Shown piece after piece: positions 1-64,000 of a DNA stretch of 64,000 nucleotides. The DNA comes from Paracoccus methylovorus (GTDB taxonomy: Bacteria; Pseudomonadota; Alphaproteobacteria; Rhodobacterales; Rhodobacteraceae). The notes beneath the pieces are model-generated. The model searched no databases. It was given only the letters and a program-made list of their open reading frames with translations, and was not told the DNA's origin. The stretch's first letter is position 1; each line of letters begins with the position of its first letter. The stretch lies in contig NZ_CP070371.1 of NCBI RefSeq assembly GCF_016919705.1, positions 649,501 through 713,500 on the forward strand. The letters run 5' to 3'. Both the position numbers and the translations under genes were made by a program.

Positions 1-63
1 GACGGATTGATTGCCGGGGCCGAGATTGCCGGTGTCTCGTTCAATCAGGAAAGGCATGCTTGA
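1..63 (+). CDS. C-terminal end of an unidentified protein (cut by window start)
   Basis: The frame is open from base 1 to a TGA at 61-63 and gives a 20-residue C-terminus ending FNQERHA. The stop shares its last base with the ATG of the next gene (TGATG at 61-65), the usual sign of translational coupling, so a real gene of the same operon probably enters from the left. Too little remains to name a family. Confidence 0.6.
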   Translation, partial: DGLIAGAEIAGVSFNQERHA

Positions 64-575
64 TGCATCTGGCCTATATCAGCCTGCCCGGTCGCGGTGC
101 GAACGACCGCTTTCTTGCCGTCGTTGCAGAGCAGGCTCTGGCTGTCGGGCTGCGACTGGCCGGGACGGTGCAGGTCAATATCCAGCGCGAAGGGCGTATC
201 AAATGCGATATGGACCTGCGCGTCCTGCCTGATGGCCCTGTGTTGCGCATCAGCGAGGATCGGGGAAATGGTGCGCGCGGCTGTCGGCTGGACGCCGGTG
301 TTCTGGAAGCTGCGGTGGTTGGTGTTACGGCGGCGTTGCCCACGACCGATCTGTTGTTGGTTAATAAGTTTGGCAAGCAAGAGGCCGAGGGGCGCGGTTT
401 CGCACCGCTGATCGCCGAGGCTTTGTCGCGCGGCATTCCGGTTTTGGTCGGGGTAAACGGGTTGAACCTGCCGGCTTTTCAGGAGTTCTCCGACGGGCTT
501 GCCACGCCCCTTCCTGCTGACGAGGCGTTGGTACTTGACTGGTGTCAGGAGGTGGGCGGTCTGCACCCCGCTTAA
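63..575 (+). CDS. DUF2478 family protein
   Basis: A 170-residue protein. The pattern with RCDMDLRVLPDGP-like (here KCDMDLRVLPDGP), DRGNGARGCRLD, LLLVNKFGKQEAEGRGF and IPVLVGVN matches the DUF2478 family, which looks like a P-loop-derived fold with an NKFGK segment like a G4 motif. These genes often sit beside molybdenum or denitrification genes, but their function is not established. I chose the ATG at 63 because it overlaps the upstream stop by one base; a TTG at 60 in the same frame is the alternative. A strong terminator follows directly, so this is the last gene of an operon that begins outside the window. Confidence 0.8.
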   Translation: MHLAYISLPGRGANDRFLAVVAEQALAVGLRLAGTVQVNIQREGRIKCDMDLRVLPDGPVLRISEDRGNGARGCRLDAGVLEAAVVGVTAALPTTDLLLVNKFGKQEAEGRGFAPLIAEALSRGIPVLVGVNGLNLPAFQEFSDGLATPLPADEALVLDWCQEVGGLHPA

Positions 576-594
576 GGCGCGAAAATGCAGGCGA

Positions 595-622
595 AAGGCC
601 CGGTTAAGCGACCGGGCCTTTT
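595..622 (+). terminator. rho-independent terminator after the DUF2478 gene
   Basis: Perfect 10-bp stem AAGGCCCGGT (595-604) / ACCGGGCCTT (611-620) with loop TAAGCG, followed by TTTT. It lies between the DUF2478 stop at 575 and the convergent nnrS stop at 651, so it may serve both strands. Confidence 0.85.
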
Positions 623-650
623 CCTATTGTGGTGCAGGTTTTGTTGTGGC

Positions 651-1862
651 TCAGGCCCGCCTTGGTCCTGAAACCGGCTTGGCTGCCAGACGCGGCCGAG
701 CCAGCACCGGCAGATAGAGCAGGGCGAAGCCGCCAAAAGCCAGGAACCAAAGCGTGCCCGACAGATGCAGCAGCCAGACCTGATCCGGCACGATTCCCGC
801 CAACACCCGCATCACGACCGAGCCAAGCAGCGCCAGATAGGTGGCCGTGGTGCCGCCATTGGCGTGCAGGGGCCGTCCGGTATGACCAAGGCTTGCCCGG
901 CTCATGACCGCCAGCGTCATCAACCCGATCGCGCCGGCCAGCCAGACATGGCGGGCAGGTGCCGCTGCGATCAGGCCGAAACCGGCCGCCGCCTCGGCCC
1001 AGAAGCCCAGTGCCAGCGCCGCATAGGCCAGATGCAGGACCCAAAGCAGCGGTTCAGCGGTGGTGCGAAGACCCTGCCAGCGCGCCAGCCGCCACAGATG
1101 CGCAGTTCCGCAAGCCAGCATCAACCAGCGCATGAAGGTGGCTTCGGGCACAACGACAAAGCCGGTAAGCGTGACGACTGTCAGCCCCAGCACCAACCCA
1201 TCGCCGCGGTTGAAGGGTACAGGCAGGCGCTTGGCACCCCGCGCAACCAACCAGTTGCGGGTAAAGCTGGGGATGATGCGCCCGCCGATAAACGCGATCA
1301 GCAACAGGGCGGCCGCCAGTCCCAACCGCATGCCTGTGCCTTCGAAGGCTGCGCCTGCATTGGCGGCCTCGATGTGGAACAGCGCGTTGCCGCCGATGAA
1401 CACGGCCAGCAGCGTCAGCACCGGCAGGTTGCGCCAGTTTCTGCCGCTCAAGACTTCGCGCGCCAGAAAACCCAGAAGGGTTAGCCCCCAAGCCAGATCG
1501 ATCAGCATGACCAGCCGCCAGTCGATCAGTGCCGAGGTTGCGACCGCGACGCGGCCCAGAAGCCACAATCCGACTATCCCGGCCAAGGGTATTCCCATCA
1601 CGGGTAGCCTGCCGGTCCAGTTCGGCACCGCGGTCAGCAGGAACCCGGCGATGACCCCGCCCAGATAGCCGTAAAGAAATTCATGTGCATGCCAACTGAA
1701 CGGGTCGAAGGCCATCGGCAGGATGTCGGCCCCGGACAGCATGGCCACCCAGATGACCATGGCCAGTGCCGCCCAAAGTGCCGAAAGCAGGAAGAATGCC
1801 CGGAACCCGTGGCTCAGCAGCACCGGCCCGTGATAGTTGCGCCTGCGTTCCGAGGTGGACAT
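651..1862 (-). CDS. nnrS: NnrS family membrane protein
   Basis: A 403-residue, very hydrophobic protein with about 12 membrane segments. The N-terminal LLSHGFRAFF motif and WHAHEFLYGYLGGVIAGFLL are typical of NnrS, a haem- and copper-containing inner-membrane protein first found in Rhodobacter and linked to tolerance of nitric oxide and protection of the cellular iron pool; its exact biochemistry is unsettled. The start at 1862 has a GGAG sequence about 11 bases upstream. It follows ubiV by only 21 bases and is probably the last gene of ubiT-ubiU-ubiV-nnrS, which would put it under the FNR-type box at 4337-4350. Confidence 0.88.
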   Translation of the reverse strand: MSTSERRRNYHGPVLLSHGFRAFFLLSALWAALAMVIWVAMLSGADILPMAFDPFSWHAHEFLYGYLGGVIAGFLLTAVPNWTGRLPVMGIPLAGIVGLWLLGRVAVATSALIDWRLVMLIDLAWGLTLLGFLAREVLSGRNWRNLPVLTLLAVFIGGNALFHIEAANAGAAFEGTGMRLGLAAALLLIAFIGGRIIPSFTRNWLVARGAKRLPVPFNRGDGLVLGLTVVTLTGFVVVPEATFMRWLMLACGTAHLWRLARWQGLRTTAEPLLWVLHLAYAALALGFWAEAAAGFGLIAAAPARHVWLAGAIGLMTLAVMSRASLGHTGRPLHANGGTTATYLALLGSVVMRVLAGIVPDQVWLLHLSGTLWFLAFGGFALLYLPVLARPRLAAKPVSGPRRA

Positions 1863-1883
1863 CGCGCGTCTCCGTTAAAATCG

Positions 1884-2780
1884 TTAGGGGCAGGGGGCCG
1901 CACCAGCGCGCGCCTCCAGAAAGCCCTGGGCGAAAACTGCACCCGGTTGGATACGCCGAAGATCGGCTAGAGCCTGGTCCGGTGCAAGCCCACTGTCCAG
2001 CAGCCTTGCGTAAAGCCCGATCACCGCGGCAAAATCACCCGGCTGCGGCGACAGGCGCAGCGCCGCGACACCGGCTTCGCGCAATTCGTCGATCTGGCCG
2101 GCCACGGTCATGTGGCTGTGGCTAAGCGTCTGCACGCCATTCACGGTCAGGAAGGCTTGACCCTCCAGCGTCTCGACCGTGCGGCCATCGGGGTCCTCTT
2201 CGCAAACGAACTGGCAGCTGTCCTTGGCGCGATCATGCAGCCGTGCGTGATAGCACCTGCCCGAGATGGCGAGAGGAGCGCGGCCATGGCCCCAGACCTC
2301 GACGGCAACCCCGGCCTGCTGACCGGCGCGGGCCAGCCGCGCGACCGACGCCAAAGGCAGCTCCGGCGGCAGGCAGATCCGCTGCGCCCCCCGGGTCGCC
2401 AGCCATTCCAGCGTGCCTTCGTTATAGACGTTCACTGTCGGGGCGACCCAGAAGGGGGCGCCCTCGGGCAGGTGCCTCAGCGCAGTCAGATCAGCGATCT
2501 CGACCGGCAGGCCCGAGGCGAAAAGCTCGGCCGTCTGCCGGCGTTCACGTTTCAGCGTCACCAGCGTCAGGGTCGAAAGCGCGACCTGTTTTCCGGCGGC
2601 TTGCAGCACCTCTACTGCGGCGGGAATTTCATGCTGCCAGAACGGTAACCGTTTGGAGCAGACCCATTCGCCGATCACCACCCGTTTGACGGGGGTTTCG
2701 GCCAGCGTCCGGTAAAAGTCGCGAACCTGATCCGCGCTCCAGAAAAAGGCGATGGGGCCAACCGTCAGGTCCATGGTCAT
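1884..2780 (-). CDS. ubiV: O2-independent ubiquinone biosynthesis protein UbiV (U32 peptidase-like)
   Basis: A 298-residue U32 peptidase-family protein. UbiV forms a heterodimer with UbiU that hydroxylates the ubiquinone ring without O2, each subunit carrying a [4Fe-4S] cluster. The expected ligands are visible: C41 (GEWVCSKR) and C176, C189, C193 in a CX12CX3C arrangement. The start at 2780 overlaps the ubiU stop as ATGA; MDL six bases downstream is an alternative. It is the third gene of the leftward ubiTUV-nnrS operon. Confidence 0.93.
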   Translation of the reverse strand: MTMDLTVGPIAFFWSADQVRDFYRTLAETPVKRVVIGEWVCSKRLPFWQHEIPAAVEVLQAAGKQVALSTLTLVTLKRERRQTAELFASGLPVEIADLTALRHLPEGAPFWVAPTVNVYNEGTLEWLATRGAQRICLPPELPLASVARLARAGQQAGVAVEVWGHGRAPLAISGRCYHARLHDRAKDSCQFVCEEDPDGRTVETLEGQAFLTVNGVQTLSHSHMTVAGQIDELREAGVAALRLSPQPGDFAAVIGLYARLLDSGLAPDQALADLRRIQPGAVFAQGFLEARAGAAPCP

Positions 2781-3772
2781 CTCCAGGTCTTGGCATAGGC
2801 GCCGGTGGTTGCGGCTTGTCCTTCGGTCAGGCGCGCCAGCAGCCCCTCGGGCATCGGCGCACCCTGTTCGGCCGCTTCGACTGCGGCGCGAAAGGCGCGC
2901 ACCACCTGCGCGACATAGGCGCGCGAACGCTGGCGGCCCTCGATCTTCAGGGCACTGACCCCGGCCTTTTGCAGCGCCGGAATCAGCCGGGTGGCGTCAA
3001 GGCTGACCGGGTCCTCGAAGATATGGCCGGTCTGGCTGTTGCCCTTGTCGTCGGGCGACGTGAAGCAGCCCTTGCACAGCGTCGGATAGGGCACGGGCAT
3101 GCCCTTGGGCGTGCGGTGGATCAGGAAATCGCCCAATCGCGCCTCGTGATTGCCGCCGATATCGGAATAGGTGACGTGGCTTGCCGGGGAGCAGACGCCA
3201 TTCATGTTCGGCGAAAGCCCGGTGGCGTAAGAGGACAGCGAACACCGACCTTCGGCCATGACGCAAAGTCCGCCAAATACGAAAACCTCGGTCTCGACGT
3301 CGATTTCGCGGTTGATGGCGGTGATCTCCTCGACCGAAAGCACGCGCGGCAGTACGACGCGGCGGATGCCGAAGGTCTGGGCATAGAAATTGATCGCATC
3401 GGGATTGGCGGCGGCGGCTTGCACCGACAGGTGCAGGCGCAGACCGGGATGGGCCTCGGCGGCATGGGCGATCAGGCCCAGATCGGCCAGGATGACGGCA
3501 TGTGCACCCAGATCGGCGGCATCGCGAACCGCATCGTGCCACAGCATCTGTTCGCCTGCGCGGGGGAAGGTGTTGATCGCCACCAGCACCTTGGCGCCCC
3601 GCGTTTGGGCGTAGGCCACGCCATCCGCCAGCTCTTCGCGGCTGAAGTTCAGGCCAGGAAAGTTGCGCGCATTGGTTTCGTCGGCAAAGCCGCAATAGAC
3701 CGTATGCGCCCCGGCATCGACCGCCGCGCGCAGTGCCGCGGGGGTTCCGGCCGGACAGACCAGCTCCATCAT
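2777..3772 (-). CDS. ubiU: O2-independent ubiquinone biosynthesis protein UbiU (U32 peptidase-like)
   Basis: A 331-residue U32 peptidase-family protein and partner of UbiV in anaerobic hydroxylation of the ubiquinone precursor, with prephenate as oxygen donor in the E. coli work. The iron-sulfur ligands appear as C170, C177, C194 and C233. If translation starts at the second Met (3769) they become 169, 176, 193 and 232, the E. coli numbering, so 3769 may be the true start. The gene overlaps ubiT by 4 bp and ubiV by 4 bp, a tightly coupled operon. Confidence 0.95.
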   Translation of the reverse strand: MMELVCPAGTPAALRAAVDAGAHTVYCGFADETNARNFPGLNFSREELADGVAYAQTRGAKVLVAINTFPRAGEQMLWHDAVRDAADLGAHAVILADLGLIAHAAEAHPGLRLHLSVQAAAANPDAINFYAQTFGIRRVVLPRVLSVEEITAINREIDVETEVFVFGGLCVMAEGRCSLSSYATGLSPNMNGVCSPASHVTYSDIGGNHEARLGDFLIHRTPKGMPVPYPTLCKGCFTSPDDKGNSQTGHIFEDPVSLDATRLIPALQKAGVSALKIEGRQRSRAYVAQVVRAFRAAVEAAEQGAPMPEGLLARLTEGQAATTGAYAKTWR

Positions 3773-4302
3773 GGCATCACCTCTTGTCGAGACAGAATAA
3801 AGCCGCTTTTGCGCGCGACCAGTGCCGAACCCCGGCGCAGCCAGCGGCCCAGCGGCTGGCCTGAAATCCCCGCCAGTTCCTCGGTCAGGTCCAGTTCGGC
3901 GTCGTCCAGTGCGTTGCGCAGCGCCAGCACAGCCGAGGTGTCGCCCGAGATCTGCAACTCGCCCGAAAAGAACAACGCATCGCCATCCTCGGCACCGTGC
4001 AGCATGGCCAGAAACGCGGCCAACCCGCCCCGGATCGCGGCATCGTGATCGGGGGCGGCCGCGCGACGCGAATGGGCGGTCAGCCGCCGGGCCTCGGGCT
4101 GCATCAACAGCAGAAAGGGCGCGTCGCTGACATCAAGCAGGAAGCGCGACTGACGATAAGGGCCAAGGCGTGACAGGATTGCCGGCTTTTCCGTCGCAAT
4201 CCTGCGCAAAAACGCGGTTAACGCCAGACCGAGGGCCGGGCGTGTAAGCGGAGGGGGCGGGAGCCGCATCATGAGCGGCGGCAGAGAGGGGCGCTGGGTC
4301 AT
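3769..4302 (-). CDS. ubiT: Ubiquinone biosynthesis accessory protein UbiT (SCP2 domain)
   Basis: A 177-residue protein with an SCP2 sterol-carrier-like lipid-binding domain over roughly residues 45-145 and a Pro-rich N-terminus. UbiT is the anaerobic counterpart of UbiJ and is thought to hold the prenylated intermediates. It is the first gene of the leftward operon. There is no Shine-Dalgarno sequence before the ATG at 4302. The FNR-type box is centred exactly 41.5 bp upstream of this A and a TAGACC hexamer sits at -12 to -7 from it, so the message may be leaderless; Met-11 or Met-12 would be the alternative start. Confidence 0.88.
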   Translation of the reverse strand: MTQRPSLPPLMMRLPPPPLTRPALGLALTAFLRRIATEKPAILSRLGPYRQSRFLLDVSDAPFLLLMQPEARRLTAHSRRAAAPDHDAAIRGGLAAFLAMLHGAEDGDALFFSGELQISGDTSAVLALRNALDDAELDLTEELAGISGQPLGRWLRRGSALVARKSGFILSRQEVMP

Positions 4303-4336
4303 GCCATGGGTCTAGGCCCGTCAATCGGGACTGTGA

Positions 4337-4350
4337 TTGATCTTTGTCAA
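4337..4350. promoter_or_regulatory. FNR/CRP-family box shared by ubiT and ubiD operons
   Basis: TTGATCTTTGTCAA matches the FNR-family consensus TTGAT-N4-ATCAA with one mismatch. It lies between the divergent ubiT and ubiD. From its centre (4343.5) a class II start site would fall at 4302 on the minus strand and 4385 on the plus strand. Each has a -10-like hexamer at -12 to -7: TAGACC (4314-4309) and TAGCTT (4373-4378). Which regulator binds (FnrP, NNR or another member) cannot be told from sequence. Confidence 0.8.
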
Positions 4351-4426
4351 ATCGGTCGGGGAAATTCCTGCCTAGCTTGCCCCCTCATGATCCGCCCGCC
4401 TTTACGCGGGCCTGCCGGAGCCATCA

Positions 4427-5896
4427 ATGCGCAGCCTTCCCTCGTTTCCCGACCTGCGGGCTTTTCTTTCCTGGCTGGAGGCGCGGGGTGAATATGCGCG
4501 TATCGCCGAGCCGGTTTCCCTGCGTCACGAGATGACGGCGGTGCAACTGGCCTGCCTGCGGCGCGGCGGCCCGGCATTGCGCTTTGACCAGCCCGCGGGC
4601 GCGCAGATCCCGGTGGTCGCCAATCTGTTCGGGACGCGTGCGCGGGTCGCGGCGGGGTTGGGGCTTCAACCCGACGAAATCTCGGGCTTTGGCGAGTTCC
4701 TCGCGGCATTGCGCAGTCCCGCCCCGGTCGAGGGGATGCGCGATGCGATGTCGCGTTGGCCGATGCTGCGCGCGGCGCTTTCGACGCGGCCCAAACTGCT
4801 GCGCCACGGTCCGGTTCAGGATGTCGAGCTGCCCGACCTCGATTCACTGCCGGTGCAGACGCCCTGGCCCGAGGATGGCGGACCCTTGATTACCTGGCCG
4901 GTGGTGCTGACGAGGCCGCACAGCAGTCGGGCCGAGGATCTGATCCGCTATAATCTGGGCGTTTATCGGGCGCAGGTGCTTGGCCCCGACCGGCTGATCC
5001 TGCGCTGGCTGGCGCATCGCGGCGGGGCGGCGCATCACCGCAGTTGGGCCAAGGCGGATGAGCCGATGCCCGTGGCCATCGCGCTGGGGGCCGATCCGGC
5101 GCTGTTGCTTGCCGCCGCGCTGCCGCTGCCCGAGACCGTTTCCGAATTGGGCTTTTCCGGCGTATTGCGTGGTGCTCGCACCGAGCTGGTCGCGGCGCAG
5201 ACGGTGCCGCTGATGGTGCCCGCCCGCGCCGAGATCGTTATCGAGGGCTGGGTCCATCCCGGTGAGACCGCGCCAGAGGGGCCTTTCGGCGACCATACCG
5301 GCTATTACAATGCCGTCGAGCCTTTCCCGGTCATGCGCGTAAGCCGTATTACCTGCCGCAACGACCCGCTTTACCTCTCGACCGTCACCGGGCGACCGCC
5401 TGACGAGCCGTCGGTCATCGGCGAAGTGTTCAACGAACTGGCGCTGCCGGTCATACGCGCCCAGATCCCCGAGATCGCCGATCTGTGGCTGCCGCCCGCC
5501 GCCTGTTCCTATCGCATGGCGGTGGTGGCGATCGACAAACGCTATCCCGGTCAGGCGCGGCGGGTGATGATGGCGTTGTGGGGGATGCTGCCCCAATTCA
5601 GCTATACCAAGCTGGTGGTCGTGGTGGACAGCGACATTGATGTGCGCAGTTGGGACGATATCGCCTGGGCGATCTCGACCCGGATGGATCCCGGTCGCGA
5701 CGTGATGCTTCTCGACCGCACGCCGATGGATTACCTCGACTTCGCCTCACCGCTGGAAGGACTGGCGGGCAAGCTGGGTCTGGATGCGACCACCAAGATC
5801 GGTGCCGAAACCAATCGCGAATGGGGCCGCGTCATGCGGCTTGACCCGCAGCACGAGGCGCGGGCCGAAGCCCTGCTTGCTACGGTGATGCCATGA
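4427..5896 (+). CDS. ubiD: UbiD family prenyl-FMN-dependent decarboxylase
   Basis: A 489-residue UbiD-family protein. UbiD removes the carboxyl group of 4-hydroxy-3-polyprenylbenzoate in ubiquinone synthesis, using prenylated FMN made by UbiX. Family landmarks are YNLGVYR (about 175-181), EGPFGDHTGYY (about 284-294, with the acidic residue region used in catalysis) and VAIDKRYPGQARRVMMA. The ATG at 4427 has GGAG eight bases upstream. It overlaps ubiX by ATGA at 5893-5896. Its place opposite ubiTUV under one FNR-type box favours a role in anaerobic ubiquinone synthesis over aromatic degradation, though the family has both. Confidence 0.9.
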   Translation: MRSLPSFPDLRAFLSWLEARGEYARIAEPVSLRHEMTAVQLACLRRGGPALRFDQPAGAQIPVVANLFGTRARVAAGLGLQPDEISGFGEFLAALRSPAPVEGMRDAMSRWPMLRAALSTRPKLLRHGPVQDVELPDLDSLPVQTPWPEDGGPLITWPVVLTRPHSSRAEDLIRYNLGVYRAQVLGPDRLILRWLAHRGGAAHHRSWAKADEPMPVAIALGADPALLLAAALPLPETVSELGFSGVLRGARTELVAAQTVPLMVPARAEIVIEGWVHPGETAPEGPFGDHTGYYNAVEPFPVMRVSRITCRNDPLYLSTVTGRPPDEPSVIGEVFNELALPVIRAQIPEIADLWLPPAACSYRMAVVAIDKRYPGQARRVMMALWGMLPQFSYTKLVVVVDSDIDVRSWDDIAWAISTRMDPGRDVMLLDRTPMDYLDFASPLEGLAGKLGLDATTKIGAETNREWGRVMRLDPQHEARAEALLATVMP

Positions 5897-6480
5897 GGGT
5901 GGTGCTGGGTGTCTCGGGTGCTTCGGGCGCGGCGTTGGCCTTGGATTGCGCCCGCGCGCTGGTTCGCCTTGGGGCCGAGATTGATCTCGTCGCCTCGGCC
6001 ATGGCCGAGCGGACGCTGGTCGAAGAGGTCGGCCCGGGGGCGCTAAACGAACTGCAGTCTATCGCCACGCGCGTTCACGCGCAGCGCGATCTGGGGGCCG
6101 AGATCGCCTCGGGTTCCTGCCCGGTCGCCGGCATGATCGTCGCGCCCTGTTCGATGCGCAGCCTGGCCGCTATCGCGCATGGTTTCGATGACGGCCTGCT
6201 GACCCGCGCCGCTGGTGTGCAGTTGAAAGAGCGTCGCCCGCTGGTTCTGCTGGCGCGCGAAGCGCCGCTGACCTTGGCGCATTTGGAAAACATGCAGGCC
6301 GCGACCCGGATGGGTGCAGTGATCCTGCCTCCTGTTCCGGCCTTTTATCTGCGTCCGCAATCTCTGGCCGAGGTCACCGGCCAGATTGCCGCCCGTGCGG
6401 TCGATCTGCTTCGTCTTGGTCCGCCACTGGCGCGGGCATGGACTCCACGTCAACCCGCCCCCAATGGAGAACCATCATGA
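5893..6480 (+). CDS. ubiX: Flavin prenyltransferase UbiX
   Basis: A 195-residue flavoprotein that attaches a dimethylallyl group to FMN to make the prenyl-FMN cofactor of UbiD. The N-terminal GVSGASGAA flavin loop (about 6-14), APCSMRSLAAIA, the phosphate/prenyl-binding segment LAREAPLTLAHLENM and PPVPAFY are all present. It overlaps both neighbours by 4 bp (ATGA), so cofactor and enzyme are made together. Confidence 0.95.
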   Translation: MRVVLGVSGASGAALALDCARALVRLGAEIDLVASAMAERTLVEEVGPGALNELQSIATRVHAQRDLGAEIASGSCPVAGMIVAPCSMRSLAAIAHGFDDGLLTRAAGVQLKERRPLVLLAREAPLTLAHLENMQAATRMGAVILPPVPAFYLRPQSLAEVTGQIAARAVDLLRLGPPLARAWTPRQPAPNGEPS

Positions 6481-7145
6481 CCGACATCACCCTGGCGCCC
6501 GACAGTATCGTCGGCGACATTGCAGCCCGGCTGCCCGGCGCTGCCGAAGTGTTCCGCCGTGCCGGCATCAGCTTTTGCTGCGGCGGCAAAGCCGGGTTGG
6601 CCGAGGCCGCAGCCAAGGCCGGGATTGAACTGCCGACTCTGACCGCCGAACTTCAGGCGCTGATCGACCGGGCCGGGCGCGATGCTCCCGACGAAACGCC
6701 GGCGATGATCGAGTATATCCTGTCACGCTATCACGCCACCCACCGCGAGGAACTGGGCTGGCTGATCGGCTTGGCGGACCGGGTGGAGATGGTGCATGGC
6801 GATCATGACGAGGCCCCGCTGGGCTTGACCGAAGCGCTGGTTTCGCTGCGCGACGATCTTGAATCGCATATGGCCAAGGAGGAAGCCGTCCTGTTCCCCG
6901 CCATCTTGCAGGGCGCCGGCGCGCACATGCTGGCAGGACCGATTCGCGTCATGCAATCCGAGCATGAGGATACCGGCGGGCTGCTGCGCCGGATCGAGCA
7001 TGTCACCAACGGCCTCGCCCTTCCGGTCGGGGCCTGTGGCTCCTGGACCGCGCTTTATACCGGCGTGCGCAAGCTTTGCGACGATGTGGTCGCCCATATC
7101 CATCTTGAGGAAGAGGTGCTGTTTCCGCGCGTTCTTGCCATCTGA
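6477..7145 (+). CDS. ric: Iron-sulfur cluster repair di-iron protein (RIC/YtfE/ScdA)
   Basis: A 222-residue protein with an N-terminal ScdA_N (DUF542) domain containing Cys34-Cys35 (ISFCCGG) and a C-terminal hemerythrin-like di-iron domain. Likely ligands by comparison with YtfE are H86, H131, E135, H163, H207 and E211. The family repairs iron-sulfur clusters after nitrosative or oxidative damage. The ATG at 6477 overlaps the ubiX stop by 4 bp, so it is the last gene of ubiD-ubiX-ric. Coupling with the quinone genes is notable because UbiU and UbiV carry [4Fe-4S] clusters. Confidence 0.93.
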   Translation: MTDITLAPDSIVGDIAARLPGAAEVFRRAGISFCCGGKAGLAEAAAKAGIELPTLTAELQALIDRAGRDAPDETPAMIEYILSRYHATHREELGWLIGLADRVEMVHGDHDEAPLGLTEALVSLRDDLESHMAKEEAVLFPAILQGAGAHMLAGPIRVMQSEHEDTGGLLRRIEHVTNGLALPVGACGSWTALYTGVRKLCDDVVAHIHLEEEVLFPRVLAI

Positions 7146-7153
7146 GGCGGCAT

Positions 7154-7180
7154 GGGGCTTTCGGCGATCCCGAAGGCCCC
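7154..7180. terminator. bidirectional terminator hairpin between ric and the DUF6522-like gene
   Basis: GGGGCTTTCGG (7154-7164) and CCGAAGGCCCC (7170-7180) form an 11-bp stem with one G-U pair and loop CGATC. It sits in the 36-bp gap between two convergent genes. There is no long T run. Confidence 0.6.
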
Positions 7181-7181
7181 G

Positions 7182-7454
7182 TCAGCCCGCAGTGGCACCG
7201 CGCATCGGAACGTCGAAGCGCGCGCGCTTGAGGATCGTTCCGGTATCGTCGATGGTCAGCCGCAGGGCCTGTGCCTGGAAAAAGAAGGTCAGGCGATGGC
7301 GGCCGGCGTCTTCGCCTTCGCCGGTCTCGCAGCGGGTGGTTATGCGGTTTTCGCGCATCAAGCCGGGCACTTGCTCGGGTTCAAGCCCGAAGGCCGAGGC
7401 CAGTTCCTGCGCCTCGACAACGAAACCTTGGTCGGTCAGGTTGATCTTGGTCAT
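7182..7454 (-). CDS. small DUF6522-like protein of denitrification loci
   Basis: A 90-residue soluble protein beginning MTKINLTDQGFVVEAQELA; no cysteine cluster or membrane segment except a single Cys in TTRCETGEGED. I recall similar small proteins, grouped as DUF6522, near nir, nor and nos genes of Rhodobacterales; the function is unknown. The start at 7454 has GGGGAAAC just upstream; an extended reading frame exists further upstream but is not needed. An FNR-like box lies about 85 bp upstream of the start. Confidence 0.65.
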   Translation of the reverse strand: MTKINLTDQGFVVEAQELASAFGLEPEQVPGLMRENRITTRCETGEGEDAGRHRLTFFFQAQALRLTIDDTGTILKRARFDVPMRGATAG

Positions 7455-7532
7455 GCTGTTTCCCCTTGCCGCCATCCTGGCTGACATATGGATATCCGCC
7501 GGGGGTTTTGCCATGGCCGAAAAGGCTTCGGG

Positions 7533-7546
7533 CTGATTTTCGTCAA
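7533..7546 (-). promoter_or_regulatory. possible FNR-type box upstream of the DUF6522-like gene
   Basis: CTGATTTTCGTCAA is a match to TTGAT-N4-GTCAA with the first base changed. It is centred 85 bp upstream of the start codon at 7454. Unlike the ubi, paz and nosC boxes, no TAGAC-like -10 hexamer is found at the class II position. Confidence 0.35.
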
Positions 7547-7612
7547 GAATAAGGCGCGGACGGTATTGCCGCGCCGCGCCTGTTCCTGTCGATGACGGCT
7601 GCCAGGGCCGGC

Positions 7613-8059
7613 TCAGTTGACTTGCGCCAGTTCCGCGTCCATGCGCTCGCGCGCTTTCTTGGGCATCTTGGCCGTTTTGGCCACTTCGGCGTTCGCCGGC
7701 GCGTCGCCGACCTGCACGAGTCCGACCATGCCCATGCCGAAATGCGGTGTGCATTTCACGCCGTAAAGCCCGGGCTCGGTCACGGTCAGCGTATAGGATT
7801 CGTTGATCTTGCTTTTGAAGTGCTCGACGCCTTCGGGCAGGATTTCCTTGATCGCCTCGACGTTGTGGCTTTTGTCGGTCGGGATGAAGTTGATCACGTC
7901 GCCCGGCTCGGCCCGGACATAGGCCGGCTCGAACACCATGGCGCCGGATTCGCCTTTGTTGAGCATATGCACCTCATGAGTCGCGGCATATGCGGGGACA
8001 ACAAGACCAAGCGCCAGCACGGTGCTGACGGCTGCGGCGAAGGATTTCTGGAACATCAT
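7613..8059 (-). CDS. pazS: Pseudoazurin (type 1 copper protein)
   Basis: A 148-residue periplasmic cupredoxin with a Sec signal peptide ending near [10 protein letters not shown]. Copper ligands are the His in DKSHNVEA and the Cys, His and Met in [13 protein letters not shown]. Pseudoazurin carries electrons to cd1 nitrite reductase and N2O reductase in Paracoccus, as an alternative to cytochrome c550. AAGGAG stands before the start. It is divergent from nosC and has its own FNR-type box at 8131-8144 with a predicted leader of about 37 nt. Confidence 0.96.
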
Positions 8060-8130
8060 GTTCTCCTTGGTGGTCCGGGCGGAAAGGCCGCCCGTCCCGC
8101 CTGTCCTAGCCTGCTGCAGCTCAGCGCAGC

Positions 8131-8144
8131 TTGAGATATGTCAA
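8131..8144 (-). promoter_or_regulatory. FNR-type box of pazS
   Basis: TTGAGATATGTCAA keeps TTGA-N6-TCAA. From its centre (8137.5) a class II start falls at 8096 on the minus strand, and TAGGAC occupies exactly -12 to -7 (8108-8103), as in the neighbouring ubi and nos promoters. Confidence 0.7.
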
Positions 8145-8235
8145 ATGCCGAGGGAAAAAGTCGGATACTTAACCGGACAGATTGTCGCAGGGTGACTGCG
8201 ACCGGCTGTCGCGTCCTGCCTTCAAGCTGGATCGT

Positions 8236-8249
8236 TTGATTTAAATCAA
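8236..8249 (+). promoter_or_regulatory. perfect FNR-type box upstream of nosC
   Basis: TTGATTTAAATCAA is a perfect palindrome matching the FNR consensus. Its centre (8242.5) is exactly 41.5 bp before the A of the nosC ATG at 8284, and TAGACG lies at 8272-8277, the -12 to -7 position. This should drive nosC and probably the whole nos operon when O2 is low. Confidence 0.9.
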
Positions 8250-8283
8250 CGTCTGGGCAGAGGTAACGGCCTAGACGGGCCTC

Positions 8284-8793
8284 ATGTGCCGCCGCGCGAT
8301 TCATAATCGGGTCCAAAGCCTTTTCGCCTTTGCCGCGATTTTCCTTCTGCTTCTCGCGGGGTGGATCGGGACGGGTGTTGCGATGCCTGCCCAGCTTGCC
8401 GGGGTTCTGACCGGCCCCTTGCATGAGGTTGCCATCTGCGCCGAAGGCCATGCCCGCACCATCTGGCTGGACGCCGAGGGAAATGAGCATTCCGCGCCGC
8501 AAGAGTGCCGCGACTGCCCGCTGTGCCACATGCCCGAACTGGCCGCCAACCCCGAACTGCGCCTGCCTGCCGGTTCGGATCAATGGTGGCGCCACGATGG
8601 GCAGCTTTTGGCGGCGCAGGTTCCTATTGTGGGTCGTGCCATATCTGTGTGGGCGCGCGGTCCTCCGTTTTCATTCTCTGCCTGGACCGTAGCGGTCCCG
8701 TCGCCTGCGAGCGACTGCCTGGGGCTTGGCGCGGCCAATCCGCGCCAGCCGATGCACGGGGTCTGGGCAACTGCCAGGGATACCCGAGCATGA
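8284..8793 (+). CDS. nosC: NosC, small membrane-anchored protein of the nos operon
   Basis: A 169-residue protein with one N-terminal membrane segment (about residues 12-33) and a CXXCXXC motif at C75, C78, C81, plus C52. nosC is found at the head of Paracoccus nos operons. The motif suggests metal binding or redox activity, but its role is not known. It overlaps nosR by ATGA at 8790-8793. There is no clear ribosome-binding site before the ATG, and promoter geometry predicts that transcription begins at this A. Confidence 0.85.
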   Translation: MCRRAIHNRVQSLFAFAAIFLLLLAGWIGTGVAMPAQLAGVLTGPLHEVAICAEGHARTIWLDAEGNEHSAPQECRDCPLCHMPELAANPELRLPAGSDQWWRHDGQLLAAQVPIVGRAISVWARGPPFSFSAWTVAVPSPASDCLGLGAANPRQPMHGVWATARDTRA

Positions 8794-10970
8794 AGATCTT
8801 CCGTTTCGTCCTGACGATTGCGCTGCTGCTGCTACCGGCGCTGCCGGCGACCGCCGAAAGCGTGCTGGAGCAACTGCTGCCCGACCAGAACGCGGCGGAA
8901 CTGGTGCCGGGCGCCGACGGGTTCGGACCCATCAGCACTGAGTTGGCCGTTGCCCCGGTGCTGAAGGGTGGCGAGACCGTTGCCCATGCCTTCATCACCT
9001 CTGACTTCGTCGGCACCACGGGTTATTCCGGCAAGCCGATCCATACGCTTGTCGCGGTGGACAATGATGCGAAGATCGCCGGTGTCCAACTGGTCAAGCA
9101 TTCCGAGCCGATCGTGCTGATCGGCATCCCCGAGGCCAAGATCAAAACGCTGGTCGAGGGATATACGGGGCTGGATCTGGTGGCCGAGGCGCAGTCCGGC
9201 GGCACCGCGCATGACGTCGAGATCATCTCGGGGGCCACGGTCACGGTGATGGTGATCGATGATTCCATCGTGCGGTCTGGTCTGAAGGTTGCGCGCTCGC
9301 TTGGCCTTGGCGGTCTGGTCACCGAGGCTGCTGCCAGCGGGCCGAAGTTCGAGATCAATCCTGAAGCGGTCCTTCCGGCCGATTGGCACGAGATGGAGGG
9401 TGACGGCACTCTGCGCCGGTTGGCGCTGGATGTCGGTCAGGTAAATGCGGCCTTTGCCGACAACGCCGATCCCCGCGCCGCCGAACGCGCGCTGACCGAG
9501 CCGCCCGAGACCACTTTCATCGAGATGTACGCCGGGCTGGTGTCGGCCCCCGCAATCGGTGAGGTGTTGCTAGGGCAGGCGCAGGATACGAACCTGAAAA
9601 ACTGGCTCGTCGAGGGCGATCACGCGATAGCGGTAATGGGGCGTGGCCTCTACAGCTTCAAGGGGTCGGGCTATGTGCGGGGCGGTATCTTCGACCGCAT
9701 CGTATTGATCCAGGACGATATCTCGGTTCGTTTTCTCGACCGCGACCATCGCCGGTTGAATGCCATCGCAGCCGATGGCACGCCGGAATTCACCGAGATG
9801 GATCTGTTCAAGATTCCCGCCGCTTCGGGTTTTGACCCGACGAAGCCCTTTCGCATTCAGTTGCTGGTCCAACGCGAAGTCGGGCCGATCGAAAAGGTCT
9901 TCCACACTTTCGACCTTGGCTATCAACTGCCGCAAAAATACCTGCGTGCCATTGCCGTTGCGCCAGAGGCCGCGCAACCTGCAGCCGAGCCGGACGAGGC
10001 GCAGGCTCAGGCCCAGTTGTGGAAACGCATCTGGCTGGATTCCAAGCTCAAGATCGCAGGCGTTGGTGTCATGCTTCTGGTGCTGACCGGGGTGTTCTTC
10101 TTCCAGAGTTTTGCCACCCGGAACGAGCGCGCATTTTATATCTTCCGCATGGGTTATCTGGTGATCACGCTGGTTTTCCTGGGCTGGTATGCCAATGCGC
10201 AACTGTCGGTCGTCAACCTGATGGCCCTGTTCGGCAGCCTCGTGAACGGCTTTAGCTGGCAGGCTTTCCTGCTTGATCCGCTGACCTTCATCCTCTGGTT
10301 TGCTGTGGCTGCCGCACTGCTGTTCTGGGGGCGCGGCGCCTATTGCGGCTGGCTTTGCCCCTTTGGCGCGCTGCAAGAGCTGACCAACCAGATCGCCCGC
10401 AAGCTGCGTATCCCGCAATGGACCTTGCCTTGGGGCCTTCATGAACGGCTGTGGCCGGTCAAATACATGATCTTCCTTGGGCTTTTCGGCGTCTCGTTGA
10501 TGAGCATCGAGCGGGCCGAGCATTTAGCCGAGGTCGAACCCTTCAAGACCGCGATCATCCTGAACTTCGTCCGCGCCTGGCCCTTCGTGGCCTATGCGGC
10601 GGCACTTTTGATCGCGGGCCTTTTCGTCGAGCGGTTCTATTGCCGCTATCTTTGCCCCTTGGGCGCGGCGCTGGCGATTCCGGCCCGGATGCGCATGTTC
10701 GACTGGCTCAAACGCTATCACGAATGCGGCAATCCCTGCCAGACCTGCGCCCACCAATGCCCGGTGCAGTCGATCCATCCGACGGGCGAGATCAATCCCA
10801 ACGAATGCATCAACTGCATGCATTGCCAGGTTCTTTACCAGTCCAAGACCACCTGCCCGGTGGTGATCAAGAAGTTGAAGCGGCGCGAAAGCATGGCTGC
10901 CGGCAGCGTGCCCAATTTGGGCAAGCCCCCGGCAGGTCATCCCAACGCCGCACGCAAGGTTGAAGTTTGA
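8790..10970 (+). CDS. nosR: NosR, membrane flavo-iron-sulfur protein for N2O reductase
   Basis: A 726-residue protein. In order: signal peptide, a periplasmic FMN-binding domain with the SGATVT flavin-attachment motif (147-152), several membrane segments, two cytoplasmic CX3CP motifs (CGWLCP and CRYLCP), and a C-terminal polyferredoxin-like stretch (CGNPCQTCAHQCP and CINCMHC). NosR is needed for nosZ expression and for electron supply to N2O reductase from the quinol pool. Its flavin is expected to be attached by NosX, encoded at the end of the operon. Confidence 0.96.
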   Translation: MKIFRFVLTIALLLLPALPATAESVLEQLLPDQNAAELVPGADGFGPISTELAVAPVLKGGETVAHAFITSDFVGTTGYSGKPIHTLVAVDNDAKIAGVQLVKHSEPIVLIGIPEAKIKTLVEGYTGLDLVAEAQSGGTAHDVEIISGATVTVMVIDDSIVRSGLKVARSLGLGGLVTEAAASGPKFEINPEAVLPADWHEMEGDGTLRRLALDVGQVNAAFADNADPRAAERALTEPPETTFIEMYAGLVSAPAIGEVLLGQAQDTNLKNWLVEGDHAIAVMGRGLYSFKGSGYVRGGIFDRIVLIQDDISVRFLDRDHRRLNAIAADGTPEFTEMDLFKIPAASGFDPTKPFRIQLLVQREVGPIEKVFHTFDLGYQLPQKYLRAIAVAPEAAQPAAEPDEAQAQAQLWKRIWLDSKLKIAGVGVMLLVLTGVFFFQSFATRNERAFYIFRMGYLVITLVFLGWYANAQLSVVNLMALFGSLVNGFSWQAFLLDPLTFILWFAVAAALLFWGRGAYCGWLCPFGALQELTNQIARKLRIPQWTLPWGLHERLWPVKYMIFLGLFGVSLMSIERAEHLAEVEPFKTAIILNFVRAWPFVAYAAALLIAGLFVERFYCRYLCPLGAALAIPARMRMFDWLKRYHECGNPCQTCAHQCPVQSIHPTGEINPNECINCMHCQVLYQSKTTCPVVIKKLKRRESMAAGSVPNLGKPPAGHPNAARKVEV

Positions 10971-10988
10971 ACCAGAAGGAGTTCGATC

Positions 10989-12947
10989 ATGGAATCGAAA
11001 CAGCATAAAGGTCTCAGCCGCCGCGCGCTGCTGGGCGCAACCGCCGGAGGCGCGGCTGCGGCCGGGGCTCTGGGGGGGCGGTTGGCACTTGGGCCGGCCG
11101 CGCTTGGGCTTGGCACCGCGGGTATCGCGACGGCCGCCAGCACTGGTGCGGCATTGGCTGCGGGCGGCGACGGGGCAATCGCTCCGGGCCAGCTTGACAG
11201 CTATTACGGCTTCTGGTCCTCGGGCCAGACCGGCGAGGTGCGGATCATGGGCATCCCGTCGATGCGTGAATTGATGCGCGTGCCGGTTTTCAACCGTTGT
11301 TCGGCCACCGGCTGGGGCCAGACCAACGAATCGTTGCACATTCATGATCGCACAATGACCGAGCGGACCAAGAAGCATCTGGCCGCGAACGGCAAGCGCA
11401 TCCACGACAACGGCGACCTGCATCACCTGCACATGTCCTATACCGAGGGCAAATACGACGGTCGCTATCTGTTCATGAACGACAAGGCCAATACCCGCGT
11501 GGCACGGGTGCGCTGCGACGTGATGAAATGCGATTCGATCCTGGAGATCCCGAACGCCAAGGCCATCCACGGCATGCGTCCGCAGAAATGGCCGCGCTCG
11601 AACTATATCTTCTGCAACGGAGAGGACGAGGCGCCGCTGATCAACGACGGCACCACGATGGAGGACGTGTCCACCTATGTGAACGTGTTCACCGCCGTGA
11701 ACGCCGACGAGATGGAAGTTGCCTGGCAAGTTCTGGTGTCGGGCAACCTCGACAACTGCGACGCCGATTATGAAGGCAAATGGGCGTTCTCGACCTCGTA
11801 CAACTCGGAAATGGGTATGAACCTGGCCGAGATGAGCGAATCCGAGATGGACCACGTCGTCGTCTTCAACCTCGCCGAGATCGAAAAGGCGATTGCGGCC
11901 GGAGATTATCAAGAAGTCAACGGTTGCAAGGTTCTGGACGGCCGGAAAGAAGCCAACAGCCAGTTCACCCGCTACATCCCCATCGCCAACAACCCGCATG
12001 GTTGCAACATGGCGCCGGACAAGAAGCACCTTGTCATTGCGGGCAAGCTTTCGCCCACGGTGACGGTGCTTGATGTGACCAAGTTCGACGCGATCTTCAA
12101 TGAAGGCGCCGACCTGCGCAGCCCGGTGGTGGCAGAACCGGAACTGGGTCTCGGCCCGTTGCACACCGCCTTTGACGGGCGCGGCTACGCCTATACCTCA
12201 CTCTTCATCGACAGCCAGGTGGTCAAGTGGAGCCTTGACGAGGCGATTCGAGCCTATGCCGGCGAAAAGATCGACCCGATCAAGCAAAAGCTGGACGTGC
12301 ATTACCAGCCCGGTCACCTCAAGATCGTAATGGGCGAGACGCTGGATGCCCGCAACGACTGGCTGGTTTGTCTGTGCAAGTTCTCGAAGGACCGTTTCCT
12401 GAACGTCGGCCCGCTGAAGCCGGAAAACGACCAGTTGATCGACATTTCGGGTGACAAGATGGTGCTGGTGCATGACGGCCCCACCTTTGCTGAACCGCAT
12501 GATGCCATCGGCGTGGACCCTGCGGTTTTGTCGAATATCAAGTCGGTCTGGGACCGCAACGACCCGATGTGGGCTGAAACCCGCAAACAGGCCGAGGCGG
12601 ATGGCGTCAACATCGACGAATGGACCGACACGATCATCCGCGACGGCAACAAGGTGCGGGTCTACATGTCCAGCGTGGCGCCCAGCTTCTCGATCGAGAG
12701 TTTCACGGTGAACGAGGGCGATGAAGTCACGGTCATTATCACGAACCTTGACGAGATCGACGACCTGACCCACGGTTTCACCATGGGTAACCACGGTGTC
12801 GCCATGGAGATCGGGCCGCAGGCGACTTCTTCGATCACCTTTACCGCCGCCAATCCGGGGGTCTATTGGTATTACTGCCAATGGTTCTGCCATGCGCTGC
12901 ACATGGAAATGCGTGGCCGCATGCTGGTCGAACCGAAGAAGGCCTGA
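10989..12947 (+). CDS. nosZ: Nitrous-oxide reductase NosZ (clade I)
   Basis: A 652-residue periplasmic enzyme that reduces N2O to N2. A Tat signal (SRRALLG, residues 9-15) marks it as the typical clade I form exported folded. The N-terminal seven-bladed propeller binds the CuZ centre; the C-terminal cupredoxin domain carries the CuA ligands H595, C630, W632, C634, H638 and M641 ([12 protein letters not shown]). AAGGAG lies before the start. It lies 18 bases after nosR in nosCRZDFYLX. Confidence 0.98.
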
Positions 12948-12951
12948 CCTG

Positions 12952-14280
12952 ATGCGCAGCCTGTCCTTAGTCCTTGCTCTGCTGCTTGCCTGGCCTGCGC
13001 TTGCGGTCGAGCATGCCGTGGCGCCGGGCGAGGGCGGCTTGGCAAATGCCATCGCCGGGGCTGCCCCCGGCGATGTGTTGCGACTTGGCGACGGGGTCCA
13101 TATCGGCCCCGTCATCATCGACCGATCGCTGACACTCACCGGCACCCGCGCCGCTGTCATTGATGGCCAAGGCCAAGGGACGGTGGTTACCATTGCTGCC
13201 CCCGATGTCACGCTGCGCGGCTTTGCCGTTACCGGCTCGGGCATGGTGAACAAGGATCTCAATGCCGGGGTGAAGATCCTCAAGGGCGCTGACAGGGCGC
13301 AGGTCCTTGGGTTGAGGCTGACCGAAAACATGCATGGCATAGACGTGCATGGCGGCCGCGATGCCCGCGTCATCGGCAATGAAATTACCGGCACGCGCGA
13401 CACGCGCATGAACGAACGCGGCAATGGCGTCTACGTCTGGAACAGCCCGGGCACTGTGGTTCAGGGCAATGTCATCCGCTATGGCCGCGACGGCATCTTC
13501 TCGAATACCAGTGCCGACAGCTTCTATCGCGACAATCTGTTTCGCGATCTGCGGTTTGCGGTGCATTTCATGTATACCCGCAACACCGAGGTGTCCGGAA
13601 ATATCAGCATCGGCAACCATCTGGGCTTTGCCATCATGTATTCGGACCGGACGGTGATCCGCGACAATCTCAGCCTTGGCGATCGTGAACACGGCTTGAT
13701 GCTGAACTATGCCAACAATGCCGATGTGTCGGGCAATCTGATCCGGGGCGGGGCTGCAAAGTGCCTGTTCATCTATAACGCGCACAAGAACCTGATCTGG
13801 GAAAATCGCTTTCAGGACTGCGGCATCGGTATCCATTTCACTGCCGGTTCCGAACGTAACGTGCTGACCGACAATGCTTTCATCGGCAATCGCGAGCAGG
13901 TGAAATATGTCGGCACCCGCCATGTCGAATGGAGCCATGAGGGGCGCGGCAATTTCTGGTCCGATCATCCGGGTTTCGATCTGAACGGAGACGGGATCGC
14001 CGATGGTGTTTATCGCCCGAACGATCTGATGGATCATATTCTTTGGTCGCAGCCGGCCGCCGCTCTTTTGACCGGATCGCCCGCTGTGCAGCTGATCCGC
14101 TGGAGCCAGCAAAGCTTTCCCGCAACCTTGCCGGGCGGTGTGCAGGACAGCGCGCCGCTGATGCGCCCCCTGACAATCCCTGTCCCCCCCGAGATCGAAG
14201 CTTACGAAGCCGAGGTCGCCGGGCGTTGGACAGAAGGAAATTACGATGACATCGACCTTAACGATCTCGCGACTCACTAA
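12952..14280 (+). CDS. nosD: NosD, periplasmic copper-centre maturation protein
   Basis: A 442-residue protein with a Sec signal peptide (cleavage near ALA-VEH) and a right-handed beta-helix built from repeated N-x-I/V-x-x-N units (CASH/NosD repeats). NosD works with the NosFY ABC transporter to assemble the tetranuclear CuZ centre of NosZ. The ATG at 12952 is 4 bases after the nosZ stop; its 3' end overlaps nosF by 35 bp. Confidence 0.95.
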   Translation: MRSLSLVLALLLAWPALAVEHAVAPGEGGLANAIAGAAPGDVLRLGDGVHIGPVIIDRSLTLTGTRAAVIDGQGQGTVVTIAAPDVTLRGFAVTGSGMVNKDLNAGVKILKGADRAQVLGLRLTENMHGIDVHGGRDARVIGNEITGTRDTRMNERGNGVYVWNSPGTVVQGNVIRYGRDGIFSNTSADSFYRDNLFRDLRFAVHFMYTRNTEVSGNISIGNHLGFAIMYSDRTVIRDNLSLGDREHGLMLNYANNADVSGNLIRGGAAKCLFIYNAHKNLIWENRFQDCGIGIHFTAGSERNVLTDNAFIGNREQVKYVGTRHVEWSHEGRGNFWSDHPGFDLNGDGIADGVYRPNDLMDHILWSQPAAALLTGSPAVQLIRWSQQSFPATLPGGVQDSAPLMRPLTIPVPPEIEAYEAEVAGRWTEGNYDDIDLNDLATH

Positions 14281-15145
14281 GCGTTTCCAAAACGTCGAGG
14301 CGCTGTCCCAGGTTTCGCTGGAACTGGGGCAGGGTATGCGTGTCGCGCTTCTGGGCCATAACGGCGCCGGCAAGTCCACAATGATGAAGATCATTCTGGG
14401 CCTGATACCCTTTGATGAGGGAGAGGTGCGCGTTTGCGACAGCGCCCCCGGTTCTGCGCAAGCCCGCACGCGCGTGGCCTACCTGCCCGAGAACGCCGCC
14501 TTTCATCCGGCGCTGACCGGGGAAGAGCAGATCCGCTATTATTTGTCGCTGCGCGGTGAAAACCCGCGTCAGGCCATGGAGCTTTTGGAGCGTGTGGGCC
14601 TTGCCCAAGCCGCGCACCGGCGTATCGGCACCTATTCCAAGGGGATGCGCCAGCGTGTGGGTCTGGCCCAGACCCTGATCGGGCGACCACGGCTTCTGGT
14701 GCTGGATGAGCCCACCTCGGGCCTTGATCCGGTGTCGCGGCGCGATTTTTATGCGCTCCTGGACGGGTTGGCGGCAGAGGGGGCGGCGATCCTGCTTTCC
14801 TCGCACGCGCTGACCGAGGTCGAGGCCCGCACCGACCGCATCCTGATTTTGTCTCAAGGCCGCATGGTGGCCGAAGGGACGCTTGCCGAGTTGCGCCGCC
14901 GCGCCGCCTTGCCGGTCGGATTGACCGTCACACCGGCGGCGGGTGCCGTCGAGGCGCTGGTCGCTGCCTTGCCGCAGGCACGTCGGACGGATGACGGCAC
15001 GTTGCATCTGGCATGTGCGCAAGATGAAAAACTGGGTCTTTTGGCACAGATTTCCGGGCTGGGGGCACAGGTCGCAGACCTTGATGTGGTCCCTCCAAGC
15101 CTTGAGGATATCTATAGCCATTTCAGCCGGAGGGACGGGCAATGA
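14246..15145 (+). CDS. nosF: NosF, ABC transporter ATPase for N2O reductase maturation
   Basis: A 299-residue cytoplasmic ATPase with Walker A GHNGAGKST (37-45), an LSQVSLELG-type N-terminus, signature-region YSKGMRQRVGLAQ and Walker B LLVLDEPTSGLD. It pairs with NosY and powers NosD-dependent CuZ assembly. The start lies inside the end of nosD and the stop overlaps nosY by ATGA. Confidence 0.95.
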   Translation: MTSTLTISRLTKRFQNVEALSQVSLELGQGMRVALLGHNGAGKSTMMKIILGLIPFDEGEVRVCDSAPGSAQARTRVAYLPENAAFHPALTGEEQIRYYLSLRGENPRQAMELLERVGLAQAAHRRIGTYSKGMRQRVGLAQTLIGRPRLLVLDEPTSGLDPVSRRDFYALLDGLAAEGAAILLSSHALTEVEARTDRILILSQGRMVAEGTLAELRRRAALPVGLTVTPAAGAVEALVAALPQARRTDDGTLHLACAQDEKLGLLAQISGLGAQVADLDVVPPSLEDIYSHFSRRDGQ

Positions 15146-15966
15146 TCCGCCGCATCCTTTCCACCGCGATGCTGGAGTTCCGCATTGCGATGCGGAACCG
15201 CTGGGTTGCCATTGCGATCGGCCTGATGGTGATCTTTGCGCTGGTGCTGGCGGCCGCCGGGGCGGCGCCTACCGGGGATATCGGCGCTGATCGGTTGTCG
15301 GTCATCGTTGCCTCGCTGACCTCGCTTGCGGTTTATCTCGTCCCGCTTCTGGCGCTGCTGATGAGTTTCGACGCCATTGCAGGCGAGGTCGAGCGTGGCA
15401 CCCTGCCGCTTTTACTGACCTATCCGGTTGCCCGGTCGGAGGTGCTGATCGGCAAGCTGGTGGCGCATATGGCGATTCTGGCGCTGGCGGTGGGGGCGGG
15501 CTATGGCGCCGCCGCGCTGGCCGCGATCTGGACCGATCCGGCTTCGCTTGCCGGAGTGCCCGCGCTTTGGCGTCTGATGTGGAGCTCGATACTGCTGGGG
15601 GCCACCTTCCTTGGTGCGGGCTATGCGCTTTCCAGCATCGCGCGCCGTCCCTCGGGCGCGGCGGGGCTGGCAATCGGCCTGTGGCTGGGGCTGGTCGTGC
15701 TTTACGATCTGGGTCTTCTGGCGTTGATCGTTGCCGATGGTGGCGGCAGTTTCACCACTGAAGTGCTGCCCATCGCGCTTTTGGCCAACCCTGCCGACGC
15801 ATTCCGCCTGTTCAACCTGTCTGCGGCCGAGGCGACTGCCGCCGCCGCCGGCGTCGGGGGGGCCGCTGCAACGATACCGCTCTGGCAATCGGCGGCCTCT
15901 ATCCTTCTTTGGCCGCTGGCCGCGCTGGGTCTGGCCATTGCCGCATTCCGAAAGGTTACGCCATGA
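15142..15966 (+). CDS. nosY: NosY, ABC transporter permease
   Basis: A 274-residue inner-membrane protein with about six membrane segments, of the ABC-2 permease type. The segment GEVERGTLPLLLTYPVARSE is typical of NosY. It forms the channel partner of NosF in the NosDFY complex. It overlaps nosF and nosL by 4 bp each. Confidence 0.95.
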   Translation: MIRRILSTAMLEFRIAMRNRWVAIAIGLMVIFALVLAAAGAAPTGDIGADRLSVIVASLTSLAVYLVPLLALLMSFDAIAGEVERGTLPLLLTYPVARSEVLIGKLVAHMAILALAVGAGYGAAALAAIWTDPASLAGVPALWRLMWSSILLGATFLGAGYALSSIARRPSGAAGLAIGLWLGLVVLYDLGLLALIVADGGGSFTTEVLPIALLANPADAFRLFNLSAAEATAAAAGVGGAAATIPLWQSAASILLWPLAALGLAIAAFRKVTP

Positions 15967-16538
15967 GAGTTGCGCTGATACTGGCGCTGGTCCTTGGGCT
16001 GGCCGCCTGTCGCGACGAGGTCGCGCAGGATATCTCTCCGGTCGAGTTCACTGCCGAGACGGCGGGGCATTTCTGCCAGATGAACTTGCTGGAACACCCC
16101 GGCCCCAAGGCGCAGGTGCATCTGGAGGGGATGCCGGGCACGCCGCTGTTTTTCAGCCAGGTGCGCGACGCCATCGCCTATGCCCGGATGCCGGAACAGA
16201 GCCACCCGATCCTGGCGATTTATGTGAACGACATGGGTAAGCCCGGCGCGACTTGGGAAGAGCCGGGGCAGGGCAACTGGATCCCCGCCGAGGACGCCTT
16301 TTACGTGATGGGCTCTGCCATGAAGGGCGGGATGGAGGCACCCGAGGCGGTGCCCTTCTCAAGCCGCGAAGCTGCCGACACCTTTATCGCCGCCCAAGGT
16401 GGACAGGTGCTGCGGCTGGACGAAATCCCCGATGAGATGGTGCTGACCCCTGAAGAAGTCGTGCCCGACAGCGGTTCGGACGACGATTATCTGGACCGTC
16501 TGCGCGCACTGAGCAAACCCAAGGAGCCCGCGACATGA
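15963..16538 (+). CDS. nosL: NosL, copper-binding lipoprotein
   Basis: A 191-residue outer-membrane-type lipoprotein. The signal ends in the lipobox LAAC with Cys16. The metal-binding region includes HFCQMNLLEH (C38, M40). NosL delivers Cu(I) for NosZ maturation. The C-terminus is acidic (DSGSDDDYLDR). ATGA overlaps link it to nosY before and nosX after. Confidence 0.95.
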   Translation: MRVALILALVLGLAACRDEVAQDISPVEFTAETAGHFCQMNLLEHPGPKAQVHLEGMPGTPLFFSQVRDAIAYARMPEQSHPILAIYVNDMGKPGATWEEPGQGNWIPAEDAFYVMGSAMKGGMEAPEAVPFSSREAADTFIAAQGGQVLRLDEIPDEMVLTPEEVVPDSGSDDDYLDRLRALSKPKEPAT

Positions 16539-17449
16539 CCCTTTCTCGCCGTCGCTTTCTGAGCATTACCGCCGCCGTGGCGCTGTTGCCGGGAGGGCTG
16601 CGCGCCCAGCCCGGCCGCCATTGGGTCGGACAGGCGCTTGGTGCCCGCGCCTCGATCCGCATCGACCACCCTGAGGCTGAGGCGATCACCTCGCGTTGTC
16701 TTGCAGAGATCGACCGGCTGGAAAATATCCTCAGCCTTTATCGCCTGGACAGTGCGCTTGTGCGTCTGAACAGGGAAGGCGCGGTGGATGCGCCACCGTT
16801 TGAACTGCTCGATTGCCTGTCATTGGCCGGTGCTGTGCATAGGACCAGCGACGGGTTGTTCGACCCCACGGTGCAACCGCTCTGGTCGCTTTGGGCCGAG
16901 GCTGCGGTGGCCGGTCACCGTCCTACGCCAACTCAGCGCCGCGCTGCGCTGGAGCGCGGTGGTTGGGACAGGGTGCGGCTGGATTCCGGCCGCATCGCGT
17001 TGGAGCCGGGGATGGCGTTGACGCTGAATGGCATCGGTCAGGGCTATGTCGCCGATCGCGTTGCCGCGCTGCTGGAGGAAGAGGGGCTGAGCAACATCCT
17101 GATCGACACCGGCGAGTTGCGGGCCGTCGGGTCCCGGCCGGATGGCGCGGATTGGCCGGTCCGGCTGGCCGATGGCGGCGCGGTAGGTCTTAACGCGCGT
17201 GCGCTGGCGACATCCGCCGCTCTGGGCACCAGCTTTGATGAGGCTGGCCGAGATGGCCACATCCTCGATCCGCGTAGCGGTGCGCCTGCGCGTTCCGTCT
17301 GGCGATCGGTCAGCATCTCGGCCCCCAGCGCGGCGTTGGCAGATGCGCTGTCCACGGCCGCATGCCTGACCGGAGACCGGCGGGAAATCCAGATATTGCT
17401 GGACCGGTTCGCCGGCGCCAAGCTGGAGGCAGCCCACCCGCGGGCATGA
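16535..17449 (+). CDS. nosX: NosX, ApbE-family FAD:protein FMN transferase
   Basis: A 304-residue periplasmic protein with a Tat signal (LSRRRFLS at 3-10). The ApbE domain is recognised by GVF/LFDPTVQPLW-like (here GLFDPTVQPLW), LNGIGQGYVADRV, ILIDTGELRAVGSRPDG and the C-terminal ADALSTAACL. It links FMN to NosR. It is the last gene of the nos operon and is followed by a terminator-like hairpin. Confidence 0.95.
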   Translation: MTLSRRRFLSITAAVALLPGGLRAQPGRHWVGQALGARASIRIDHPEAEAITSRCLAEIDRLENILSLYRLDSALVRLNREGAVDAPPFELLDCLSLAGAVHRTSDGLFDPTVQPLWSLWAEAAVAGHRPTPTQRRAALERGGWDRVRLDSGRIALEPGMALTLNGIGQGYVADRVAALLEEEGLSNILIDTGELRAVGSRPDGADWPVRLADGGAVGLNARALATSAALGTSFDEAGRDGHILDPRSGAPARSVWRSVSISAPSAALADALSTAACLTGDRREIQILLDRFAGAKLEAAHPRA

Positions 17450-17470
17450 CCTTGGTCGATCCGCTTTTCA

Positions 17471-17499
17471 CGCCGTCATGCGACAACCGCATGGCGGCG
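17471..17499 (+). terminator. hairpin at end of nos operon
   Basis: CGCCGTCATGCG (17471-17482) pairs with CGCATGGCGGCG (17488-17499) with one mismatch and loop ACAAC, then TTTG. It starts 22 bases after the nosX stop. Confidence 0.65.
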
Positions 17500-17736
17500 T
17501 TTGTGCGTGCCGGAATGACACGCGCAGGTGTATTCTGACGCATCTGTGAACATTTTACAAAAATGCTGATTTTATGGTCAATTTATTAACTAAATTCTCC
17601 ATATAAAAAAAGGGTTTACTGAAAAACAAAAGTCATATTAACATCTCACGCAATCGGTGTGTGATGCCTGTTTTTGCGCCTTGAGGAGGGCGCGGGCATC
17701 CCGAACCGAGCGGATCGCGAGTAGAGGAGGCGCGTC
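17500..17736 (+). promoter_or_regulatory. AT-rich acs promoter region
   Basis: The stretch from about 17535 to 17650 is far richer in A and T than the rest of the window (for example ATATAAAAAAAGGG near 17600) and holds no gene. It probably contains the acs promoter and an upstream activator or nucleoid-protein site. A ribosome-binding site GAGGAGG precedes the GTG start at 17737. I could not identify a specific operator. Confidence 0.45.
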
Positions 17737-19692
<1,956 letters not shown>

Positions 19693-19744
19693 CGACCGGG
19701 GGCCGGCAGCAAAAACGCGTCGGCCTCGGATAAGACAGTGATGG

Positions 19745-19770
19745 CCATGGGCGCAACGCCGCGCCCATGG
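19745..19770 (+). terminator. stem-loop between acs and DUF485-actP
   Basis: Perfect 10-bp inverted repeat CCATGGGCGC / GCGCCCATGG with loop AACGCC. No T run follows, so it may be an attenuator or mRNA-stabilising hairpin that lowers actP expression relative to acs rather than a full terminator. Confidence 0.55.
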
Positions 19771-19898
19771 GTTGGCTGCGGCTTGGCTGGAGGGCCCGCC
19801 GCCTGCTGACAAATTTTCAAGGAAAGCTCCGTCTCGCCGGGTATCGCCGGCGCGGCCGAGAAGACCGCAAATCGTGGCAGTGGAGGAGCTCGACCCCG

Positions 19899-20207
19899 AT
19901 GCAAGACAATCTGGCCGAACGGATCGCCGCAGATCCGAATTATCAACTACTGAAAGCGAAACGATCCCGCTTTGGCTGGATCCTGACCATTGCGATGCTT
20001 GTCGTTTATTACGGCTATATCCTGATGATCGCTTTCGACAAGGAACTGCTCGCCACCCGGATCGGTGACGGTGTCATGACCTGGGGCATCCCGCTGGGCT
20101 TTGGCGTGATCGTCTTTACCATCATCATCACCGGCATCTATGTGCGCCGCGCGAACGGCGAGTTCGACGAACTCAGCGAGAAAATCCGGCGGGAGGCGCT
20201 GAAATGA
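19899..20207 (+). CDS. DUF485 family small membrane protein (acetate permease partner)
   Basis: A 102-residue protein with two membrane segments (about 30-52 and 64-86). DUF485 proteins such as YjcH are encoded next to actP in nearly all acetate uptake loci, and their role is unproven. The ATG at 19899 has GGAGG upstream. It overlaps actP by ATGA at 20204-20207. Confidence 0.92.
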
Positions 20208-21919
20208 ACCACAATATCCTGCGCAAGGGCCTGTTGGCCGCACTTCTGGCGATGCCGGGTGCAGCCATGGCGGCCGATGTCATCCAGGGGGCCGAGAAAC
20301 AACCGACGAACTGGACCGCCATTGTCATGTTCGGTGTTTTCGTCCTTGGCACGCTTTACATCACCAAATGGGCCGCCTCCAAGACGAAGTCGGCTGCGGA
20401 TTTCTATACCGCAGGCGGCGGCATCACCGGTTTTCAGAACGGTCTTGCCATCGCCGGAGATTATATGTCGGCTGCCTCTTTCCTGGGGATTTCGGCGGCG
20501 GTCATGATCTCGGGCTATGACGGGCTGATCTATTCGATCGGCTTTCTTGTCGGCTGGCCGATCCTGACCTTCCTGATGGCCGAGCGGCTGCGCAACCTCG
20601 GCCGGTTTACCTTTGCCGATGTGGCGGCTTTCCGTTTCGCCCAGACTCCGGTCCGCATCTTTGCGGCTTCGGGAACGCTGGTCGTTGTGGCCTTCTACCT
20701 GATCGCGCAGATGGTGGGCGCCGGCTCGCTGATCCAGCTTCTGTTCGGGCTGGATTACTGGATCGCCGTGGTGATCGTCGGCGCGCTGATGATGGTCTAT
20801 GTCCTGTTCGGCGGCATGACCGCCACCACCTGGGTGCAGATCATCAAGGCCTGCCTGCTGCTGGGCGGCGCCACCTTCATGTCCTTCATGGTGATGTGGC
20901 ACTATGGCTTCAGCCCCGAGAGGATGTTTGCCGATGCCACGCGCGTGAAGGCCGAGATTGCCACTGCCGGTGGCGCCACCGCCGAAGAAGCGGCCGTGGC
21001 TGGTCAGTTGATCATGGGACCGGGCACTTTCATCAAGGACCCGATCTCGGCAATCAGCTTCGGTATGGCGCTGATGTTCGGCACCGCCGGCCTGCCGCAT
21101 ATCCTCATGCGCTTTTTCACCGTGCCTAGCGCCAAGGAAGCGCGCAAATCGGTGATGTGGGCGACTGGCTGGATCGGCTACTTCTACCTTCTGACCTTCA
21201 TCATCGGCTTTGGTGCCATCACCTTCGTGCTGACCAATCCCGAGTTTCTCGACGGGTCGGGTGGTCTGATCGGCGGCAGCAACATGGCGGCTGTGCATCT
21301 GGCCCATGCGGTCGGCGGCAATATCTTCCTGGGCTTCATCTCGGCCGTGGCCTTTGCCACCATCCTTGCGGTGGTTGCCGGGCTGACACTCTCGGGTGCC
21401 TCGGCGGTCAGCCATGACCTGTATGCGACCGTCATCAAGGACGGCAACCCGCCTCCCGGCAGTGAACTGCGCGTCTCGCGGATCACCACCATCGGGCTGG
21501 GCATTGTCGCGGTCGTGCTGGGCATTGCGTTCAAAAACCAGAACATCGCCTTCATGGTGTCGCTGGCTTTCGCGGTGGCTGCCTCGGCGAACTTCCCGGT
21601 GCTGTTCATGTCGGTGCTGTGGAAGGACTGCACAACGCGCGGCGCAGTGGTCGGTGGCTTCCTGGGACTGATTTCCTCGGTCGTGCTGACGGTGCTGTCG
21701 CCCTCGGTCTGGGAAGCGACGCTGGGCAATCCTGCCGGATCGGCGCCCTTCCCCTATACCTCGCCGGCGCTGTTCTCGATGACGTTGGCCTTCCTGGGCA
21801 TCTGGCTCGTGTCCAAGATGGACAATGGCCAGCGGGCGCGTATCGACCGGGCTGGTTTCCCGGCTCAACAGGTCCGGTCGGAAACCGGGATCGGCGCTTC
21901 GCAAGCTTCGTCGCACTGA
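20204..21919 (+). CDS. actP: Cation/acetate symporter ActP
   Basis: A 571-residue sodium:solute symporter (SSS) family protein with a possible cleaved N-terminal segment (MAADVIQG) and about 13 membrane helices. Characteristic segments are [33 protein letters not shown] and [17 protein letters not shown]. It imports acetate and other short acids for Acs. A GC-rich terminator hairpin follows. Confidence 0.95.
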
Positions 21920-21926
21920 AAATGCC

Positions 21927-21950
21927 GGCCCGTCCCCCTTGGGGCGGGCC
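21927..21950 (+). terminator. terminator after actP
   Basis: GGCCCGTCCCC / GGGGCGGGCC stem with a short CTT loop and one bulged base, 8 bases after the actP stop, followed by ATCTTCGTT. Confidence 0.7.
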
Positions 21951-22007
21951 ATCTTCGTTCCGGATCGGGCCTTGTCCAGTTCCGGTGTCCGGTTTTCGGA
22001 GGGGGGA

Positions 22008-22379
22008 ATGGCCCATATCCTGATCGTCGAGGACGAGGACAATATCGCCGCCGCGTTGGAGTTCCTGCTGGCAAGGGCCGGCCACAGCTACAAGCGGCTC
22101 ACTGGTGGCGATGGCGCACTGGACGAGGTTCGCGCCAACCGGCCGGATCTGGTGCTTCTGGACATCATGCTGCCCGATATTTCGGGCTATGAGATTGTCC
22201 AGGCGATGCGTGCCGACCCAACTATGCGCGATGTGCGCGTGTTGCTGATGACCGCCCGCGGTTCGGTGGTCGAACGCCGCAAGGGATTGGCGCTCGGCGC
22301 CGACGGCTTCATCGCCAAACCGTTCGAACTGTCGGAATTGCGTGCCGAGATGGCGCGGCTGTTGGGTGGGGTCAACTGA
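22008..22379 (+). CDS. Stand-alone response regulator receiver domain
   Basis: A 123-residue single REC domain (CheY/DivK-like) with no output domain. Acidic pocket E8-D9, phospho-acceptor D52 (LVLLDIMLP), T82 and K104 (AKPFE) are all present. The start at 22008 has a strong GGAGGGGGG site. No histidine kinase is encoded in the window. Its position between acetate uptake and pta-ackA invites the thought that it senses acetyl-phosphate, which is inference only. Confidence 0.9.
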   Translation: MAHILIVEDEDNIAAALEFLLARAGHSYKRLTGGDGALDEVRANRPDLVLLDIMLPDISGYEIVQAMRADPTMRDVRVLLMTARGSVVERRKGLALGADGFIAKPFELSELRAEMARLLGGVN

Positions 22380-22432
22380 CCCCCGACCCTCTGGCGGAAC
22401 TGTCGCCGCAGACCCACATTCCCGCGACGTTC

Positions 22433-22453
22433 CCCGGCAAGAGCCGGGATTTT
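22433..22453 (+). terminator. terminator after the receiver-domain gene
   Basis: CCCGGC (22433-22438), loop AAGA, GCCGGG (22443-22448), then ATTTTGC. Confidence 0.7.
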
Positions 22454-22518
22454 GCTTGTCTCTTGCCGGTATATCGGGATTTTCAAAGTCGGATACGCGC
22501 CAGAATGGAAGGTGACCG

Positions 22519-23445
22519 ATGACTGACGCCTATCAAGCCATGATCGACCGCTGTGCCGGGCTGCCGCCTTTGCGCACCGCCGTGGTCCATCCGGTGCGCC
22601 ACACCGTTTTCGAGGCCGTGAACGATGCGCGCATGTCGGGTTTGATCGAGCCGGTGCTGATCGGACCGGCCGGCCGCATCGCGGCGGCGCTGGCCGAGGC
22701 GGGGCTGGCCGCCGAGGATTTCGAGATCGTCGATGCCGAACACAGCCATGCCGCTGCCGCCCGCGCCGCCGCCATGGCGGGTATCGGGCAGGTCGGTGCG
22801 ATCATGAAGGGCTCGCTGCATTCCGACGAATTGCTGGGTGCGGTGATCGACCCTGCCGCCGGGCTGCGCACCGAGCGGCGCATCAGCCATGCCTTCCTGA
22901 TGCTGACCAATGATTATCCCCGGCCTTTCATCATCACAGATGCGGCGGTGAACATCGCCCCCGACCTTTCGGTCAAGGCGGATATCCTGTGCAACGCCAT
23001 CGCGCTTTGGCGTGCGCTCTGGGGTCCGGCGCGGCCTAATGTCGCCATCCTGGCCGCGGTTGAGACAGTCAACCCCAGGATGCAAGCGACGCTGGATGCC
23101 GCCGCCCTGTGCAAGATGGCAGATCGCGGCCAGATCGCCGATGCGGTGCTGGACGGTCCGCTGGCCTTCGACAACGCGGTCAGCCTTGCCGCCGCCCAGG
23201 AAAAAGGCATCGTCTCGGCGGTGGGCGGTCAGGCCGAGATCCTGCTGGTCCCGGATATCGAATCGGGCAATATGCTGGCCAAGCAGCTTATTTTCATGGG
23301 CGGCGCGGATGCGGCGGGGATCGTGTTGGGCGCACGAGTGCCGATCATGCTGACCAGCCGGGCCGATTCCGTGCGCGCCCGGATGCTTTCCACCGCGCTG
23401 GCCGTGCTGATGGCCGAGGCGCGGCGACTGGGGCAGATCAAATGA
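22519..23445 (+). CDS. Phosphate acetyl/butyryltransferase
   Basis: A 308-residue member of the PTA/PTB family, of the short form without extra N-terminal domains. It exchanges CoA and phosphate on acetyl-CoA (or butyryl-CoA). Family segments include GLRTERRISHAF, ITDAAVNIAPDLSVKADI and IESGNMLAKQLIFMGGADAAG. Overlap with ackA (ATGA at 23442-23445) points to acetyl-CoA to acetate conversion with ATP gain, or the reverse. The short form leaves substrate preference (acetyl or butyryl) open. Confidence 0.88.
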   Translation: MTDAYQAMIDRCAGLPPLRTAVVHPVRHTVFEAVNDARMSGLIEPVLIGPAGRIAAALAEAGLAAEDFEIVDAEHSHAAAARAAAMAGIGQVGAIMKGSLHSDELLGAVIDPAAGLRTERRISHAFLMLTNDYPRPFIITDAAVNIAPDLSVKADILCNAIALWRALWGPARPNVAILAAVETVNPRMQATLDAAALCKMADRGQIADAVLDGPLAFDNAVSLAAAQEKGIVSAVGGQAEILLVPDIESGNMLAKQLIFMGGADAAGIVLGARVPIMLTSRADSVRARMLSTALAVLMAEARRLGQIK

Positions 23446-24557
23446 TCCCGGCGATCCTGACCCTGAATGCAGGTTCCTCCAGTCTCAAGTTCCGCGTCTT
23501 TGCGCGCAAGGGGTTGGCACTGCTGGCGCGCGGCGCGGTCAGCCGCATCGGCGCGGATGCCGAACTGGCGGCGAGGCTGAGCGGCGCGCCCGAATCCCGC
23601 AGCCCCCTTGCCGCAGGCGGCGATCACAGCGCGGCGATGCAGGCGGTGCTGGATTTCATCGATGCAAATGACGACGGCTGGCGGATCGAGGCGGTGGCGC
23701 ATCGCATCGTGCATGGCGGCACACGCTATACCCGCTCGACCCCGGTGACGCCGCAGGTGCTGGCGGATTTGCGGGAATTGATCCCGCTTGCGCCCCTGCA
23801 TCAGCCGCATGGGCTGGCAGCGATTACTGCCGCGCGCCGGCTGGTGGGGGACGACGTGCCGAACCTCGCTTGTTTCGACACCGCCTTTCATGCCGGGCGC
23901 GATGCGCTGTTTACCCATTTTGCCCTGCCCGAGCCGATGTTCGAACAGGGCATCCGCCGCTATGGCTTTCACGGTTTGTCCTATCAGTGGTTGGCGCAGG
24001 TGTTGGCGCGCGACCATCCCGATCTGCATCAGGGCCGGGTTGTTGCCGCGCATCTGGGCAATGGTGCCAGCCTGTGTGCCATGCGCGGGGGGCGCAGTAT
24101 CGATACCACCATGGGCATGACCGCGGTGGACGGCATTCCCATGGGCACGCGCTCGGGTGCTGTTGATCCCGGCGCCATTCTGCTGATGCAGCGCAGTTTC
24201 GGTATGACCCCCGAGGAGATCGAGGATCTGATCTATAACCGCTCGGGCCTTATGGGCATGTCGGGCAAGTCGAACGATGTCGCGGCGCTTTTGGCCGATG
24301 ACTCCCGCCAATCGCGTTTCGCGCTGGATTTCTTTGCGTTGAAATGCGCGCAGGCGGCGGCGACCATGGCGGTCTCATTGGGGGGGATCGACGCGATGAT
24401 CTTTACCGGCGGCATCGGCGAAAATGCGGCCCCGGTGCGCAATGCGATCTTGCGCCACATGGCTATGCTGGGTGATTTCGCCACTTTGGTCATCCCGGCG
24501 AATGAAGAGCGGATGATGGCGATGGAGGCGGCGGCGCTGCTTGCGCCCCAGGATTGA
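23442..24557 (+). CDS. ackA: Acetate kinase
   Basis: A 371-residue ASKHA-fold kinase that interconverts acetyl-phosphate and acetate with ADP/ATP. Motifs: N-terminal LTLNAGSSSLKFRVF, HRIVHGG, FDTAFH, GFHGLSYQW, AHLGNGASLCAM and FTGGIGENA. The start at 23442 overlaps the phosphotransacetylase stop. It ends only 14 bases before the convergent phaC stop. Confidence 0.95.
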   Translation: MIPAILTLNAGSSSLKFRVFARKGLALLARGAVSRIGADAELAARLSGAPESRSPLAAGGDHSAAMQAVLDFIDANDDGWRIEAVAHRIVHGGTRYTRSTPVTPQVLADLRELIPLAPLHQPHGLAAITAARRLVGDDVPNLACFDTAFHAGRDALFTHFALPEPMFEQGIRRYGFHGLSYQWLAQVLARDHPDLHQGRVVAAHLGNGASLCAMRGGRSIDTTMGMTAVDGIPMGTRSGAVDPGAILLMQRSFGMTPEEIEDLIYNRSGLMGMSGKSNDVAALLADDSRQSRFALDFFALKCAQAAATMAVSLGGIDAMIFTGGIGENAAPVRNAILRHMAMLGDFATLVIPANEERMMAMEAAALLAPQD

Positions 24558-24571
24558 CCCCGCGCCGGCAT

Positions 24572-26329
24572 CTATCTTTGCCGGACATAGCTGCCCGGCG
24601 CATCCCCCAGCGGCGGATAGCCTGCTGCCGCCGCACCCATATCGGGTGGTGCCTGCCGCTTCTTTGTGGAGTGGTGCGCCAGCCAATCGGTCCAGGCCGT
24701 CCACCATGAGCCCGAATGCATGGCGGCAGCCTGTGCCCAATCCTCGGGGTAAAGATAAGCGCCGTTCCGTCGCCTTGTGGCGATGCGGTAATGGCTGCCG
24801 GGTTGCGCCGGGTCATGGATGATGCCCGCCAGATGGTCCCTGTCCGCCAGCACAAAGGTCAGTTCGGCATCGCAAAGACAGTGCAGCCGATAGACCGACG
24901 ACCATGGGGTGACATAATCGTCCTCGGTCCCGACAGCAAAGATCGGCGCGCGGATATTGCGCAGCGCCACGGGTCTGCCCTCGGCCAGCAACCGGTCGCT
25001 GGCCAGCGCATTTTCCAGATAGAGGCGGCGCAGGTATTCGCCTTGCATGCGATAGGGCATGCGGGTCGAATCGGCGCTCCAGGCGGCGATGTCGGTCATA
25101 GGCTCGCGTTCGCCCAGCAGATAGGCGCGCACCATGCGGGACCACACCAGATCGTTTGAGCGCACAAAGCGGAACGCGCCCAGCATCTGGTCGGCCGTCA
25201 GGTAACCGCGCTGCCACATCACGCTTTCCAGCCTGTGCAACTGGTCGTGGTCGATGAACAGCGCCAGATCCCCCGGCTCGGTGAAATCCGTCTGCGCCGC
25301 CAAAAGCGAGACAGTGGCCAGCCGGTTGTCCCGTGCCCCGGCCATGGCTGCCGCCGCGATGGCCAGCAGCGTGCCGCCCAGACAATAACCCGCCGCATGG
25401 ATGCGCTGCCCCGGCAGAACGGCCGAGATCGCATCCACCGCCGCCATGATCCCAAGGTTACGGTAATCGTCCAGCGTCAGGTCGCGGTCCTCGGCGGTCG
25501 GATTGCGCCAGGACAGGCAAAACACCGTATGTCCGGCCTGAACCAGATGGCGGACCAGCGAGTTTTCCGGCGACAGGTCCAGCACATAATATTTCATGAT
25601 CCATGCCGGGACCAACAGCACCGGTTCGGCCAGCACCGTTTCGGTTGCGGGGGCATATTGGATCAGCTCGATCAGGTGATTGCGAAATACCACCTTGCCC
25701 GGGGTCGTGGCGACCTCATGGCCGGGACGGAACCGCTCGGCCCCGACGGGGGGCCTGTTGGCGGCAAGATGCGCCATGTCCTCGAACCAGTTGCGTAGCC
25801 CGACGAGGTGGCTTAGCCCGCCGGTTTCGATGCTGCGGACGATAACCTCGGGATTGGTCAGGGGCAGGGTTGCCGGCGATACCATGTCCAGCCATTGCTG
25901 GGCCGTCGCCGACAACAGGCTTTCATGATGCGGATCGACACCGGGCACGTCGCTGGTGGCCGCCTGCCACCATTGCTGCGCCAAAAGAAAGCCGTGCGCC
26001 CAGATGCTGAAGGGCGGATTTCGCCATGCCGGGTCCGCGAAACGCGGGTCCTGCGGAGTCGGCTGGGTCTTCGGCCCGACGGTAAGGGCCACGATCCGAG
26101 CCATGAGGTCCGCTGCGTCCTGCGTGGCCTTGCCGGCCAGCTCCATCCGCTTGCCCGGCGCGGCGGCCAGATGCGCGGACCAGTCGATCAGCGCCATGCC
26201 AAGCGCCAGGGGCGAGATGCCGGTACCCAATCCCGCAACAGTCGCTTCGCGCAACCGGTCGATGGCGCGATAGGGCGTGATATTGGTCCCTGTGGAACCG
26301 CTTTCGGGCAGGTTCGCTGTTTCCTTCAT
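24572..26329 (-). CDS. phaC: Class I poly(3-hydroxyalkanoate) synthase PhaC
   Basis: A 585-residue alpha/beta-hydrolase-fold synthase that polymerises 3-hydroxyacyl-CoA into storage polyester. The lipase-like box GYCLGG places the nucleophile at C316; the Asp of GTEDDYVTPW and the His of DRDHLAGIIH complete the triad. The C-terminus ends with the class I pattern GSWWTAWTDWL and YPPLGDAPGSYV. I start at 26329 (MKETANLPES); the frame stays open for about 150 bases upstream. No phasin, phaA or phaB gene is in the window. Confidence 0.93.
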   Translation of the reverse strand: MKETANLPESGSTGTNITPYRAIDRLREATVAGLGTGISPLALGMALIDWSAHLAAAPGKRMELAGKATQDAADLMARIVALTVGPKTQPTPQDPRFADPAWRNPPFSIWAHGFLLAQQWWQAATSDVPGVDPHHESLLSATAQQWLDMVSPATLPLTNPEVIVRSIETGGLSHLVGLRNWFEDMAHLAANRPPVGAERFRPGHEVATTPGKVVFRNHLIELIQYAPATETVLAEPVLLVPAWIMKYYVLDLSPENSLVRHLVQAGHTVFCLSWRNPTAEDRDLTLDDYRNLGIMAAVDAISAVLPGQRIHAAGYCLGGTLLAIAAAAMAGARDNRLATVSLLAAQTDFTEPGDLALFIDHDQLHRLESVMWQRGYLTADQMLGAFRFVRSNDLVWSRMVRAYLLGEREPMTDIAAWSADSTRMPYRMQGEYLRRLYLENALASDRLLAEGRPVALRNIRAPIFAVGTEDDYVTPWSSVYRLHCLCDAELTFVLADRDHLAGIIHDPAQPGSHYRIATRRRNGAYLYPEDWAQAAAMHSGSWWTAWTDWLAHHSTKKRQAPPDMGAAAAGYPPLGDAPGSYVRQR

Positions 26330-26710
26330 GGCGGCAGGTCCAGACAAGGAAAGGGGCTGGGCGGGCGTCACCACGCCCGGCAATTCATAGCATGGGCGCG
26401 GCAACAGCGTCGAGACGGCAGGACCACAGGTCGTTGAATGCGGGATTTGCCTCGCGCAGCGCAGGCATGCGCCGGCCAAGGGGCACTGACCGGGATGGGA
26501 TGGGCCGGGATGGGATGGGGTTGCGGTCGGCGGGCTCGGGCCAGACCAGTGTGCCGGGTCTTTCCAGCGTCATGGTATGCATCGGGGTTCCCCTTCCATC
26601 GCCGGCCTCAGGCTGAATATGTTGATGACAGGCCGGGGTTGCAAATGGGCGCGGCTAAAGGTCGCGGTGCTTTGGTCGGTCAAACCCGACTGGCGGGATC
26701 GGCCGCCCTT
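26330..26710. other. intergenic region between phaC and hmuV
   Basis: About 380 bases without a gene I can support. It should hold the leftward phaC promoter. A short open frame on the minus strand (26385-26582, 65 codons) exists but has no recognisable features. It contains the tandem repeat at 26491-26519. Confidence 0.5.
26491..26519. repeat. two-copy tandem repeat, 15-bp unit
   Basis: CGGGATGGGATGGG occurs at 26491-26504 and again at 26506-26519, one period of 15 bp, with internal GGGATG steps. It is G-rich on the plus strand with runs of three G. Confidence 0.8.
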
Positions 26711-27484
26711 TTATGCCGCCGCGTGCGGCAGCACCCAGATGCCGCTGTCGGGCACGGTATTGACCCGCAGGCGGCAGCCATAGGCGCCCGAAAGCGCCGC
26801 ATCGGTCAAAACCTCGTCAGGGCGGCCTTGGCAAAGCACGCGTCCCGCAGTCATCAGCACCAGCTTTTGCGCGAAAAGTGCGGTCAGGTTCAGGTCGTGC
26901 ATGACCGCAACCACGCCGCCGCCGCGCCGCGCATAATCGGCGGCCAGCCGCATGACCGTCAATTGATGGGCGATGTCGAGGCTACTGACCGGCTCGTCCA
27001 GCAACAGCCAATGCGGGCCGGCCTGATCCACGGGATGCCAGACCTGTGCCAGTACCCGCGCAAGCTGCACCCGTTGCTGTTCGCCGCCGGACAGCTCTTG
27101 ATAAAGCCGGCCGGAAAAGCCGGGCAGATCGACCGCCGCCAGTGCTGCAGGCACCAGAGCATCGGCACGCTCGCCCCGTGCCTCGACGCCGATGCGCACC
27201 ACCTCGGCCACGGTAAAGGGAAATGACAACGCCCCCGCCTGCGGCAGCACCCCCCGGCACTGCGCCAGTTCCTCGGGCGACATATCGGCGATGTCGCGGC
27301 CGTTCAGGGTGATGCGGCCACGGCAGGCAAGTTCGCCGGTCAGGCCGCGCATCAAGGTGGTCTTGCCCGAACCGTTCGGCCCGACGATGGCGGTGATCTC
27401 GCCCGCCCGCGCCTCGACCGAGACCTCATGCAGGATCTGCTTGCGGCCAAGACTGACCGAGATATCGGTGGCGATCAGGCTCAC
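26711..27484 (-). CDS. hmuV: Haemin ABC transporter ATP-binding protein HmuV
   Basis: A 257-residue ATPase with Walker A GPNGSGKTTLM, signature LSGGEQQRVQLAR, Walker B WLLLDEPVSSLDIAHQ and the H-loop VMHDLNLT. It energises haem import by HmuU. The likely start is GTG at 27484, overlapping the hmuU stop as GTGA; no ATG fits as well. Last gene of hmuSTUV. Confidence 0.93.
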   Translation of the reverse strand: MSLIATDISVSLGRKQILHEVSVEARAGEITAIVGPNGSGKTTLMRGLTGELACRGRITLNGRDIADMSPEELAQCRGVLPQAGALSFPFTVAEVVRIGVEARGERADALVPAALAAVDLPGFSGRLYQELSGGEQQRVQLARVLAQVWHPVDQAGPHWLLLDEPVSSLDIAHQLTVMRLAADYARRGGGVVAVMHDLNLTALFAQKLVLMTAGRVLCQGRPDEVLTDAALSGAYGCRLRVNTVPDSGIWVLPHAAA

Positions 27485-28560
27485 AGGTCCAGCACCCCTC
27501 GGTTGCGCAACAGGATCCACAGAAAGAACGGGCCGCCCATGATGGCGGTGACGATGCCGATCGGCAGTTCGGCCGGCGCGATGATCGTGCGGCTGACCAT
27601 GTCGGCCAGCAGCAGCGTGACCCCGCCCAAGAGCGCTGAGTTCACCAGCAGCCAGCGGTGATCGGGCCCGCTGGCCAGCCGCAACAGATGCGGCACCACG
27701 ATGCCGACAAAACCGATGCCGCCCGAAACCGCGACTGCAGCGCCGGTGGCGGCGGCAACGGTCAGGATGGCAAGGTTCTTGACCTTTTGCACCCGGATGC
27801 CGATATGGCCGGCCGCCGCCTCTCCCAAGGCAAGCGCGTTCAGGCCGCGCGCAAGCCAGGGGGCAAAGACCAGCGCCATCGCCATGATCGGCGCTCCGGC
27901 CAGCAGCTTGGGCCAGTTCGCCCCGGCGAGCGAGCCGAGCCCCCAAAAGGTCAGATCGCGCAGTTCCCGGTCATTGGCGCGTAAGATCACCACGCCGGAA
28001 AGCGCGCCCATGATCGCACCAAGGGCGATGCCCGCCAGCAGCATGGTTGCGACCGAGGTACGCCCACGTCGCGTGGCGATGCGGTAAAGCACCATGGTGG
28101 TCAGCCAGCCGCCGGCAAAGGCCGCAAATGGAACAAGATACCCACCGAATATCGCCGCAATTCCCGCCGGCAACGAGCCGCCCAGCACGATGGCCAGGAT
28201 CGCCCCAAGCGATGCGCCCGAACTGACGCCGACGATGCCCGGATCGGCCAGCGGATTGCGGAACAGGCCCTGCATCACTGCGCCCGAGACCGCCAGCGAC
28301 GCCCCGACAAAGATGCCCATCAGCACACGCGGCAGGCGGATATCCATCAGGACCACCCGGTCCTGCGCCGCAAGCTCTTGTCCCGTCAGCAGGTCCGCGA
28401 TTGCCCGCGTCAGCGAAGTCCCCGAGGCCCCCCAACCCAGCGACACCACAGCCATCCCGACCAGCAGCAGCGCCAGAAACAGGCAGAGGCGACGCGCAAG
28501 ATGGCTGCGATCACCCTCGATCCGTGCCGGCTGGCGGAGTTCGGGTGAAAGGGCCACCAT
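27481..28560 (-). CDS. hmuU: Haemin ABC transporter permease HmuU
   Basis: A 359-residue FecCD-family permease with about ten membrane segments. Family signatures include RLPRVLMGIFVGASLAVSGA, NPLADPGIVGVSSGA and GFVGIVVPHLLRL. It imports haem from HmuT into the cytoplasm. The ATG at 28560 overlaps the hmuT stop (TAATG). Confidence 0.95.
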   Translation of the reverse strand: MVALSPELRQPARIEGDRSHLARRLCLFLALLLVGMAVVSLGWGASGTSLTRAIADLLTGQELAAQDRVVLMDIRLPRVLMGIFVGASLAVSGAVMQGLFRNPLADPGIVGVSSGASLGAILAIVLGGSLPAGIAAIFGGYLVPFAAFAGGWLTTMVLYRIATRRGRTSVATMLLAGIALGAIMGALSGVVILRANDRELRDLTFWGLGSLAGANWPKLLAGAPIMAMALVFAPWLARGLNALALGEAAAGHIGIRVQKVKNLAILTVAAATGAAVAVSGGIGFVGIVVPHLLRLASGPDHRWLLVNSALLGGVTLLLADMVSRTIIAPAELPIGIVTAIMGGPFFLWILLRNRGVLDL

Positions 28561-29435
28561 TACCACCCTCCATAGATCAGGTCGTGCAGCTCGACCGCCG
28601 CCTCGCCGGTGCGAGGGCCAAAGCCCAAGAGCTTGAGCCCGTCCATGATTACCAGTGCGCCGCTGCGTCCTGCCGGGGTCTGCCCCAGCGCCGGCAGGGC
28701 CAGTATCGCCTGTTTCGTCTCGGTTTCGCTGTTGCCGCCGTTGGCCTCGGTGTCCGCCTGCTCGTCGCCGCGGCGCATCATCAGGATGACGTCGGGTGCC
28801 GCCTCGATCAGTGCCTCGTCGGTGATGGGCTTGTAGCCCCTGAGGCCCTGCATGGCGTTTTGCGCGCCGGCCAACGTGATGATGCCATCCGCCGCCGTGT
28901 CGGTTCCGGCTGCCAGGACGCGCCCGCCTTGCAGCGACAGGATGAACAGCACCGTCTTGGGCGTGCCCACCGCTGCCGCCCGGCTGGCCGCAGCATCCAG
29001 CTCGGCCGCCAGCTTTTCGTGCAGCGCGTGACCTTTGTCGGGTATGCCAAGCGCCGCGGCGACGGCATCGATCTTTTGCAGCACGCCTTGGGCGTCATAG
29101 CGTTCGTCGACGCTAACAAAGGGCAGGCCGGCCGATTTCAGTACGGCGACCGCCTCGGGCGGGCCGGCGCCCTCTTCGGCGATGATCAGATCGGGCGAAA
29201 CCGACAACACGCCTTCGGGCGAAAGCGCGCGGACATAGCCAACATCGGGCAGGGCATTGGCTTCGGGCGGCCAGTTCGAGGATGTGTCCCGTCCAATCAG
29301 CCGCGATTCTTCGCCCAAGGCATAGATGATCTCGGTCACCGAGCCGCCCAGCGACAGCACGCGCCGGGCCTCGGGGTAGGTTTCCGCACTGGCGGCGCCA
29401 GCCAGAAGGATCAAGGCAAGCGCCAGCCGTTTCAT
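28560..29435 (-). CDS. hmuT: Haemin-binding periplasmic protein HmuT
   Basis: A 291-residue class III substrate-binding protein with a signal peptide (cleavage near ASA-ETY) and a BtuF-like fold (RRVLSLGGSVTEIIYALG, LIGRDTSSNWP, LPDVGYVRALSPEGVLS). It passes haem to HmuUV. The start at 29435 overlaps hmuS by ATGA. Confidence 0.94.
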   Translation of the reverse strand: MKRLALALILLAGAASAETYPEARRVLSLGGSVTEIIYALGEESRLIGRDTSSNWPPEANALPDVGYVRALSPEGVLSVSPDLIIAEEGAGPPEAVAVLKSAGLPFVSVDERYDAQGVLQKIDAVAAALGIPDKGHALHEKLAAELDAAASRAAAVGTPKTVLFILSLQGGRVLAAGTDTAADGIITLAGAQNAMQGLRGYKPITDEALIEAAPDVILMMRRGDEQADTEANGGNSETETKQAILALPALGQTPAGRSGALVIMDGLKLLGFGPRTGEAAVELHDLIYGGW

Positions 29436-30472
29436 TCCGCCGCCCTTGCCAGCGCCGGTAGTTCGGCGACCACCGCTGCCCATGCTTCGGCATCGCCGCC
29501 CTTTTCGGGACGCAGGCCGAAGCACTGAAAAATCAGCGCGCCCTCGGCATCGAACGCCTCGACCGAGATTGCGGGGCCGCGCTTGGTCGGCTTGTCCACC
29601 GCCCAGACCTCGGCGACGTGATCGACGCGCAGATGCAGGTTGAAGCGCGGGTCCATGACGTTGAGCCAAGGCCCCATGGGTTTGAGCGAATGGATGGTCC
29701 CCGAATGGATCTCGATACAACCCATGTTGCCGACAAAGAACATCACCCCGACGCCATCGGCATGGATACGCTCCAGCAGGGTCGGCACCGCCTCGGGCGT
29801 TAGCGGCCTTACCAGCGGCCCTCCGGCGATGCGATAGGCACCCAGCCGGTTCATCTTGAGCCGGCGGATCAGGATGTTGAACTGGTGCGTGTCGGTCATT
29901 TGCGCCCATTCCTGACGCAGCGCGTCGGCGCGTTCGGGGTTGGGCTTGGGCGGTTCGACCGGTGCGCGGGGGTGGAAGTCGGCGCTGTCGGACTGATCGG
30001 CCAGCGCCAGGTCGCGCCGCAGCGTGTCCCATGCCGTCAGGTCCGATGTCTCGCGCAGATGGATCTTGTGCACCGCATCGCCGGCCGTATCGAATATCTG
30101 GATCGAGCGTCGGGTGCCGGTTCCGGTCTCTTGCTCGACAGCAAAGGCATGGGTCCAGTGACGGGGAAAGATGCGCAGGTCGATTTCGGGATCCAGCGTC
30201 ATGGCGGCATGTTCGCCGTCGTGAAAGTCGTTGTAGGTACCGATTTTTTCAATCACGCAAGAGCGGTTGCGGGTCAGCGCCATCACCTCGCCCAAGGCTT
30301 GCACGCACGGGATCAGCCGGCCGGGAAGAGGGTCGATGCGCAGGGTGCCATGACCGACCCGCGCCGCGACCAGCGCCGCTTCGGGGACGCCCAGCCGCTC
30401 GGCCAGATCATAGGGGCGGCCGCTGTCCTGGGTCAGAAGGCGGCGCAGATCTTCGGGGGAGTGCCTGCTCAT
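29432..30472 (-). CDS. hmuS: Haemin-degrading factor HmuS
   Basis: A 346-residue cytoplasmic protein of the HemS/HmuS/ChuS family with two repeated HemS domains. It binds imported haem and in some members releases its iron. Segments such as RNRSCVIEKIGTYNDF, NLHLRVDHVAEVWAVDKPT and FFVGNMGCIEIHSG are typical. I start at 30472 (MSRHSPEDL). It is first in the leftward hmuSTUV operon. No TonB-dependent haem receptor or TonB system is in the window. Confidence 0.94.
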   Translation of the reverse strand: MSRHSPEDLRRLLTQDSGRPYDLAERLGVPEAALVAARVGHGTLRIDPLPGRLIPCVQALGEVMALTRNRSCVIEKIGTYNDFHDGEHAAMTLDPEIDLRIFPRHWTHAFAVEQETGTGTRRSIQIFDTAGDAVHKIHLRETSDLTAWDTLRRDLALADQSDSADFHPRAPVEPPKPNPERADALRQEWAQMTDTHQFNILIRRLKMNRLGAYRIAGGPLVRPLTPEAVPTLLERIHADGVGVMFFVGNMGCIEIHSGTIHSLKPMGPWLNVMDPRFNLHLRVDHVAEVWAVDKPTKRGPAISVEAFDAEGALIFQCFGLRPEKGGDAEAWAAVVAELPALARAAE

Positions 30473-30958
30473 CACGGTGCCTTTCGCTGCTGTGCATGCC
30501 CGGTCCAGCCCCGGAACCATACGTAAGGAATCATTGACGGTTTTACTAAGATTATCCGGCTTGGCGCAAGCCGGTCGTGTATGCGCTTACTGGCTGCGCA
30601 TTGGGTCATGATGCCACAGGGTTTCCGCCGTTAGGATGCGGGATGGGATGCCGGAAAATGGCTCAGATCCCGCTTGGATGGGCTTTCGGTTTACTGAACC
30701 CCATCGAAAGTGGCAGCAAAATTCGGTAAGAATTCACATTATGTATATCTATTTATCTATTGATTTTAATATTTAATATTGAAATTCATTCCAATATCCT
30801 CCTGCCTGCCATACCAGACCGGTCAGTTGCGAATTGACACCCCGGCCCTCGGCAGGTGACAAATCCGAACAGGGAGGCGGACGGAGCGTGACGGGTCAAG
30901 GCTTGCGCATGCCGTCCGGAAACGATGACGCCGCAAGGCACGACTCGGAGGAAAAACA
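30473..30958. other. divergent regulatory region between hmuS and ugpB
   Basis: About 485 bases with no gene. The part near hmuS contains the palindrome at 30556-30574. The part from 30715 to 30800 is very AT-rich and includes ATATTG (30776) / CAATAT (30792) with a 10-base spacer. Near ugpB, TGACA occurs at 30835 and 30857, 22 bp apart, which might be part of a PhoB site but does not match a full Pho box. A GGAGG site precedes the ugpB ATG. I saw no convincing Irr or RirA site. Confidence 0.5.
30556..30574. promoter_or_regulatory. perfect palindrome upstream of hmuS
   Basis: CCGGCTTG-GCG-CAAGCCGG, an 8-bp perfect inverted repeat about 85-100 bp upstream of the hmuS start. It could be an operator for iron or haem control; no T run follows, so a terminator is less likely. 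Confidence 0.45.
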
Positions 30959-32254
30959 ATGCAAAGAACCCTATTCTGGCTGGCCGGGCTGATGGCCTTG
31001 CCTGTCGCGGCCGAGGCCAAGACCGAAATTTCGTGGTGGCATGCGATGTCGGGCGCAAACGCCGAAGTGGTGACCAAGATCGCCAACGACTTCAACGCCA
31101 GCCAATCCGATTACGAGTTGAAACCCGTTTTCAAGGGCACCTATCCCGAAGCGCTCAATGCCGGCATCGCCGCCTTCCGCGCCGGGCAAGCGCCCGACAT
31201 CATCCAGGTTTTCGACGTGGGCACCGGCGTCATGATGGGCGCACAAGGCGCGATCAAGCCGGTCGCCGAGGTGCTGAACGAGGGCGGTTTTACCTTTGAC
31301 AAAAGCCAGTATCTGCCCGGCATCGTCGGTTACTATTCGACGCCCGAGGGCGAGATGCTGTCATTCCCCTATAACTCATCCTCGCCGATCCTGTATTACA
31401 ACAAGGATATCTTCGAAAAGGCGGGGCTGGACGTGGATAGCCCGCCCAAGACCTGGGCAGAGGTTTGGGATGCCGCCCGCAAGATCAAGGAATCGGGTGC
31501 GGCAACCTGCGGCTATACCTCGACCTGGCTGACGTGGATCCACACCGAGAACTTCGCCGCATGGAACGACGTGAACTGGGGCACCAACGAAAACGGTCTG
31601 GCCGGCACGCCGGAACTGAGAATCGACGGCCCGCTGTTCGTCAAGCATTTCCAGGAGATCGCCGACCTGGCGAAAGAGGGTGTTTTCGTCTATGGCGGTC
31701 GCACCAGCGAGGCCAAGCAGAACTTCACCTCGGGCGAATGCGGTATCCTGACCGAAAGCTCGGGCGGGCTGGGCGATATCGTCAAATCCGGCATGAACTA
31801 CGGCATCGGCCAACTGCCCTATGACGAGACCGCCGAGGGCGCGCCGCAAAACACCACCCCGGGCGGTGCCTCGCTTTGGGTCATGGGCGGTAAGTCGGAC
31901 GAGATCTACAAGGGCGTCGCCGCCTTCTTCAACTACCTGTCGCAGACCGAGGTGCAGCAATTCCTGCACGAGCAATCGGGCTATCTGCCGGTGACCATGG
32001 CGGCCTATGAGGCGACCAAGGCTTCGGGTTTTTACGACGAGAATCCGGGTCGCGAAACTCCGATCCTGCAGATGATGGGCAAGGAGCCGACCGAGAACTC
32101 CAAGGGCGTGCGGGCGCCGAACCTGCCGCAACTGCGCGACATCCAAAACGAAGAGTTCGAAAAGATGCTCGCCGGCCAACAAGACGCGGCCACCGCGCTT
32201 AAGAATGCCGTCGAACGTGGCAATGCCGCGCTGAAAGAAGCCGTCGGCGGCTAA
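30959..32254 (+). CDS. ugpB: sn-Glycerol-3-phosphate ABC transporter substrate-binding protein
   Basis: A 431-residue periplasmic protein with a signal peptide (cleavage near VAA/AEA-KTE). It aligns by eye over its length with E. coli UgpB: ISWWHAMSG, AGIAAFRAGQAPDIIQV, PFNSS/PYNSSSPILYYNKD, CGYTSTWLTWI and GGASLWVMGG. It binds glycerol-3-phosphate or glycerophosphodiesters. AGGAGG-like GGAGG lies before the ATG. A stable hairpin separates it from ugpA. Confidence 0.93.
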   Translation: MQRTLFWLAGLMALPVAAEAKTEISWWHAMSGANAEVVTKIANDFNASQSDYELKPVFKGTYPEALNAGIAAFRAGQAPDIIQVFDVGTGVMMGAQGAIKPVAEVLNEGGFTFDKSQYLPGIVGYYSTPEGEMLSFPYNSSSPILYYNKDIFEKAGLDVDSPPKTWAEVWDAARKIKESGAATCGYTSTWLTWIHTENFAAWNDVNWGTNENGLAGTPELRIDGPLFVKHFQEIADLAKEGVFVYGGRTSEAKQNFTSGECGILTESSGGLGDIVKSGMNYGIGQLPYDETAEGAPQNTTPGGASLWVMGGKSDEIYKGVAAFFNYLSQTEVQQFLHEQSGYLPVTMAAYEATKASGFYDENPGRETPILQMMGKEPTENSKGVRAPNLPQLRDIQNEEFEKMLAGQQDAATALKNAVERGNAALKEAVGG

Positions 32255-32260
32255 AGGCAT

Positions 32261-32284
32261 GGGCGGGCGCATCGTCGCCCGCCC
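32261..32284 (+). terminator. stem-loop between ugpB and ugpA
   Basis: GGGCGGGCG / CGCCCGCCC, perfect 9-bp stem with loop CATCGT, 7 bases after the ugpB stop. No T run. Such hairpins after binding-protein genes usually stabilise or partly terminate the mRNA so that the binding protein is made in excess. Confidence 0.7.
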
Positions 32285-32302
32285 GTTCCGAAAGGGGGAC
32301 GG

Positions 32303-33184
32303 ATGAGACGAACGGTCTTTCCGCACAAGCTGCTGCCATGGCTGCTGCTTGTGCCGCAACTAACAATCACGGTGATCTTCTTCTATTGGCCTGCGGCACA
32401 GGCCTTTCGGCAATCTGTGCTGCGCGAGGATCCCTTTGGCCTGACCTCGACCTTTGTCGGGTTGGCCAATTTCCGCAGGGTGCTGAGCGATCCGAACTAT
32501 CTGAACTCGGTGCGGGTGACAGCGGTATTTTCCGTGCTCGTGGCGTTTTTCGCCATGGCGATCGCGCTGTTTCTGGCCGTGCAGGTGGAAAAGATCGTTC
32601 GCGGCAAGGGGTTTTACCGAACGCTGATGATCTGGCCCTATGCGGTGGCGACCGCCATCGCCGGCATGCTGTGGCTGTTCATGTTCAATCCCAGTTTCGG
32701 CACCCTGGCCTGGCCGCTGCGGCAGATGGGCATCTATTGGAACCCGCTTCTGGATGGCGGGCAGGCCATGGCGCTGGTGGTGGCTGCGGCGACATGGAAA
32801 CAGATAAGCTATAATTTCCTGTTCTTTGTCGCCGGTTTGCAGGCCATTCCGCGCTCCCTGCTGGAGGCGGCGGCCATCGACGGCGCTTCCCGCCGGCATG
32901 TGTTCTGGACCATCACCTTTCCGCTGCTGGCGCCGACGACCTTTTTCCTGCTGGTGGTGAATACGGTCTATGCGCTGTTCGATACCTTCGGCATCATCCA
33001 CGCGGTCACTGGCGGCGGTCCCGGCAAGGCAACTGAAACGCTGGTTTATAAGGTCTATAACGACGGTTTCGTGAACCTGATCATGGGCGACAGCGCCGCG
33101 CAATCGGTCATCCTGATGCTGATCGTGATCGTGCTGACCGCTTTCCAGTTCCGCTTTATCGAGAGAAGGGTGCATTATGGCTGA
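32303..33184 (+). CDS. ugpA: sn-Glycerol-3-phosphate ABC transporter permease UgpA
   Basis: A 293-residue inner-membrane protein with six predicted helices and the EAA loop ([20 protein letters not shown]) that contacts the ATPase. The N-terminal [12 protein letters not shown] is typical of UgpA. GGGGGAC precedes the ATG. It overlaps ugpE by 8 bp. Confidence 0.93.
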
Positions 33185-34040
33185 GTCCACTCCGCTGGCC
33201 GTGCGCGGGGCGGGGCGAGTGCTGGCGCATTTCTGGATGGTGTTGGGCGTGATCGTCGTGGCCTTTCCGATCTATTATGTCTTTATCGCCTCGACCCATA
33301 CCGTGCAGACCATCCTGCGCCCGCCGCTGCCGCTGCTGCCCGGACCCGAGCTGGTGACCAACTACACCGAGGCTTTCGAAGGCGGCGTGCGGCGCATCGG
33401 CGGGGTCAGCCTGTGGCGGCTATTGGCCAATACCACCATCGTCGCGCTTGGCATCGCGCTGGGTAAGATCGTGATTTCCATGGCTTCGGCCTATGCCATC
33501 GTCTTTTTCCGCTTTCCGCTGCGCATGGTGTGTTTCTGGCTGATCTTCATCACCCTGATGCTGCCGGTGGAGGTTCGCATCCAGCCCACCTACAAGGTCA
33601 TGGTCGATCTGGGGCTGATCGACACCTATCCCGGGCTGATCCTGCCGCTGATCGCCTCGGCTACGGCAACGCTGCTGTTCCGGCAGTTCTTCATGACGAT
33701 CCCCGATGAACTGCTGGAGGCTGCACGCGTCGATGGCGCGGGGCCCTGGCGGTTCTTCAAGGATATCCTTTGGCCGCTGTCGCTGACCAATGTGGCGGCG
33801 ATCTTCGTGATCCAGTTCATCTATGGCTGGACGCAATATCTGTGGCCGCTTTTGGTCACCAATTCCAACGAAATGAACACCATCGTCATCGCGCTGAAAA
33901 AGATGATCTCTTTTGCCGATGCCGATACGCCCTGGAACCTCGTGATGGTCACCTCGGTGCTGGCCATCGTGCCGCCGATCCTGGTGGTGATGCTGATGCA
34001 GCGATGGTTCGTCAAGGGTTTGGTCGAGACGGAGAAATAA
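33177..34040 (+). CDS. ugpE: sn-Glycerol-3-phosphate ABC transporter permease UgpE
   Basis: A 287-residue MalG-type permease with six helices and EAA loop ([20 protein letters not shown]). It forms the channel with UgpA. The following gene begins at the base after its stop. Confidence 0.93.
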
Positions 34041-35105
34041 ATGGCCCGTATCCTGCTGAACGACGTCCGCAAGAGCTATTCGGGCAATCAGGTCATCCAC
34101 GGCATCACCATGGATATCGCCGACGGCGAGTTCGTGGTGATCGTGGGCCCGTCCGGCTGCGGCAAGTCCACGCTTTTGCGGATGGTCGCTGGGCTGGAGG
34201 CGATCACCTCTGGCACGGTGGAAATCGGTGGCAAGGTGGTAAATCAGCTTGAGCCGCGCCAGCGCGATATCGCCATGGTGTTTCAGAACTATGCGCTTTA
34301 TCCGCATATGTCGGTGCGCCAGAACATGGCTTACGGCCTGAAGATCGCGAAACTGCCGAAGCCCGAGATCGAGGCGCGGGTGGCCAAGGCCGCGCAGATG
34401 CTGGAGCTGGAGCCCTATCTGGACCGCAAACCGCGTGCACTGTCGGGCGGCCAGCGCCAGCGCGTCGCCATGGGCCGCGCCTTGGTGCGCGAACCGGCGG
34501 CGCTGTTGCTGGATGAGCCGCTGTCCAATCTGGATGCCAAGCTGCGGGTGCAGATGCGGTTGCAAATCAAAGAGATGCACCTGCGCACCGGCCAGACCAC
34601 GCTTTACGTCACCCATGACCAGGTCGAGGCGATGACGCTGGCCGACCGGCTGATCGTGATGAACAAGGGCGTTGCGGATCAGATTGCCACGCCGCTGGAG
34701 GTGTATCAACAGCCTGCCAGCGAATTCGTTGCCGGCTTTATCGGATCGCCGGCGATGAATATTTTCACGGTTGCGGCGGGCGAGGGGCAGGTGACCCTGC
34801 CCGGCGGTGCGGTGCTGCCGCTTCCGGGGGTGCCGCGCGGCGGCGACCTGCGGCTTGGCCTGCGCCCCGAGCATCTGCGGCCGGCCCAGCCGGGCGAGGC
34901 GGCAATCCCGGTCATGCTGCGCTCGGTCGAGCGGTTGGGCGCGGATGCCTTTGGCTATGGCATGATCGAAGGGTCAGAAGTGCCCTTGGTATTGCGGCTG
35001 CACGGATCCAGCGGGCTTTCTCGGGGAGACCGGATCGAGGTGGTGCCCGAACCGGCGCATCTGCATTTCTTCGATGCAGAGAATGGCCGACGCATCGAAG
35101 GCTGA
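34041..35105 (+). CDS. ugpC: sn-Glycerol-3-phosphate ABC transporter ATPase UgpC
   Basis: A 354-residue MalK-type ATPase: Walker [10 protein letters not shown], signature [14 protein letters not shown], Walker [12 protein letters not shown], then a C-terminal TOBE domain (about 240-350) with [13 protein letters not shown]. It energises UgpAE. It begins immediately after the ugpE stop. Confidence 0.94.
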
Positions 35106-35265
35106 AGCGGTCCTTGGGGGCATCCAAGCGAGCAAGGGGGGCGACGACATATCGGCGTTTATTCGCCGGTTTCAGGACGGCGCTTCCCGGCAGCATGTCT
35201 CGCGGTTGAAATTACACGCCATGCGCGTCACAAAAGCGGCGTGGGACAGTAAAAAAAGCAAACCA

Positions 35266-35790
35266 ATGGCCATCCAATCGCCGAAGTTGCGGCAAACTGC
35301 GACCGTCGTATCCGTACTCTTCGTGTTGGCGGGGTGCGCGAACCAACCCTCAAGCACGGGCTCCTATACCAAGGAGGACCTGAACTGCATGGAACGGGCG
35401 ATCTTTTTCGAGGCCAACAGGTCGAGCCGGGCCGGCATGGTGGCGGTCGGCACCGTTGTCATGAACCGGGTCGAGTCGGATCAGTTTCCCGATACGGTGT
35501 GCGGGGTTGTGGGACAGAAAGGCCAGTTTGCGCCCGGTGTGCTGACGCGCCCCATGGCTTCGAAAGCTTTGCCGGATGTGAGAGAGGCCGCGATTGCGGT
35601 TCTTCGTGGCGAACGGCAAAACCAGATTGAAAATGCCATGTTTTTCCATACCAGCGGTTATACGTTCCCCTATAATAACATGCATTATGTCCTCGTCGCG
35701 GGTGGAAATGCTTTCTACGAAAAGCGCAAAAGCGCTTTGGTGACGCAACGGGTTCCACCATTGCCGATTGAACGCAGCGGCAGTCGTTAA
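35266..35790 (+). CDS. Cell wall hydrolase (SleB/CwlJ type) lipoprotein
   Basis: A 174-residue protein with a lipoprotein signal (lipobox LAGC, Cys24) followed by a Hydrolase_2 domain. The catalytic Glu is E49 in AIFFEANRSS, and GTVVMNRVES, CGVVGQKGQFAPG and FHTSGYTFPY follow the SleB pattern. It probably cleaves peptidoglycan glycan strands. I chose the ATG at 35266 because it gives a clean signal peptide; the frame also has an ATG at 35221. It is 160 bases after ugpC and may be separately expressed. Confidence 0.88.
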   Translation: MAIQSPKLRQTATVVSVLFVLAGCANQPSSTGSYTKEDLNCMERAIFFEANRSSRAGMVAVGTVVMNRVESDQFPDTVCGVVGQKGQFAPGVLTRPMASKALPDVREAAIAVLRGERQNQIENAMFFHTSGYTFPYNNMHYVLVAGGNAFYEKRKSALVTQRVPPLPIERSGSR

Positions 35791-35941
35791 GCCCTGAATC
35801 CCAAAGCGATTTAGCCTGATTTTCCACTTCCTGCGATCATCACGCGTTTCTGCGTGGACTGCCGTGCAAATCTGCTGTGGAGGTGACAGTATGACCGGGC
35901 TACCCAGAATGTGCGGCGGCGAAAGTTTGTGAAGCAGCGCG

Positions 35942-36286
35942 CTAGTCTAGAACATCCAGACGGTGGACATCTATATAGCGACCTCTGATTCCGCGATCGA
36001 CCTCGCCCGTCAGGCGAACATTGGTATCGGGACCTATTGTCTTGCCACGGAATACTCGGCGTTCGATTTCGGCGGTCATCGTGCCGGTGTGATCCTTGAA
36101 GATATAATAATCCTCGCGCTGATGGCCGATAATATTCCCAGTCAATACGGCCGGGGTATCCCAGCGCGCCTGTGCGGCTTCGGCAACCGTGGTCACTGTC
36201 GTGGAACTGGGGCCAACGAACTGGGCAACCGCTGGCGTTCCCGCCAATGCCGCCGATATTGCGAAGGCAATTGCAACCTTCTTCAT
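35942..36286 (-). CDS. YgiW/YdeI-type BOF (OB-fold) stress tolerance protein
   Basis: A 114-residue periplasmic protein with a signal peptide (cleavage near AVA-QFV) and a bacterial OB-fold domain: LTGNIIGHQREDYYIFKDH, MTAEIERRVFRGKTIGP and VRLTGEVDR. Homologues in enterics are linked to peroxide, cadmium and acid tolerance, with no known ligand. The start at 36286 gives the signal peptide. Monocistronic. Confidence 0.9.
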   Translation of the reverse strand: MKKVAIAFAISAALAGTPAVAQFVGPSSTTVTTVAEAAQARWDTPAVLTGNIIGHQREDYYIFKDHTGTMTAEIERRVFRGKTIGPDTNVRLTGEVDRGIRGRYIDVHRLDVLD

Positions 36287-36529
36287 CTGGTATCCCTTTA
36301 TCGGGTGACCCGTCCCCATGACTGAGTCGCATCTACAGGATGAGGCCAACGACCTTTCCTTTCAAGAAAAAGCCGGCCATGATTAACCTCCGTCACAGAA
36401 ATCTGGATTCCTCTCTGAATAGGTAAAGGAATCGCATGCCGGGAGGCGCAATTCTTGTCTGTATCCGTAGGGGAAGTTCAACCGACCTAGGCGCGCTTCG
36501 TATGCGCTGGCCTAAGTCGTTGAAAATAA

Positions 36530-36604
36530 TGGTGGGCGATAACGGATTTGAACCGCTGACATCTTCGATGTGAACGAAGCGCTCTACCGCTGAGCTAATC
36601 GCCC
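36530..36604 (-). tRNA. tRNA-Val (CAC)
   Basis: On the minus strand the 75-nt sequence folds into a full cloverleaf: acceptor GGGCGAT/ATCGCCC, D stem GCTC/GAGC, anticodon stem CTTCG/CGAAG with loop TTCACAT (anticodon CAC), T arm AGCGG-TTCAAAT-CCGTT, encoded CCA. Confidence 0.96.
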
Positions 36605-36660
36605 GATGCGCGCTAGATAGCCGCAGCCGCGGGAGGCTGCAAGAGGTTTCAGGCGAAAAA

Positions 36661-36954
36661 TCATGCCTCGCCGGCGATACGGCGGCGCAGGCGCAGGGTA
36701 ATGATCTCGCCGCCCGTCCTGTCGTTGCGGCGACTGATCCGTGCGCGTCCAAGTGGCGGTAATGCCAGCGTCATGCCTGCGGCAATCGCTTCGCCCAATT
36801 CGGCCAGCGTGGCCTCGACGACCGTCTTGACCTCGGTGTTGCGCAAGCCAGTTCGTCGGGCGACCTGCGCCAGAAGCTGGCGTTTTTGCAAAACTTTTGC
36901 CGGCTCCGGCTCGACAAAGCTGTCTCTTTGCGCTTTTCCTCCTGATCGTGTCAT
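36661..36954 (-). CDS. HU family DNA-binding protein
   Basis: A 97-residue protein of the HU/IHF family with a longer than usual N-terminus (about 25 residues). Recognisable parts are LLAQVARRTGLRNTEVKTVVEATLAELGEAI and the LPPLGRARISRRNDRTGGEI beta-arm region. It is close to the Lon gene, as HU genes often are, but lacks the canonical GFGxF segment, so it is a divergent paralogue. GGAG precedes the ATG at 36954. Confidence 0.85.
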   Translation of the reverse strand: MTRSGGKAQRDSFVEPEPAKVLQKRQLLAQVARRTGLRNTEVKTVVEATLAELGEAIAAGMTLALPPLGRARISRRNDRTGGEIITLRLRRRIAGEA

Positions 36955-36988
36955 GAGCGAACTCCTTTCTGTTGGAGCCTCGGCCAAG

Positions 36989-37018
36989 AAAAAACCGCGC
37001 GAGAGACCCGCGCGGTTT
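36989..37018 (-). terminator. rho-independent terminator of lon
   Basis: On the minus strand AAACCGCGCG / CGCGCGGTTT (10-bp perfect stem, loop of 7) is followed by a run of T (A run at 36989-36994 on plus). It begins 6 bases after the lon stop. Confidence 0.92.
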
Positions 37019-37023
37019 CAAGT

Positions 37024-39441
37024 TTAGTGGGCGACTGCCGCACCGCCACTTCCCTGATCGCGGGTCGCGGCAAGCCGGCTGGCCTCGGCCGCCTCTTCTG
37101 CGGCTTCGTCCCATTCGATGGGCTCGGGCATCCGCACCAGCGCGTGCTGCAATACTTCGCGCACGTTGCTGACGGGGATGATCTTCAGCCCTTCCTTAAC
37201 ATTGGCCGGGATCTCGGCCAGGTCCTTTTCGTTATCGGCCGGGATCATCACCGTCTTGATCCCGCCACGCAGGGCCGCCAGCAGCTTTTCCTTGAGCCCG
37301 CCGATAGCCAGCACGTTACCGCGCAAGGTGACCTCGCCGGTCATGGCGACGTCCTTGCGGACCGGAATCTGAGTCAGCACCGAGACGATCGAGGTCACCA
37401 TGGCGATGCCCGCCGAAGGTCCGTCCTTGGGCGTCGCGCCTTCGGGAACGTGGACGTGGATATCCACCGTCTCGAATTTCGGCGGTTTCACCCCGATATC
37501 CGGGCTGATCGAGCGGACAAAGGAGGATGCGGCGTCGATCGATTCCTTCATCACGTCGCCCAGTTTGCCGGTCGTCTTCATCCGGCCTTTGCCGGGCAGC
37601 TTCAGTGCTTCGATCTGCAACAGATCGCCGCCGACCTGCGTCCAGGCAAGACCAGTGACCACGCCGACCTGATCGTCCTTTTCGGCCAGACCATAACGAT
37701 GACGACGCACGCCCAGATACTCCTCGGCCTTTTCCGAGGTAACCTCGACGCTTTTGACCTTGCCCTTGAGAATCTCGGTCACCGCCTTGCGGGCCAGTTT
37801 CGCGATCTCACGTTCCAGCGACCGCACGCCCGCCTCGCGGGTGTAATAGCGGATCACATGGGTCAGCGCCTCGTCCGTCACCGAGAATTCGCCTTTGCGC
37901 AGCCCATTCGCCTTGATCTGCTTGGGCAGCAGGTGCTGGCGCGCGATCTCGTGCTTCTCGTCCTCGGTATAGCCAGCCAGAGGGATGATCTCCATCCGGT
38001 CAAGCAGCGGGCCCGGCATGTTGTAGCTGTTGGCCGTGGTCACGAACATCACGTTCGACAGGTCGTATTCCACCTCCAGATAGTGGTCCACGAAAGTCGC
38101 GTTCTGTTCGGGGTCCAGCACCTCGAGCATGGCCGAGGCCGGATCGCCGCGGAAATCCTGGCCCATCTTGTCGATCTCGTCGAGCAGGATAAGCGGATTC
38201 GTGGTCTTGGCCTTTTTCAGCGCCTGAATGATCTTGCCGGGCATCGAGCCGATATAGGTCCGGCGGTGGCCGCGGATTTCGGATTCGTCGCGCACGCCGC
38301 CAAGGCTGATGCGGATGAATTCGCGCCCGGTGGCCTTGGCCACGCTGCGTCCCAGCGAGGTTTTGCCGACACCCGGAGGGCCGACGAGGCACAGGATCGG
38401 ACCTTTCAGCTTGGCGGAGCGGTTCTGCACTGCCAGATATTCGACGATCCGTTCCTTGACCTTTTCCAGACCGTAGTGATCGGCGTCCAGCACCTCTTCG
38501 GCCTTGCCGAGATCCTTGCGGATACGCGACTTGACACCCCAGGGCAGGGACAACAGCCAGTCGAGGTAGTTGCGGCTGACCGTGGCTTCGGCCGACATCG
38601 GCGACATCGACTTCAGCTTCTTGAGTTCGGCATCGGCCTTTTCACGGGCTTCCTTGCTGAACTTGGTCTGCTCGATCTTTTCTTCCAGCTCGGTGATTTC
38701 GTTCGAGCCGTCCTCGCCGTCGCCCAGCTCGCGCTGAATGGCCTTCATCTGCTCATTCAGATAGTATTCGCGCTGGGTTTTCTCCATCTGCGTCTTGACG
38801 CGGGACTTGATCTTTTTCTCGACCTGCAGAACCGACATCTCGCCCTGCATCAGGCCATAGACCTTTTCCAGGCGCTCGGCGGTCACCAGCGTTTCAAGCA
38901 GTTCCTGCTTCTTGTCCAGCGCAATGCCCAGATGGCCGCTGACCAGATCGGCCAGACGCGCGGGCTCTCCGGCCTCGGCAACGGCCGAGACGACTTCTTC
39001 GGGAATGTTCTTGCGAACCTTGACGTAACGTTCGAATTCCTCGGCGACGGCGCGGGTCAGTGCGGTCACCGTATCCTCGTCCCCCGCCTCTTCGGTCAGA
39101 GCCTCGCAACGGGCTTCGAAATAGGCTTCGTTCGGCACAAAATCGGTGATCTGCACACGTTCGCGCCCTTCGACGAGCACCTTGACGGTCCCATCGGGAA
39201 GCTTCAGCAGTTGCAACACATTTGCCAGAACGCCGGTCCGGAAAATCCCCTCGGCGGCAGGCTCGTCGACCGCGGCATCCTTCTGGGCAGCCAGAAGAAT
39301 CGGACGGTCCTGTTCCATCACGGCCTCGAGCGCCCGCACCGATTTTTCACGCCCGACGAACAGCGGCACGATCATATGCGGGAACACCACGATATCCCGC
39401 AAAGGCAGGACCGGATGAGTGGTTTGGGCGAATTCGTTCAT
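37024..39441 (-). CDS. lon: ATP-dependent protease Lon
   Basis: An 805-residue cytoplasmic protease: N-terminal substrate-binding LON domain (about 10-200), coiled segment, AAA+ module with Walker [10 protein letters not shown] (about 355), Walker B-like [13 protein letters not shown], and C-terminal Ser-Lys peptidase with the catalytic Ser in [11 protein letters not shown] and the Lys in [14 protein letters not shown]. It degrades misfolded and regulatory proteins. Full length for a bacterial LonA. Strong terminator follows. Confidence 0.98.
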
Positions 39442-39578
39442 TGAATCAGTCCTTTCTCGCCAAGAGGCGCAACCCCTAAGGCAGGCAGTCTGCGCCCCCT
39501 GCTGGCTGACAAGATAGGTAGCCCGCGCAGGAGGTTCAATGGGGGATTGGTTCGTCCTTTGTTCCCAAGTCCGTCAAC

Positions 39579-39607
39579 CAAAAAAGCCCCCGGCATAAAC
39601 CGGGGGC
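39579..39607 (-). terminator. rho-independent terminator after the CsbD-like gene
   Basis: On the minus strand GCCCCCGG-type stem (39586-39593 with 39600-39607, loop CATAAA on plus) is followed by six or more T. It lies 36 bases downstream of the stop at 39643. Confidence 0.92.
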
Positions 39608-39642
39608 CTTGGCAACCTATCCAACTTTGAAGGCTGGGCGGG

Positions 39643-39843
39643 TCAGCCCTTGTCTTCGAAGAAGGAATTGATCTGCTCGTCGGCATGTTCCTTGGTCCAG
39701 CCGTATTTTTCCTGCAGCTTGCCGGCAAGCTTGTCCTTTTTGCCCGCAACCTCGGTCAGTTCGTCATCCGTAAGGTCGCCCCACTTCTCTCTGACGCTAC
39801 CCTTGAGCTGATTCCACTTGCCTTCAATAATATCCCAGTTCAT
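39643..39843 (-). CDS. CsbD-like stress protein
   Basis: A 66-residue hydrophilic protein: MNWDIIEGKWNQLKG and LTDDELTEVAGKKDKLAGKL are typical CsbD. Members are induced in general stress and their function is unknown. Own terminator; upstream region is long and AT-rich, so it is likely monocistronic with a strong promoter. Confidence 0.92.
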   Translation of the reverse strand: MNWDIIEGKWNQLKGSVREKWGDLTDDELTEVAGKKDKLAGKLQEKYGWTKEHADEQINSFFEDKG

Positions 39844-40548
39844 CGGCACTCCTTCCGATCGGATTGCATTTGCACATGGGAACTCAACACCGGTTGGGGA
39901 CCGAGGTTCCGCTCTCGATGCGGAAAACGCGGCATAAGTCATTCATCGGCAGCTTTGATCTTTGCCGCACCGGGCAGATCGGATTGATGTGCAAAGGAAA
40001 ATCCGGAGCAGGGACGCGCCAGAATTTTGCTCGCTAGACAAGGCAGATTGCGGCCGGAAAATCCGCCCCGTGCAAGGGAGTTCTTGCAATCCGATACCCG
40101 TAATACGAGAAATATGGATAATCGCTTTAGAATGGTTTGCCAAATCAAGGGTTTTGGAAAACATGGGCTCAAAGTAATCGGCGGAAAAGCGCCATAGCCT
40201 TATCGAAACAATCGACAAGTTTTTGGCGAGATGTCAAATTTAGAAAATAAGCGACCGGGTAAGCACGGTGCCCACGTCTCACCCGGTCTCGCCGTACCCG
40301 TAAAAGTGGAAATCGTTCAACGGCTAACGCTACCCTGCAATGAAAGCCGTGGACCGGGAACCTGCCTTTTTGGTGAGGTTCCTCATGATTTTTTTCCATC
40401 CATACAATTCAAGCGTGTCTTTGACCCTTATTAAACATCGCGATATCTAACTCTGGTTGAATATCAGAATTTGATTTCATCTATGGAATGAGCCGCCCTC
40501 TTGTTGCTAAGACCTGTTGCGGTAAAGATTCGCAGACGGGGTGCGCGA
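39844..40548. other. long intergenic region, lower GC than surroundings
   Basis: About 700 bases with no open frame that looks like a gene by codon pattern or similarity. The composition is more AT-rich than its neighbours, notably after 40100. It contains ACCGGGT (40254-40260) and ACCCGGT (40281-40287) as an inverted repeat with a 20-base loop. It must hold the csbD promoter on the minus strand; an unrecognised small RNA is possible. Confidence 0.5.
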
Positions 40549-41730
40549 ATGGCGAAACAAGGCAAGGGCAAAGGGCGGGACGGAACGATTCCATCTCCTG
40601 CTTCCCCTGCGGCCGAACGTGCCGCGCGTCAGGCGGCCAATCGCGCTGAACGCGAGGCGCGTCGTCAGGCTCGTCAGGCCGAACGTGCCGCGCGCCAGTC
40701 GGGTAAAGCCCTTCCCACGCGGGTCGATCAACCTGCTTTGCCGCGGTCGATCCCCTTCAACATCCTGCTGATAGGGCAGGGTCAGCGTCTGGGTGTCGAG
40801 GCGGTGTTGTTCGCCGCCAGCCTGCGCCGCCATGCGCCCGACTGGGGTGGGCGACTGATTGTCGCGGAACCTCGGCCCGAAGGCGCCTGGGCTGGCACAC
40901 GGACCCTGATGCCTGACGCGATCCGTCAGACCCTTGCTGGTTTCGGAGCCGAAATCCTGCCCTTTACCGCCACCCACTTCGGCGCCAGCTATCCCTATGG
41001 CAACAAGATCGAGGCGCTGGCCATCCTGCCGCCCGCTGAACCTTTTATCTTTTTTGACAGCGATACATTGGTGACCGGACCTCTGGACAGGTTGGCTTTC
41101 GATTTTTCGCGGCCATCGGCTTCGATGCGCCGGACCGGCACTTGGCCCCAGCCGCCACTTTATGGCCCGGGCTATGGCGAGATCTGGAAATCGCTCTACG
41201 ACCGATTCGGGCTGGATTATGAAAGCTCGCTCGACACCAGCCAGCCCGATGAGCATTGGGAGCGTTACCTGTATTTCAATGCCGGCTGGTTCTTTGGTCC
41301 CGATCCGCAGGACTTCGGCCGGCGTTTCCTTGAATGGGCACTGGCGATCCGCGACGACCCGGGTGAGGCACTGGCCTGCCAAACGCTGGACGTCCTGCTG
41401 GATCAGGTGGTGCTGCCGCTGGTGATCCATGCGCTTGGCGGTGGCCGTCCTGGCCCTGAACTGGCCGGTCTCGACGGCGATACAACCTGCCATTATCGTG
41501 ATCTGTCGCTGCTCTATGCCCGGGAAAGCGACCTGGCCGTCGATACGATCGAGACTCTGCTACATGATCCGCGTCTGCAACCGCTGGCCGAGGCATGGGA
41601 GCCGGCAAGGAAAATCGTATTGGAGGGGATTGGCCGAAACCGCATCCGGCCCATGTTCAACCGCTGTGGACCGCTGAACGAAGGACGGACACGGCAGACC
41701 CTGAAAAAGGCTGGTCTCTGGCTGCGTTGA
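40549..41730 (+). CDS. glycosyltransferase-like protein with Ala/Arg-rich N-terminus
   Basis: A 393-residue protein. Residues 1-55 are an Ala-Arg-Glu-rich probable coiled coil with two AERAARQ copies. From about residue 68 a Rossmann-type strand (IPFNILLIGQGQRLG) starts a GT-A-like domain with a D170-S-D172 motif (FIFFDSDTLV), suited to binding metal and a nucleotide sugar. No family name came to mind. A TTG at 40501 would extend it, but ATG 40549 begins the obvious protein. Monocistronic, ending in a strong hairpin. Confidence 0.7.
   Translation: MAKQGKGKGRDGTIPSPASPAAERAARQAANRAEREARRQARQAERAARQSGKALPTRVDQPALPRSIPFNILLIGQGQRLGVEAVLFAASLRRHAPDWGGRLIVAEPRPEGAWAGTRTLMPDAIRQTLAGFGAEILPFTATHFGASYPYGNKIEALAILPPAEPFIFFDSDTLVTGPLDRLAFDFSRPSASMRRTGTWPQPPLYGPGYGEIWKSLYDRFGLDYESSLDTSQPDEHWERYLYFNAGWFFGPDPQDFGRRFLEWALAIRDDPGEALACQTLDVLLDQVVLPLVIHALGGGRPGPELAGLDGDTTCHYRDLSLLYARESDLAVDTIETLLHDPRLQPLAEAWEPARKIVLEGIGRNRIRPMFNRCGPLNEGRTRQTLKKAGLWLR
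40611..40698 (+). repeat. in-frame direct repeat in the glycosyltransferase-like gene
   Basis: A 22-bp sequence at 40611-40632 recurs at 40677-40698 with one change, 66 bp (22 codons) apart, encoding AERAARQ twice. It explains the repetitive coiled N-terminus and may vary in copy number. Confidence 0.7.
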
Positions 41731-41748
41731 CTAGGCAGCTAACACGCC

Positions 41749-41774
41749 GCAGAGGGGAACCCAGTCCCCTCTGC
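41749..41774. terminator. bidirectional terminator between the glycosyltransferase-like gene and ileS
   Basis: GCAGAGGGGA / TCCCCTCTGC, perfect 10-bp stem with loop ACCCAG, between convergent stops at 41730 and 41786. Confidence 0.82.
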
Positions 41775-41785
41775 GTGCTTGTTGG

Positions 41786-44716
41786 TTACCGTTCGCTCAG
41801 CGCCGCGTCGCAACGTGCGCAAGTGCCGGCGTGCTTATGGCTGCCGACATCGGGCAGGATCTTCCAGCAACGCAGGCATTTCTCGCCCTCCGCCTCTTCG
41901 AACACCACGCCGATGCCCGGCACATCCGAAAGCCGGAACGCTTCGCCTGGCGCGGGATCGGCCGTCAGGCTCAGGTCCGAGGTGATGCAGATATCGGCGA
42001 AATCCACCGACTTCAGCGCCTTGAGTTCGTCACAATCCTCGACATGCACCACCGGAGCGGCTTCAAGACTGGCGCCGATCACCTTATCCGTGCGTTTGAT
42101 CTCCAGCGCTGCGGTGACGACGCGGCGGATACGGCGGATCGTGTCCCATTTCTGCGCCAGCGGCTCGTTGAGCCACTCGGCCGGGGTGACCGGGAAATCA
42201 TGCAGATGCACCGAATCGTCTTCCGAGGGGAAGCGGCTCAGCCAGACATCCTCCATGGTGAAGGGCAGGATCGGCGCCAGCCAAGTCACCAGCCGATGGA
42301 ACAGCAGGTCCAGAACTGTCCGCGCCGCGCGCCGCCGCATCGCATCCGGTTGGTCGCAATAAAGCGCATCCTTGCGAATGTCGAAATAAAAGGCCGATAG
42401 GTCCACGGTGGCGAACTGGAATACGGTCTGGAACACACCTTGGAAGTCGAAACTGTCATAGCCGTTACGCAACTGCTGGTCGATCTGCGCCACACGGTGC
42501 AGCACCCATTGTTCCAGTTCCGGCATCTGGTCCGCGTCGACGCGTTCGGCCTCGGTAAAGCCGGCAAGGTTGCCCAAGATAAAGCGCAGCGTGTTGCGCA
42601 GCCGGCGATAGCTGTCGGCGGTGCCTTTCAGGATTTCCGGTCCGATACGCTGGTCGGCGGTATAATCGGTCTGCGCCACCCAAAGCCGCAGAATATCGGC
42701 GCCGTATTGCTTGATGACCTCTGCCGGAACAATGGTATTGCCAAGCGATTTAGACATTTTCATGCCCTTCTCGTCCAGCGTGAAGCCATGTGTCACCACG
42801 TTGCGATAGGGCGCCCGGCCCTTGGTCGCGCAGGCTTGCAGCAGCGAGGACTGGAACCAGCCCCGATGCTGGTCGGTGCCCTCCAGATAGACGTCGGCGA
42901 TCCCGTCCGGCGCCCCGTCGGCGCGGTCGCGCAGCACGAAGGCATGGGTCGAACCGGAATCGAACCAGACGTCCAGCACGTCCATGACCTGCTCGTAATC
43001 ACCGGGCTCGACAATGCCCGCCAGAACCTCGGCCTTGAACCCCGCGCGATACCAGCTGTCGGCACCGTCACCCTCGAAAGCTGCAATGATACGGTCATTG
43101 ACGCGCTGGTCGCGCAGCAGAAAGTCCGGGTTGTTAGGCCTGGCCCCCTTCTTCACAAAGCAGGTCAGCGGCACCCCCCAGGCGCGTTGGCGCGACAGCA
43201 CCCAATCGGGCCGGTTCTCGACCATGGAATGGATGCGGTTGCGGCCCGATTGCGGCCACCATTTCACCAGTTTGTCGATGCTGGTCAGGGCGCGCGCGCG
43301 GATGGTGTCGCCATATTCGCCCATGCCGTCGGTCAGCCCGTGGTCGATGGCGGCGAACCACTGCGGGGTGTTACGATAGATCAACGGCGCCTTGGAACGC
43401 CAGCTATGCGGATAGGAGTGCTTGACCTTGCCCTTGGCCAGCAATGCGCCCTTCCAGGCAAGCTGCTTGATGACGCTGACATTGGCCGGGCCTTCCTTGC
43501 CATCCGGACCGATGATCGCCTGACCGCCAAACAGCGGCAGGTCGGTGCGATACGATCCATCCGGCTCGACGTTATAGGTCATCGGCAGTTTGTACTTCAG
43601 CCCCAGCTGATAGTCGTCGTCGCCATGGCTGGGGGCGGTATGCACGAAGCCGGTGCCCGCATCTTCGGTCACATGCTCGCCCGGCAGCATGGGCACATCG
43701 TAATCCCACTCGCCCGCGGCACCCTCGACCCCGCGCAGCGGATGCGATAACACCAGCCCCTCCAGATCGGTCGCCGTCACATCGTGGACCCGCTCCCAAT
43801 CCTCGATTTTCGCGGCCTGCCGCACGGTTTCAGCCAGCGGATCGGCCAGCACCAGCAACTCGCCGCTTTTGGCGGTCGCGTTCTCGGTCACGGCGCCCAC
43901 GCGATAAAGACCGTAGGCAATCGCCGGATTATAGGCCACCGCGCGGTTTTGCGGGATGGTCCATGGGGTGGTGGTCCAGATCACCACGCTTGCGGGTTTC
44001 TCCGTTGCCCAAATACCCTGCGACGCGGCCACCGGGAACCGCACCCAGATGGTGTGGCTGGTATGGTCGTGATATTCCACCTCGGCCTCGGCCAGCGCGG
44101 TCTTCTCGACCGGAGACCACATCACCGGCTTGGACCCCTGATAAAGCGCGCCGTTCATGAGCAGCTTCATGAATTCGGCGGCGATCACCGCCTCGGCGTG
44201 ATAATCCATGGTCAGATAGGGATCGTCCCATTTGCCGGTGATACCCAGCCGCTTGAACTCTTCGCGCTGGATATCGACCCAGGCCTCGGCAAAGCGGCGG
44301 CATTCCTGGCGGAACTCGACCACCTCGACCGCATCCTTGTCCTTGCCTTCCTTGCGGTATTTTTCCTCGATCTTCCATTCGATCGGCAGGCCGTGGCAAT
44401 CCCATCCCGGCACATAGCGCGCATCGCGGCCCATCATCTGGTGGCTGCGCACGATGATGTCCTTGATGGTCTTGTTCAGGGCATGACCGATATGCAGGTT
44501 GCCGTTCGCATAGGGGGGGCCGTCATGCAGGATGAAAGGTGTCCGGCCCGCGGCACGCTCGCGCAGGCGGTCGTAGATGCCGATGCGCTCCCAACGGGCC
44601 AGCCATTCCGGCTCGCGCTGCGGCAGTCCGGCGCGCATCGGGAAATCGGTCTGGGGCAGGAATACGGTATCGCGGTAATCGGGCGCGGCTTGGGCTTCGG
44701 TGGTCGTTTCGCTCAT
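41786..44716 (-). CDS. ileS: Isoleucine-tRNA ligase
   Basis: A 976-residue class I aminoacyl-tRNA synthetase. HIGH motif at 75-78 (GNLHIGHALNK), KMSKS loop (KGMKMSKSLGNT), and a C-terminal zinc site with C947, C950, C966 and C969, the bacterial type. It charges tRNA-Ile and edits valine in the CP1 domain. Monocistronic; divergent from the flavin monooxygenase gene. Confidence 0.98.
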   Translation of the reverse strand: MSETTTEAQAAPDYRDTVFLPQTDFPMRAGLPQREPEWLARWERIGIYDRLRERAAGRTPFILHDGPPYANGNLHIGHALNKTIKDIIVRSHQMMGRDARYVPGWDCHGLPIEWKIEEKYRKEGKDKDAVEVVEFRQECRRFAEAWVDIQREEFKRLGITGKWDDPYLTMDYHAEAVIAAEFMKLLMNGALYQGSKPVMWSPVEKTALAEAEVEYHDHTSHTIWVRFPVAASQGIWATEKPASVVIWTTTPWTIPQNRAVAYNPAIAYGLYRVGAVTENATAKSGELLVLADPLAETVRQAAKIEDWERVHDVTATDLEGLVLSHPLRGVEGAAGEWDYDVPMLPGEHVTEDAGTGFVHTAPSHGDDDYQLGLKYKLPMTYNVEPDGSYRTDLPLFGGQAIIGPDGKEGPANVSVIKQLAWKGALLAKGKVKHSYPHSWRSKAPLIYRNTPQWFAAIDHGLTDGMGEYGDTIRARALTSIDKLVKWWPQSGRNRIHSMVENRPDWVLSRQRAWGVPLTCFVKKGARPNNPDFLLRDQRVNDRIIAAFEGDGADSWYRAGFKAEVLAGIVEPGDYEQVMDVLDVWFDSGSTHAFVLRDRADGAPDGIADVYLEGTDQHRGWFQSSLLQACATKGRAPYRNVVTHGFTLDEKGMKMSKSLGNTIVPAEVIKQYGADILRLWVAQTDYTADQRIGPEILKGTADSYRRLRNTLRFILGNLAGFTEAERVDADQMPELEQWVLHRVAQIDQQLRNGYDSFDFQGVFQTVFQFATVDLSAFYFDIRKDALYCDQPDAMRRRAARTVLDLLFHRLVTWLAPILPFTMEDVWLSRFPSEDDSVHLHDFPVTPAEWLNEPLAQKWDTIRRIRRVVTAALEIKRTDKVIGASLEAAPVVHVEDCDELKALKSVDFADICITSDLSLTADPAPGEAFRLSDVPGIGVVFEEAEGEKCLRCWKILPDVGSHKHAGTCARCDAALSER

Positions 44717-44851
44717 CTGGCGGGAATCCTTCGGTGGCAGGGCAAGCGTGCGTGACCCGGCGGCGAGGACACCCTACGCCGCCGGGCGAATAATTCGGAA
44801 AATCCGCACCCTGCTGAACATGCGCGGGTTATAGGAAACAGCCCCGATGCC

Positions 44852-44868
44852 TGCAAGCGTCGCTTGCA
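44852..44868. promoter_or_regulatory. 17-bp palindrome between ileS and the flavin monooxygenase gene
   Basis: TGCAAGCG-T-CGCTTGCA is a perfect inverted repeat around one base, 31 bp before the monooxygenase ATG and 136 bp before the ileS start. An operator or short hairpin. Confidence 0.5.
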
Positions 44869-44898
44869 CCTGCTGCCTGCCTCGGGCAGCAAGCGGCC

Positions 44899-46071
44899 AT
44901 GAGCTACAGGATCGCCATAGCCGGCGCCGGGATCGGCGGTCTGGCCGCCGCTGCGCTGCTTGCCCGCGAGGGCCATGACATCACCCTGTTCGAGCGTTTC
45001 TCCGCCCCGCGCCCATTAGGTTCCGGCCTGGTGATCCAGCCGGTCGGACTGGCCGTTCTGGACCTGATCGGGGCCGGAGAGGACGCGCGTCGTCTCTCCA
45101 GTCCCATTGCCCGGATGCTGGGGCACGAGGTGCGGGGTCGCAAGGCGCTTGATGTGTCCTATCCCGCGAGTGCTCCGGGCCGGGGGATCCATCGCGCGAC
45201 ACTGTTCGGTTTGCTTTGGGACCGCGTCGCGGCGCTAGGTGTGCCGGCGGTGACCTCGGCGGAAATCGCCGCAGCGCCGCCTGACGGGACGGGGCGTCGG
45301 CTAAGCCTCGTCGATGGGCGCGATTTCGGGCCTTTCGATCTGATCGTCGATGCCAGCGGCGCGGGCTCGCGACTGTCGCCCCTGCGGGCCCGGCCGTTGG
45401 GTTATGGCGCGATCTGGGGGACGGTGCCTTGGCCGGGGACAGAGTTCCCGCGCAATGAATTGCGCCAGCGGTACCGTGCCGCCAGCCGCATGGCGGGCGT
45501 TCTGCCCATCGGCTGCCTGCCCGGCGATTCGTCCCCGCTTGCCGCGGTTTTCTGGTCCATGCCGCTGGCCGAACTGAACCGCTGGCCGCAGACACCGGTG
45601 ACGGATTGGCATACGGCAGTCGCCGGTTTTTGGCCGCAGATCGCGCCGTTTCTGGAAACCATCCGCGACAATGCGCAAATGACTCAGGCCCGCTACAGCC
45701 ACGGGACACTGCGCCGGCCGTGGACGCCGGGTCTTGTCCATATCGGCGATGCCGCCCATCGCGCCAGTCCGCAACTCGGGCAAGGGGCGAACATGGCACT
45801 GCTGGACGCGCTGGCTCTGGCCCGCGCATTGCGCCAGCCGCTTGAGGATGCCTTGCCCGATTACGCCGCCATGCGCCGCTGGCATGTCCGTATCTATCAA
45901 ACGATGAGCGCGGTTTTCACACCGATGTATCAATCGGGCAATTACGGCCTGCCCTGGCTGCGGGACATGATTTTGGCCCCGCTCTCCACCCTGCCGCTGC
46001 TGCGTCCGGGGCTGACGCATCTGGTGGCCGGCACGATGATTGCGCCGCTTTCCGGAACGCGCGATCCCTGA
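44899..46071 (+). CDS. FAD-dependent monooxygenase
   Basis: A 390-residue group A flavoprotein hydroxylase. The N-terminal FAD fingerprint is IAGAGIGGLAAA (residues 7-18); the second FAD motif is VHIGDAAHRASPQLGQGAN. It would hydroxylate a small, often aromatic, substrate with NADPH and O2; substrate unknown. Two genes that could bind or detoxify small molecules (truncated haemoglobin, glyoxalase-fold) follow closely and may share its transcript. Confidence 0.85.
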   Translation: MSYRIAIAGAGIGGLAAAALLAREGHDITLFERFSAPRPLGSGLVIQPVGLAVLDLIGAGEDARRLSSPIARMLGHEVRGRKALDVSYPASAPGRGIHRATLFGLLWDRVAALGVPAVTSAEIAAAPPDGTGRRLSLVDGRDFGPFDLIVDASGAGSRLSPLRARPLGYGAIWGTVPWPGTEFPRNELRQRYRAASRMAGVLPIGCLPGDSSPLAAVFWSMPLAELNRWPQTPVTDWHTAVAGFWPQIAPFLETIRDNAQMTQARYSHGTLRRPWTPGLVHIGDAAHRASPQLGQGANMALLDALALARALRQPLEDALPDYAAMRRWHVRIYQTMSAVFTPMYQSGNYGLPWLRDMILAPLSTLPLLRPGLTHLVAGTMIAPLSGTRDP

Positions 46072-46111
46072 CGGGCTTGCGGGGCAGGGCGCGGGGGTCC
46101 ATATCCGCAAT

Positions 46112-46513
46112 ATGATTCTGCCTCGCTTTGATGTCACCTCCGAACAGATCGACCGCGTGGTCGCGGTCTTTTATGCCGCGATCCGCCGACACGAGGTGTT
46201 GGGACCGATCTTTGCCGGTCATGTCGCTGACTGGCCAGAGCACGAGGCCAAGATCGCCCGCTTCTGGCGCAATGCCATCCTTTACGAGCGCGCCTATGAC
46301 GGCAACCCCATGCAGGTCCACATGCGCGCGGGCGATGTAAAGGCCGATCATTTCGCCCCTTGGCTCATGCTTTTTGACGAAACATTGCGCCGTAGCCTGC
46401 CGGCAGAGACGGCCAAGGCTTGGTCGGAACTGGCCCATCGTATCGGTGCAGGGTTGCGCATGGGGGTCGAGGATCTGCGCGAGCGCCGCCCCGGCCCGCC
46501 GGTCTTGCGCTAA
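46112..46513 (+). CDS. Group III truncated haemoglobin
   Basis: A 133-residue globin. Comparison with Campylobacter Ctb gives Tyr B10 = Y21, distal His E7 = H44, proximal His F8 = H70 and Trp G8 = W84. Such globins bind O2 or NO and may aid NO tolerance in a denitrifier. I start at ATG 46112, 40 bases after the monooxygenase stop; an upstream start within that gene's end is possible. Confidence 0.87.
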   Translation: MILPRFDVTSEQIDRVVAVFYAAIRRHEVLGPIFAGHVADWPEHEAKIARFWRNAILYERAYDGNPMQVHMRAGDVKADHFAPWLMLFDETLRRSLPAETAKAWSELAHRIGAGLRMGVEDLRERRPGPPVLR

Positions 46514-46562
46514 GCCGGTCATGGGTGTAAACAAATCGGGAACATCTGAAAGGGGCTTCCCG

Positions 46563-46886
46563 ATGAAGATCGACTATCTCGAATTCACCTCGCCCGATCT
46601 GCCGGCCACAAAAGCTTTCTTTGCCGACGCCTTTGGCTGGAACTTCAACGATTACGGCCCTGAGTATCAAGAGATCGCGGATGGCGGCCTTTCGGGGGGG
46701 ATCGCTGCCGGTCCGCTGTCCCCGCCGCTGGTGATCCTGAAGGCCGAGGATCTGGCGGCTGCACTGACCCGCGTGACCGACGCTGGCGGGCAGATCACCA
46801 AACCCATCTTCAGCTTTCCCGGTGGTCGCCGCTTTCACTTCCGCGAACCGGGCGGCTCTGAAATGGCGGTCTGGTCCGAGCGCTGA
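46563..46886 (+). CDS. VOC (glyoxalase/bleomycin resistance fold) protein
   Basis: A 107-residue single-unit VOC protein: MKIDYLEFTSPDLPATKAFF and FREPGGSEMAVWSE are typical. It should dimerise around a metal site; substrate unknown. ATG 46563 is preceded by GGGGCTTCCCG. It lies 49 bases after the globin. Confidence 0.85.
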   Translation: MKIDYLEFTSPDLPATKAFFADAFGWNFNDYGPEYQEIADGGLSGGIAAGPLSPPLVILKAEDLAAALTRVTDAGGQITKPIFSFPGGRRFHFREPGGSEMAVWSER

Positions 46887-46892
46887 CGCGCC

Positions 46893-47525
46893 CTAGTTTC
46901 GCGGCGGCCGCGCCTTATAGACCGGCAGCCGCCAACCCAGTCCGATGCCACCCGCCCGCAGCAGCAGCACTGCCGCCGCGCAACCGATCAACGCCCAGCC
47001 GCGCCCCGAACCAAGGGCCATCAGCAACAGCGCCGCAACCGCCCCGCCAAAGGCGGCGGTGACGTAAAGCTCGCCCTGTTTCAGCACAAGCGGCACCTCA
47101 TTGCCCACCACGTCGCGCATGAGCCCGCCGAAAGTTCCGGTCATCACCCCCATCAGCACCGTGACCACCGGGCTGACCCCAGCTTCCAGCGCGATGCCAA
47201 CCCCGGCAGGCACCGCGACCGCCAATGCAAAGGCATCCAGCCACAGGATCGCGCGATAGCGGCTCTCCAGCAGATGTGCGGTGAAAAAGACCACGATCGC
47301 AGCCACGGTAGTCAGCAGCAGCAGTTCAGGCCGTCCGATCCAGAACACCGGGGCCCGGCCAAGGGCCAGGTCGCGGAGGGTGCCGCCGCCGATCCCGGTC
47401 AGCGTGGCGAAGAATATGAATCCGACCAGATCAAGCTGAGCGCGGCTGGCAACCAAAGCCCCGGTCAGCGCAAAGATCAGCACGCTTGTATAGTCCAGAA
47501 AGGGGACCAGCGTTTCGAAGCTCAT
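46893..47525 (-). CDS. TRIC (UPF0126) family membrane protein
   Basis: A 210-residue protein with about seven membrane segments and two UPF0126 repeats, each with a GG-x-L/M-RD pattern ([14 protein letters not shown] and [14 protein letters not shown]). Bacterial TRIC proteins form cation channels. It overlaps rnhA by ATGA and ends the gst-rnhA-TRIC operon. Confidence 0.9.
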
Positions 47526-47989
47526 CCCGAAACCTTTGCCGGCTTGAAAGGTGCCATGCCCGCGCGCGCCAACTCATCCGCGCGCTCATTCTCGGGATGG
47601 CCGGCGTGGCCCTTGATCCACTCCCAGTTCACATTGTGTCGGGACTGGGCCGTGTCCAGCCGCTGCCACAGATCCGAATTTTTCACCGGCTTGCGGTCGG
47701 CGGTGCGCCAGCCGTTGCGCTTCCAGCCGTGGATCCATTGCGTGACGCCGTTCTTCACATAGGCACTGTCGGTGGTCACGGTGATCTCGCTCGGCCGGGT
47801 CAGCGCCTCCAAGGCCGAGATTGCGGCCATCAATTCCATGCGGTTGTTAGTGGTGTCGGCCTCGCCCCCAGACAATTCGCGTTCCTTCAGCACCTTGCCG
47901 CCTTCCATGGCGCGCATCAGCACCCCCCAGCCCCCTGGGCCCGGGTTGCCGCTGCAGGCTCCGTCGGTCCAGGCAAACAGGACCGTCAT
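47522..47989 (-). CDS. rnhA: Ribonuclease HI
   Basis: A 155-residue enzyme that cuts RNA in RNA:DNA hybrids. Catalytic residues D9 ([13 protein letters not shown]), E52 (NNRMEL), D74 (TDSAYV), D138 (ERADEL) and assisting H128 are present. Full length for the family. It overlaps its neighbours by 4 bp on each side. Confidence 0.97.
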
Positions 47990-48591
47990 GCGTCCAGCCC
48001 CCTATAGCCGGGCAGCGCAGCGATCCGGTCGAGCCAGCGACCGATAGCGGGAAAGCGCCCCATCTCGAACCCGCCCTTGCTGCCAGCGCTATGGGTGTAG
48101 CCATAAAGACATATATCGCAAAGGCTTGCCGCATCGCCCGCCAGCCACTCATGGACGGCCAACCGGTCCTCCATCACCTGCAATAGCGCATGACCGCGCT
48201 CCAGCAACTCGGCCATCCGCTCGGGCGTCGCCAGATGCCGGCGTGCGGGATAGGATTGCAGCGCCGCGCGCACGGCGATCACCCCCTCATGCTGGTTCTG
48301 CTCCCAGAACATCCAGCTCAGCATCGAGGCGCGGGCGAATTCATCCTCCGGAACAAAGTGCGTGCCTTCGCCCAGCCAACACAGAATGGCGTTCGATTCG
48401 GGCAAAAGCCGCCCGTCATCCAACTCCAGCACCGGCGCCTTGCCAAAGGGCAGACGCCCCGCAGCCTTGGCGGAAACCAGCGCCGCAGAGGAATCCTCGA
48501 CATCGACAATCTCGCAATCGCGGCCCAAAAGCGCCAGCAGCAGCCGCACCTTGTAACTGTTGCCCGAGGACGGCATCGACCAGAGCTTCAT
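47986..48591 (-). CDS. Glutathione S-transferase family protein
   Basis: A 201-residue protein with an N-terminal thioredoxin-like domain ([23 protein letters not shown]; the SGNS may bear the catalytic Ser) and a helical C-terminal domain. [18 protein letters not shown] matches the glutathione-binding cis-Pro and Glu-Ser pair. Substrate unknown. First gene of a three-gene operon. Confidence 0.9.
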
Positions 48592-48628
48592 GAACTATCC
48601 TTCTTTCGTGTGCAAATATCCCGGGGGA

Positions 48629-48663
48629 CGCCGCATGCGCCCCGTCGAGGGGCACATGCGGCG
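48629..48663. repeat. long hairpin-forming inverted repeat
   Basis: CGCCGCATG (48629-48637) pairs with CATGCGGCG (48655-48663), and inside it GCCCC (48639-48643) pairs with GGGGC (48649-48653) around loop GTCGA. It is in the 113-bp gap between gst and ispH, whose leftward transcript it may end. Confidence 0.7.
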
Positions 48664-48680
48664 GGGGGCAGAGCCCCCGG
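48664..48680. repeat. GGGGGC-AGA-GCCCCC hairpin repeat
   Basis: GGGGGC / GCCCCC with loop AGA, next to the longer hairpin. The same style of C/G palindrome (with CCGG edge) is found at 63301-63321, and from general knowledge such sequences are common between genes of Rhodobacterales. Confidence 0.6.
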
Positions 48681-48704
48681 CTCCCGCGCAATCCGAACCT
48701 ATCC

Positions 48705-49655
48705 TCAGGCTTCGCGCAAGACCCGCGGCACCTTGAATTCGACGTTCTCCCGCGCCGTCTCGACCATCTCGACGGTCAGTTCGTAACGCTCGCGAAAAGC
48801 CTCGACCACCTCGTCGACCAGAACCTCGGGGGCCGAGGCGCCTGCTGTCACACCAACTGCCCGCGCGCCCTCGATGGCGCGCCAGTCGATCTGGTCGGCG
48901 CGCATCACCAGTTGCGAATAGGCGCAGCCTTCGGCGCTGCCCACCTCGACCAACCGCCGCGAATTGGAACTGTTGGGTGCCCCGATCACCAAAAGCGCGT
49001 CGATCCGCCCGGCGATGGCCTTGACCGAGGCCTGACGATTGGTCGTCGCGTAGCAGATATCCTCTTTGGCGGGTCCCTTGATGCCGGGAAATCGCGCGTG
49101 AAGGGCTGCAACGATGGCGGCGGTGTCATCGACCGACAGCGTGGTCTGGGTGATGAAGGCCAGTCGTTCCGGGTCGCGTGGCGTGATCCGGGCGACATCC
49201 TCGACGGTCTCGACCAGCAGAACCTCGCCCTCGGGCAGTTGCCCCATGGTGCCCAGAACCTCGGGATGGCCGGCATGGCCGATCATCACCATCTGCAAAC
49301 CTTCTGCATGATGCCGCTCGGCCTCAACATGAACCTTGCTGACCAAGGGGCAGGTGGCATCGACAAAGACCATTTCGCGCCGCCGCGCCTCGGCGGGAAC
49401 GGCCTTGGGCACGCCATGGGCCGAAAAGATCACCGGACGGTCGTCGGGGCATTCGTCCAACTCCTCGACAAAAACCGCGCCCTTGTCGCGCAGGCTGTCC
49501 ACAACGTATTTGTTATGCACGATCTCGTGGCGCACATAGACCGGGGCGCCCCATTTCTGCAGCGCCATTTCAACGATCTTGATGGCGCGATCCACGCCGG
49601 CGCAGAAACCGCGCGGTGCAGCAAGATACAGGGTCAGGGGTGGTTTCTTGTCCAT
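48705..49655 (-). CDS. ispH: 4-Hydroxy-3-methylbut-2-enyl diphosphate reductase
   Basis: A 316-residue iron-sulfur enzyme, last step of the MEP isoprenoid pathway that also feeds ubiquinone side-chain synthesis. Cluster cysteines C18 ([10 protein letters not shown]), C102 (DATCPLVSK) and C201 are in place, as is the substrate-binding SSNS. I start at Met 49655; a Met three codons upstream (49664) is possible. Confidence 0.97.
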
Positions 49656-49694
49656 GGGCCTCAACTAACGCCCGGCAAGCCCTCTCGCAAGGGA

Positions 49695-50258
49695 TCAGGC
49701 CCCCTCGAAGGCAGTCAGGGCGTTGACCTCGTGGCCCAGGCTCTCCAAAGCCTTGCGCCCGCCCAGTTCGGGCAATTCGATGACGAAGGTGCAGCCCACG
49801 ATCCTGGCCCCCAGCCGCTCGCAAAGCGAGATGCCGGCGACTGCCGTGCCGCCGGTGGCCAGAAGGTCGTCGACGATCAGCACCCGGTCGCCGGGGCGAA
49901 GCGCATCGTCATGCATCTCCATCACCGCCTCGCCATATTCCAGCGCATAGGCCTGGCTGATGACGCTGCCCGGCAGCTTGCCTTTCTTGCGGATCGGCAC
50001 AAAGCCCACGGAAAGCTGATGCGCCACTGCGCCGCCCAGAATGAATCCGCGTGCCTCCAGCCCGATGACTTTGTCGATGGGCTCGCCCGCATAGGGGGTC
50101 AAAAGCTGGTCCACGGCCATGCGAAAACCGCGCGCATCGGCAAACAGCGTGGTCACGTCGCGAAACAGAATGCCTTCATGCGGGAAATCGACGATGGTGC
50201 GAATATAGTCGCGCACCGTCCGGGTATCGAGGCGACGCTTTCCGGTCGGGGTTTCCAT
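49695..50258 (-). CDS. apt: Adenine phosphoribosyltransferase
   Basis: A 187-residue enzyme converting adenine and PRPP to AMP. The PRPP loop is [16 protein letters not shown]; the N-terminal [19 protein letters not shown] is typical of Apt. The start at 50258 overlaps the flavin reductase stop by ATGA. Confidence 0.96.
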
Positions 50259-50854
50259 CAGGGGCGCTCCATCTCGAATGTTTCGGTGGTGATGGTGTAG
50301 TCCTTGTATCCCATGCGTGCCAGCCAGCCGGTGGCGTGCAGATCGAAGCGGCCGTCGATCACGCAATCCTCGCGCAGATGGATGCCGGTGACGACGCCCA
50401 GCACCATGAAGTTCGCGTCACCCGCCAGCCGCAGGATGCGCGTCGCGCGGCATTCCAGCGCGGCGGCGGCACCGGCCACGCGCGGGCAGTCGATGGTTTC
50501 GCATTCGGCGGCCTCGATGCCCGCGGCCTCGAACTCGTTCACCCCGGCGGGCAGGGCGGCCGAACTGGCGTTCACCTGATCCCTCAGCGGCCCGTCGGCG
50601 ATATTGACGCAAAAAAGCCGCGATTCGGCGATCTGGGCCACGCTGTCCTTGGTCCCCGGCCGATCCGGCTTGGCCGAGGTCGAGGCGAACATCACCTGCG
50701 GCGGCGTATAGGCGGTCAGGTTGAAAAAGGAATAAGGCGCAAGGTTGTCGCCTTGCCGGCTGCGGGTCGAAATCCAGCCGATGGGTCGGGGCGCGACGAT
50801 GGCGTTCAGCGGATTATGCGGCAGCCCATGGCCGTCCTGGGGTCGGTAGAACAT
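50258..50854 (-). CDS. Flavin reductase-like (FMN-binding) protein
   Basis: A 198-residue flavin reductase-like domain protein. Typical segments are [32 protein letters not shown] and a C-terminal [12 protein letters not shown]. Such proteins reduce flavin for a partner oxygenase or act alone; partner unknown here. First gene in a two-gene operon with apt. Confidence 0.88.
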
Positions 50855-51073
50855 GGCTTGCCTCGCTGATGCGTCCGTTATGCGGGGCTCAGAAGTGACG
50901 TCATGCGCGCGGCGCGTCAAGCATTCTTGCGCCTTTCCGGCCGGCTGCCGGGCCTTGCGGACGCAGATTGACGAAATTTGCGGCCCGTGGCCCCGCAGGC
51001 GGTTTTCGTGGCCGCTACCGCATGTTACGCGGGGCTGCCCCCCGCCCAGACCCACCCGAATCCCGGAGGCAGG

Positions 51074-51649
51074 ATGTACGAACTTTGCCCCGAAACCCCC
51101 GCCGACACGCCCGAGGTCGAGGCGCTGATGGACCTGTGCTTTGCGCCCGGACGAACGGCGCTGTCGTCGTATCGTTTGCGTGACGGTGTGGCGCCGGTCG
51201 GACCGCTTTGCCTGATGCTGCGTGACGAATTCGGCGTGCTGGTCGGGGCGATCCGCTTTTGGCCGGTGCGCGTGGGCGGTCAGCCGGCCCTGCTGCTGGG
51301 GCCGATCGCGGTTCACCCCACCGCGCAGGGCGAGGGGCTGGGCGGGTTGCTGATGCGCGAAAGCCTGACACGCGCAACCGAGATGGGCTGGAGCCGGGTC
51401 ATGCTGGTCGGCGATCTGCCCTATTACCGGCGTTTCGGGTTCTGGAAACTGGAAGGGGTCGAGATGCCCCCCCCCACCAACCCCGACCGGGTGCTGGGGC
51501 TCGAACTGGTGCCCGATGCCTGGGCGCAGGTTACCGGGCCGGTTGAGCGCGAAAGCGGCGATATCGCCGCCAACCTGCGCGAAATGCCCGGGAACACGCA
51601 AGACACCCGGGGCTGCACCGAGATCGAACCACCCGATCACTCGGCATAG
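51074..51649 (+). CDS. GNAT family N-acetyltransferase
   Basis: A 191-residue protein with the GNAT acetyl-CoA loop (LGPIAVHPTAQGEGLGGLLM; Q/R-x-x-G-x-G/A) and motif VGDLPYYRRFGFW. Substrate unknown. GGAGG stands 6 bases before ATG 51074. It overlaps the end of the convergent ivy-like gene by 13 bp. Confidence 0.88.
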   Translation: MYELCPETPADTPEVEALMDLCFAPGRTALSSYRLRDGVAPVGPLCLMLRDEFGVLVGAIRFWPVRVGGQPALLLGPIAVHPTAQGEGLGGLLMRESLTRATEMGWSRVMLVGDLPYYRRFGFWKLEGVEMPPPTNPDRVLGLELVPDAWAQVTGPVERESGDIAANLREMPGNTQDTRGCTEIEPPDHSA

Positions 51650-52194
51650 ATGAAATCGGCGGGGTGATTGGCCAGACTGCCGCTGAGCGCAGCATAAAGA
51701 ATGGTGCGGCCGTCAATGGTTTCAGGCCCGCCAGCCATGCCCAGCCAAGTCAGCAGCTCCGCCCCCTCGCCGTCACGGACCGACAACACGCCATAGGCCG
51801 TGCCGCTGTCCGGCGCATAAAGCACCGCCATCTGGTTCTCTGCGCAGTTATGCTGCTCGCAGGCCGTCATGGCGAGATACTCGGTGCCGCCGAACGCCAC
51901 CTTCTGGCTGGGCGAGACGACTGCGCCTTCGCGCAGCCAGGCGGGAAGTTGATGGCCGTCGGCCATTTTTTCAAAGGCTGTGGCCAGCTTTTGATCCTTG
52001 CCCAGATCCGCCAGCGTCAGACCCGTTTCTGGGGCGGCTTCGCCAGAATTGCTCTGGTTCGGGGTCTCCGCCGTGTCCTGAGCGAGTTCCTGCGCCGGTT
52101 GCGTTGCCGGTGCTGTCTCCTGCGCCAGTGCCGTCTGACCCAGTGCCAGCGCTGCGGCAAATGTCAGGGCCGGGATCATGCGGCGAATAGTCAT
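51637..52194 (-). CDS. Ivy family C-type lysozyme inhibitor
   Basis: A 185-residue periplasmic protein: signal peptide (cleavage near ALA-QET), a low-complexity Gln/Glu/Thr linker to about residue 65, then an Ivy domain. Similarity to E. coli Ivy is clear in DGHQLPAWLREG, the CEQHNC inhibitory loop (CKPHDC in E. coli), LTWLG, IDGRTILYAALSGSL and NHPADF. It protects peptidoglycan from host or predator lysozyme, or tunes the cell's own hydrolases. A Met six codons upstream (52212) is an alternative start. Confidence 0.85.
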   Translation of the reverse strand: MTIRRMIPALTFAAALALGQTALAQETAPATQPAQELAQDTAETPNQSNSGEAAPETGLTLADLGKDQKLATAFEKMADGHQLPAWLREGAVVSPSQKVAFGGTEYLAMTACEQHNCAENQMAVLYAPDSGTAYGVLSVRDGEGAELLTWLGMAGGPETIDGRTILYAALSGSLANHPADFIYAE

Positions 52195-52306
52195 TGCGGT
52201 CTTCCTTGTCATCTGTCCGCCGGGGCGGCGGGTTGGCTATTTGTCGGCCGGAACCCCCGGGGCGCCTTGCGGGTTCCCTTGCGAATGCCCAGTTCAAGGG
52301 CGATCC

Positions 52307-53152
52307 ATGATTACGCAGGGTATCCCAAGGATGACCGAGCAGACCCCGATCCCCCTCAGGCAGGCCGTCCTGCCCCCGATCGATGACCCGACCGTCCATG
52401 TCGCTATCGACGGGCTTGCGCGACGCTATCTTCGCGCGGGCGGCGTCGCGATGGAACTGCTGGTGGTCGTCGGCGGCAAGGCAGAGGGCCTGATCGAGCG
52501 GCTGCCAACGGCCGTGCGGGGGCGCATGGACCGGATTACGCTGGCGGCCCTGAACCATGCGTTTGACGCTGCCTCGCGTTCGCGTGGGTTGGTGCGAGAG
52601 CGGGGTGACATGTTCAACCGCCTGCTCTCGACGACCTCCGGTGCAGTGGGCGGCCTCGCGGGGATCAGCGGCGCGGTGCTGGAGCTTCCGGTGACGGTTA
52701 CGCTGCTTTTGCGGGCGATCATGGACATCGCCGCCGAGCACGGTTTCGACCCCGTGTCGGATGAGGCCCGGCGCGAGGCGCTGCATGTCTTTGCCTCGGC
52801 GGGGCCGCTTTCCGACGACGACGGCACCGACATGGGCCTGCTTGCCGCCCGCATGACCCTCACCGGCCAGACGGTGCAGGCGCTGATTACCCGCGTGGCG
52901 CCCCGTCTATCGGCATCCCTGGCGCAGAAGCTGGCGGCGCAGGCGGTGCCTATCTTGGGCGCACTTGCCGGGGCATCGATCAATTACAGCTTCACGCGTT
53001 ATTATCAGGAACTCGCCCGCGTGCATTTCGGCCTGCTTCGGTTGTCGCAAGAAACCGGCATTCCCCGCGAGGCGCTGACAGAGGCACTGGAGTTGCGCAT
53101 GAACCAACTGCGCCCCGGAACGTCCACGCCCAAGCCGCCCCGGCGGAACTAG
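52307..53152 (+). CDS. EcsC family protein
   Basis: A 281-residue protein with the EcsC signature: TSGAVGGLAGISGAVLELPVTVTLLLRAIMDIA-like segment (about 120-150) and a hydrophobic C-terminal stretch ILGALAGASINYSFTRYYQELA. Function unknown. I start at 52307 for its AAGGGCG site; Met at 52331 is a strong alternative. Its stop shares CTAG with the convergent helicase gene. Confidence 0.82.
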   Translation: MITQGIPRMTEQTPIPLRQAVLPPIDDPTVHVAIDGLARRYLRAGGVAMELLVVVGGKAEGLIERLPTAVRGRMDRITLAALNHAFDAASRSRGLVRERGDMFNRLLSTTSGAVGGLAGISGAVLELPVTVTLLLRAIMDIAAEHGFDPVSDEARREALHVFASAGPLSDDDGTDMGLLAARMTLTGQTVQALITRVAPRLSASLAQKLAAQAVPILGALAGASINYSFTRYYQELARVHFGLLRLSQETGIPREALTEALELRMNQLRPGTSTPKPPRRN

Positions 53153-54684
53153 TCCTCGGATTCGGTGGCCAGTTGCAACACGTTGGCCGGAGCCTCCAGG
53201 TGGTCGATGCCCAAAGGGGCCGATGGCCGGGCCAGACGCGACTTAACCACCCAATGCAGTCGCTCCTGCGTCCGGGTGATGGCGACGTAAGCCAGCCGCT
53301 TCCATAGCGCGATCCCGGCCTCACTGCGGCCCGACCAGGCGGCGGCGGCGATGTCGGGCGCAAAGACCTGCACGTCGGGCCATTGCGACCCTTGCGCCTT
53401 GTGGATCGTCACCGCCGCGCCATGCAGAAAGGCCGCGCCCATGCGAGCCGCATAGGGGATAAAGGGCTCGTCGACATCGGGCATCTCGATCTTGACGATA
53501 CTGGCGGCGGACAGCCGTGGCTCTTCGGCGCCCACAACATGCAGGCGGGAAAACCCCGGCTTGCGGCCCGGTCCCAGATAAACCACCTGCGCGCCCTTGA
53601 TCAGCCCGCGAGCCTCAAGGTCGATGCGCTTCTTGCGGTGCTTGAGCGGTAGCTCCAACCCGTCGCAGATCAGCGGCTCTCCGGGCAACAATGCGTCGCC
53701 GGGGGCGCCATAGGCAGAACGAAAGGCCTGGATCAGCTTGATCCGGGTAATGTTGCGCCAGCACAGAACCGGGCTTTGCGCCATCAGGTCGGATTCAACC
53801 CGCTCGGCCCAGATCACACGCGGATCGCGGCTGGCGGCGTCGCGGATCATGCGCTCGAAACTGTCGAACTCCAGCTTGGGATCGGCCAGCGCATGGGCGA
53901 GGTCAAGGATGGGGCTGTCGTCCTGCTGGCGGTGAACGCGCTCGAGCACCAACCGCTGCGCGGGGGCCAGCCTGTCAAAGATCATCTGCCCGGATTGCCC
54001 GACGGGCGCAAGCTGCGCGGGATCGCCGAACAGGATCAGAAGCGGAAAGATCTCGCGCAGATCCTCGAACTGACGCTCATCCAGCATCGAGGCTTCGTCG
54101 ATCAGCCCGATGTCCAGCCCTTCCTCGCGCCGTTTCCAACCTCGGATGAAGTCCGAGCCGCGCAGCCCGGCCGCGGCAAGCGCGCCGGGGATCGAAGCAT
54201 TCTGCTCATAAAACGCCTTGGCGCGGTCCAATGCGGCTTCGGTCAGCCCCTCCATCACCCCTTCGACCCCGGGCCGGTCGCCGATCCCGGTCAGCCAATC
54301 GGCAATGCGTTCGTATTCGGGATCGTAAACCGGGGTATAGAGAATGCGGTGAATTGTGGTCGCCGGCACCCCACGCATGCGCAAGACGAAGGCGGCCTTG
54401 TTGGTCGGGGCAAGGATGGCAACGGTGCGACGGTCCTTGCGCTTCTTGCCCTCGTAATCGCCCGAGATGATATCCACCCCCGTCGCCTTCAGGGCCTTGG
54501 TCAACTCGGCCAGCAGCAAGGTCTTGCCCGACCCGGCCTTGCCGACCACGGCCATTACGCGACCCTTGCCGGGTGTGGGTGGTGCTATCTCTTCAGAAAG
54601 CAGGTCGATGCCCGACTCTTCGAGCATGGCGGCAAGCATATCCCATGCTTCGGCTTGGTCGGGGGAAAGGGTGGGCAGGGTCAT
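53149..54684 (-). CDS. RecD-like superfamily 1 DNA helicase
   Basis: A 511-residue SF1B helicase. Walker A GKAGSGKT (48-55), Walker B LIDEASMLDERQF, motif III FGDPAQLAPVG, motif V TIHKAQGSQWPDVQV and motif VI AYVAITRTQERLHWV are all present. It resembles RecD2/Dda and lacks the long N-terminal region of RecD2, so it is the short form. It is likely to unwind DNA 5'->3' in repair or fork restart. Confidence 0.87.
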   Translation of the reverse strand: MTLPTLSPDQAEAWDMLAAMLEESGIDLLSEEIAPPTPGKGRVMAVVGKAGSGKTLLLAELTKALKATGVDIISGDYEGKKRKDRRTVAILAPTNKAAFVLRMRGVPATTIHRILYTPVYDPEYERIADWLTGIGDRPGVEGVMEGLTEAALDRAKAFYEQNASIPGALAAAGLRGSDFIRGWKRREEGLDIGLIDEASMLDERQFEDLREIFPLLILFGDPAQLAPVGQSGQMIFDRLAPAQRLVLERVHRQQDDSPILDLAHALADPKLEFDSFERMIRDAASRDPRVIWAERVESDLMAQSPVLCWRNITRIKLIQAFRSAYGAPGDALLPGEPLICDGLELPLKHRKKRIDLEARGLIKGAQVVYLGPGRKPGFSRLHVVGAEEPRLSAASIVKIEMPDVDEPFIPYAARMGAAFLHGAAVTIHKAQGSQWPDVQVFAPDIAAAAWSGRSEAGIALWKRLAYVAITRTQERLHWVVKSRLARPSAPLGIDHLEAPANVLQLATESED

Positions 54685-54726
54685 GCACCCTTGTTAGCGG
54701 GCCATGCGAAGGGCGGAAAGGTCCAT

Positions 54727-54790
54727 TGGGTATTTGTACAACGAAGAAGGACAGGCCGATCCATGATCTTCTTCGTTGTAGAAATACCCA
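54727..54790. repeat. long inverted repeat (23-bp arms, one mismatch)
   Basis: Left arm 54727-54749 (TGGGTATTT then G then TACAACGAAGAAG) pairs with right arm 54768-54790 (CTTCTTCGTTGTA then G then AAATACCCA); only the central G-G differs. The spacer is 18 bp. It lies in the 168-bp gap between the EamA-gene end and the helicase start. No T run, and AT-richer than the flanks. Confidence 0.9.
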
Positions 54791-54852
54791 TGCAAGGGTG
54801 CTGTCGAGCGCAGGTTGGTCATCTTTCGCGGGTTGCCGTGATTGAGCCGGGG

Positions 54853-55731
54853 TTACCGGGCACTGACAGCAATCAGCGCCCCGACGCCCAGCATGATCAA
54901 CGCCATACCGCCAAGTTGCCGCGGGCTGGCGCCTTCACGAAACACCCGGCCCGAGACCAGTTGCGCCATCACCACCTCGACCAGCGCCAGAGTGCGGACA
55001 TTGGCGGCTGCCGTCAGCGCAAACCCCAGGAACCAGAAGAGCGATGCCAGCGCACCCAATGCGCCTGCGCCCAGAGAGCCGCGCAAATGCTGCCCCATGC
55101 CCACTAGCGCCCGGCGGTTCAGCGCCCCCAGCCAGATCAGCATGATTGCGCTTTGCATGGCGAGGCTGAGGACCAGGATGGTCGCCGCCCGCACCGGCTC
55201 GGCTCCGAAGGGCAGGGCCAGGATCGCGCCGCGAAAGCCGATGGCAGAAAGCCCGAACAACACCCCCGCCACGATCCCCAGGCCTGCTGCGCGCCAACCA
55301 CCGCGCCGCCAATCTGCCCCCGACATCAGCAAGACGCCCAATGTGGCTGTGGCGATGGCTGCCATGCGGGCAGGGCCCAGCGGTTCGGCCAGCAGCAGCG
55401 CGCCGATCAGCGCCAGCGTTACCGGCTCGGTCTTGATCAACGCCGTGGTCACCCCGAAACTGCGGCTTTCCATGGTCAACAGCATCAGGGCGGTTGCGGC
55501 GATCTGCGATATGGCCCCTGTCGCCGCCCAGCCGAGTGCTGCCGCATTAGGCATTGGTACAGACACCAACATCGCCATTCCTGCCAGAAACAATGCGGCG
55601 AAGGGCAGGCCAAAAAGAAAGCGCACGGCGGTCGCGCCCATGGTGCCCAGTTCGGCAGTCAGCCTGCGCTGTGCCGCGTTGCGTCCGGTTTGCGCCGCAG
55701 CGGCAATCAGCGTGGCGAATATCCAGCCCAT
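54853..55731 (-). CDS. EamA (DMT superfamily) transporter
   Basis: A 292-residue membrane protein with ten helices in two EamA repeats (first about 3-135, second about 150-285). Such carriers export metabolites or amino acids; substrate unknown. The start at 55731 overlaps the hemE stop as ATGA, so it is co-expressed with uroporphyrinogen decarboxylase; a link to haem metabolites is possible but only inferred. Confidence 0.85.
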   Translation of the reverse strand: MGWIFATLIAAAAQTGRNAAQRRLTAELGTMGATAVRFLFGLPFAALFLAGMAMLVSVPMPNAAALGWAATGAISQIAATALMLLTMESRSFGVTTALIKTEPVTLALIGALLLAEPLGPARMAAIATATLGVLLMSGADWRRGGWRAAGLGIVAGVLFGLSAIGFRGAILALPFGAEPVRAATILVLSLAMQSAIMLIWLGALNRRALVGMGQHLRGSLGAGALGALASLFWFLGFALTAAANVRTLALVEVVMAQLVSGRVFREGASPRQLGGMALIMLGVGALIAVSAR

Positions 55732-56759
55732 CAGCCCCGGATGGCCTCCAGCATACGCGTGACGTTTTCGGGATCGGCCTCGGGGGTGATGCCATGGCCG
55801 AGGTTGAAGATATGCGGGCCGTTCGCGAAGGCGCGGGTAATGCGGCGGGCTTCGGCCTGCAATTTCTCGCCGCCGGTAACCAGCAGGCGGGGGTCGAGAT
55901 TGCCCTGTACGCAGCCGTCCTTTTGCACCTCGGCCGCCGCCCATTCGGCGCTGACCGAATTGTCCAGCGCCACGCAATCTGCGCCGGTAGCGTGGGCAAA
56001 GCCGGCATAGCGGGGGCCGGCTTCGCGCGGGAAGGCAATGACCGGGATGCCGGGATGGCGCACCTTCAGGGCGGCGATGATCCGGCGGGCGGGTTCCAGC
56101 GCGAAATCGTCGAAATCCTGCCCTTTGAGCGATCCTGCCCAACTGTCGAACAGTTTGATCACCTCGGCACCGGCTTCGATCTGGGCCGAGAGATAGTCTA
56201 TGGTCGACTCGGTAATGCGGTCGATCAGTGCCGAGAAGGCTGCGCGGTCGGCCGCCTTCATGGCATGGGCCGGGGCCTGATCGGGCGTGCCGCGTCCCGC
56301 GATCATATAGGTCGCGACGGTCCATGGCGCGCCGGCGAATCCTATCAGCGTCACTTGGGGCGGCAATTCCCGCGCAAGGATGCGCACGGTTTCATAGACC
56401 GGGGACAGGGTGTCGTGGATGGCGGAGGTTGGCTTCAGCGCCGCGACCTCGGCGGCGCTGGTCACGGTGGACAGCCGCGGCCCTTCGCCGGTCACGAACC
56501 ACAGGTCCAGCCCCAGCGCCTGCGGCAAGAGCAGGATGTCGGCAAAGAGAATCGCTGCGTCGAATCCGTAACGGCGGATCGGTTGCAGCGTGACCTCGGC
56601 CGCCAGATCCGGCGTGTAGCACAGCGACAAAAAGTCGCCGGCCTGGGCGCGGGTGGCGCGGTATTCCGGCAGGTAGCGGCCGGCCTGGCGCATCATCCAG
56701 ACAGGCGGAACGGGCAAACGCTCGCCCTTCAGCGCGCGCAGGATGGTTTTTTCGGACAT
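55731..56759 (-). CDS. hemE: Uroporphyrinogen decarboxylase
   Basis: A 342-residue enzyme converting uroporphyrinogen III to coproporphyrinogen III. N-terminal [17 protein letters not shown] and [19 protein letters not shown] are diagnostic; FVTGEGPRL follows. Divergent from hemC, with 75 bases between the starts. Confidence 0.97.
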
Positions 56760-56834
56760 AATTCACCTCTCGTGCCCTTCATGGCGTGCGCGTCCCCGTT
56801 GTCAAGGCCGAGGGGGGGCGCTAAGCCCGGTGTC

Positions 56835-57776
56835 ATGACCCAGATGCCCGACCCCCAGAACCCCATCCGTATCGGCACCCGAGGCTCAGCGCTTGCGCTG
56901 GCCCAGGCACATGAGACGCGCGACCGGCTGATGGCCGCGCATGGTCTTGAGGCCGATGCTTTCGAAATCGTGGTGATCAAGACCACCGGCGACCGAGTGC
57001 TGGACCGCCCGCTGAAAGAGATCGGCGGCAAGGGCCTGTTCACCCGCGAGATCGAAGACGCGCTGCTGGCGCGGGAGATCGATATTGCCGTGCATTCCAT
57101 GAAGGATATGCCGACGCTCCAGCCCGATGGGTTGGTGATCGATTGCTATCTGCCGCGCGAGGATGTGCGCGACGCATTTGTCAGTTCGCAGTTTGCGGCG
57201 ATTGCCGAGCTTCCTCAGGGCGCTGTCGTCGGTTCTTCAAGTCTGCGCCGGCGCGCGCAGCTTGCCGCGCGGCGACCGGACCTGAAGCTTGTAGAATTTC
57301 GAGGAAACGTGCAGACGCGCTTGAAAAAGCTTGAGGATGGCGTGGCTGTTGCCACCTTCCTTGCTATGGCGGGTTTGTCGCGGTTGGGCATGGAGCATGT
57401 GGCGCGCAGCGCGGTCGGGCCGGAGGAGATGCTGCCGGCCGTGGCTCAGGGCTGTATTGGCGTCGAACGGCGCGCAGCCGACGAACGCATCGCGGCACTT
57501 CTGGCCGCGATCTCGGATCGCGACAGCGCGTTGCGGGTGACGGCCGAGCGGGCATTTCTGGCGCGGCTCGACGGCTCCTGCCAGACGCCCATCGCGGGGC
57601 TGGCCGAACTGGACGGCGACCGGCTGCGGCTGCGCGGAGAAATCCTGCGGCCCGACGGCAGCGAGGTGATTGCGGGCGAGCGTGTCGGACCGGCATCGGA
57701 CGGCGCGGCCATGGGCACCGATCTGGCCGAGGAATTGCGCGGTCAGGCGCCTGCCGATTTCTTCGACTGGTCCTAA
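56835..57776 (+). CDS. hemC: Hydroxymethylbilane synthase (porphobilinogen deaminase)
   Basis: A 313-residue enzyme that joins four porphobilinogens. IRIGTRGSALALAQA at the N-terminus, KDMPT, SSSLRRRAQL and the dipyrromethane-cofactor Cys249 (LDGSCQTPIAG) are present. It supplies the precursor used by hemE next door and by cobalamin synthesis. It overlaps cbiB by 4 bp, convergently. Confidence 0.97.
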   Translation: MTQMPDPQNPIRIGTRGSALALAQAHETRDRLMAAHGLEADAFEIVVIKTTGDRVLDRPLKEIGGKGLFTREIEDALLAREIDIAVHSMKDMPTLQPDGLVIDCYLPREDVRDAFVSSQFAAIAELPQGAVVGSSSLRRRAQLAARRPDLKLVEFRGNVQTRLKKLEDGVAVATFLAMAGLSRLGMEHVARSAVGPEEMLPAVAQGCIGVERRAADERIAALLAAISDRDSALRVTAERAFLARLDGSCQTPIAGLAELDGDRLRLRGEILRPDGSEVIAGERVGPASDGAAMGTDLAEELRGQAPADFFDWS

Positions 57777-58708
57777 ACCGCCAGAAGTAGCGCCAACCCC
57801 AGTCCCAGCAGGACCATTGCCCGGCGATAAAGCGCCAGCCCGCGCAGCAGATCCGGCGGGCTGGGATCGTGGGCGTCTTCGTTCAGCCACGGTTCGGGGC
57901 TTTCCACGCCATGATAGCTGCGCGGGCCGGACAAGCGCACCTCCAATGCGCCGGCCATGGCCCCCTCGGGCCAGCCAGCGTTGGGCGAGCGATGGCGGCG
58001 CGCATCCCGGCGCATTACCCGCCAGGCGCAGCGTGACCAGCCCGCTGTCACAAAAAGCAGTCCGGTCAGGCGCGAGGCGGGCAGGTTCACCAGATCGTCC
58101 AACCTTGCCGCGACCCGTCCGAACAGCACATGGCGCGGGCTCATGTGGCCGATCATCGAATCGAGCGTATTGATGGCCTTGTAGGCCGCGATCCCCGGCA
58201 ACCCCGCCACAGCCGCCCAGAAGATCGGCGCAACCACCCCGTCCGAGGTATTCTCAGCCAGACTTTCCAGTGCGGCGCGGGCAATGGGCTCGGGGCGGTC
58301 GTCCAGATCGCGGCCGACGATCATCGCCACCGCGGCCTTCGCGGCCGGAATGTCGCCCGAGGCCAAGGGCCGCGCCACGGCGGCGACGTGATCGTGCAGC
58401 GAGCGCGTGGCGACCAGCGGCCAGGCCAGAACGCCAAGCAGCACCGGGCCCAAGGGCAGGGGCGCAATAGCGTGGGTCAGCAGCAGTGTCGGGACCACCG
58501 CTGCGCCGACCGTGACCATGACCGTCAACGCGCCGCGTGCGATACGGTGACTGCCCCGGTTCCATCGCCTGTCCAGACCCGAGATCAGCCGGCCGATCCA
58601 GACCACCGGATGCGAGATGCGACGATAAAGCGCATCGGGCCAGCCGATCAGGGCATCGATCAGCAGGGCTGTCAGCGCAACCGTCAGCGTTTCCTGCGAC
58701 AGGATCAT
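57773..58708 (-). CDS. cobD: Adenosylcobinamide-phosphate synthase CbiB/CobD
   Basis: A 311-residue membrane protein of the CobD/CbiB family that joins aminopropanol (phosphate) to adenosylcobyric acid. HPVVWIGRLI, NTSDGVVAPIFWAAVAGLPG and YKAINTLDSMIGH are characteristic. The start at 58708 overlaps the phosphatase stop as ATGA, giving a two-gene cobalamin operon. It is usually called cobD in alphaproteobacteria, cbiB in enterics. Confidence 0.95.
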   Translation of the reverse strand: MILSQETLTVALTALLIDALIGWPDALYRRISHPVVWIGRLISGLDRRWNRGSHRIARGALTVMVTVGAAVVPTLLLTHAIAPLPLGPVLLGVLAWPLVATRSLHDHVAAVARPLASGDIPAAKAAVAMIVGRDLDDRPEPIARAALESLAENTSDGVVAPIFWAAVAGLPGIAAYKAINTLDSMIGHMSPRHVLFGRVAARLDDLVNLPASRLTGLLFVTAGWSRCAWRVMRRDARRHRSPNAGWPEGAMAGALEVRLSGPRSYHGVESPEPWLNEDAHDPSPPDLLRGLALYRRAMVLLGLGLALLLAV

Positions 58709-59262
58709 GGGGCGACCCGGTTGACGGCCTCGACAGCCCAGCCGGCAGCCGAACGACTAAGGATGGTCAGCGACAGCGGGGCCACGGAAAAGGACAGTGC
58801 CGCTGGGCCGACCGCCAAGGCGAGTGCGGCGCGCACCGTGCCGGCATGGGCAACGACGACCACCGTGCCGCGTGCCGCCATCAGCAGGGGTTGCACCCGC
58901 GCCGCCATGTCCAGAAAGCTCTCGCCCCCCGGTGGGCGCTTGCGCGCCAGTTCCTCAGGCGGCAGTGGGCCGAGGTCGGGGATGGGGGTGCCGGGTTCTT
59001 CCCAAGCTCCGAAGTCCTGCTCCCACAGCATGGGATGCCATTCGGGGCTCAAGCCCAGTGCCGTGCAGGTCTGACGGCAGCGGCGGGCGGGGCTGGACCA
59101 ACAGGTCTGCGCCCCCAGCAATGCGGCCCGCGCCCAGTCGAAAGCAGCAAGGTTGCTGCAGTCCGCCGCCACATCCCGCCGTCCAGCCAGTCCCGGTTGG
59201 GCCAGCGGTGCATGGCGCAAAATCAGCAGCCGTGCGGTTGTTGTTTCGGGGGTGACAGACAT
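58705..59262 (-). CDS. Histidine phosphatase family protein (CobC-like)
   Basis: A 185-residue protein of the phosphoglycerate mutase-like superfamily: LILRHAP (the H acts as nucleophile), then WEQDFGAWEE, GGESFLDM and VVAHAGTVRAAL. Its coupling to cobD suggests the alpha-ribazole phosphatase step (CobC) of cobalamin synthesis. The RHAP signature replaces the usual RHG. Upstream 59263-59400 carries no cobalamin riboswitch that I could find. Confidence 0.82.
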   Translation of the reverse strand: MSVTPETTTARLLILRHAPLAQPGLAGRRDVAADCSNLAAFDWARAALLGAQTCWSSPARRCRQTCTALGLSPEWHPMLWEQDFGAWEEPGTPIPDLGPLPPEELARKRPPGGESFLDMAARVQPLLMAARGTVVVVAHAGTVRAALALAVGPAALSFSVAPLSLTILSRSAAGWAVEAVNRVAP

Positions 59263-59428
59263 CGGCCATCCTTGCGGTTCCGCGGCATGGATGGCGGCGG
59301 CCCGCGGCCTTGTCAACGAATCCCGGCGCTTGTCCTGACAACCCGTGCGGCGCAGGATCGACGATAGGGGATATACCGCCAGAATATGCTTGACGCAGGC
59401 CGGGTCCCAGCGACATAAAGCAGTTAAA

Positions 59429-59442
59429 TGAACAATCGTTCA
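59429..59442 (+). promoter_or_regulatory. TetR-type operator-like palindrome upstream of ivd
   Basis: TGAAC-AATC-GTTCA, centred 27 bp upstream of the ivd ATG, between GAGGAG and the upstream region. The form resembles operators of TetR-family acyl-CoA-responsive repressors. No repressor gene is present in the window. Confidence 0.5.
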
Positions 59443-59462
59443 ATAAGTGGAGGAGAGGGCCG

Positions 59463-60623
59463 ATGTTCAGTGCGGGAATGCAGTTCGATCTGGGCGAAGA
59501 CGTGAACGCGCTGCGCGAAACCGTCCATCGCTGGGCGCAGGAGCGGGTGAAGCCCATCGCGGGCGAGGTGGATCGCAAGAACGAATTCCCCAACGAGCTT
59601 TGGCGCGAGATGGGTGATCTGGGCCTTCTGGGCATCACCGTATCCGAGGAATACGGCGGCAGCGGCATGGGCTATCTGGCGCATGTCATTGCGACCGAGG
59701 AAATCGCCCGCGCCTCGGCCTCGGTCAGCCTGTCCTATGGCGCGCATTCGAATCTTTGCGTGAACCAGATCAAGCTGAACGGCACGGATGAACAGCGGCG
59801 GAAATACCTGCCGGACCTGTGCTCGGGCAAGGCTGTGGGTGCATTGGCCATGTCCGAAGAGGGGGCCGGCAGCGATGTCGTCGGCATGAAGCTGCGCGCC
59901 GAAAAGCGCAATGACCGCTATGTGCTGAACGGCAACAAATACTGGATCACCAACGCTCCCGATGCGCATACACTGGTCGTCTATGCCAAGACCGACCCCG
60001 AGGCGGGCAGCCGCGGCATCACCGCCTTCATCGTCGAGCGCGGCATGCAGGGCTTTTCGACCAGCCCGCATTTCGACAAGCTTGGCATGCGCGGCTCGAA
60101 CACCGGTGAGCTGATCTTCGAGAATTGCGAGGTGCCTTTCGACAATGTGCTTGGCGAAGAGGGCAAGGGCGTGCGGGTGCTCATGTCGGGGCTCGACTAT
60201 GAACGGCTGGTGCTGTCGGGCATCGGCACCGGCATCATGGCCGCCTGCCTCGACGAGGTGATGCCCTATGTCAAGGAACGCAGGCAGTTCGGTCAGCCCA
60301 TCGGGTCCTTCCAGTTGATGCAAGGCAAGATCGCCGACATGTATGTCGCACTGAACACGGCGCGGGCCTATGTCTATGAGGTGGCGCGCACCTGCGACGC
60401 CGGCAAGGTTACCCGGCAGGACGCGGCGGGCGCTGTGCTTTATGCCAGCGAACAGGCCATGGTGCAGGCGCATCAGGCGGTGCAGGCCCTGGGCGGGGCC
60501 GGGTTCCTGAACGATTCCGTGGTCAGCCGGCTGTTCCGCGACGCCAAGCTGATGGAGATCGGTGCCGGCACCAGTGAAATCCGCCGCATGCTGATCGGCC
60601 GCCAGTTGATGGAACTGGCCTGA
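59463..60623 (+). CDS. ivd: Isovaleryl-CoA dehydrogenase
   Basis: A 386-residue FAD enzyme of leucine breakdown, isovaleryl-CoA to 3-methylcrotonyl-CoA. The catalytic Glu is within [11 protein letters not shown], the position specific to isovaleryl-CoA dehydrogenase. [14 protein letters not shown] and [10 protein letters not shown] are family motifs. GGAGGAGAG stands before the ATG. Its product is the substrate of the MccA-MccB carboxylase encoded downstream after ompW. Confidence 0.95.
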
Positions 60624-60746
60624 TGCGCGCGCAGGGGTACGTCCTGCCGATCGATGCATCCACCTTGGCAGGTCGCGCCTGGGGCGTTGAACCCGTCGCG
60701 ATCAGGCAGCGTGACGTCGCTGCTCAGACCCATCCACAAGCAAGTA

Positions 60747-60773
60747 GGGGGCGCATTTGTCAACCGCGCCCCC
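60747..60773. terminator. terminator between ivd and ompW
   Basis: GGGGGCGC / GCGCCCCC, perfect 8-bp stem, loop of 11, between convergent stops at 60623 and 60788. Followed by GTTTGG on plus. Confidence 0.8.
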
Positions 60774-60787
60774 GTTTGGAAGAGAAA

Positions 60788-61399
60788 TCAGAACTTCATC
60801 ACATAGCTGATGCCAGCCACGACCGGATCGATATCAACCGAACCGATATTTGCACCGTTCAACTCGACATCGGAACCGATATCGATCCAACGCAGATCGG
60901 CACGCAGGGCTGCACGATCACTGATCCAGTAATCGGTGCCCAGATGGGCGGCCAGCCCCCAGCTGTTCTTGACGCGCAGATCATTGCCGGCCAGCGCACC
61001 CTTGGCCTCGCTGTCCCAAAAACCGGTAAAGTTCACGCCGACACCGACAAAGGGCTTCCACGCCGGATGGATGTCAAAGTGGTATTGCAGCGAAATGACG
61101 GGCGGCAGGTGCTTGACCGTCCCGATCTCGGCACCGTTCGATCGGATCGAGTGTTTGAAGGGCAGCGCACCAAGCACCTCGATTCCCAGATTGTCGCGCA
61201 CAAAATACTCGACCGTTATCGAGGGCCGGGTGCTGTCGCCGATGCTGACCGGCACCGTGCCCCCGGCCAAAGATCCGTTGTCCGATTTGGGATTAACATG
61301 CGCCAACCCCAAGCCCAGCGTCCAGTCGCCCTGCGATTGCGCAACGGCGGGCGATGCAAGCGCGGCCAGTACCGCAACCAATGCAAGCTCGTGTTTCAT
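60788..61399 (-). CDS. ompW: OmpW family outer membrane protein
   Basis: A 203-residue small beta-barrel with a signal peptide (cleavage near AVA-QSQ). It ends in a C-terminal aromatic (MKF), as outer-membrane proteins do. VNPKSDNGS, PSITVEYF, PPVISLQYHF and PFVGVGVNFT fit OmpW. In enterics ompW is FNR- and stress-regulated and forms a hydrophobic channel. ATG 61399 has AAAGGA upstream. It is divergent from mccB, and a possible FNR-type box lies between. Confidence 0.92.
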   Translation of the reverse strand: MKHELALVAVLAALASPAVAQSQGDWTLGLGLAHVNPKSDNGSLAGGTVPVSIGDSTRPSITVEYFVRDNLGIEVLGALPFKHSIRSNGAEIGTVKHLPPVISLQYHFDIHPAWKPFVGVGVNFTGFWDSEAKGALAGNDLRVKNSWGLAAHLGTDYWISDRAALRADLRWIDIGSDVELNGANIGSVDIDPVVAGISYVMKF

Positions 61400-61457
61400 G
61401 GCGATCCTTTCAAGTTTTTGCATCTCAACCCATCGCGTTATTTCGCGTTCTCTGACG

Positions 61458-61471
61458 TTGATCTGGGTCAA
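61458..61471 (-). promoter_or_regulatory. FNR-type box between ompW and mccB
   Basis: TTGATCTGGGTCAA, one mismatch to consensus and the same half-sites as the ubiT/ubiD box. It is centred 65.5 bp upstream of ompW. A TAGAC-type -10 is not seen at the class II distance, so the effect could be activation from another position or repression. Confidence 0.6.
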
Positions 61472-61539
61472 CAACTCATGAACTTCGCCCGGTCGCGACA
61501 TGCTGTCGCAGCAAGGCCGTGGTCAGAAAGGATGATAGG

Positions 61540-63144
61540 ATGAAGCTTGGCACATCGGTTCTGCCGTCTTCGGAAATCTTCCGTGCCAATCGCACGGCGC
61601 ATCTGGCCATGCTGGATACGGTCCGCAAGGCGGCGCTTGCTGCGGCGGCGGGTGGTGGCGCGAAGGCGGTTGAACGCCACGTCGCCCGCGGCAAGATGCC
61701 GCCGCGCGAAAGGGTGGCGAACCTGCTCGACCCCGGCTCGCCCTTTCTGGAAATCGGCGCGACGGCGGCGCATGGCATGTATGACGATGCCGCCCCCTGC
61801 GCGGGCGTGATCGCCGGCATTGGCCGCGTGCACGGACAGGACGTGATGGTCGTGGCCAATGACGCCACGGTCAAGGGCGGCACATATTATCCGATGACGG
61901 TCAAGAAGCACCTGCGCGCGCAAGAGATCGCGGCCGAATGCCATCTGCCCTGCGTCTATCTGGTCGATTCCGGCGGCGCGAACCTGCCCAATCAGGACGA
62001 GGTCTTTCCCGACCGCGACCATTTCGGCCGCATCTTCTATAATCAGGCGCAGATGTCCGCCCGGGGCATCGCGCAGATCGCCGTGGTCATGGGCTCTTGC
62101 ACGGCCGGCGGCGCCTATGTTCCGGCCATGTCGGACGTGACCATCATTGTTCGCAATCAGGGCACGATTTTCCTGGCCGGCCCGCCGCTCGTCAAAGCCG
62201 CCACCGGCGAGGTAGTCACGGCCGAGGACCTGGGCGGCGGTGACGTGCATACCCGGCTTTCGGGCGTGGCCGACTACCTGGCCGAGGACGACGCCCATGC
62301 GCTGGCGCTGGCCCGCCGCGCCATCGCCAACCTCAATCGCCATCAGCCAACCACCGTGCAGTGGCAAGCGCCCGAGGCTCCGGCCTACGATCCCGAAGAC
62401 ATCCTCGGCCTCGTGCCGGCTGATCTCAAGATCCCCTATGACATCCGCGAGGTCATCGCCCGGGTGGTGGACGGCTCGCGTTTCGACGAGTTCAAGGTCC
62501 GTTTCGGCGAGACGCTGGTCACCGGGTTCGCCCATGTCGAAGGTTGCCCGGTCGGCATCGTCGCCAACAATGGCGTGATCTTTTCAGAAGCCGCGCAAAA
62601 GGGCGCGCATTTTATCGAGCTGTGTTCGATGCGGAATATCCCGCTGGTATTCCTGCAAAACGTCACCGGCTTCATGGTCGGGCGCAAATACGAAAACGAA
62701 GGCATCGCCCGCCATGGCGCCAAGATGGTAACAGCAGTGGCGACGACCAATGTGCCCAAAATTACCATGCTGGTCGGCGGCAGTTTCGGTGCCGGCAATT
62801 ACGGCATGGCGGGCCGGGCCTATTCGCCGCGCTTCCTCTGGACCTGGCCCAATTCGCGCATCAGCGTGATGGGCGGCGAGCAGGCGGCGGGCGTGCTGGC
62901 CACCGTACGCCGCGACGGTATCGAACGGCAGGGCGGCTCCTGGTCCCCCGAGGAAGAGGCCGAATTCAAGCGCCCCACCATCGAGATGTTCGAGCGTCAA
63001 TCGCATCCGCTCTATGCCTCGGCCCGGCTCTGGGACGATGGGGTCATCGACCCCCGAAAGACCCGCGACATTCTGGCCCTCAGCCTGCGCGCCAGCCTGA
63101 ATGCTCCGGTCGAGCCGACACGCTTTGGCATCTTCCGGATGTGA
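61540..63144 (+). CDS. mccB: Methylcrotonyl-CoA carboxylase beta subunit
   Basis: A 534-residue carboxyltransferase subunit that transfers CO2 from biotin to 3-methylcrotonyl-Co[59 protein letters not shown] and [16 protein letters not shown] are typical of MccB. The ATG at 61540 has AGGA just upstream. It pairs with mccA, which begins 204 bases downstream. Confidence 0.95.
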
Positions 63145-63269
63145 TGCCCATGCGCTTCAGCCTTTCCATCGCTATCGCGCTTGCCGCCGACTTTCATCCG
63201 GTCATTGTTGTCTTTGACAGACGGGGGCATGACGCGCCCCGAGCGTCCTTGTCCCGGACCTGCCCATGA
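63144..63269 (+). CDS. possible small protein between mccB and mccA
   Basis: ATG at 63144 overlaps the mccB stop by one base (TGATG) and opens a 41-codon frame to 63269 with a hydrophobic start (RFSLSIAIALAADF). It has no known family. The coupling is suggestive but the frame may be chance. Confidence 0.25.
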   Translation: MPMRFSLSIAIALAADFHPVIVVFDRRGHDAPRASLSRTCP

Positions 63270-63300
63270 TGTCTTCCGTGTCCCAATATCCCACGGGGGT

Positions 63301-63321
63301 CCGGGGGAGTGAAACCCCCGG
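63301..63321. repeat. CCGGGGG / CCCCCGG hairpin repeat
   Basis: 7-bp perfect stem with loop AGTGAAA in the mccB-mccA gap, of the same style as 48664-48680. It may be an mRNA processing or pausing element. Confidence 0.6.
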
Positions 63322-63348
63322 CCCGACCGCCGCCACAGGAGCCGTCGC

Positions 63349-64000
63349 ATGTTTCAGAAGATCCTGATCGCCAATCGCGGCGAGATCGCCTGCCGGGTCA
63401 TCGACACTGCCCGCAAACTCGGGGTGCGTACGGTCGCAGTCTATTCCGACGCAGACCGGGCCGCACGCCATGTCGCCTTGGCCGATGAGGCTGTCCATAT
63501 CGGCGGTCCGGCGCCGCGCGACAGCTATTTGCGCGGCGATACCATCATCGCGGCTGCGCTGGAAACCGGCGCGCAGGCCATCCATCCGGGCTATGGCTTC
63601 CTGTCGGAAAACCCGGATTTCGTCGATGCCGTAACGGCGGCGGGCCTGATCTTCATCGGCCCTTCGGCGCAGGCGATTCGCAAGATGGGTCTCAAGGATG
63701 CGGCCAAGGCACTGATGGCCAAGGCCGGCGTGCCGGTCGTTCCCGGCTATCACGGCACCGATCAGGACGCGGCACATCTGGCGGCCGAAGCCCACAACAT
63801 CGGCTATCCGGTGCTGATCAAGGCCGTGGCAGGCGGCGGCGGCAAGGGCATGCGACTGGTTGAGCGCGCCGAGGAATTCCCCGCCGCGCTGCAATCCGCG
63901 CAAGGCGAGGCCGCCACCGCCTTTGGCAATCCATCGGTGCTGATCGAGAAATATATCCAGCGACCCCGTCATATCGAGGTGCAGGTCTTCGGCGACGGCA
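63349..64000 (+). CDS. mccA: Methylcrotonyl-CoA carboxylase alpha (biotin) subunit, cut by the window end
   Basis: The first 217 residues of a biotin carboxylase: FQKILIANRGEIACRV, HPGYGFLSENPDF, and the glycine-rich ATP loop KAVAGGGGKGMRLV. The BCCP end with the biotin Lys is outside the window. With MccB it makes 3-methylglutaconyl-CoA. AGGAG precedes ATG 63349. The context fits leucine catabolism and excludes acetyl-CoA carboxylase. Confidence 0.92.
   Translation, partial: MFQKILIANRGEIACRVIDTARKLGVRTVAVYSDADRAARHVALADEAVHIGGPAPRDSYLRGDTIIAAALETGAQAIHPGYGFLSENPDFVDAVTAAGLIFIGPSAQAIRKMGLKDAAKALMAKAGVPVVPGYHGTDQDAAHLAAEAHNIGYPVLIKAVAGGGGKGMRLVERAEEFPAALQSAQGEAATAFGNPSVLIEKYIQRPRHIEVQVFGDG

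Follow-up and report, generated by a model that had tools for sequence, protein, structure and literature searches.

A divergent ubiTUV and ubiDX locus of Paracoccus methylovorus, predicted to serve O2-independent ubiquinone synthesis, with attached nitric oxide defence genes

The window analysed here (the whole stretch of 64,000 nucleotides of Paracoccus methylovorus, a denitrifier) carries at positions 651..7145 seven neighbouring genes arranged in two divergent groups, ubiT-ubiU-ubiV-nnrS and ubiD-ubiX-ric. It is very likely that the core of this locus is an O2-independent set for ubiquinone ring chemistry, organized as two divergent operons around one CRP/FNR-family box, with nnrS and ric as recruited partners. 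A preliminary description had presented it as a nitric oxide (NO)-hardened module and overlooked that ubiDX is linked to ubiTUV more strongly than the NO genes are, since ubiDX completes the pathway without O2.

Organization of the locus and gene identities

The preliminary description had also placed the two operons on either side of one FNR-type box, with 4-bp overlaps or tiny gaps between genes, a NO-defence gene (nnrS, ric) at each operon end and cluster cysteines in UbiU and UbiV. Gene order, coordinates and profile scores bear this out (Table 1): adjacent genes overlap by 4 bp at four junctions (ubiT/ubiU, ubiU/ubiV, ubiD/ubiX and ubiX/ric) and 21 bp separate ubiV from nnrS, which suggests that each group is co-transcribed. 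Four cysteines each in UbiU (C170, C177, C194, C233) and UbiV (C41, C176, C189, C193) have the spacing of the cluster ligands mapped in E. coli (PMC6747719).

Table 1. Features of the ubiTUV-ubiDX locus (window coordinates)
Feature	Position	Strand	Product or role	Profile evidence
nnrS	651..1862	-	haem-copper membrane protein of NO stress	PF05940 353 bits
ubiV	1884..2780	-	O2-independent hydroxylase subunit	NF047965 equivalog 355 bits
ubiU	2777..3772	-	O2-independent hydroxylase subunit, four-Cys type	NF047963 equivalog 493 bits
ubiT	3769..4302	-	SCP2-domain accessory factor	NF047962 74 bits, cut-off 47
FNR/NNR-type box TTGATctttGTCAA	4337..4350	no strand	between both operons	
ubiD	4427..5896	+	prFMN-dependent 3-polyprenyl-4-hydroxybenzoate decarboxylase	TIGR00148 453 bits; 539 bits to E. 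coli UbiD 2idb
ubiX	5893..6480	+	flavin prenyltransferase making prFMN	NF004685 205 bits and TIGR00421, over cut-offs
ric (ytfE type)	6477..7145	+	di-iron Fe-S cluster repair protein	TIGR03652 214 bits

Curated cut-offs were exceeded for NF047965, NF047963, NF047962, NF004685, TIGR03652 and TIGR00148. UbiT, UbiU and UbiV all score above their equivalog cut-offs, the combination that marks the O2-independent ubiquinone pathway, and NnrS exceeds the gathering score of PF05940 over its full length. Ric has ScdA_N and hemerythrin domains and an N-terminal Cys pair (CC), exceeds the TIGR03652 cut-off and narrowly misses the YtfE equivalog PRK10992 (232 bits versus a cut-off of 254). It aligns with E. 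coli YtfE (5fnn) at 178 bits, also in the His/Glu columns, among which are those that we take to be iron-binding. The mechanical ORF start of ric at 6438 was rejected, as a start at 6477, which creates an ATGA overlap with the ubiX stop, is likelier.

The top match of UbiD is the PRK10922 equivalog, yet below its cut-off (551 bits versus 788); its closest solved relative is the UbiD of ubiquinone synthesis, and UbiX lies alongside. The genome encodes two further UbiD-family proteins (312 and 289 bits to TIGR00148, versus 453), none of ubiquinone score, and one might accordingly suppose that the ubiD-ubiX pair acts on another aromatic acid and lies here by chance. We consider this extremely improbable: UbiD scores 539 bits against the E. 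coli enzyme and at most 183 bits against other solved UbiD-family enzymes, ubiDX is paired with ubiTUV across many genera, and the mutant phenotypes of Rhodobacter capsulatus (PMC10626278) speak for ubiquinone.

Pairing of ubiDX with ubiTUV

A ubiquinone-type UbiD (at least 430 bits in the family survey) was found in 16 of the 149 genomes of the window's family, 13 of them with UbiV (hypergeometric P 5e-8) and three without. By coordinates, UbiD adjoins ubiTUV in all 13. The other UbiV genomes of the class all encode UbiD (18/18), which adjoins ubiTUV in eight.

R. capsulatus has ubiD and ubiX in one operon, as in the window, and its ubiD-X and ubiU-V genes are both required only without O2: the mutants grow with O2 and fail to grow without it, and the ubiD-X mutant accumulates decaprenyl-hydroxybenzoate (PMC10626278). 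The same paper states that ubiD is expressed and functional with O2 as well, which counts against our preferred explanation. By analogy, the genes of the window presumably have the same roles. UbiX would produce prenyl-FMN, with which UbiD would decarboxylate decaprenyl-hydroxybenzoate, and UbiU-UbiV together with UbiT would hydroxylate the ring without O2. UbiDX would be required here because aerobic decarboxylation in the family uses an O2-dependent monooxygenase (UbiN in R. capsulatus), unworkable in anoxia. The genome of the window contains a candidate UbiN (C1:387096-388049), which is 3-hydroxybenzoate/salicylate hydroxylase-like and below cut-offs; a search of it for COQ4 gave none.

The E. 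coli UbiT-UbiU-UbiV system (PMC6747719, PMC10470549) has in common with the window the three equivalog families, the cluster cysteines and FNR-type control. However, ubiT and ubiUV of E. coli form two divergent operons, whereas in the window ubiTUV run in one direction, diverging from ubiDX; E. coli UbiD and UbiX serve both O2 conditions, and the attachment of NO genes to ubi operons is a feature of the window in comparison with E. coli as covered in those papers. A survey of Pseudomonadota (PMC11707229) reported conserved ubiTUV clustering and FNR sites (1362/1566), as in the window. The terms UbiD, UbiX, nitric oxide and cystein are all absent from its main text, therefore the UbiDX pairing and the UbiU cysteine change described below are not seen there. 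Likewise, the parts of PMC10626278 considered contain no mention of nnrS, ric or a linkage of ubiD-X with ubiU-V.

A putative shared regulatory box

The motif TTGAYN4RTCAA occurs three times in the window (0.09 expected in shuffles). The box between the operons has its centre 41.5 bp from the ATG of ubiT and 83.5 bp from that of ubiD, upstream in both cases, and the motif is kept in 33 of 43 ubiD-ubiT divergent regions, near-copies counted. A single palindrome between divergent genes, conserved in relatives, predicts common FNR/NNR-type control; its sequence fits FnrP and NNR alike and does not discriminate between them.

Similar genes belong to regulons of other Alphaproteobacteria. A predicted DNR regulon unites nnrS with the genes of a U32 protein and a lipid carrier, and the FnrL targets of R. 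sphaeroides take in U32 and lipid-carrier genes (PMC2908626); a sterol-binding/U32 operon is tabulated among those that change when nnrR is mutated in Bradyrhizobium (PMC6710368). Taking these U32 and lipid-carrier or sterol-binding proteins as UbiU and UbiT types, the likeness to the window is one of UbiU/UbiT-type genes under NO-responsive regulators; it differs in being shared regulon membership, not a single transcript, and R. sphaeroides uses FnrL for these genes. The P. denitrificans proteome paper PMC5987163 gave no matches for the terms sought.

Nitric oxide genes at ubiTUV loci

In the window's family, 31 genomes encode UbiV; NnrS lies near it in nine of these (0.17 expected) and Ric in eight (0.06 expected), and NnrS is encoded somewhere in 30 of the 31 versus 73/149 genomes overall. 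The neighbours recur in several arrangements: the NnrS proteins come from distant branches, Ric is present in two forms, and two NnrS branches fill the slot directly after ubiV, both in tandem in locus L050. The best UbiV tree, with only 28 of 96 inner branches well supported, requires a minimum of 16 changes for NnrS and 13 for Ric, and its well-supported branches alone yield 10 independent pairs differing in NnrS; joint gain or loss of NnrS and Ric on the tree was not significant (sign test, median p 0.25).

Adjacency far above chance, repeated change on the tree, the doubly filled slot, the frequency of NnrS in UbiV genomes and the link of ubiTU-type genes to NO-responsive regulators (PMC2908626, PMC6710368) favour the preliminary proposal that UbiU and UbiV suffer damage to their [4Fe-4S] clusters from the NO of denitrification, and that repair by Ric and tolerance through NnrS sustain quinone synthesis. 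On the other hand, nnrS or ric is near in only 37 of 147 thinned loci; the vicinity is free of both genes in 23 of the 36 family loci and in 8 of the 18 from elsewhere in the class, and outside the class NnrS (2/57) and Ric (5/57) are rare neighbours. Adjacency does not track nir genes either in the family (10/24 nir+ versus 3/12 nir-) or in the rest of the class (6/13 versus 4/5), the genome has spare copies elsewhere (two of nnrS, C4:974941 and C2:58425, and one of ric), and the cited papers, in the parts considered, contain no report of NO stopping UbiUV or of ric or nnrS protecting it. We regard this proposal as possible rather than probable. What holds of it is an enriched and recurrent adjacency in several layouts; a conserved unit was not found, the NO genes accompany a minority of loci, and the exact ubiTUV-nnrS/ubiDX-ric layout was seen only in close Paracoccus relatives: six of the 186 loci show it complete, namely the window plus five Paracoccus records, as do five additional plasmid records from Paracoccus.

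Alternatively, nnrS and ric may be general denitrification genes gathered in anaerobic islands, bound to ubiTUV by shared regulation only, and we give this nearly an even chance. The module is adjoined by what we take to be nos genes, a pseudoazurin gene and a second box (8236-8249), and homologues of these nos genes lie near ubiTUV in L012, L015, L020, L065 and L103. NrdD, radical-SAM, CRP/FNR, ABC ATPase and aldehyde dehydrogenase genes are also common ubiTUV neighbours. However, the overlaps and the 21-bp gap indicate probable co-transcription, and genomes G010, G031, G070 and G111 keep a second NnrS at ubiTUV, apart from the one within ~10 kb of nirS on a separate contig (not necessarily a separate replicon).

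Under the preferred reading of an O2-independent core with recruited partners, nnrS and ric would be co-expressed with it because a denitrifier meets NO once O2 is gone; it is plausible that both help UbiU-UbiV to stay functional in the presence of NO.

A UbiX-Ric fusion, suggested by a single 418-aa frame in L012, was rejected: three-frame reading revealed a frameshift in ubiX, and no fusion is claimed because ubiX has its normal terminus in a different frame, where it overlaps the ric start.

Two types of UbiU

The four cluster cysteines of UbiV are kept in all 147 thinned loci. UbiU falls into two types, a four-Cys type and a Gly type (with Rhodovulum and Thioclava as examples), in which the first cluster Cys is replaced by Gly (GLC to NHG motif) and further changes beside the cluster are fixed (S180T, S181N and P188T, window numbering). 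UbiD is present in 92 of the 95 searched genomes with four-Cys UbiU, and a UbiD of ubiquinone-type score in none of the 72 with the Gly type. As the Gly type arose once, this pairing is a lead, not a proof, towards the mode of anaerobic decarboxylation in UbiD-less species.

We tentatively suggest, while considering it rather unlikely, that the class has two O2-free ubiquinone routes: one with UbiDX and four-Cys UbiU, as in the window, and one lacking UbiD, in which a re-ligated or open-site Fe-S cluster of Gly-type UbiU lets UbiU-UbiV remove the carboxyl group too, so that UbiD is absent. If true, Gly-type UbiU-UbiV would perform an anaerobic decarboxylative hydroxylation mirroring aerobic UbiN. 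A search for a UbiD substitute among recurrent neighbour clusters of Gly-type loci (20 cluster representatives scanned) brought out none.

Cys159 (window numbering) is present in 72/72 Gly-type UbiU and also in 7/56 four-Cys class-mates. It was rejected as a replacement ligand: judging from the secondary structure of the model of L069 UbiU (mean pLDDT 84; blocks 161-190 at 72-74), its equivalent, residue 157, immediately precedes strand 158-166, and position 168, where the Cys is lost, immediately follows that strand, so that a single cluster could hardly be bound by both. The best hit of a fold search was the U32 peptidase Mk0906 (5d88), followed by many unrelated enzymes, a result that is uninformative on the cluster; a sequence search for a solved relative of the window's UbiU found none at E 0.01.

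Significance

Denitrifiers and purple bacteria that have only ubiquinone must synthesise it without O2. By what means species lacking UbiD lose the carboxyl group was left open in PMC10626278, which names Rhodovulum and Rhodomicrobium, and the correspondence between UbiU type and the presence or absence of UbiD offers a named protein and residues to examine for this step. As the anaerobic set is packaged with NO-defence genes, quinone supply and NO stress may be studied together on one locus.

Loci compared

Besides the locus of the window itself (WIN), the comparison covered 80 named loci, the best 80 of 100 relatives in a genome search with the UbiV query; 30 loci from the 31 UbiV genomes (that of the window being the 31st) in a 149-genome sample of its family, taken as Rhodobacteraceae (f1); and 80 loci from a 398-genome sample of the phylum with 121 genomes above the UbiV cut-off, which omits the window's genome and 40 others, mostly repeats from well-sampled families. 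The class was taken as Alphaproteobacteria. With search profiles built up from the window proteins, UbiV was found in 191 loci including the window; removal of five identical UbiV left 186, and thinning at 85% UbiV identity left 147. For UbiD, a threshold of 430 bits was used, a line that we set in a gap of the score distribution.

Gene content of the locus and its genome

The seven genes and their order, as given in the preliminary description, were confirmed by coordinates and family searches.

Features of the ubi locus and its surroundings in the window
Feature	Position	Strand	Remarks
DUF2478	60-575		neighbour of the module
nnrS	651-1862	-	
ubiV	1884-2780	-	passes NCBIfam equivalog cut-off
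ubiU	2777-3772	-	passes NCBIfam equivalog cut-off
ubiT	3769-4302	-	passes NCBIfam equivalog cut-off
FNR/NNR-type box	4337-4350		palindrome TTGATctttGTCAA, between the divergent operons
ubiD	4427-5896	+	nearest is E. coli UbiD, 539 bits to 2idb versus 183 bits to the next different enzyme
ubiX	5893-6480	+	
ric	6477-7145	+	YtfE type, N-terminal domain present
DUF6522	7182-7463		neighbour of the module
pseudoazurin	7613-8059		neighbour of the module
FNR/NNR-type box	8236-8249		upstream of the presumed nos genes
ORF	8784-10970		presumably NosR
ORF	10989-12947		presumably NosZ
FNR/NNR-type box	61458-61471		

The protein family of unknown function DUF2478 (PF10649) is a recurrent neighbour of ubiTUV, Ric and NnrS, and it recurs in both kinds of ubiTUV loci described below.

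The genome carrying the window (4.38 Mb, five contigs) has NnrS at three sites and Ric at two, with nirS on contig C1 and the window on C4. The UbiD family occurs at three sites, the window copy alone scoring above 430 bits. No COQ4 was found in this genome. Twelve of its 18 FAD_binding_3 matches were listed as loci, and two of the six ORFs scanned among these passed UbiH/UbiF-type models. A 3-hydroxybenzoate/salicylate hydroxylase-like ORF (C1:387096-388049) is, judged by its sequence, a candidate only for UbiN, the O2-using monooxygenase.

The FNR/NNR-type box and control by NO and O2

The motif TTGAYN4RTCAA occurs three times in the window, versus 0.09 expected. The intergenic box is centred 41.5 bp upstream of the ubiT start codon and 83.5 bp upstream of that of ubiD. 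The classical spacing is -41.5, and, if it is valid here, the ubiT message would start at the annotated ATG; ubiT may be leaderless, or its true start may lie downstream. Among 43 divergent ubiD-ubiT regions, 33 carry the motif and ten lack it (L008, L019, L021, L112, L139, L140, L142, L144, L158 and L159).

FNR sites at ubiTUV have already been published (1362/1566; PMC11707229), and in Sphingopyxis ubiTUV carries an Fnr site (PMC7713065). The predicted alphaproteobacterial DNR regulon includes nnrS together with genes for a lipid carrier and a U32 protein, both of which FnrL has been confirmed to target in R. sphaeroides (PMC2908626). NO sensing is ascribed to DNR and NnrR (PMC1274295). A Bradyrhizobium nnrR-mutant table gives -10.3 and -15, which we read as fold changes, for a sterol-binding/U32 operon with the box TTGTTCCCGCTCAA (PMC6710368), whose letters are identical in the L139 ubiD-ubiT region. 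In the accessible parts of these sources (PMC2908626, PMC6710368, PMC7713065), the regulon and Fnr-site data thus support NO- and O2-linked control of the anaerobic ubiquinone genes, while protection by ric or nnrS remains putative.

nnrS and ric as neighbours of ubiTUV

NO genes were counted about -7 to +6 kb around UbiV, a span cut by contig ends at several loci, which lowers the counts. In the family, NnrS lies near UbiV in 11 of 36 loci, Ric in 9 and either in 13; the rest of the class gives 9, 4 and 10 of 18, and the 57 other loci of the phylum have NnrS in two and Ric in five. Among the 31 sampled family genomes, NnrS was near UbiV in nine versus 0.17 by chance and Ric in eight versus 0.06, with expectations from rounded genome sizes and uniform placement. 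The preliminary description had read the locus as a NO-hardened module in which nnrS and ric keep quinone synthesis going under NO; its adjacency holds above chance, but either gene is found in only 37 of the 147 thinned loci. Anywhere in the genome, NnrS occurs in 30/31 UbiV genomes of the family versus 73/149 overall, and Ric in 12/31 versus 27/149.

Of the 186 loci, 19 (near-copies included) have NnrS directly behind ubiV in the same orientation; they comprise the window, five Paracoccus loci and 13 loci of the UbiD-less kind. The complete window layout is shared by WIN, L003, L004, L005, L006 and L025, and the locus is covered whole in six Paracoccus plasmid records, one being that of L006. 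A module copy on Paracoccus yeei plasmid NZ_CP020441.2 (227725-235412) matches in two pieces, and a recombinase gene lies under the match.

The UbiV tree was built by a quick method from 99 rows, and 28 of its 96 inner branches are well supported; on it, NnrS needs at least 16 changes and Ric at least 13. Across supported branches, ten independent pairs differ in NnrS; on average, Ric changed along with NnrS in 3.3 of these and against it in 0.4, which is not significant. On the NnrS tree, ubiV-adjacent copies fall into two distant branches, each of which contributes one copy to the tandem NnrS pair of L050. The ubi-linked Ric of Paracoccus-like loci has the N-terminal domain; Ric of L031, L049, L054, L057, L066 and L150, among others, is without it. 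Adjacency did not track nir genes in the family (10/24 nir-positive, 3/12 nir-negative) or in the rest of the class (6/13 and 4/5), with nir status taken from a PF02239 match, a family that also covers NirF and NirN, or NirK over the cut-off.

In the text available to our literature search, neither ubiTUV-nnrS nor ubiDX-ric adjacency was found described; in the accessible part of PMC12423496, ubiTUV and nnrS are both named, not as neighbours. On the best-supported reading, the genes of the locus would carry out the ring chemistry of ubiquinone without O2, and the NO genes would be recruited partners of that set.

Linkage of UbiDX to ubiTUV

Of the 149 genomes sampled from the family, 31 had UbiV above cut-off, 16 had UbiD of at least 430 bits and 13 had both (P 5e-8), UbiD adjoining ubiTUV in all 13 by coordinates; three genomes had UbiD without UbiV. 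UbiD in this family appears to behave as an anaerobic gene, since it co-occurs with and adjoins ubiTUV there. This agrees with the available text on R. capsulatus, whose ubiD-X and ubiU-V mutants show wild-type growth with O2 and none without it, aerobic decarboxylative hydroxylation being carried out by UbiN (PMC10626278).

By locus, UbiD lies beside UbiV in 16 of 36 in the family and 8 of 18 in the rest of the class; in the 57 other loci of the phylum it does so in seven, and UbiX in 18. The fewest UbiD changes on the UbiV tree are six. Outside the class, UbiD-UbiU-UbiV or UbiX-UbiU-UbiV tandems occur (L160, L161, L165, L182, several of L166-L189), which would be another linkage of the same pathway steps. 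Recurrent ubiUV neighbours in the 147 thinned loci include the anaerobic ribonucleotide reductase NrdD, at 17 loci, and, at 13, a radical-SAM gene, together another O2-free route. The ubiD of L021 and the ubiT of L023 each match as two ORFs, through decay or assembly error. An apparent UbiX-Ric fusion (L012:5747-7022) was rejected, as an ubiX frameshift puts the front part in the ric frame.

Two types of UbiU and the presence of UbiD

All four UbiV cysteines are present in 147/147 thinned loci. In UbiU (window numbering), C177, C194 and C233 are found in 146/146 and C170 in 100/146. Among the 185 unthinned loci with a UbiU, position 170 is Cys in 112, Gly in 72 and lost to a contig end in one (L099). 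The Gly type has N168, T180, N181 and T188 in 72/72 and H169 in 70/72; in the 112 four-Cys proteins, position 168 is G or S, 169 is mostly L, 180 is S, 181 is S in 111 of them and 188 is P. The Gly type, with its NHG motif, is seen in L026-L082, except for L024-like four-Cys loci, and in others. The mapped ligands of E. coli UbiU are C169, C176, C193 and C232, and C176 matters in vivo, according to the part of PMC6747719 available.

UbiU type was tabulated against a whole-genome UbiD search for 169 loci. UbiD of at least 430 bits was found in 92 of 95 four-Cys genomes versus none of 72 Gly-type genomes, 69 of which were without any UbiD. The four-Cys exceptions are L020 (no UbiD; the contig ends near ubiT), L168 (no UbiD) and L118 (349 bits). 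The low-scoring Gly-type proteins (L073, 262 bits, with a stop; L082, 320; L089, 290) fall in the range of the two UbiD paralogues of the window's genome; applying the UbiD family's own threshold of 245 bits instead gives 93/95 and 3/72. L099, whose UbiU type is unreadable, has no UbiD, and L179, with no UbiU match, has it. Without the 57 other-phylum loci, UbiD is present in 38/39 four-Cys versus 0/72 Gly-type genomes, and 17 further four-Cys named loci, examined at the locus only, have it in 17/17. The window is of the UbiDX-dependent kind.

Both types occur within Albidovulum/Defluviimonas (L017 four-Cys; L027, L030 and L050 Gly); L016, also titled Defluviimonas, is four-Cys. Ruegeria plasmid pTHAF33_a, searched alone, carries four-Cys UbiU, UbiD and UbiX; Ruegeria L031 and L066 have the Gly type and lack UbiD. 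Rhodovulum, Gly-type in L069 and L072, has been published as UbiD-less with its anaerobic decarboxylation route unknown, in the accessible part of PMC10626278. A Thioclava nitratireducens plasmid has a UbiU 90% identical to a Gly-type query and no UbiD annotated within 8 kb of it.

The Fisher P of 3e-44 for this association is not based on independent events, because many of the genomes are relatives of one another, incomplete MAGs are among them and the Gly type has a single origin: it forms one clade on the UbiU tree (one change, support 100, trait columns kept in the alignment). A simpler alternative is neutral divergence of one UbiU clade that sits by chance in UbiD-less hosts. UbiD above 430 bits occurs in 3/118 family genomes without UbiTUV, so its absence is the default in the family; the Gly-type residue changes cluster beside the Fe-S ligands. 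Another simpler explanation is an unlinked unknown decarboxylase present in the same lineages. A bold reading of the sequences is that Gly-type UbiU-UbiV might handle the carboxyl group too. The point is not the bare absence of UbiD, but the apparent ability of Gly-type hosts to do without the enzyme.
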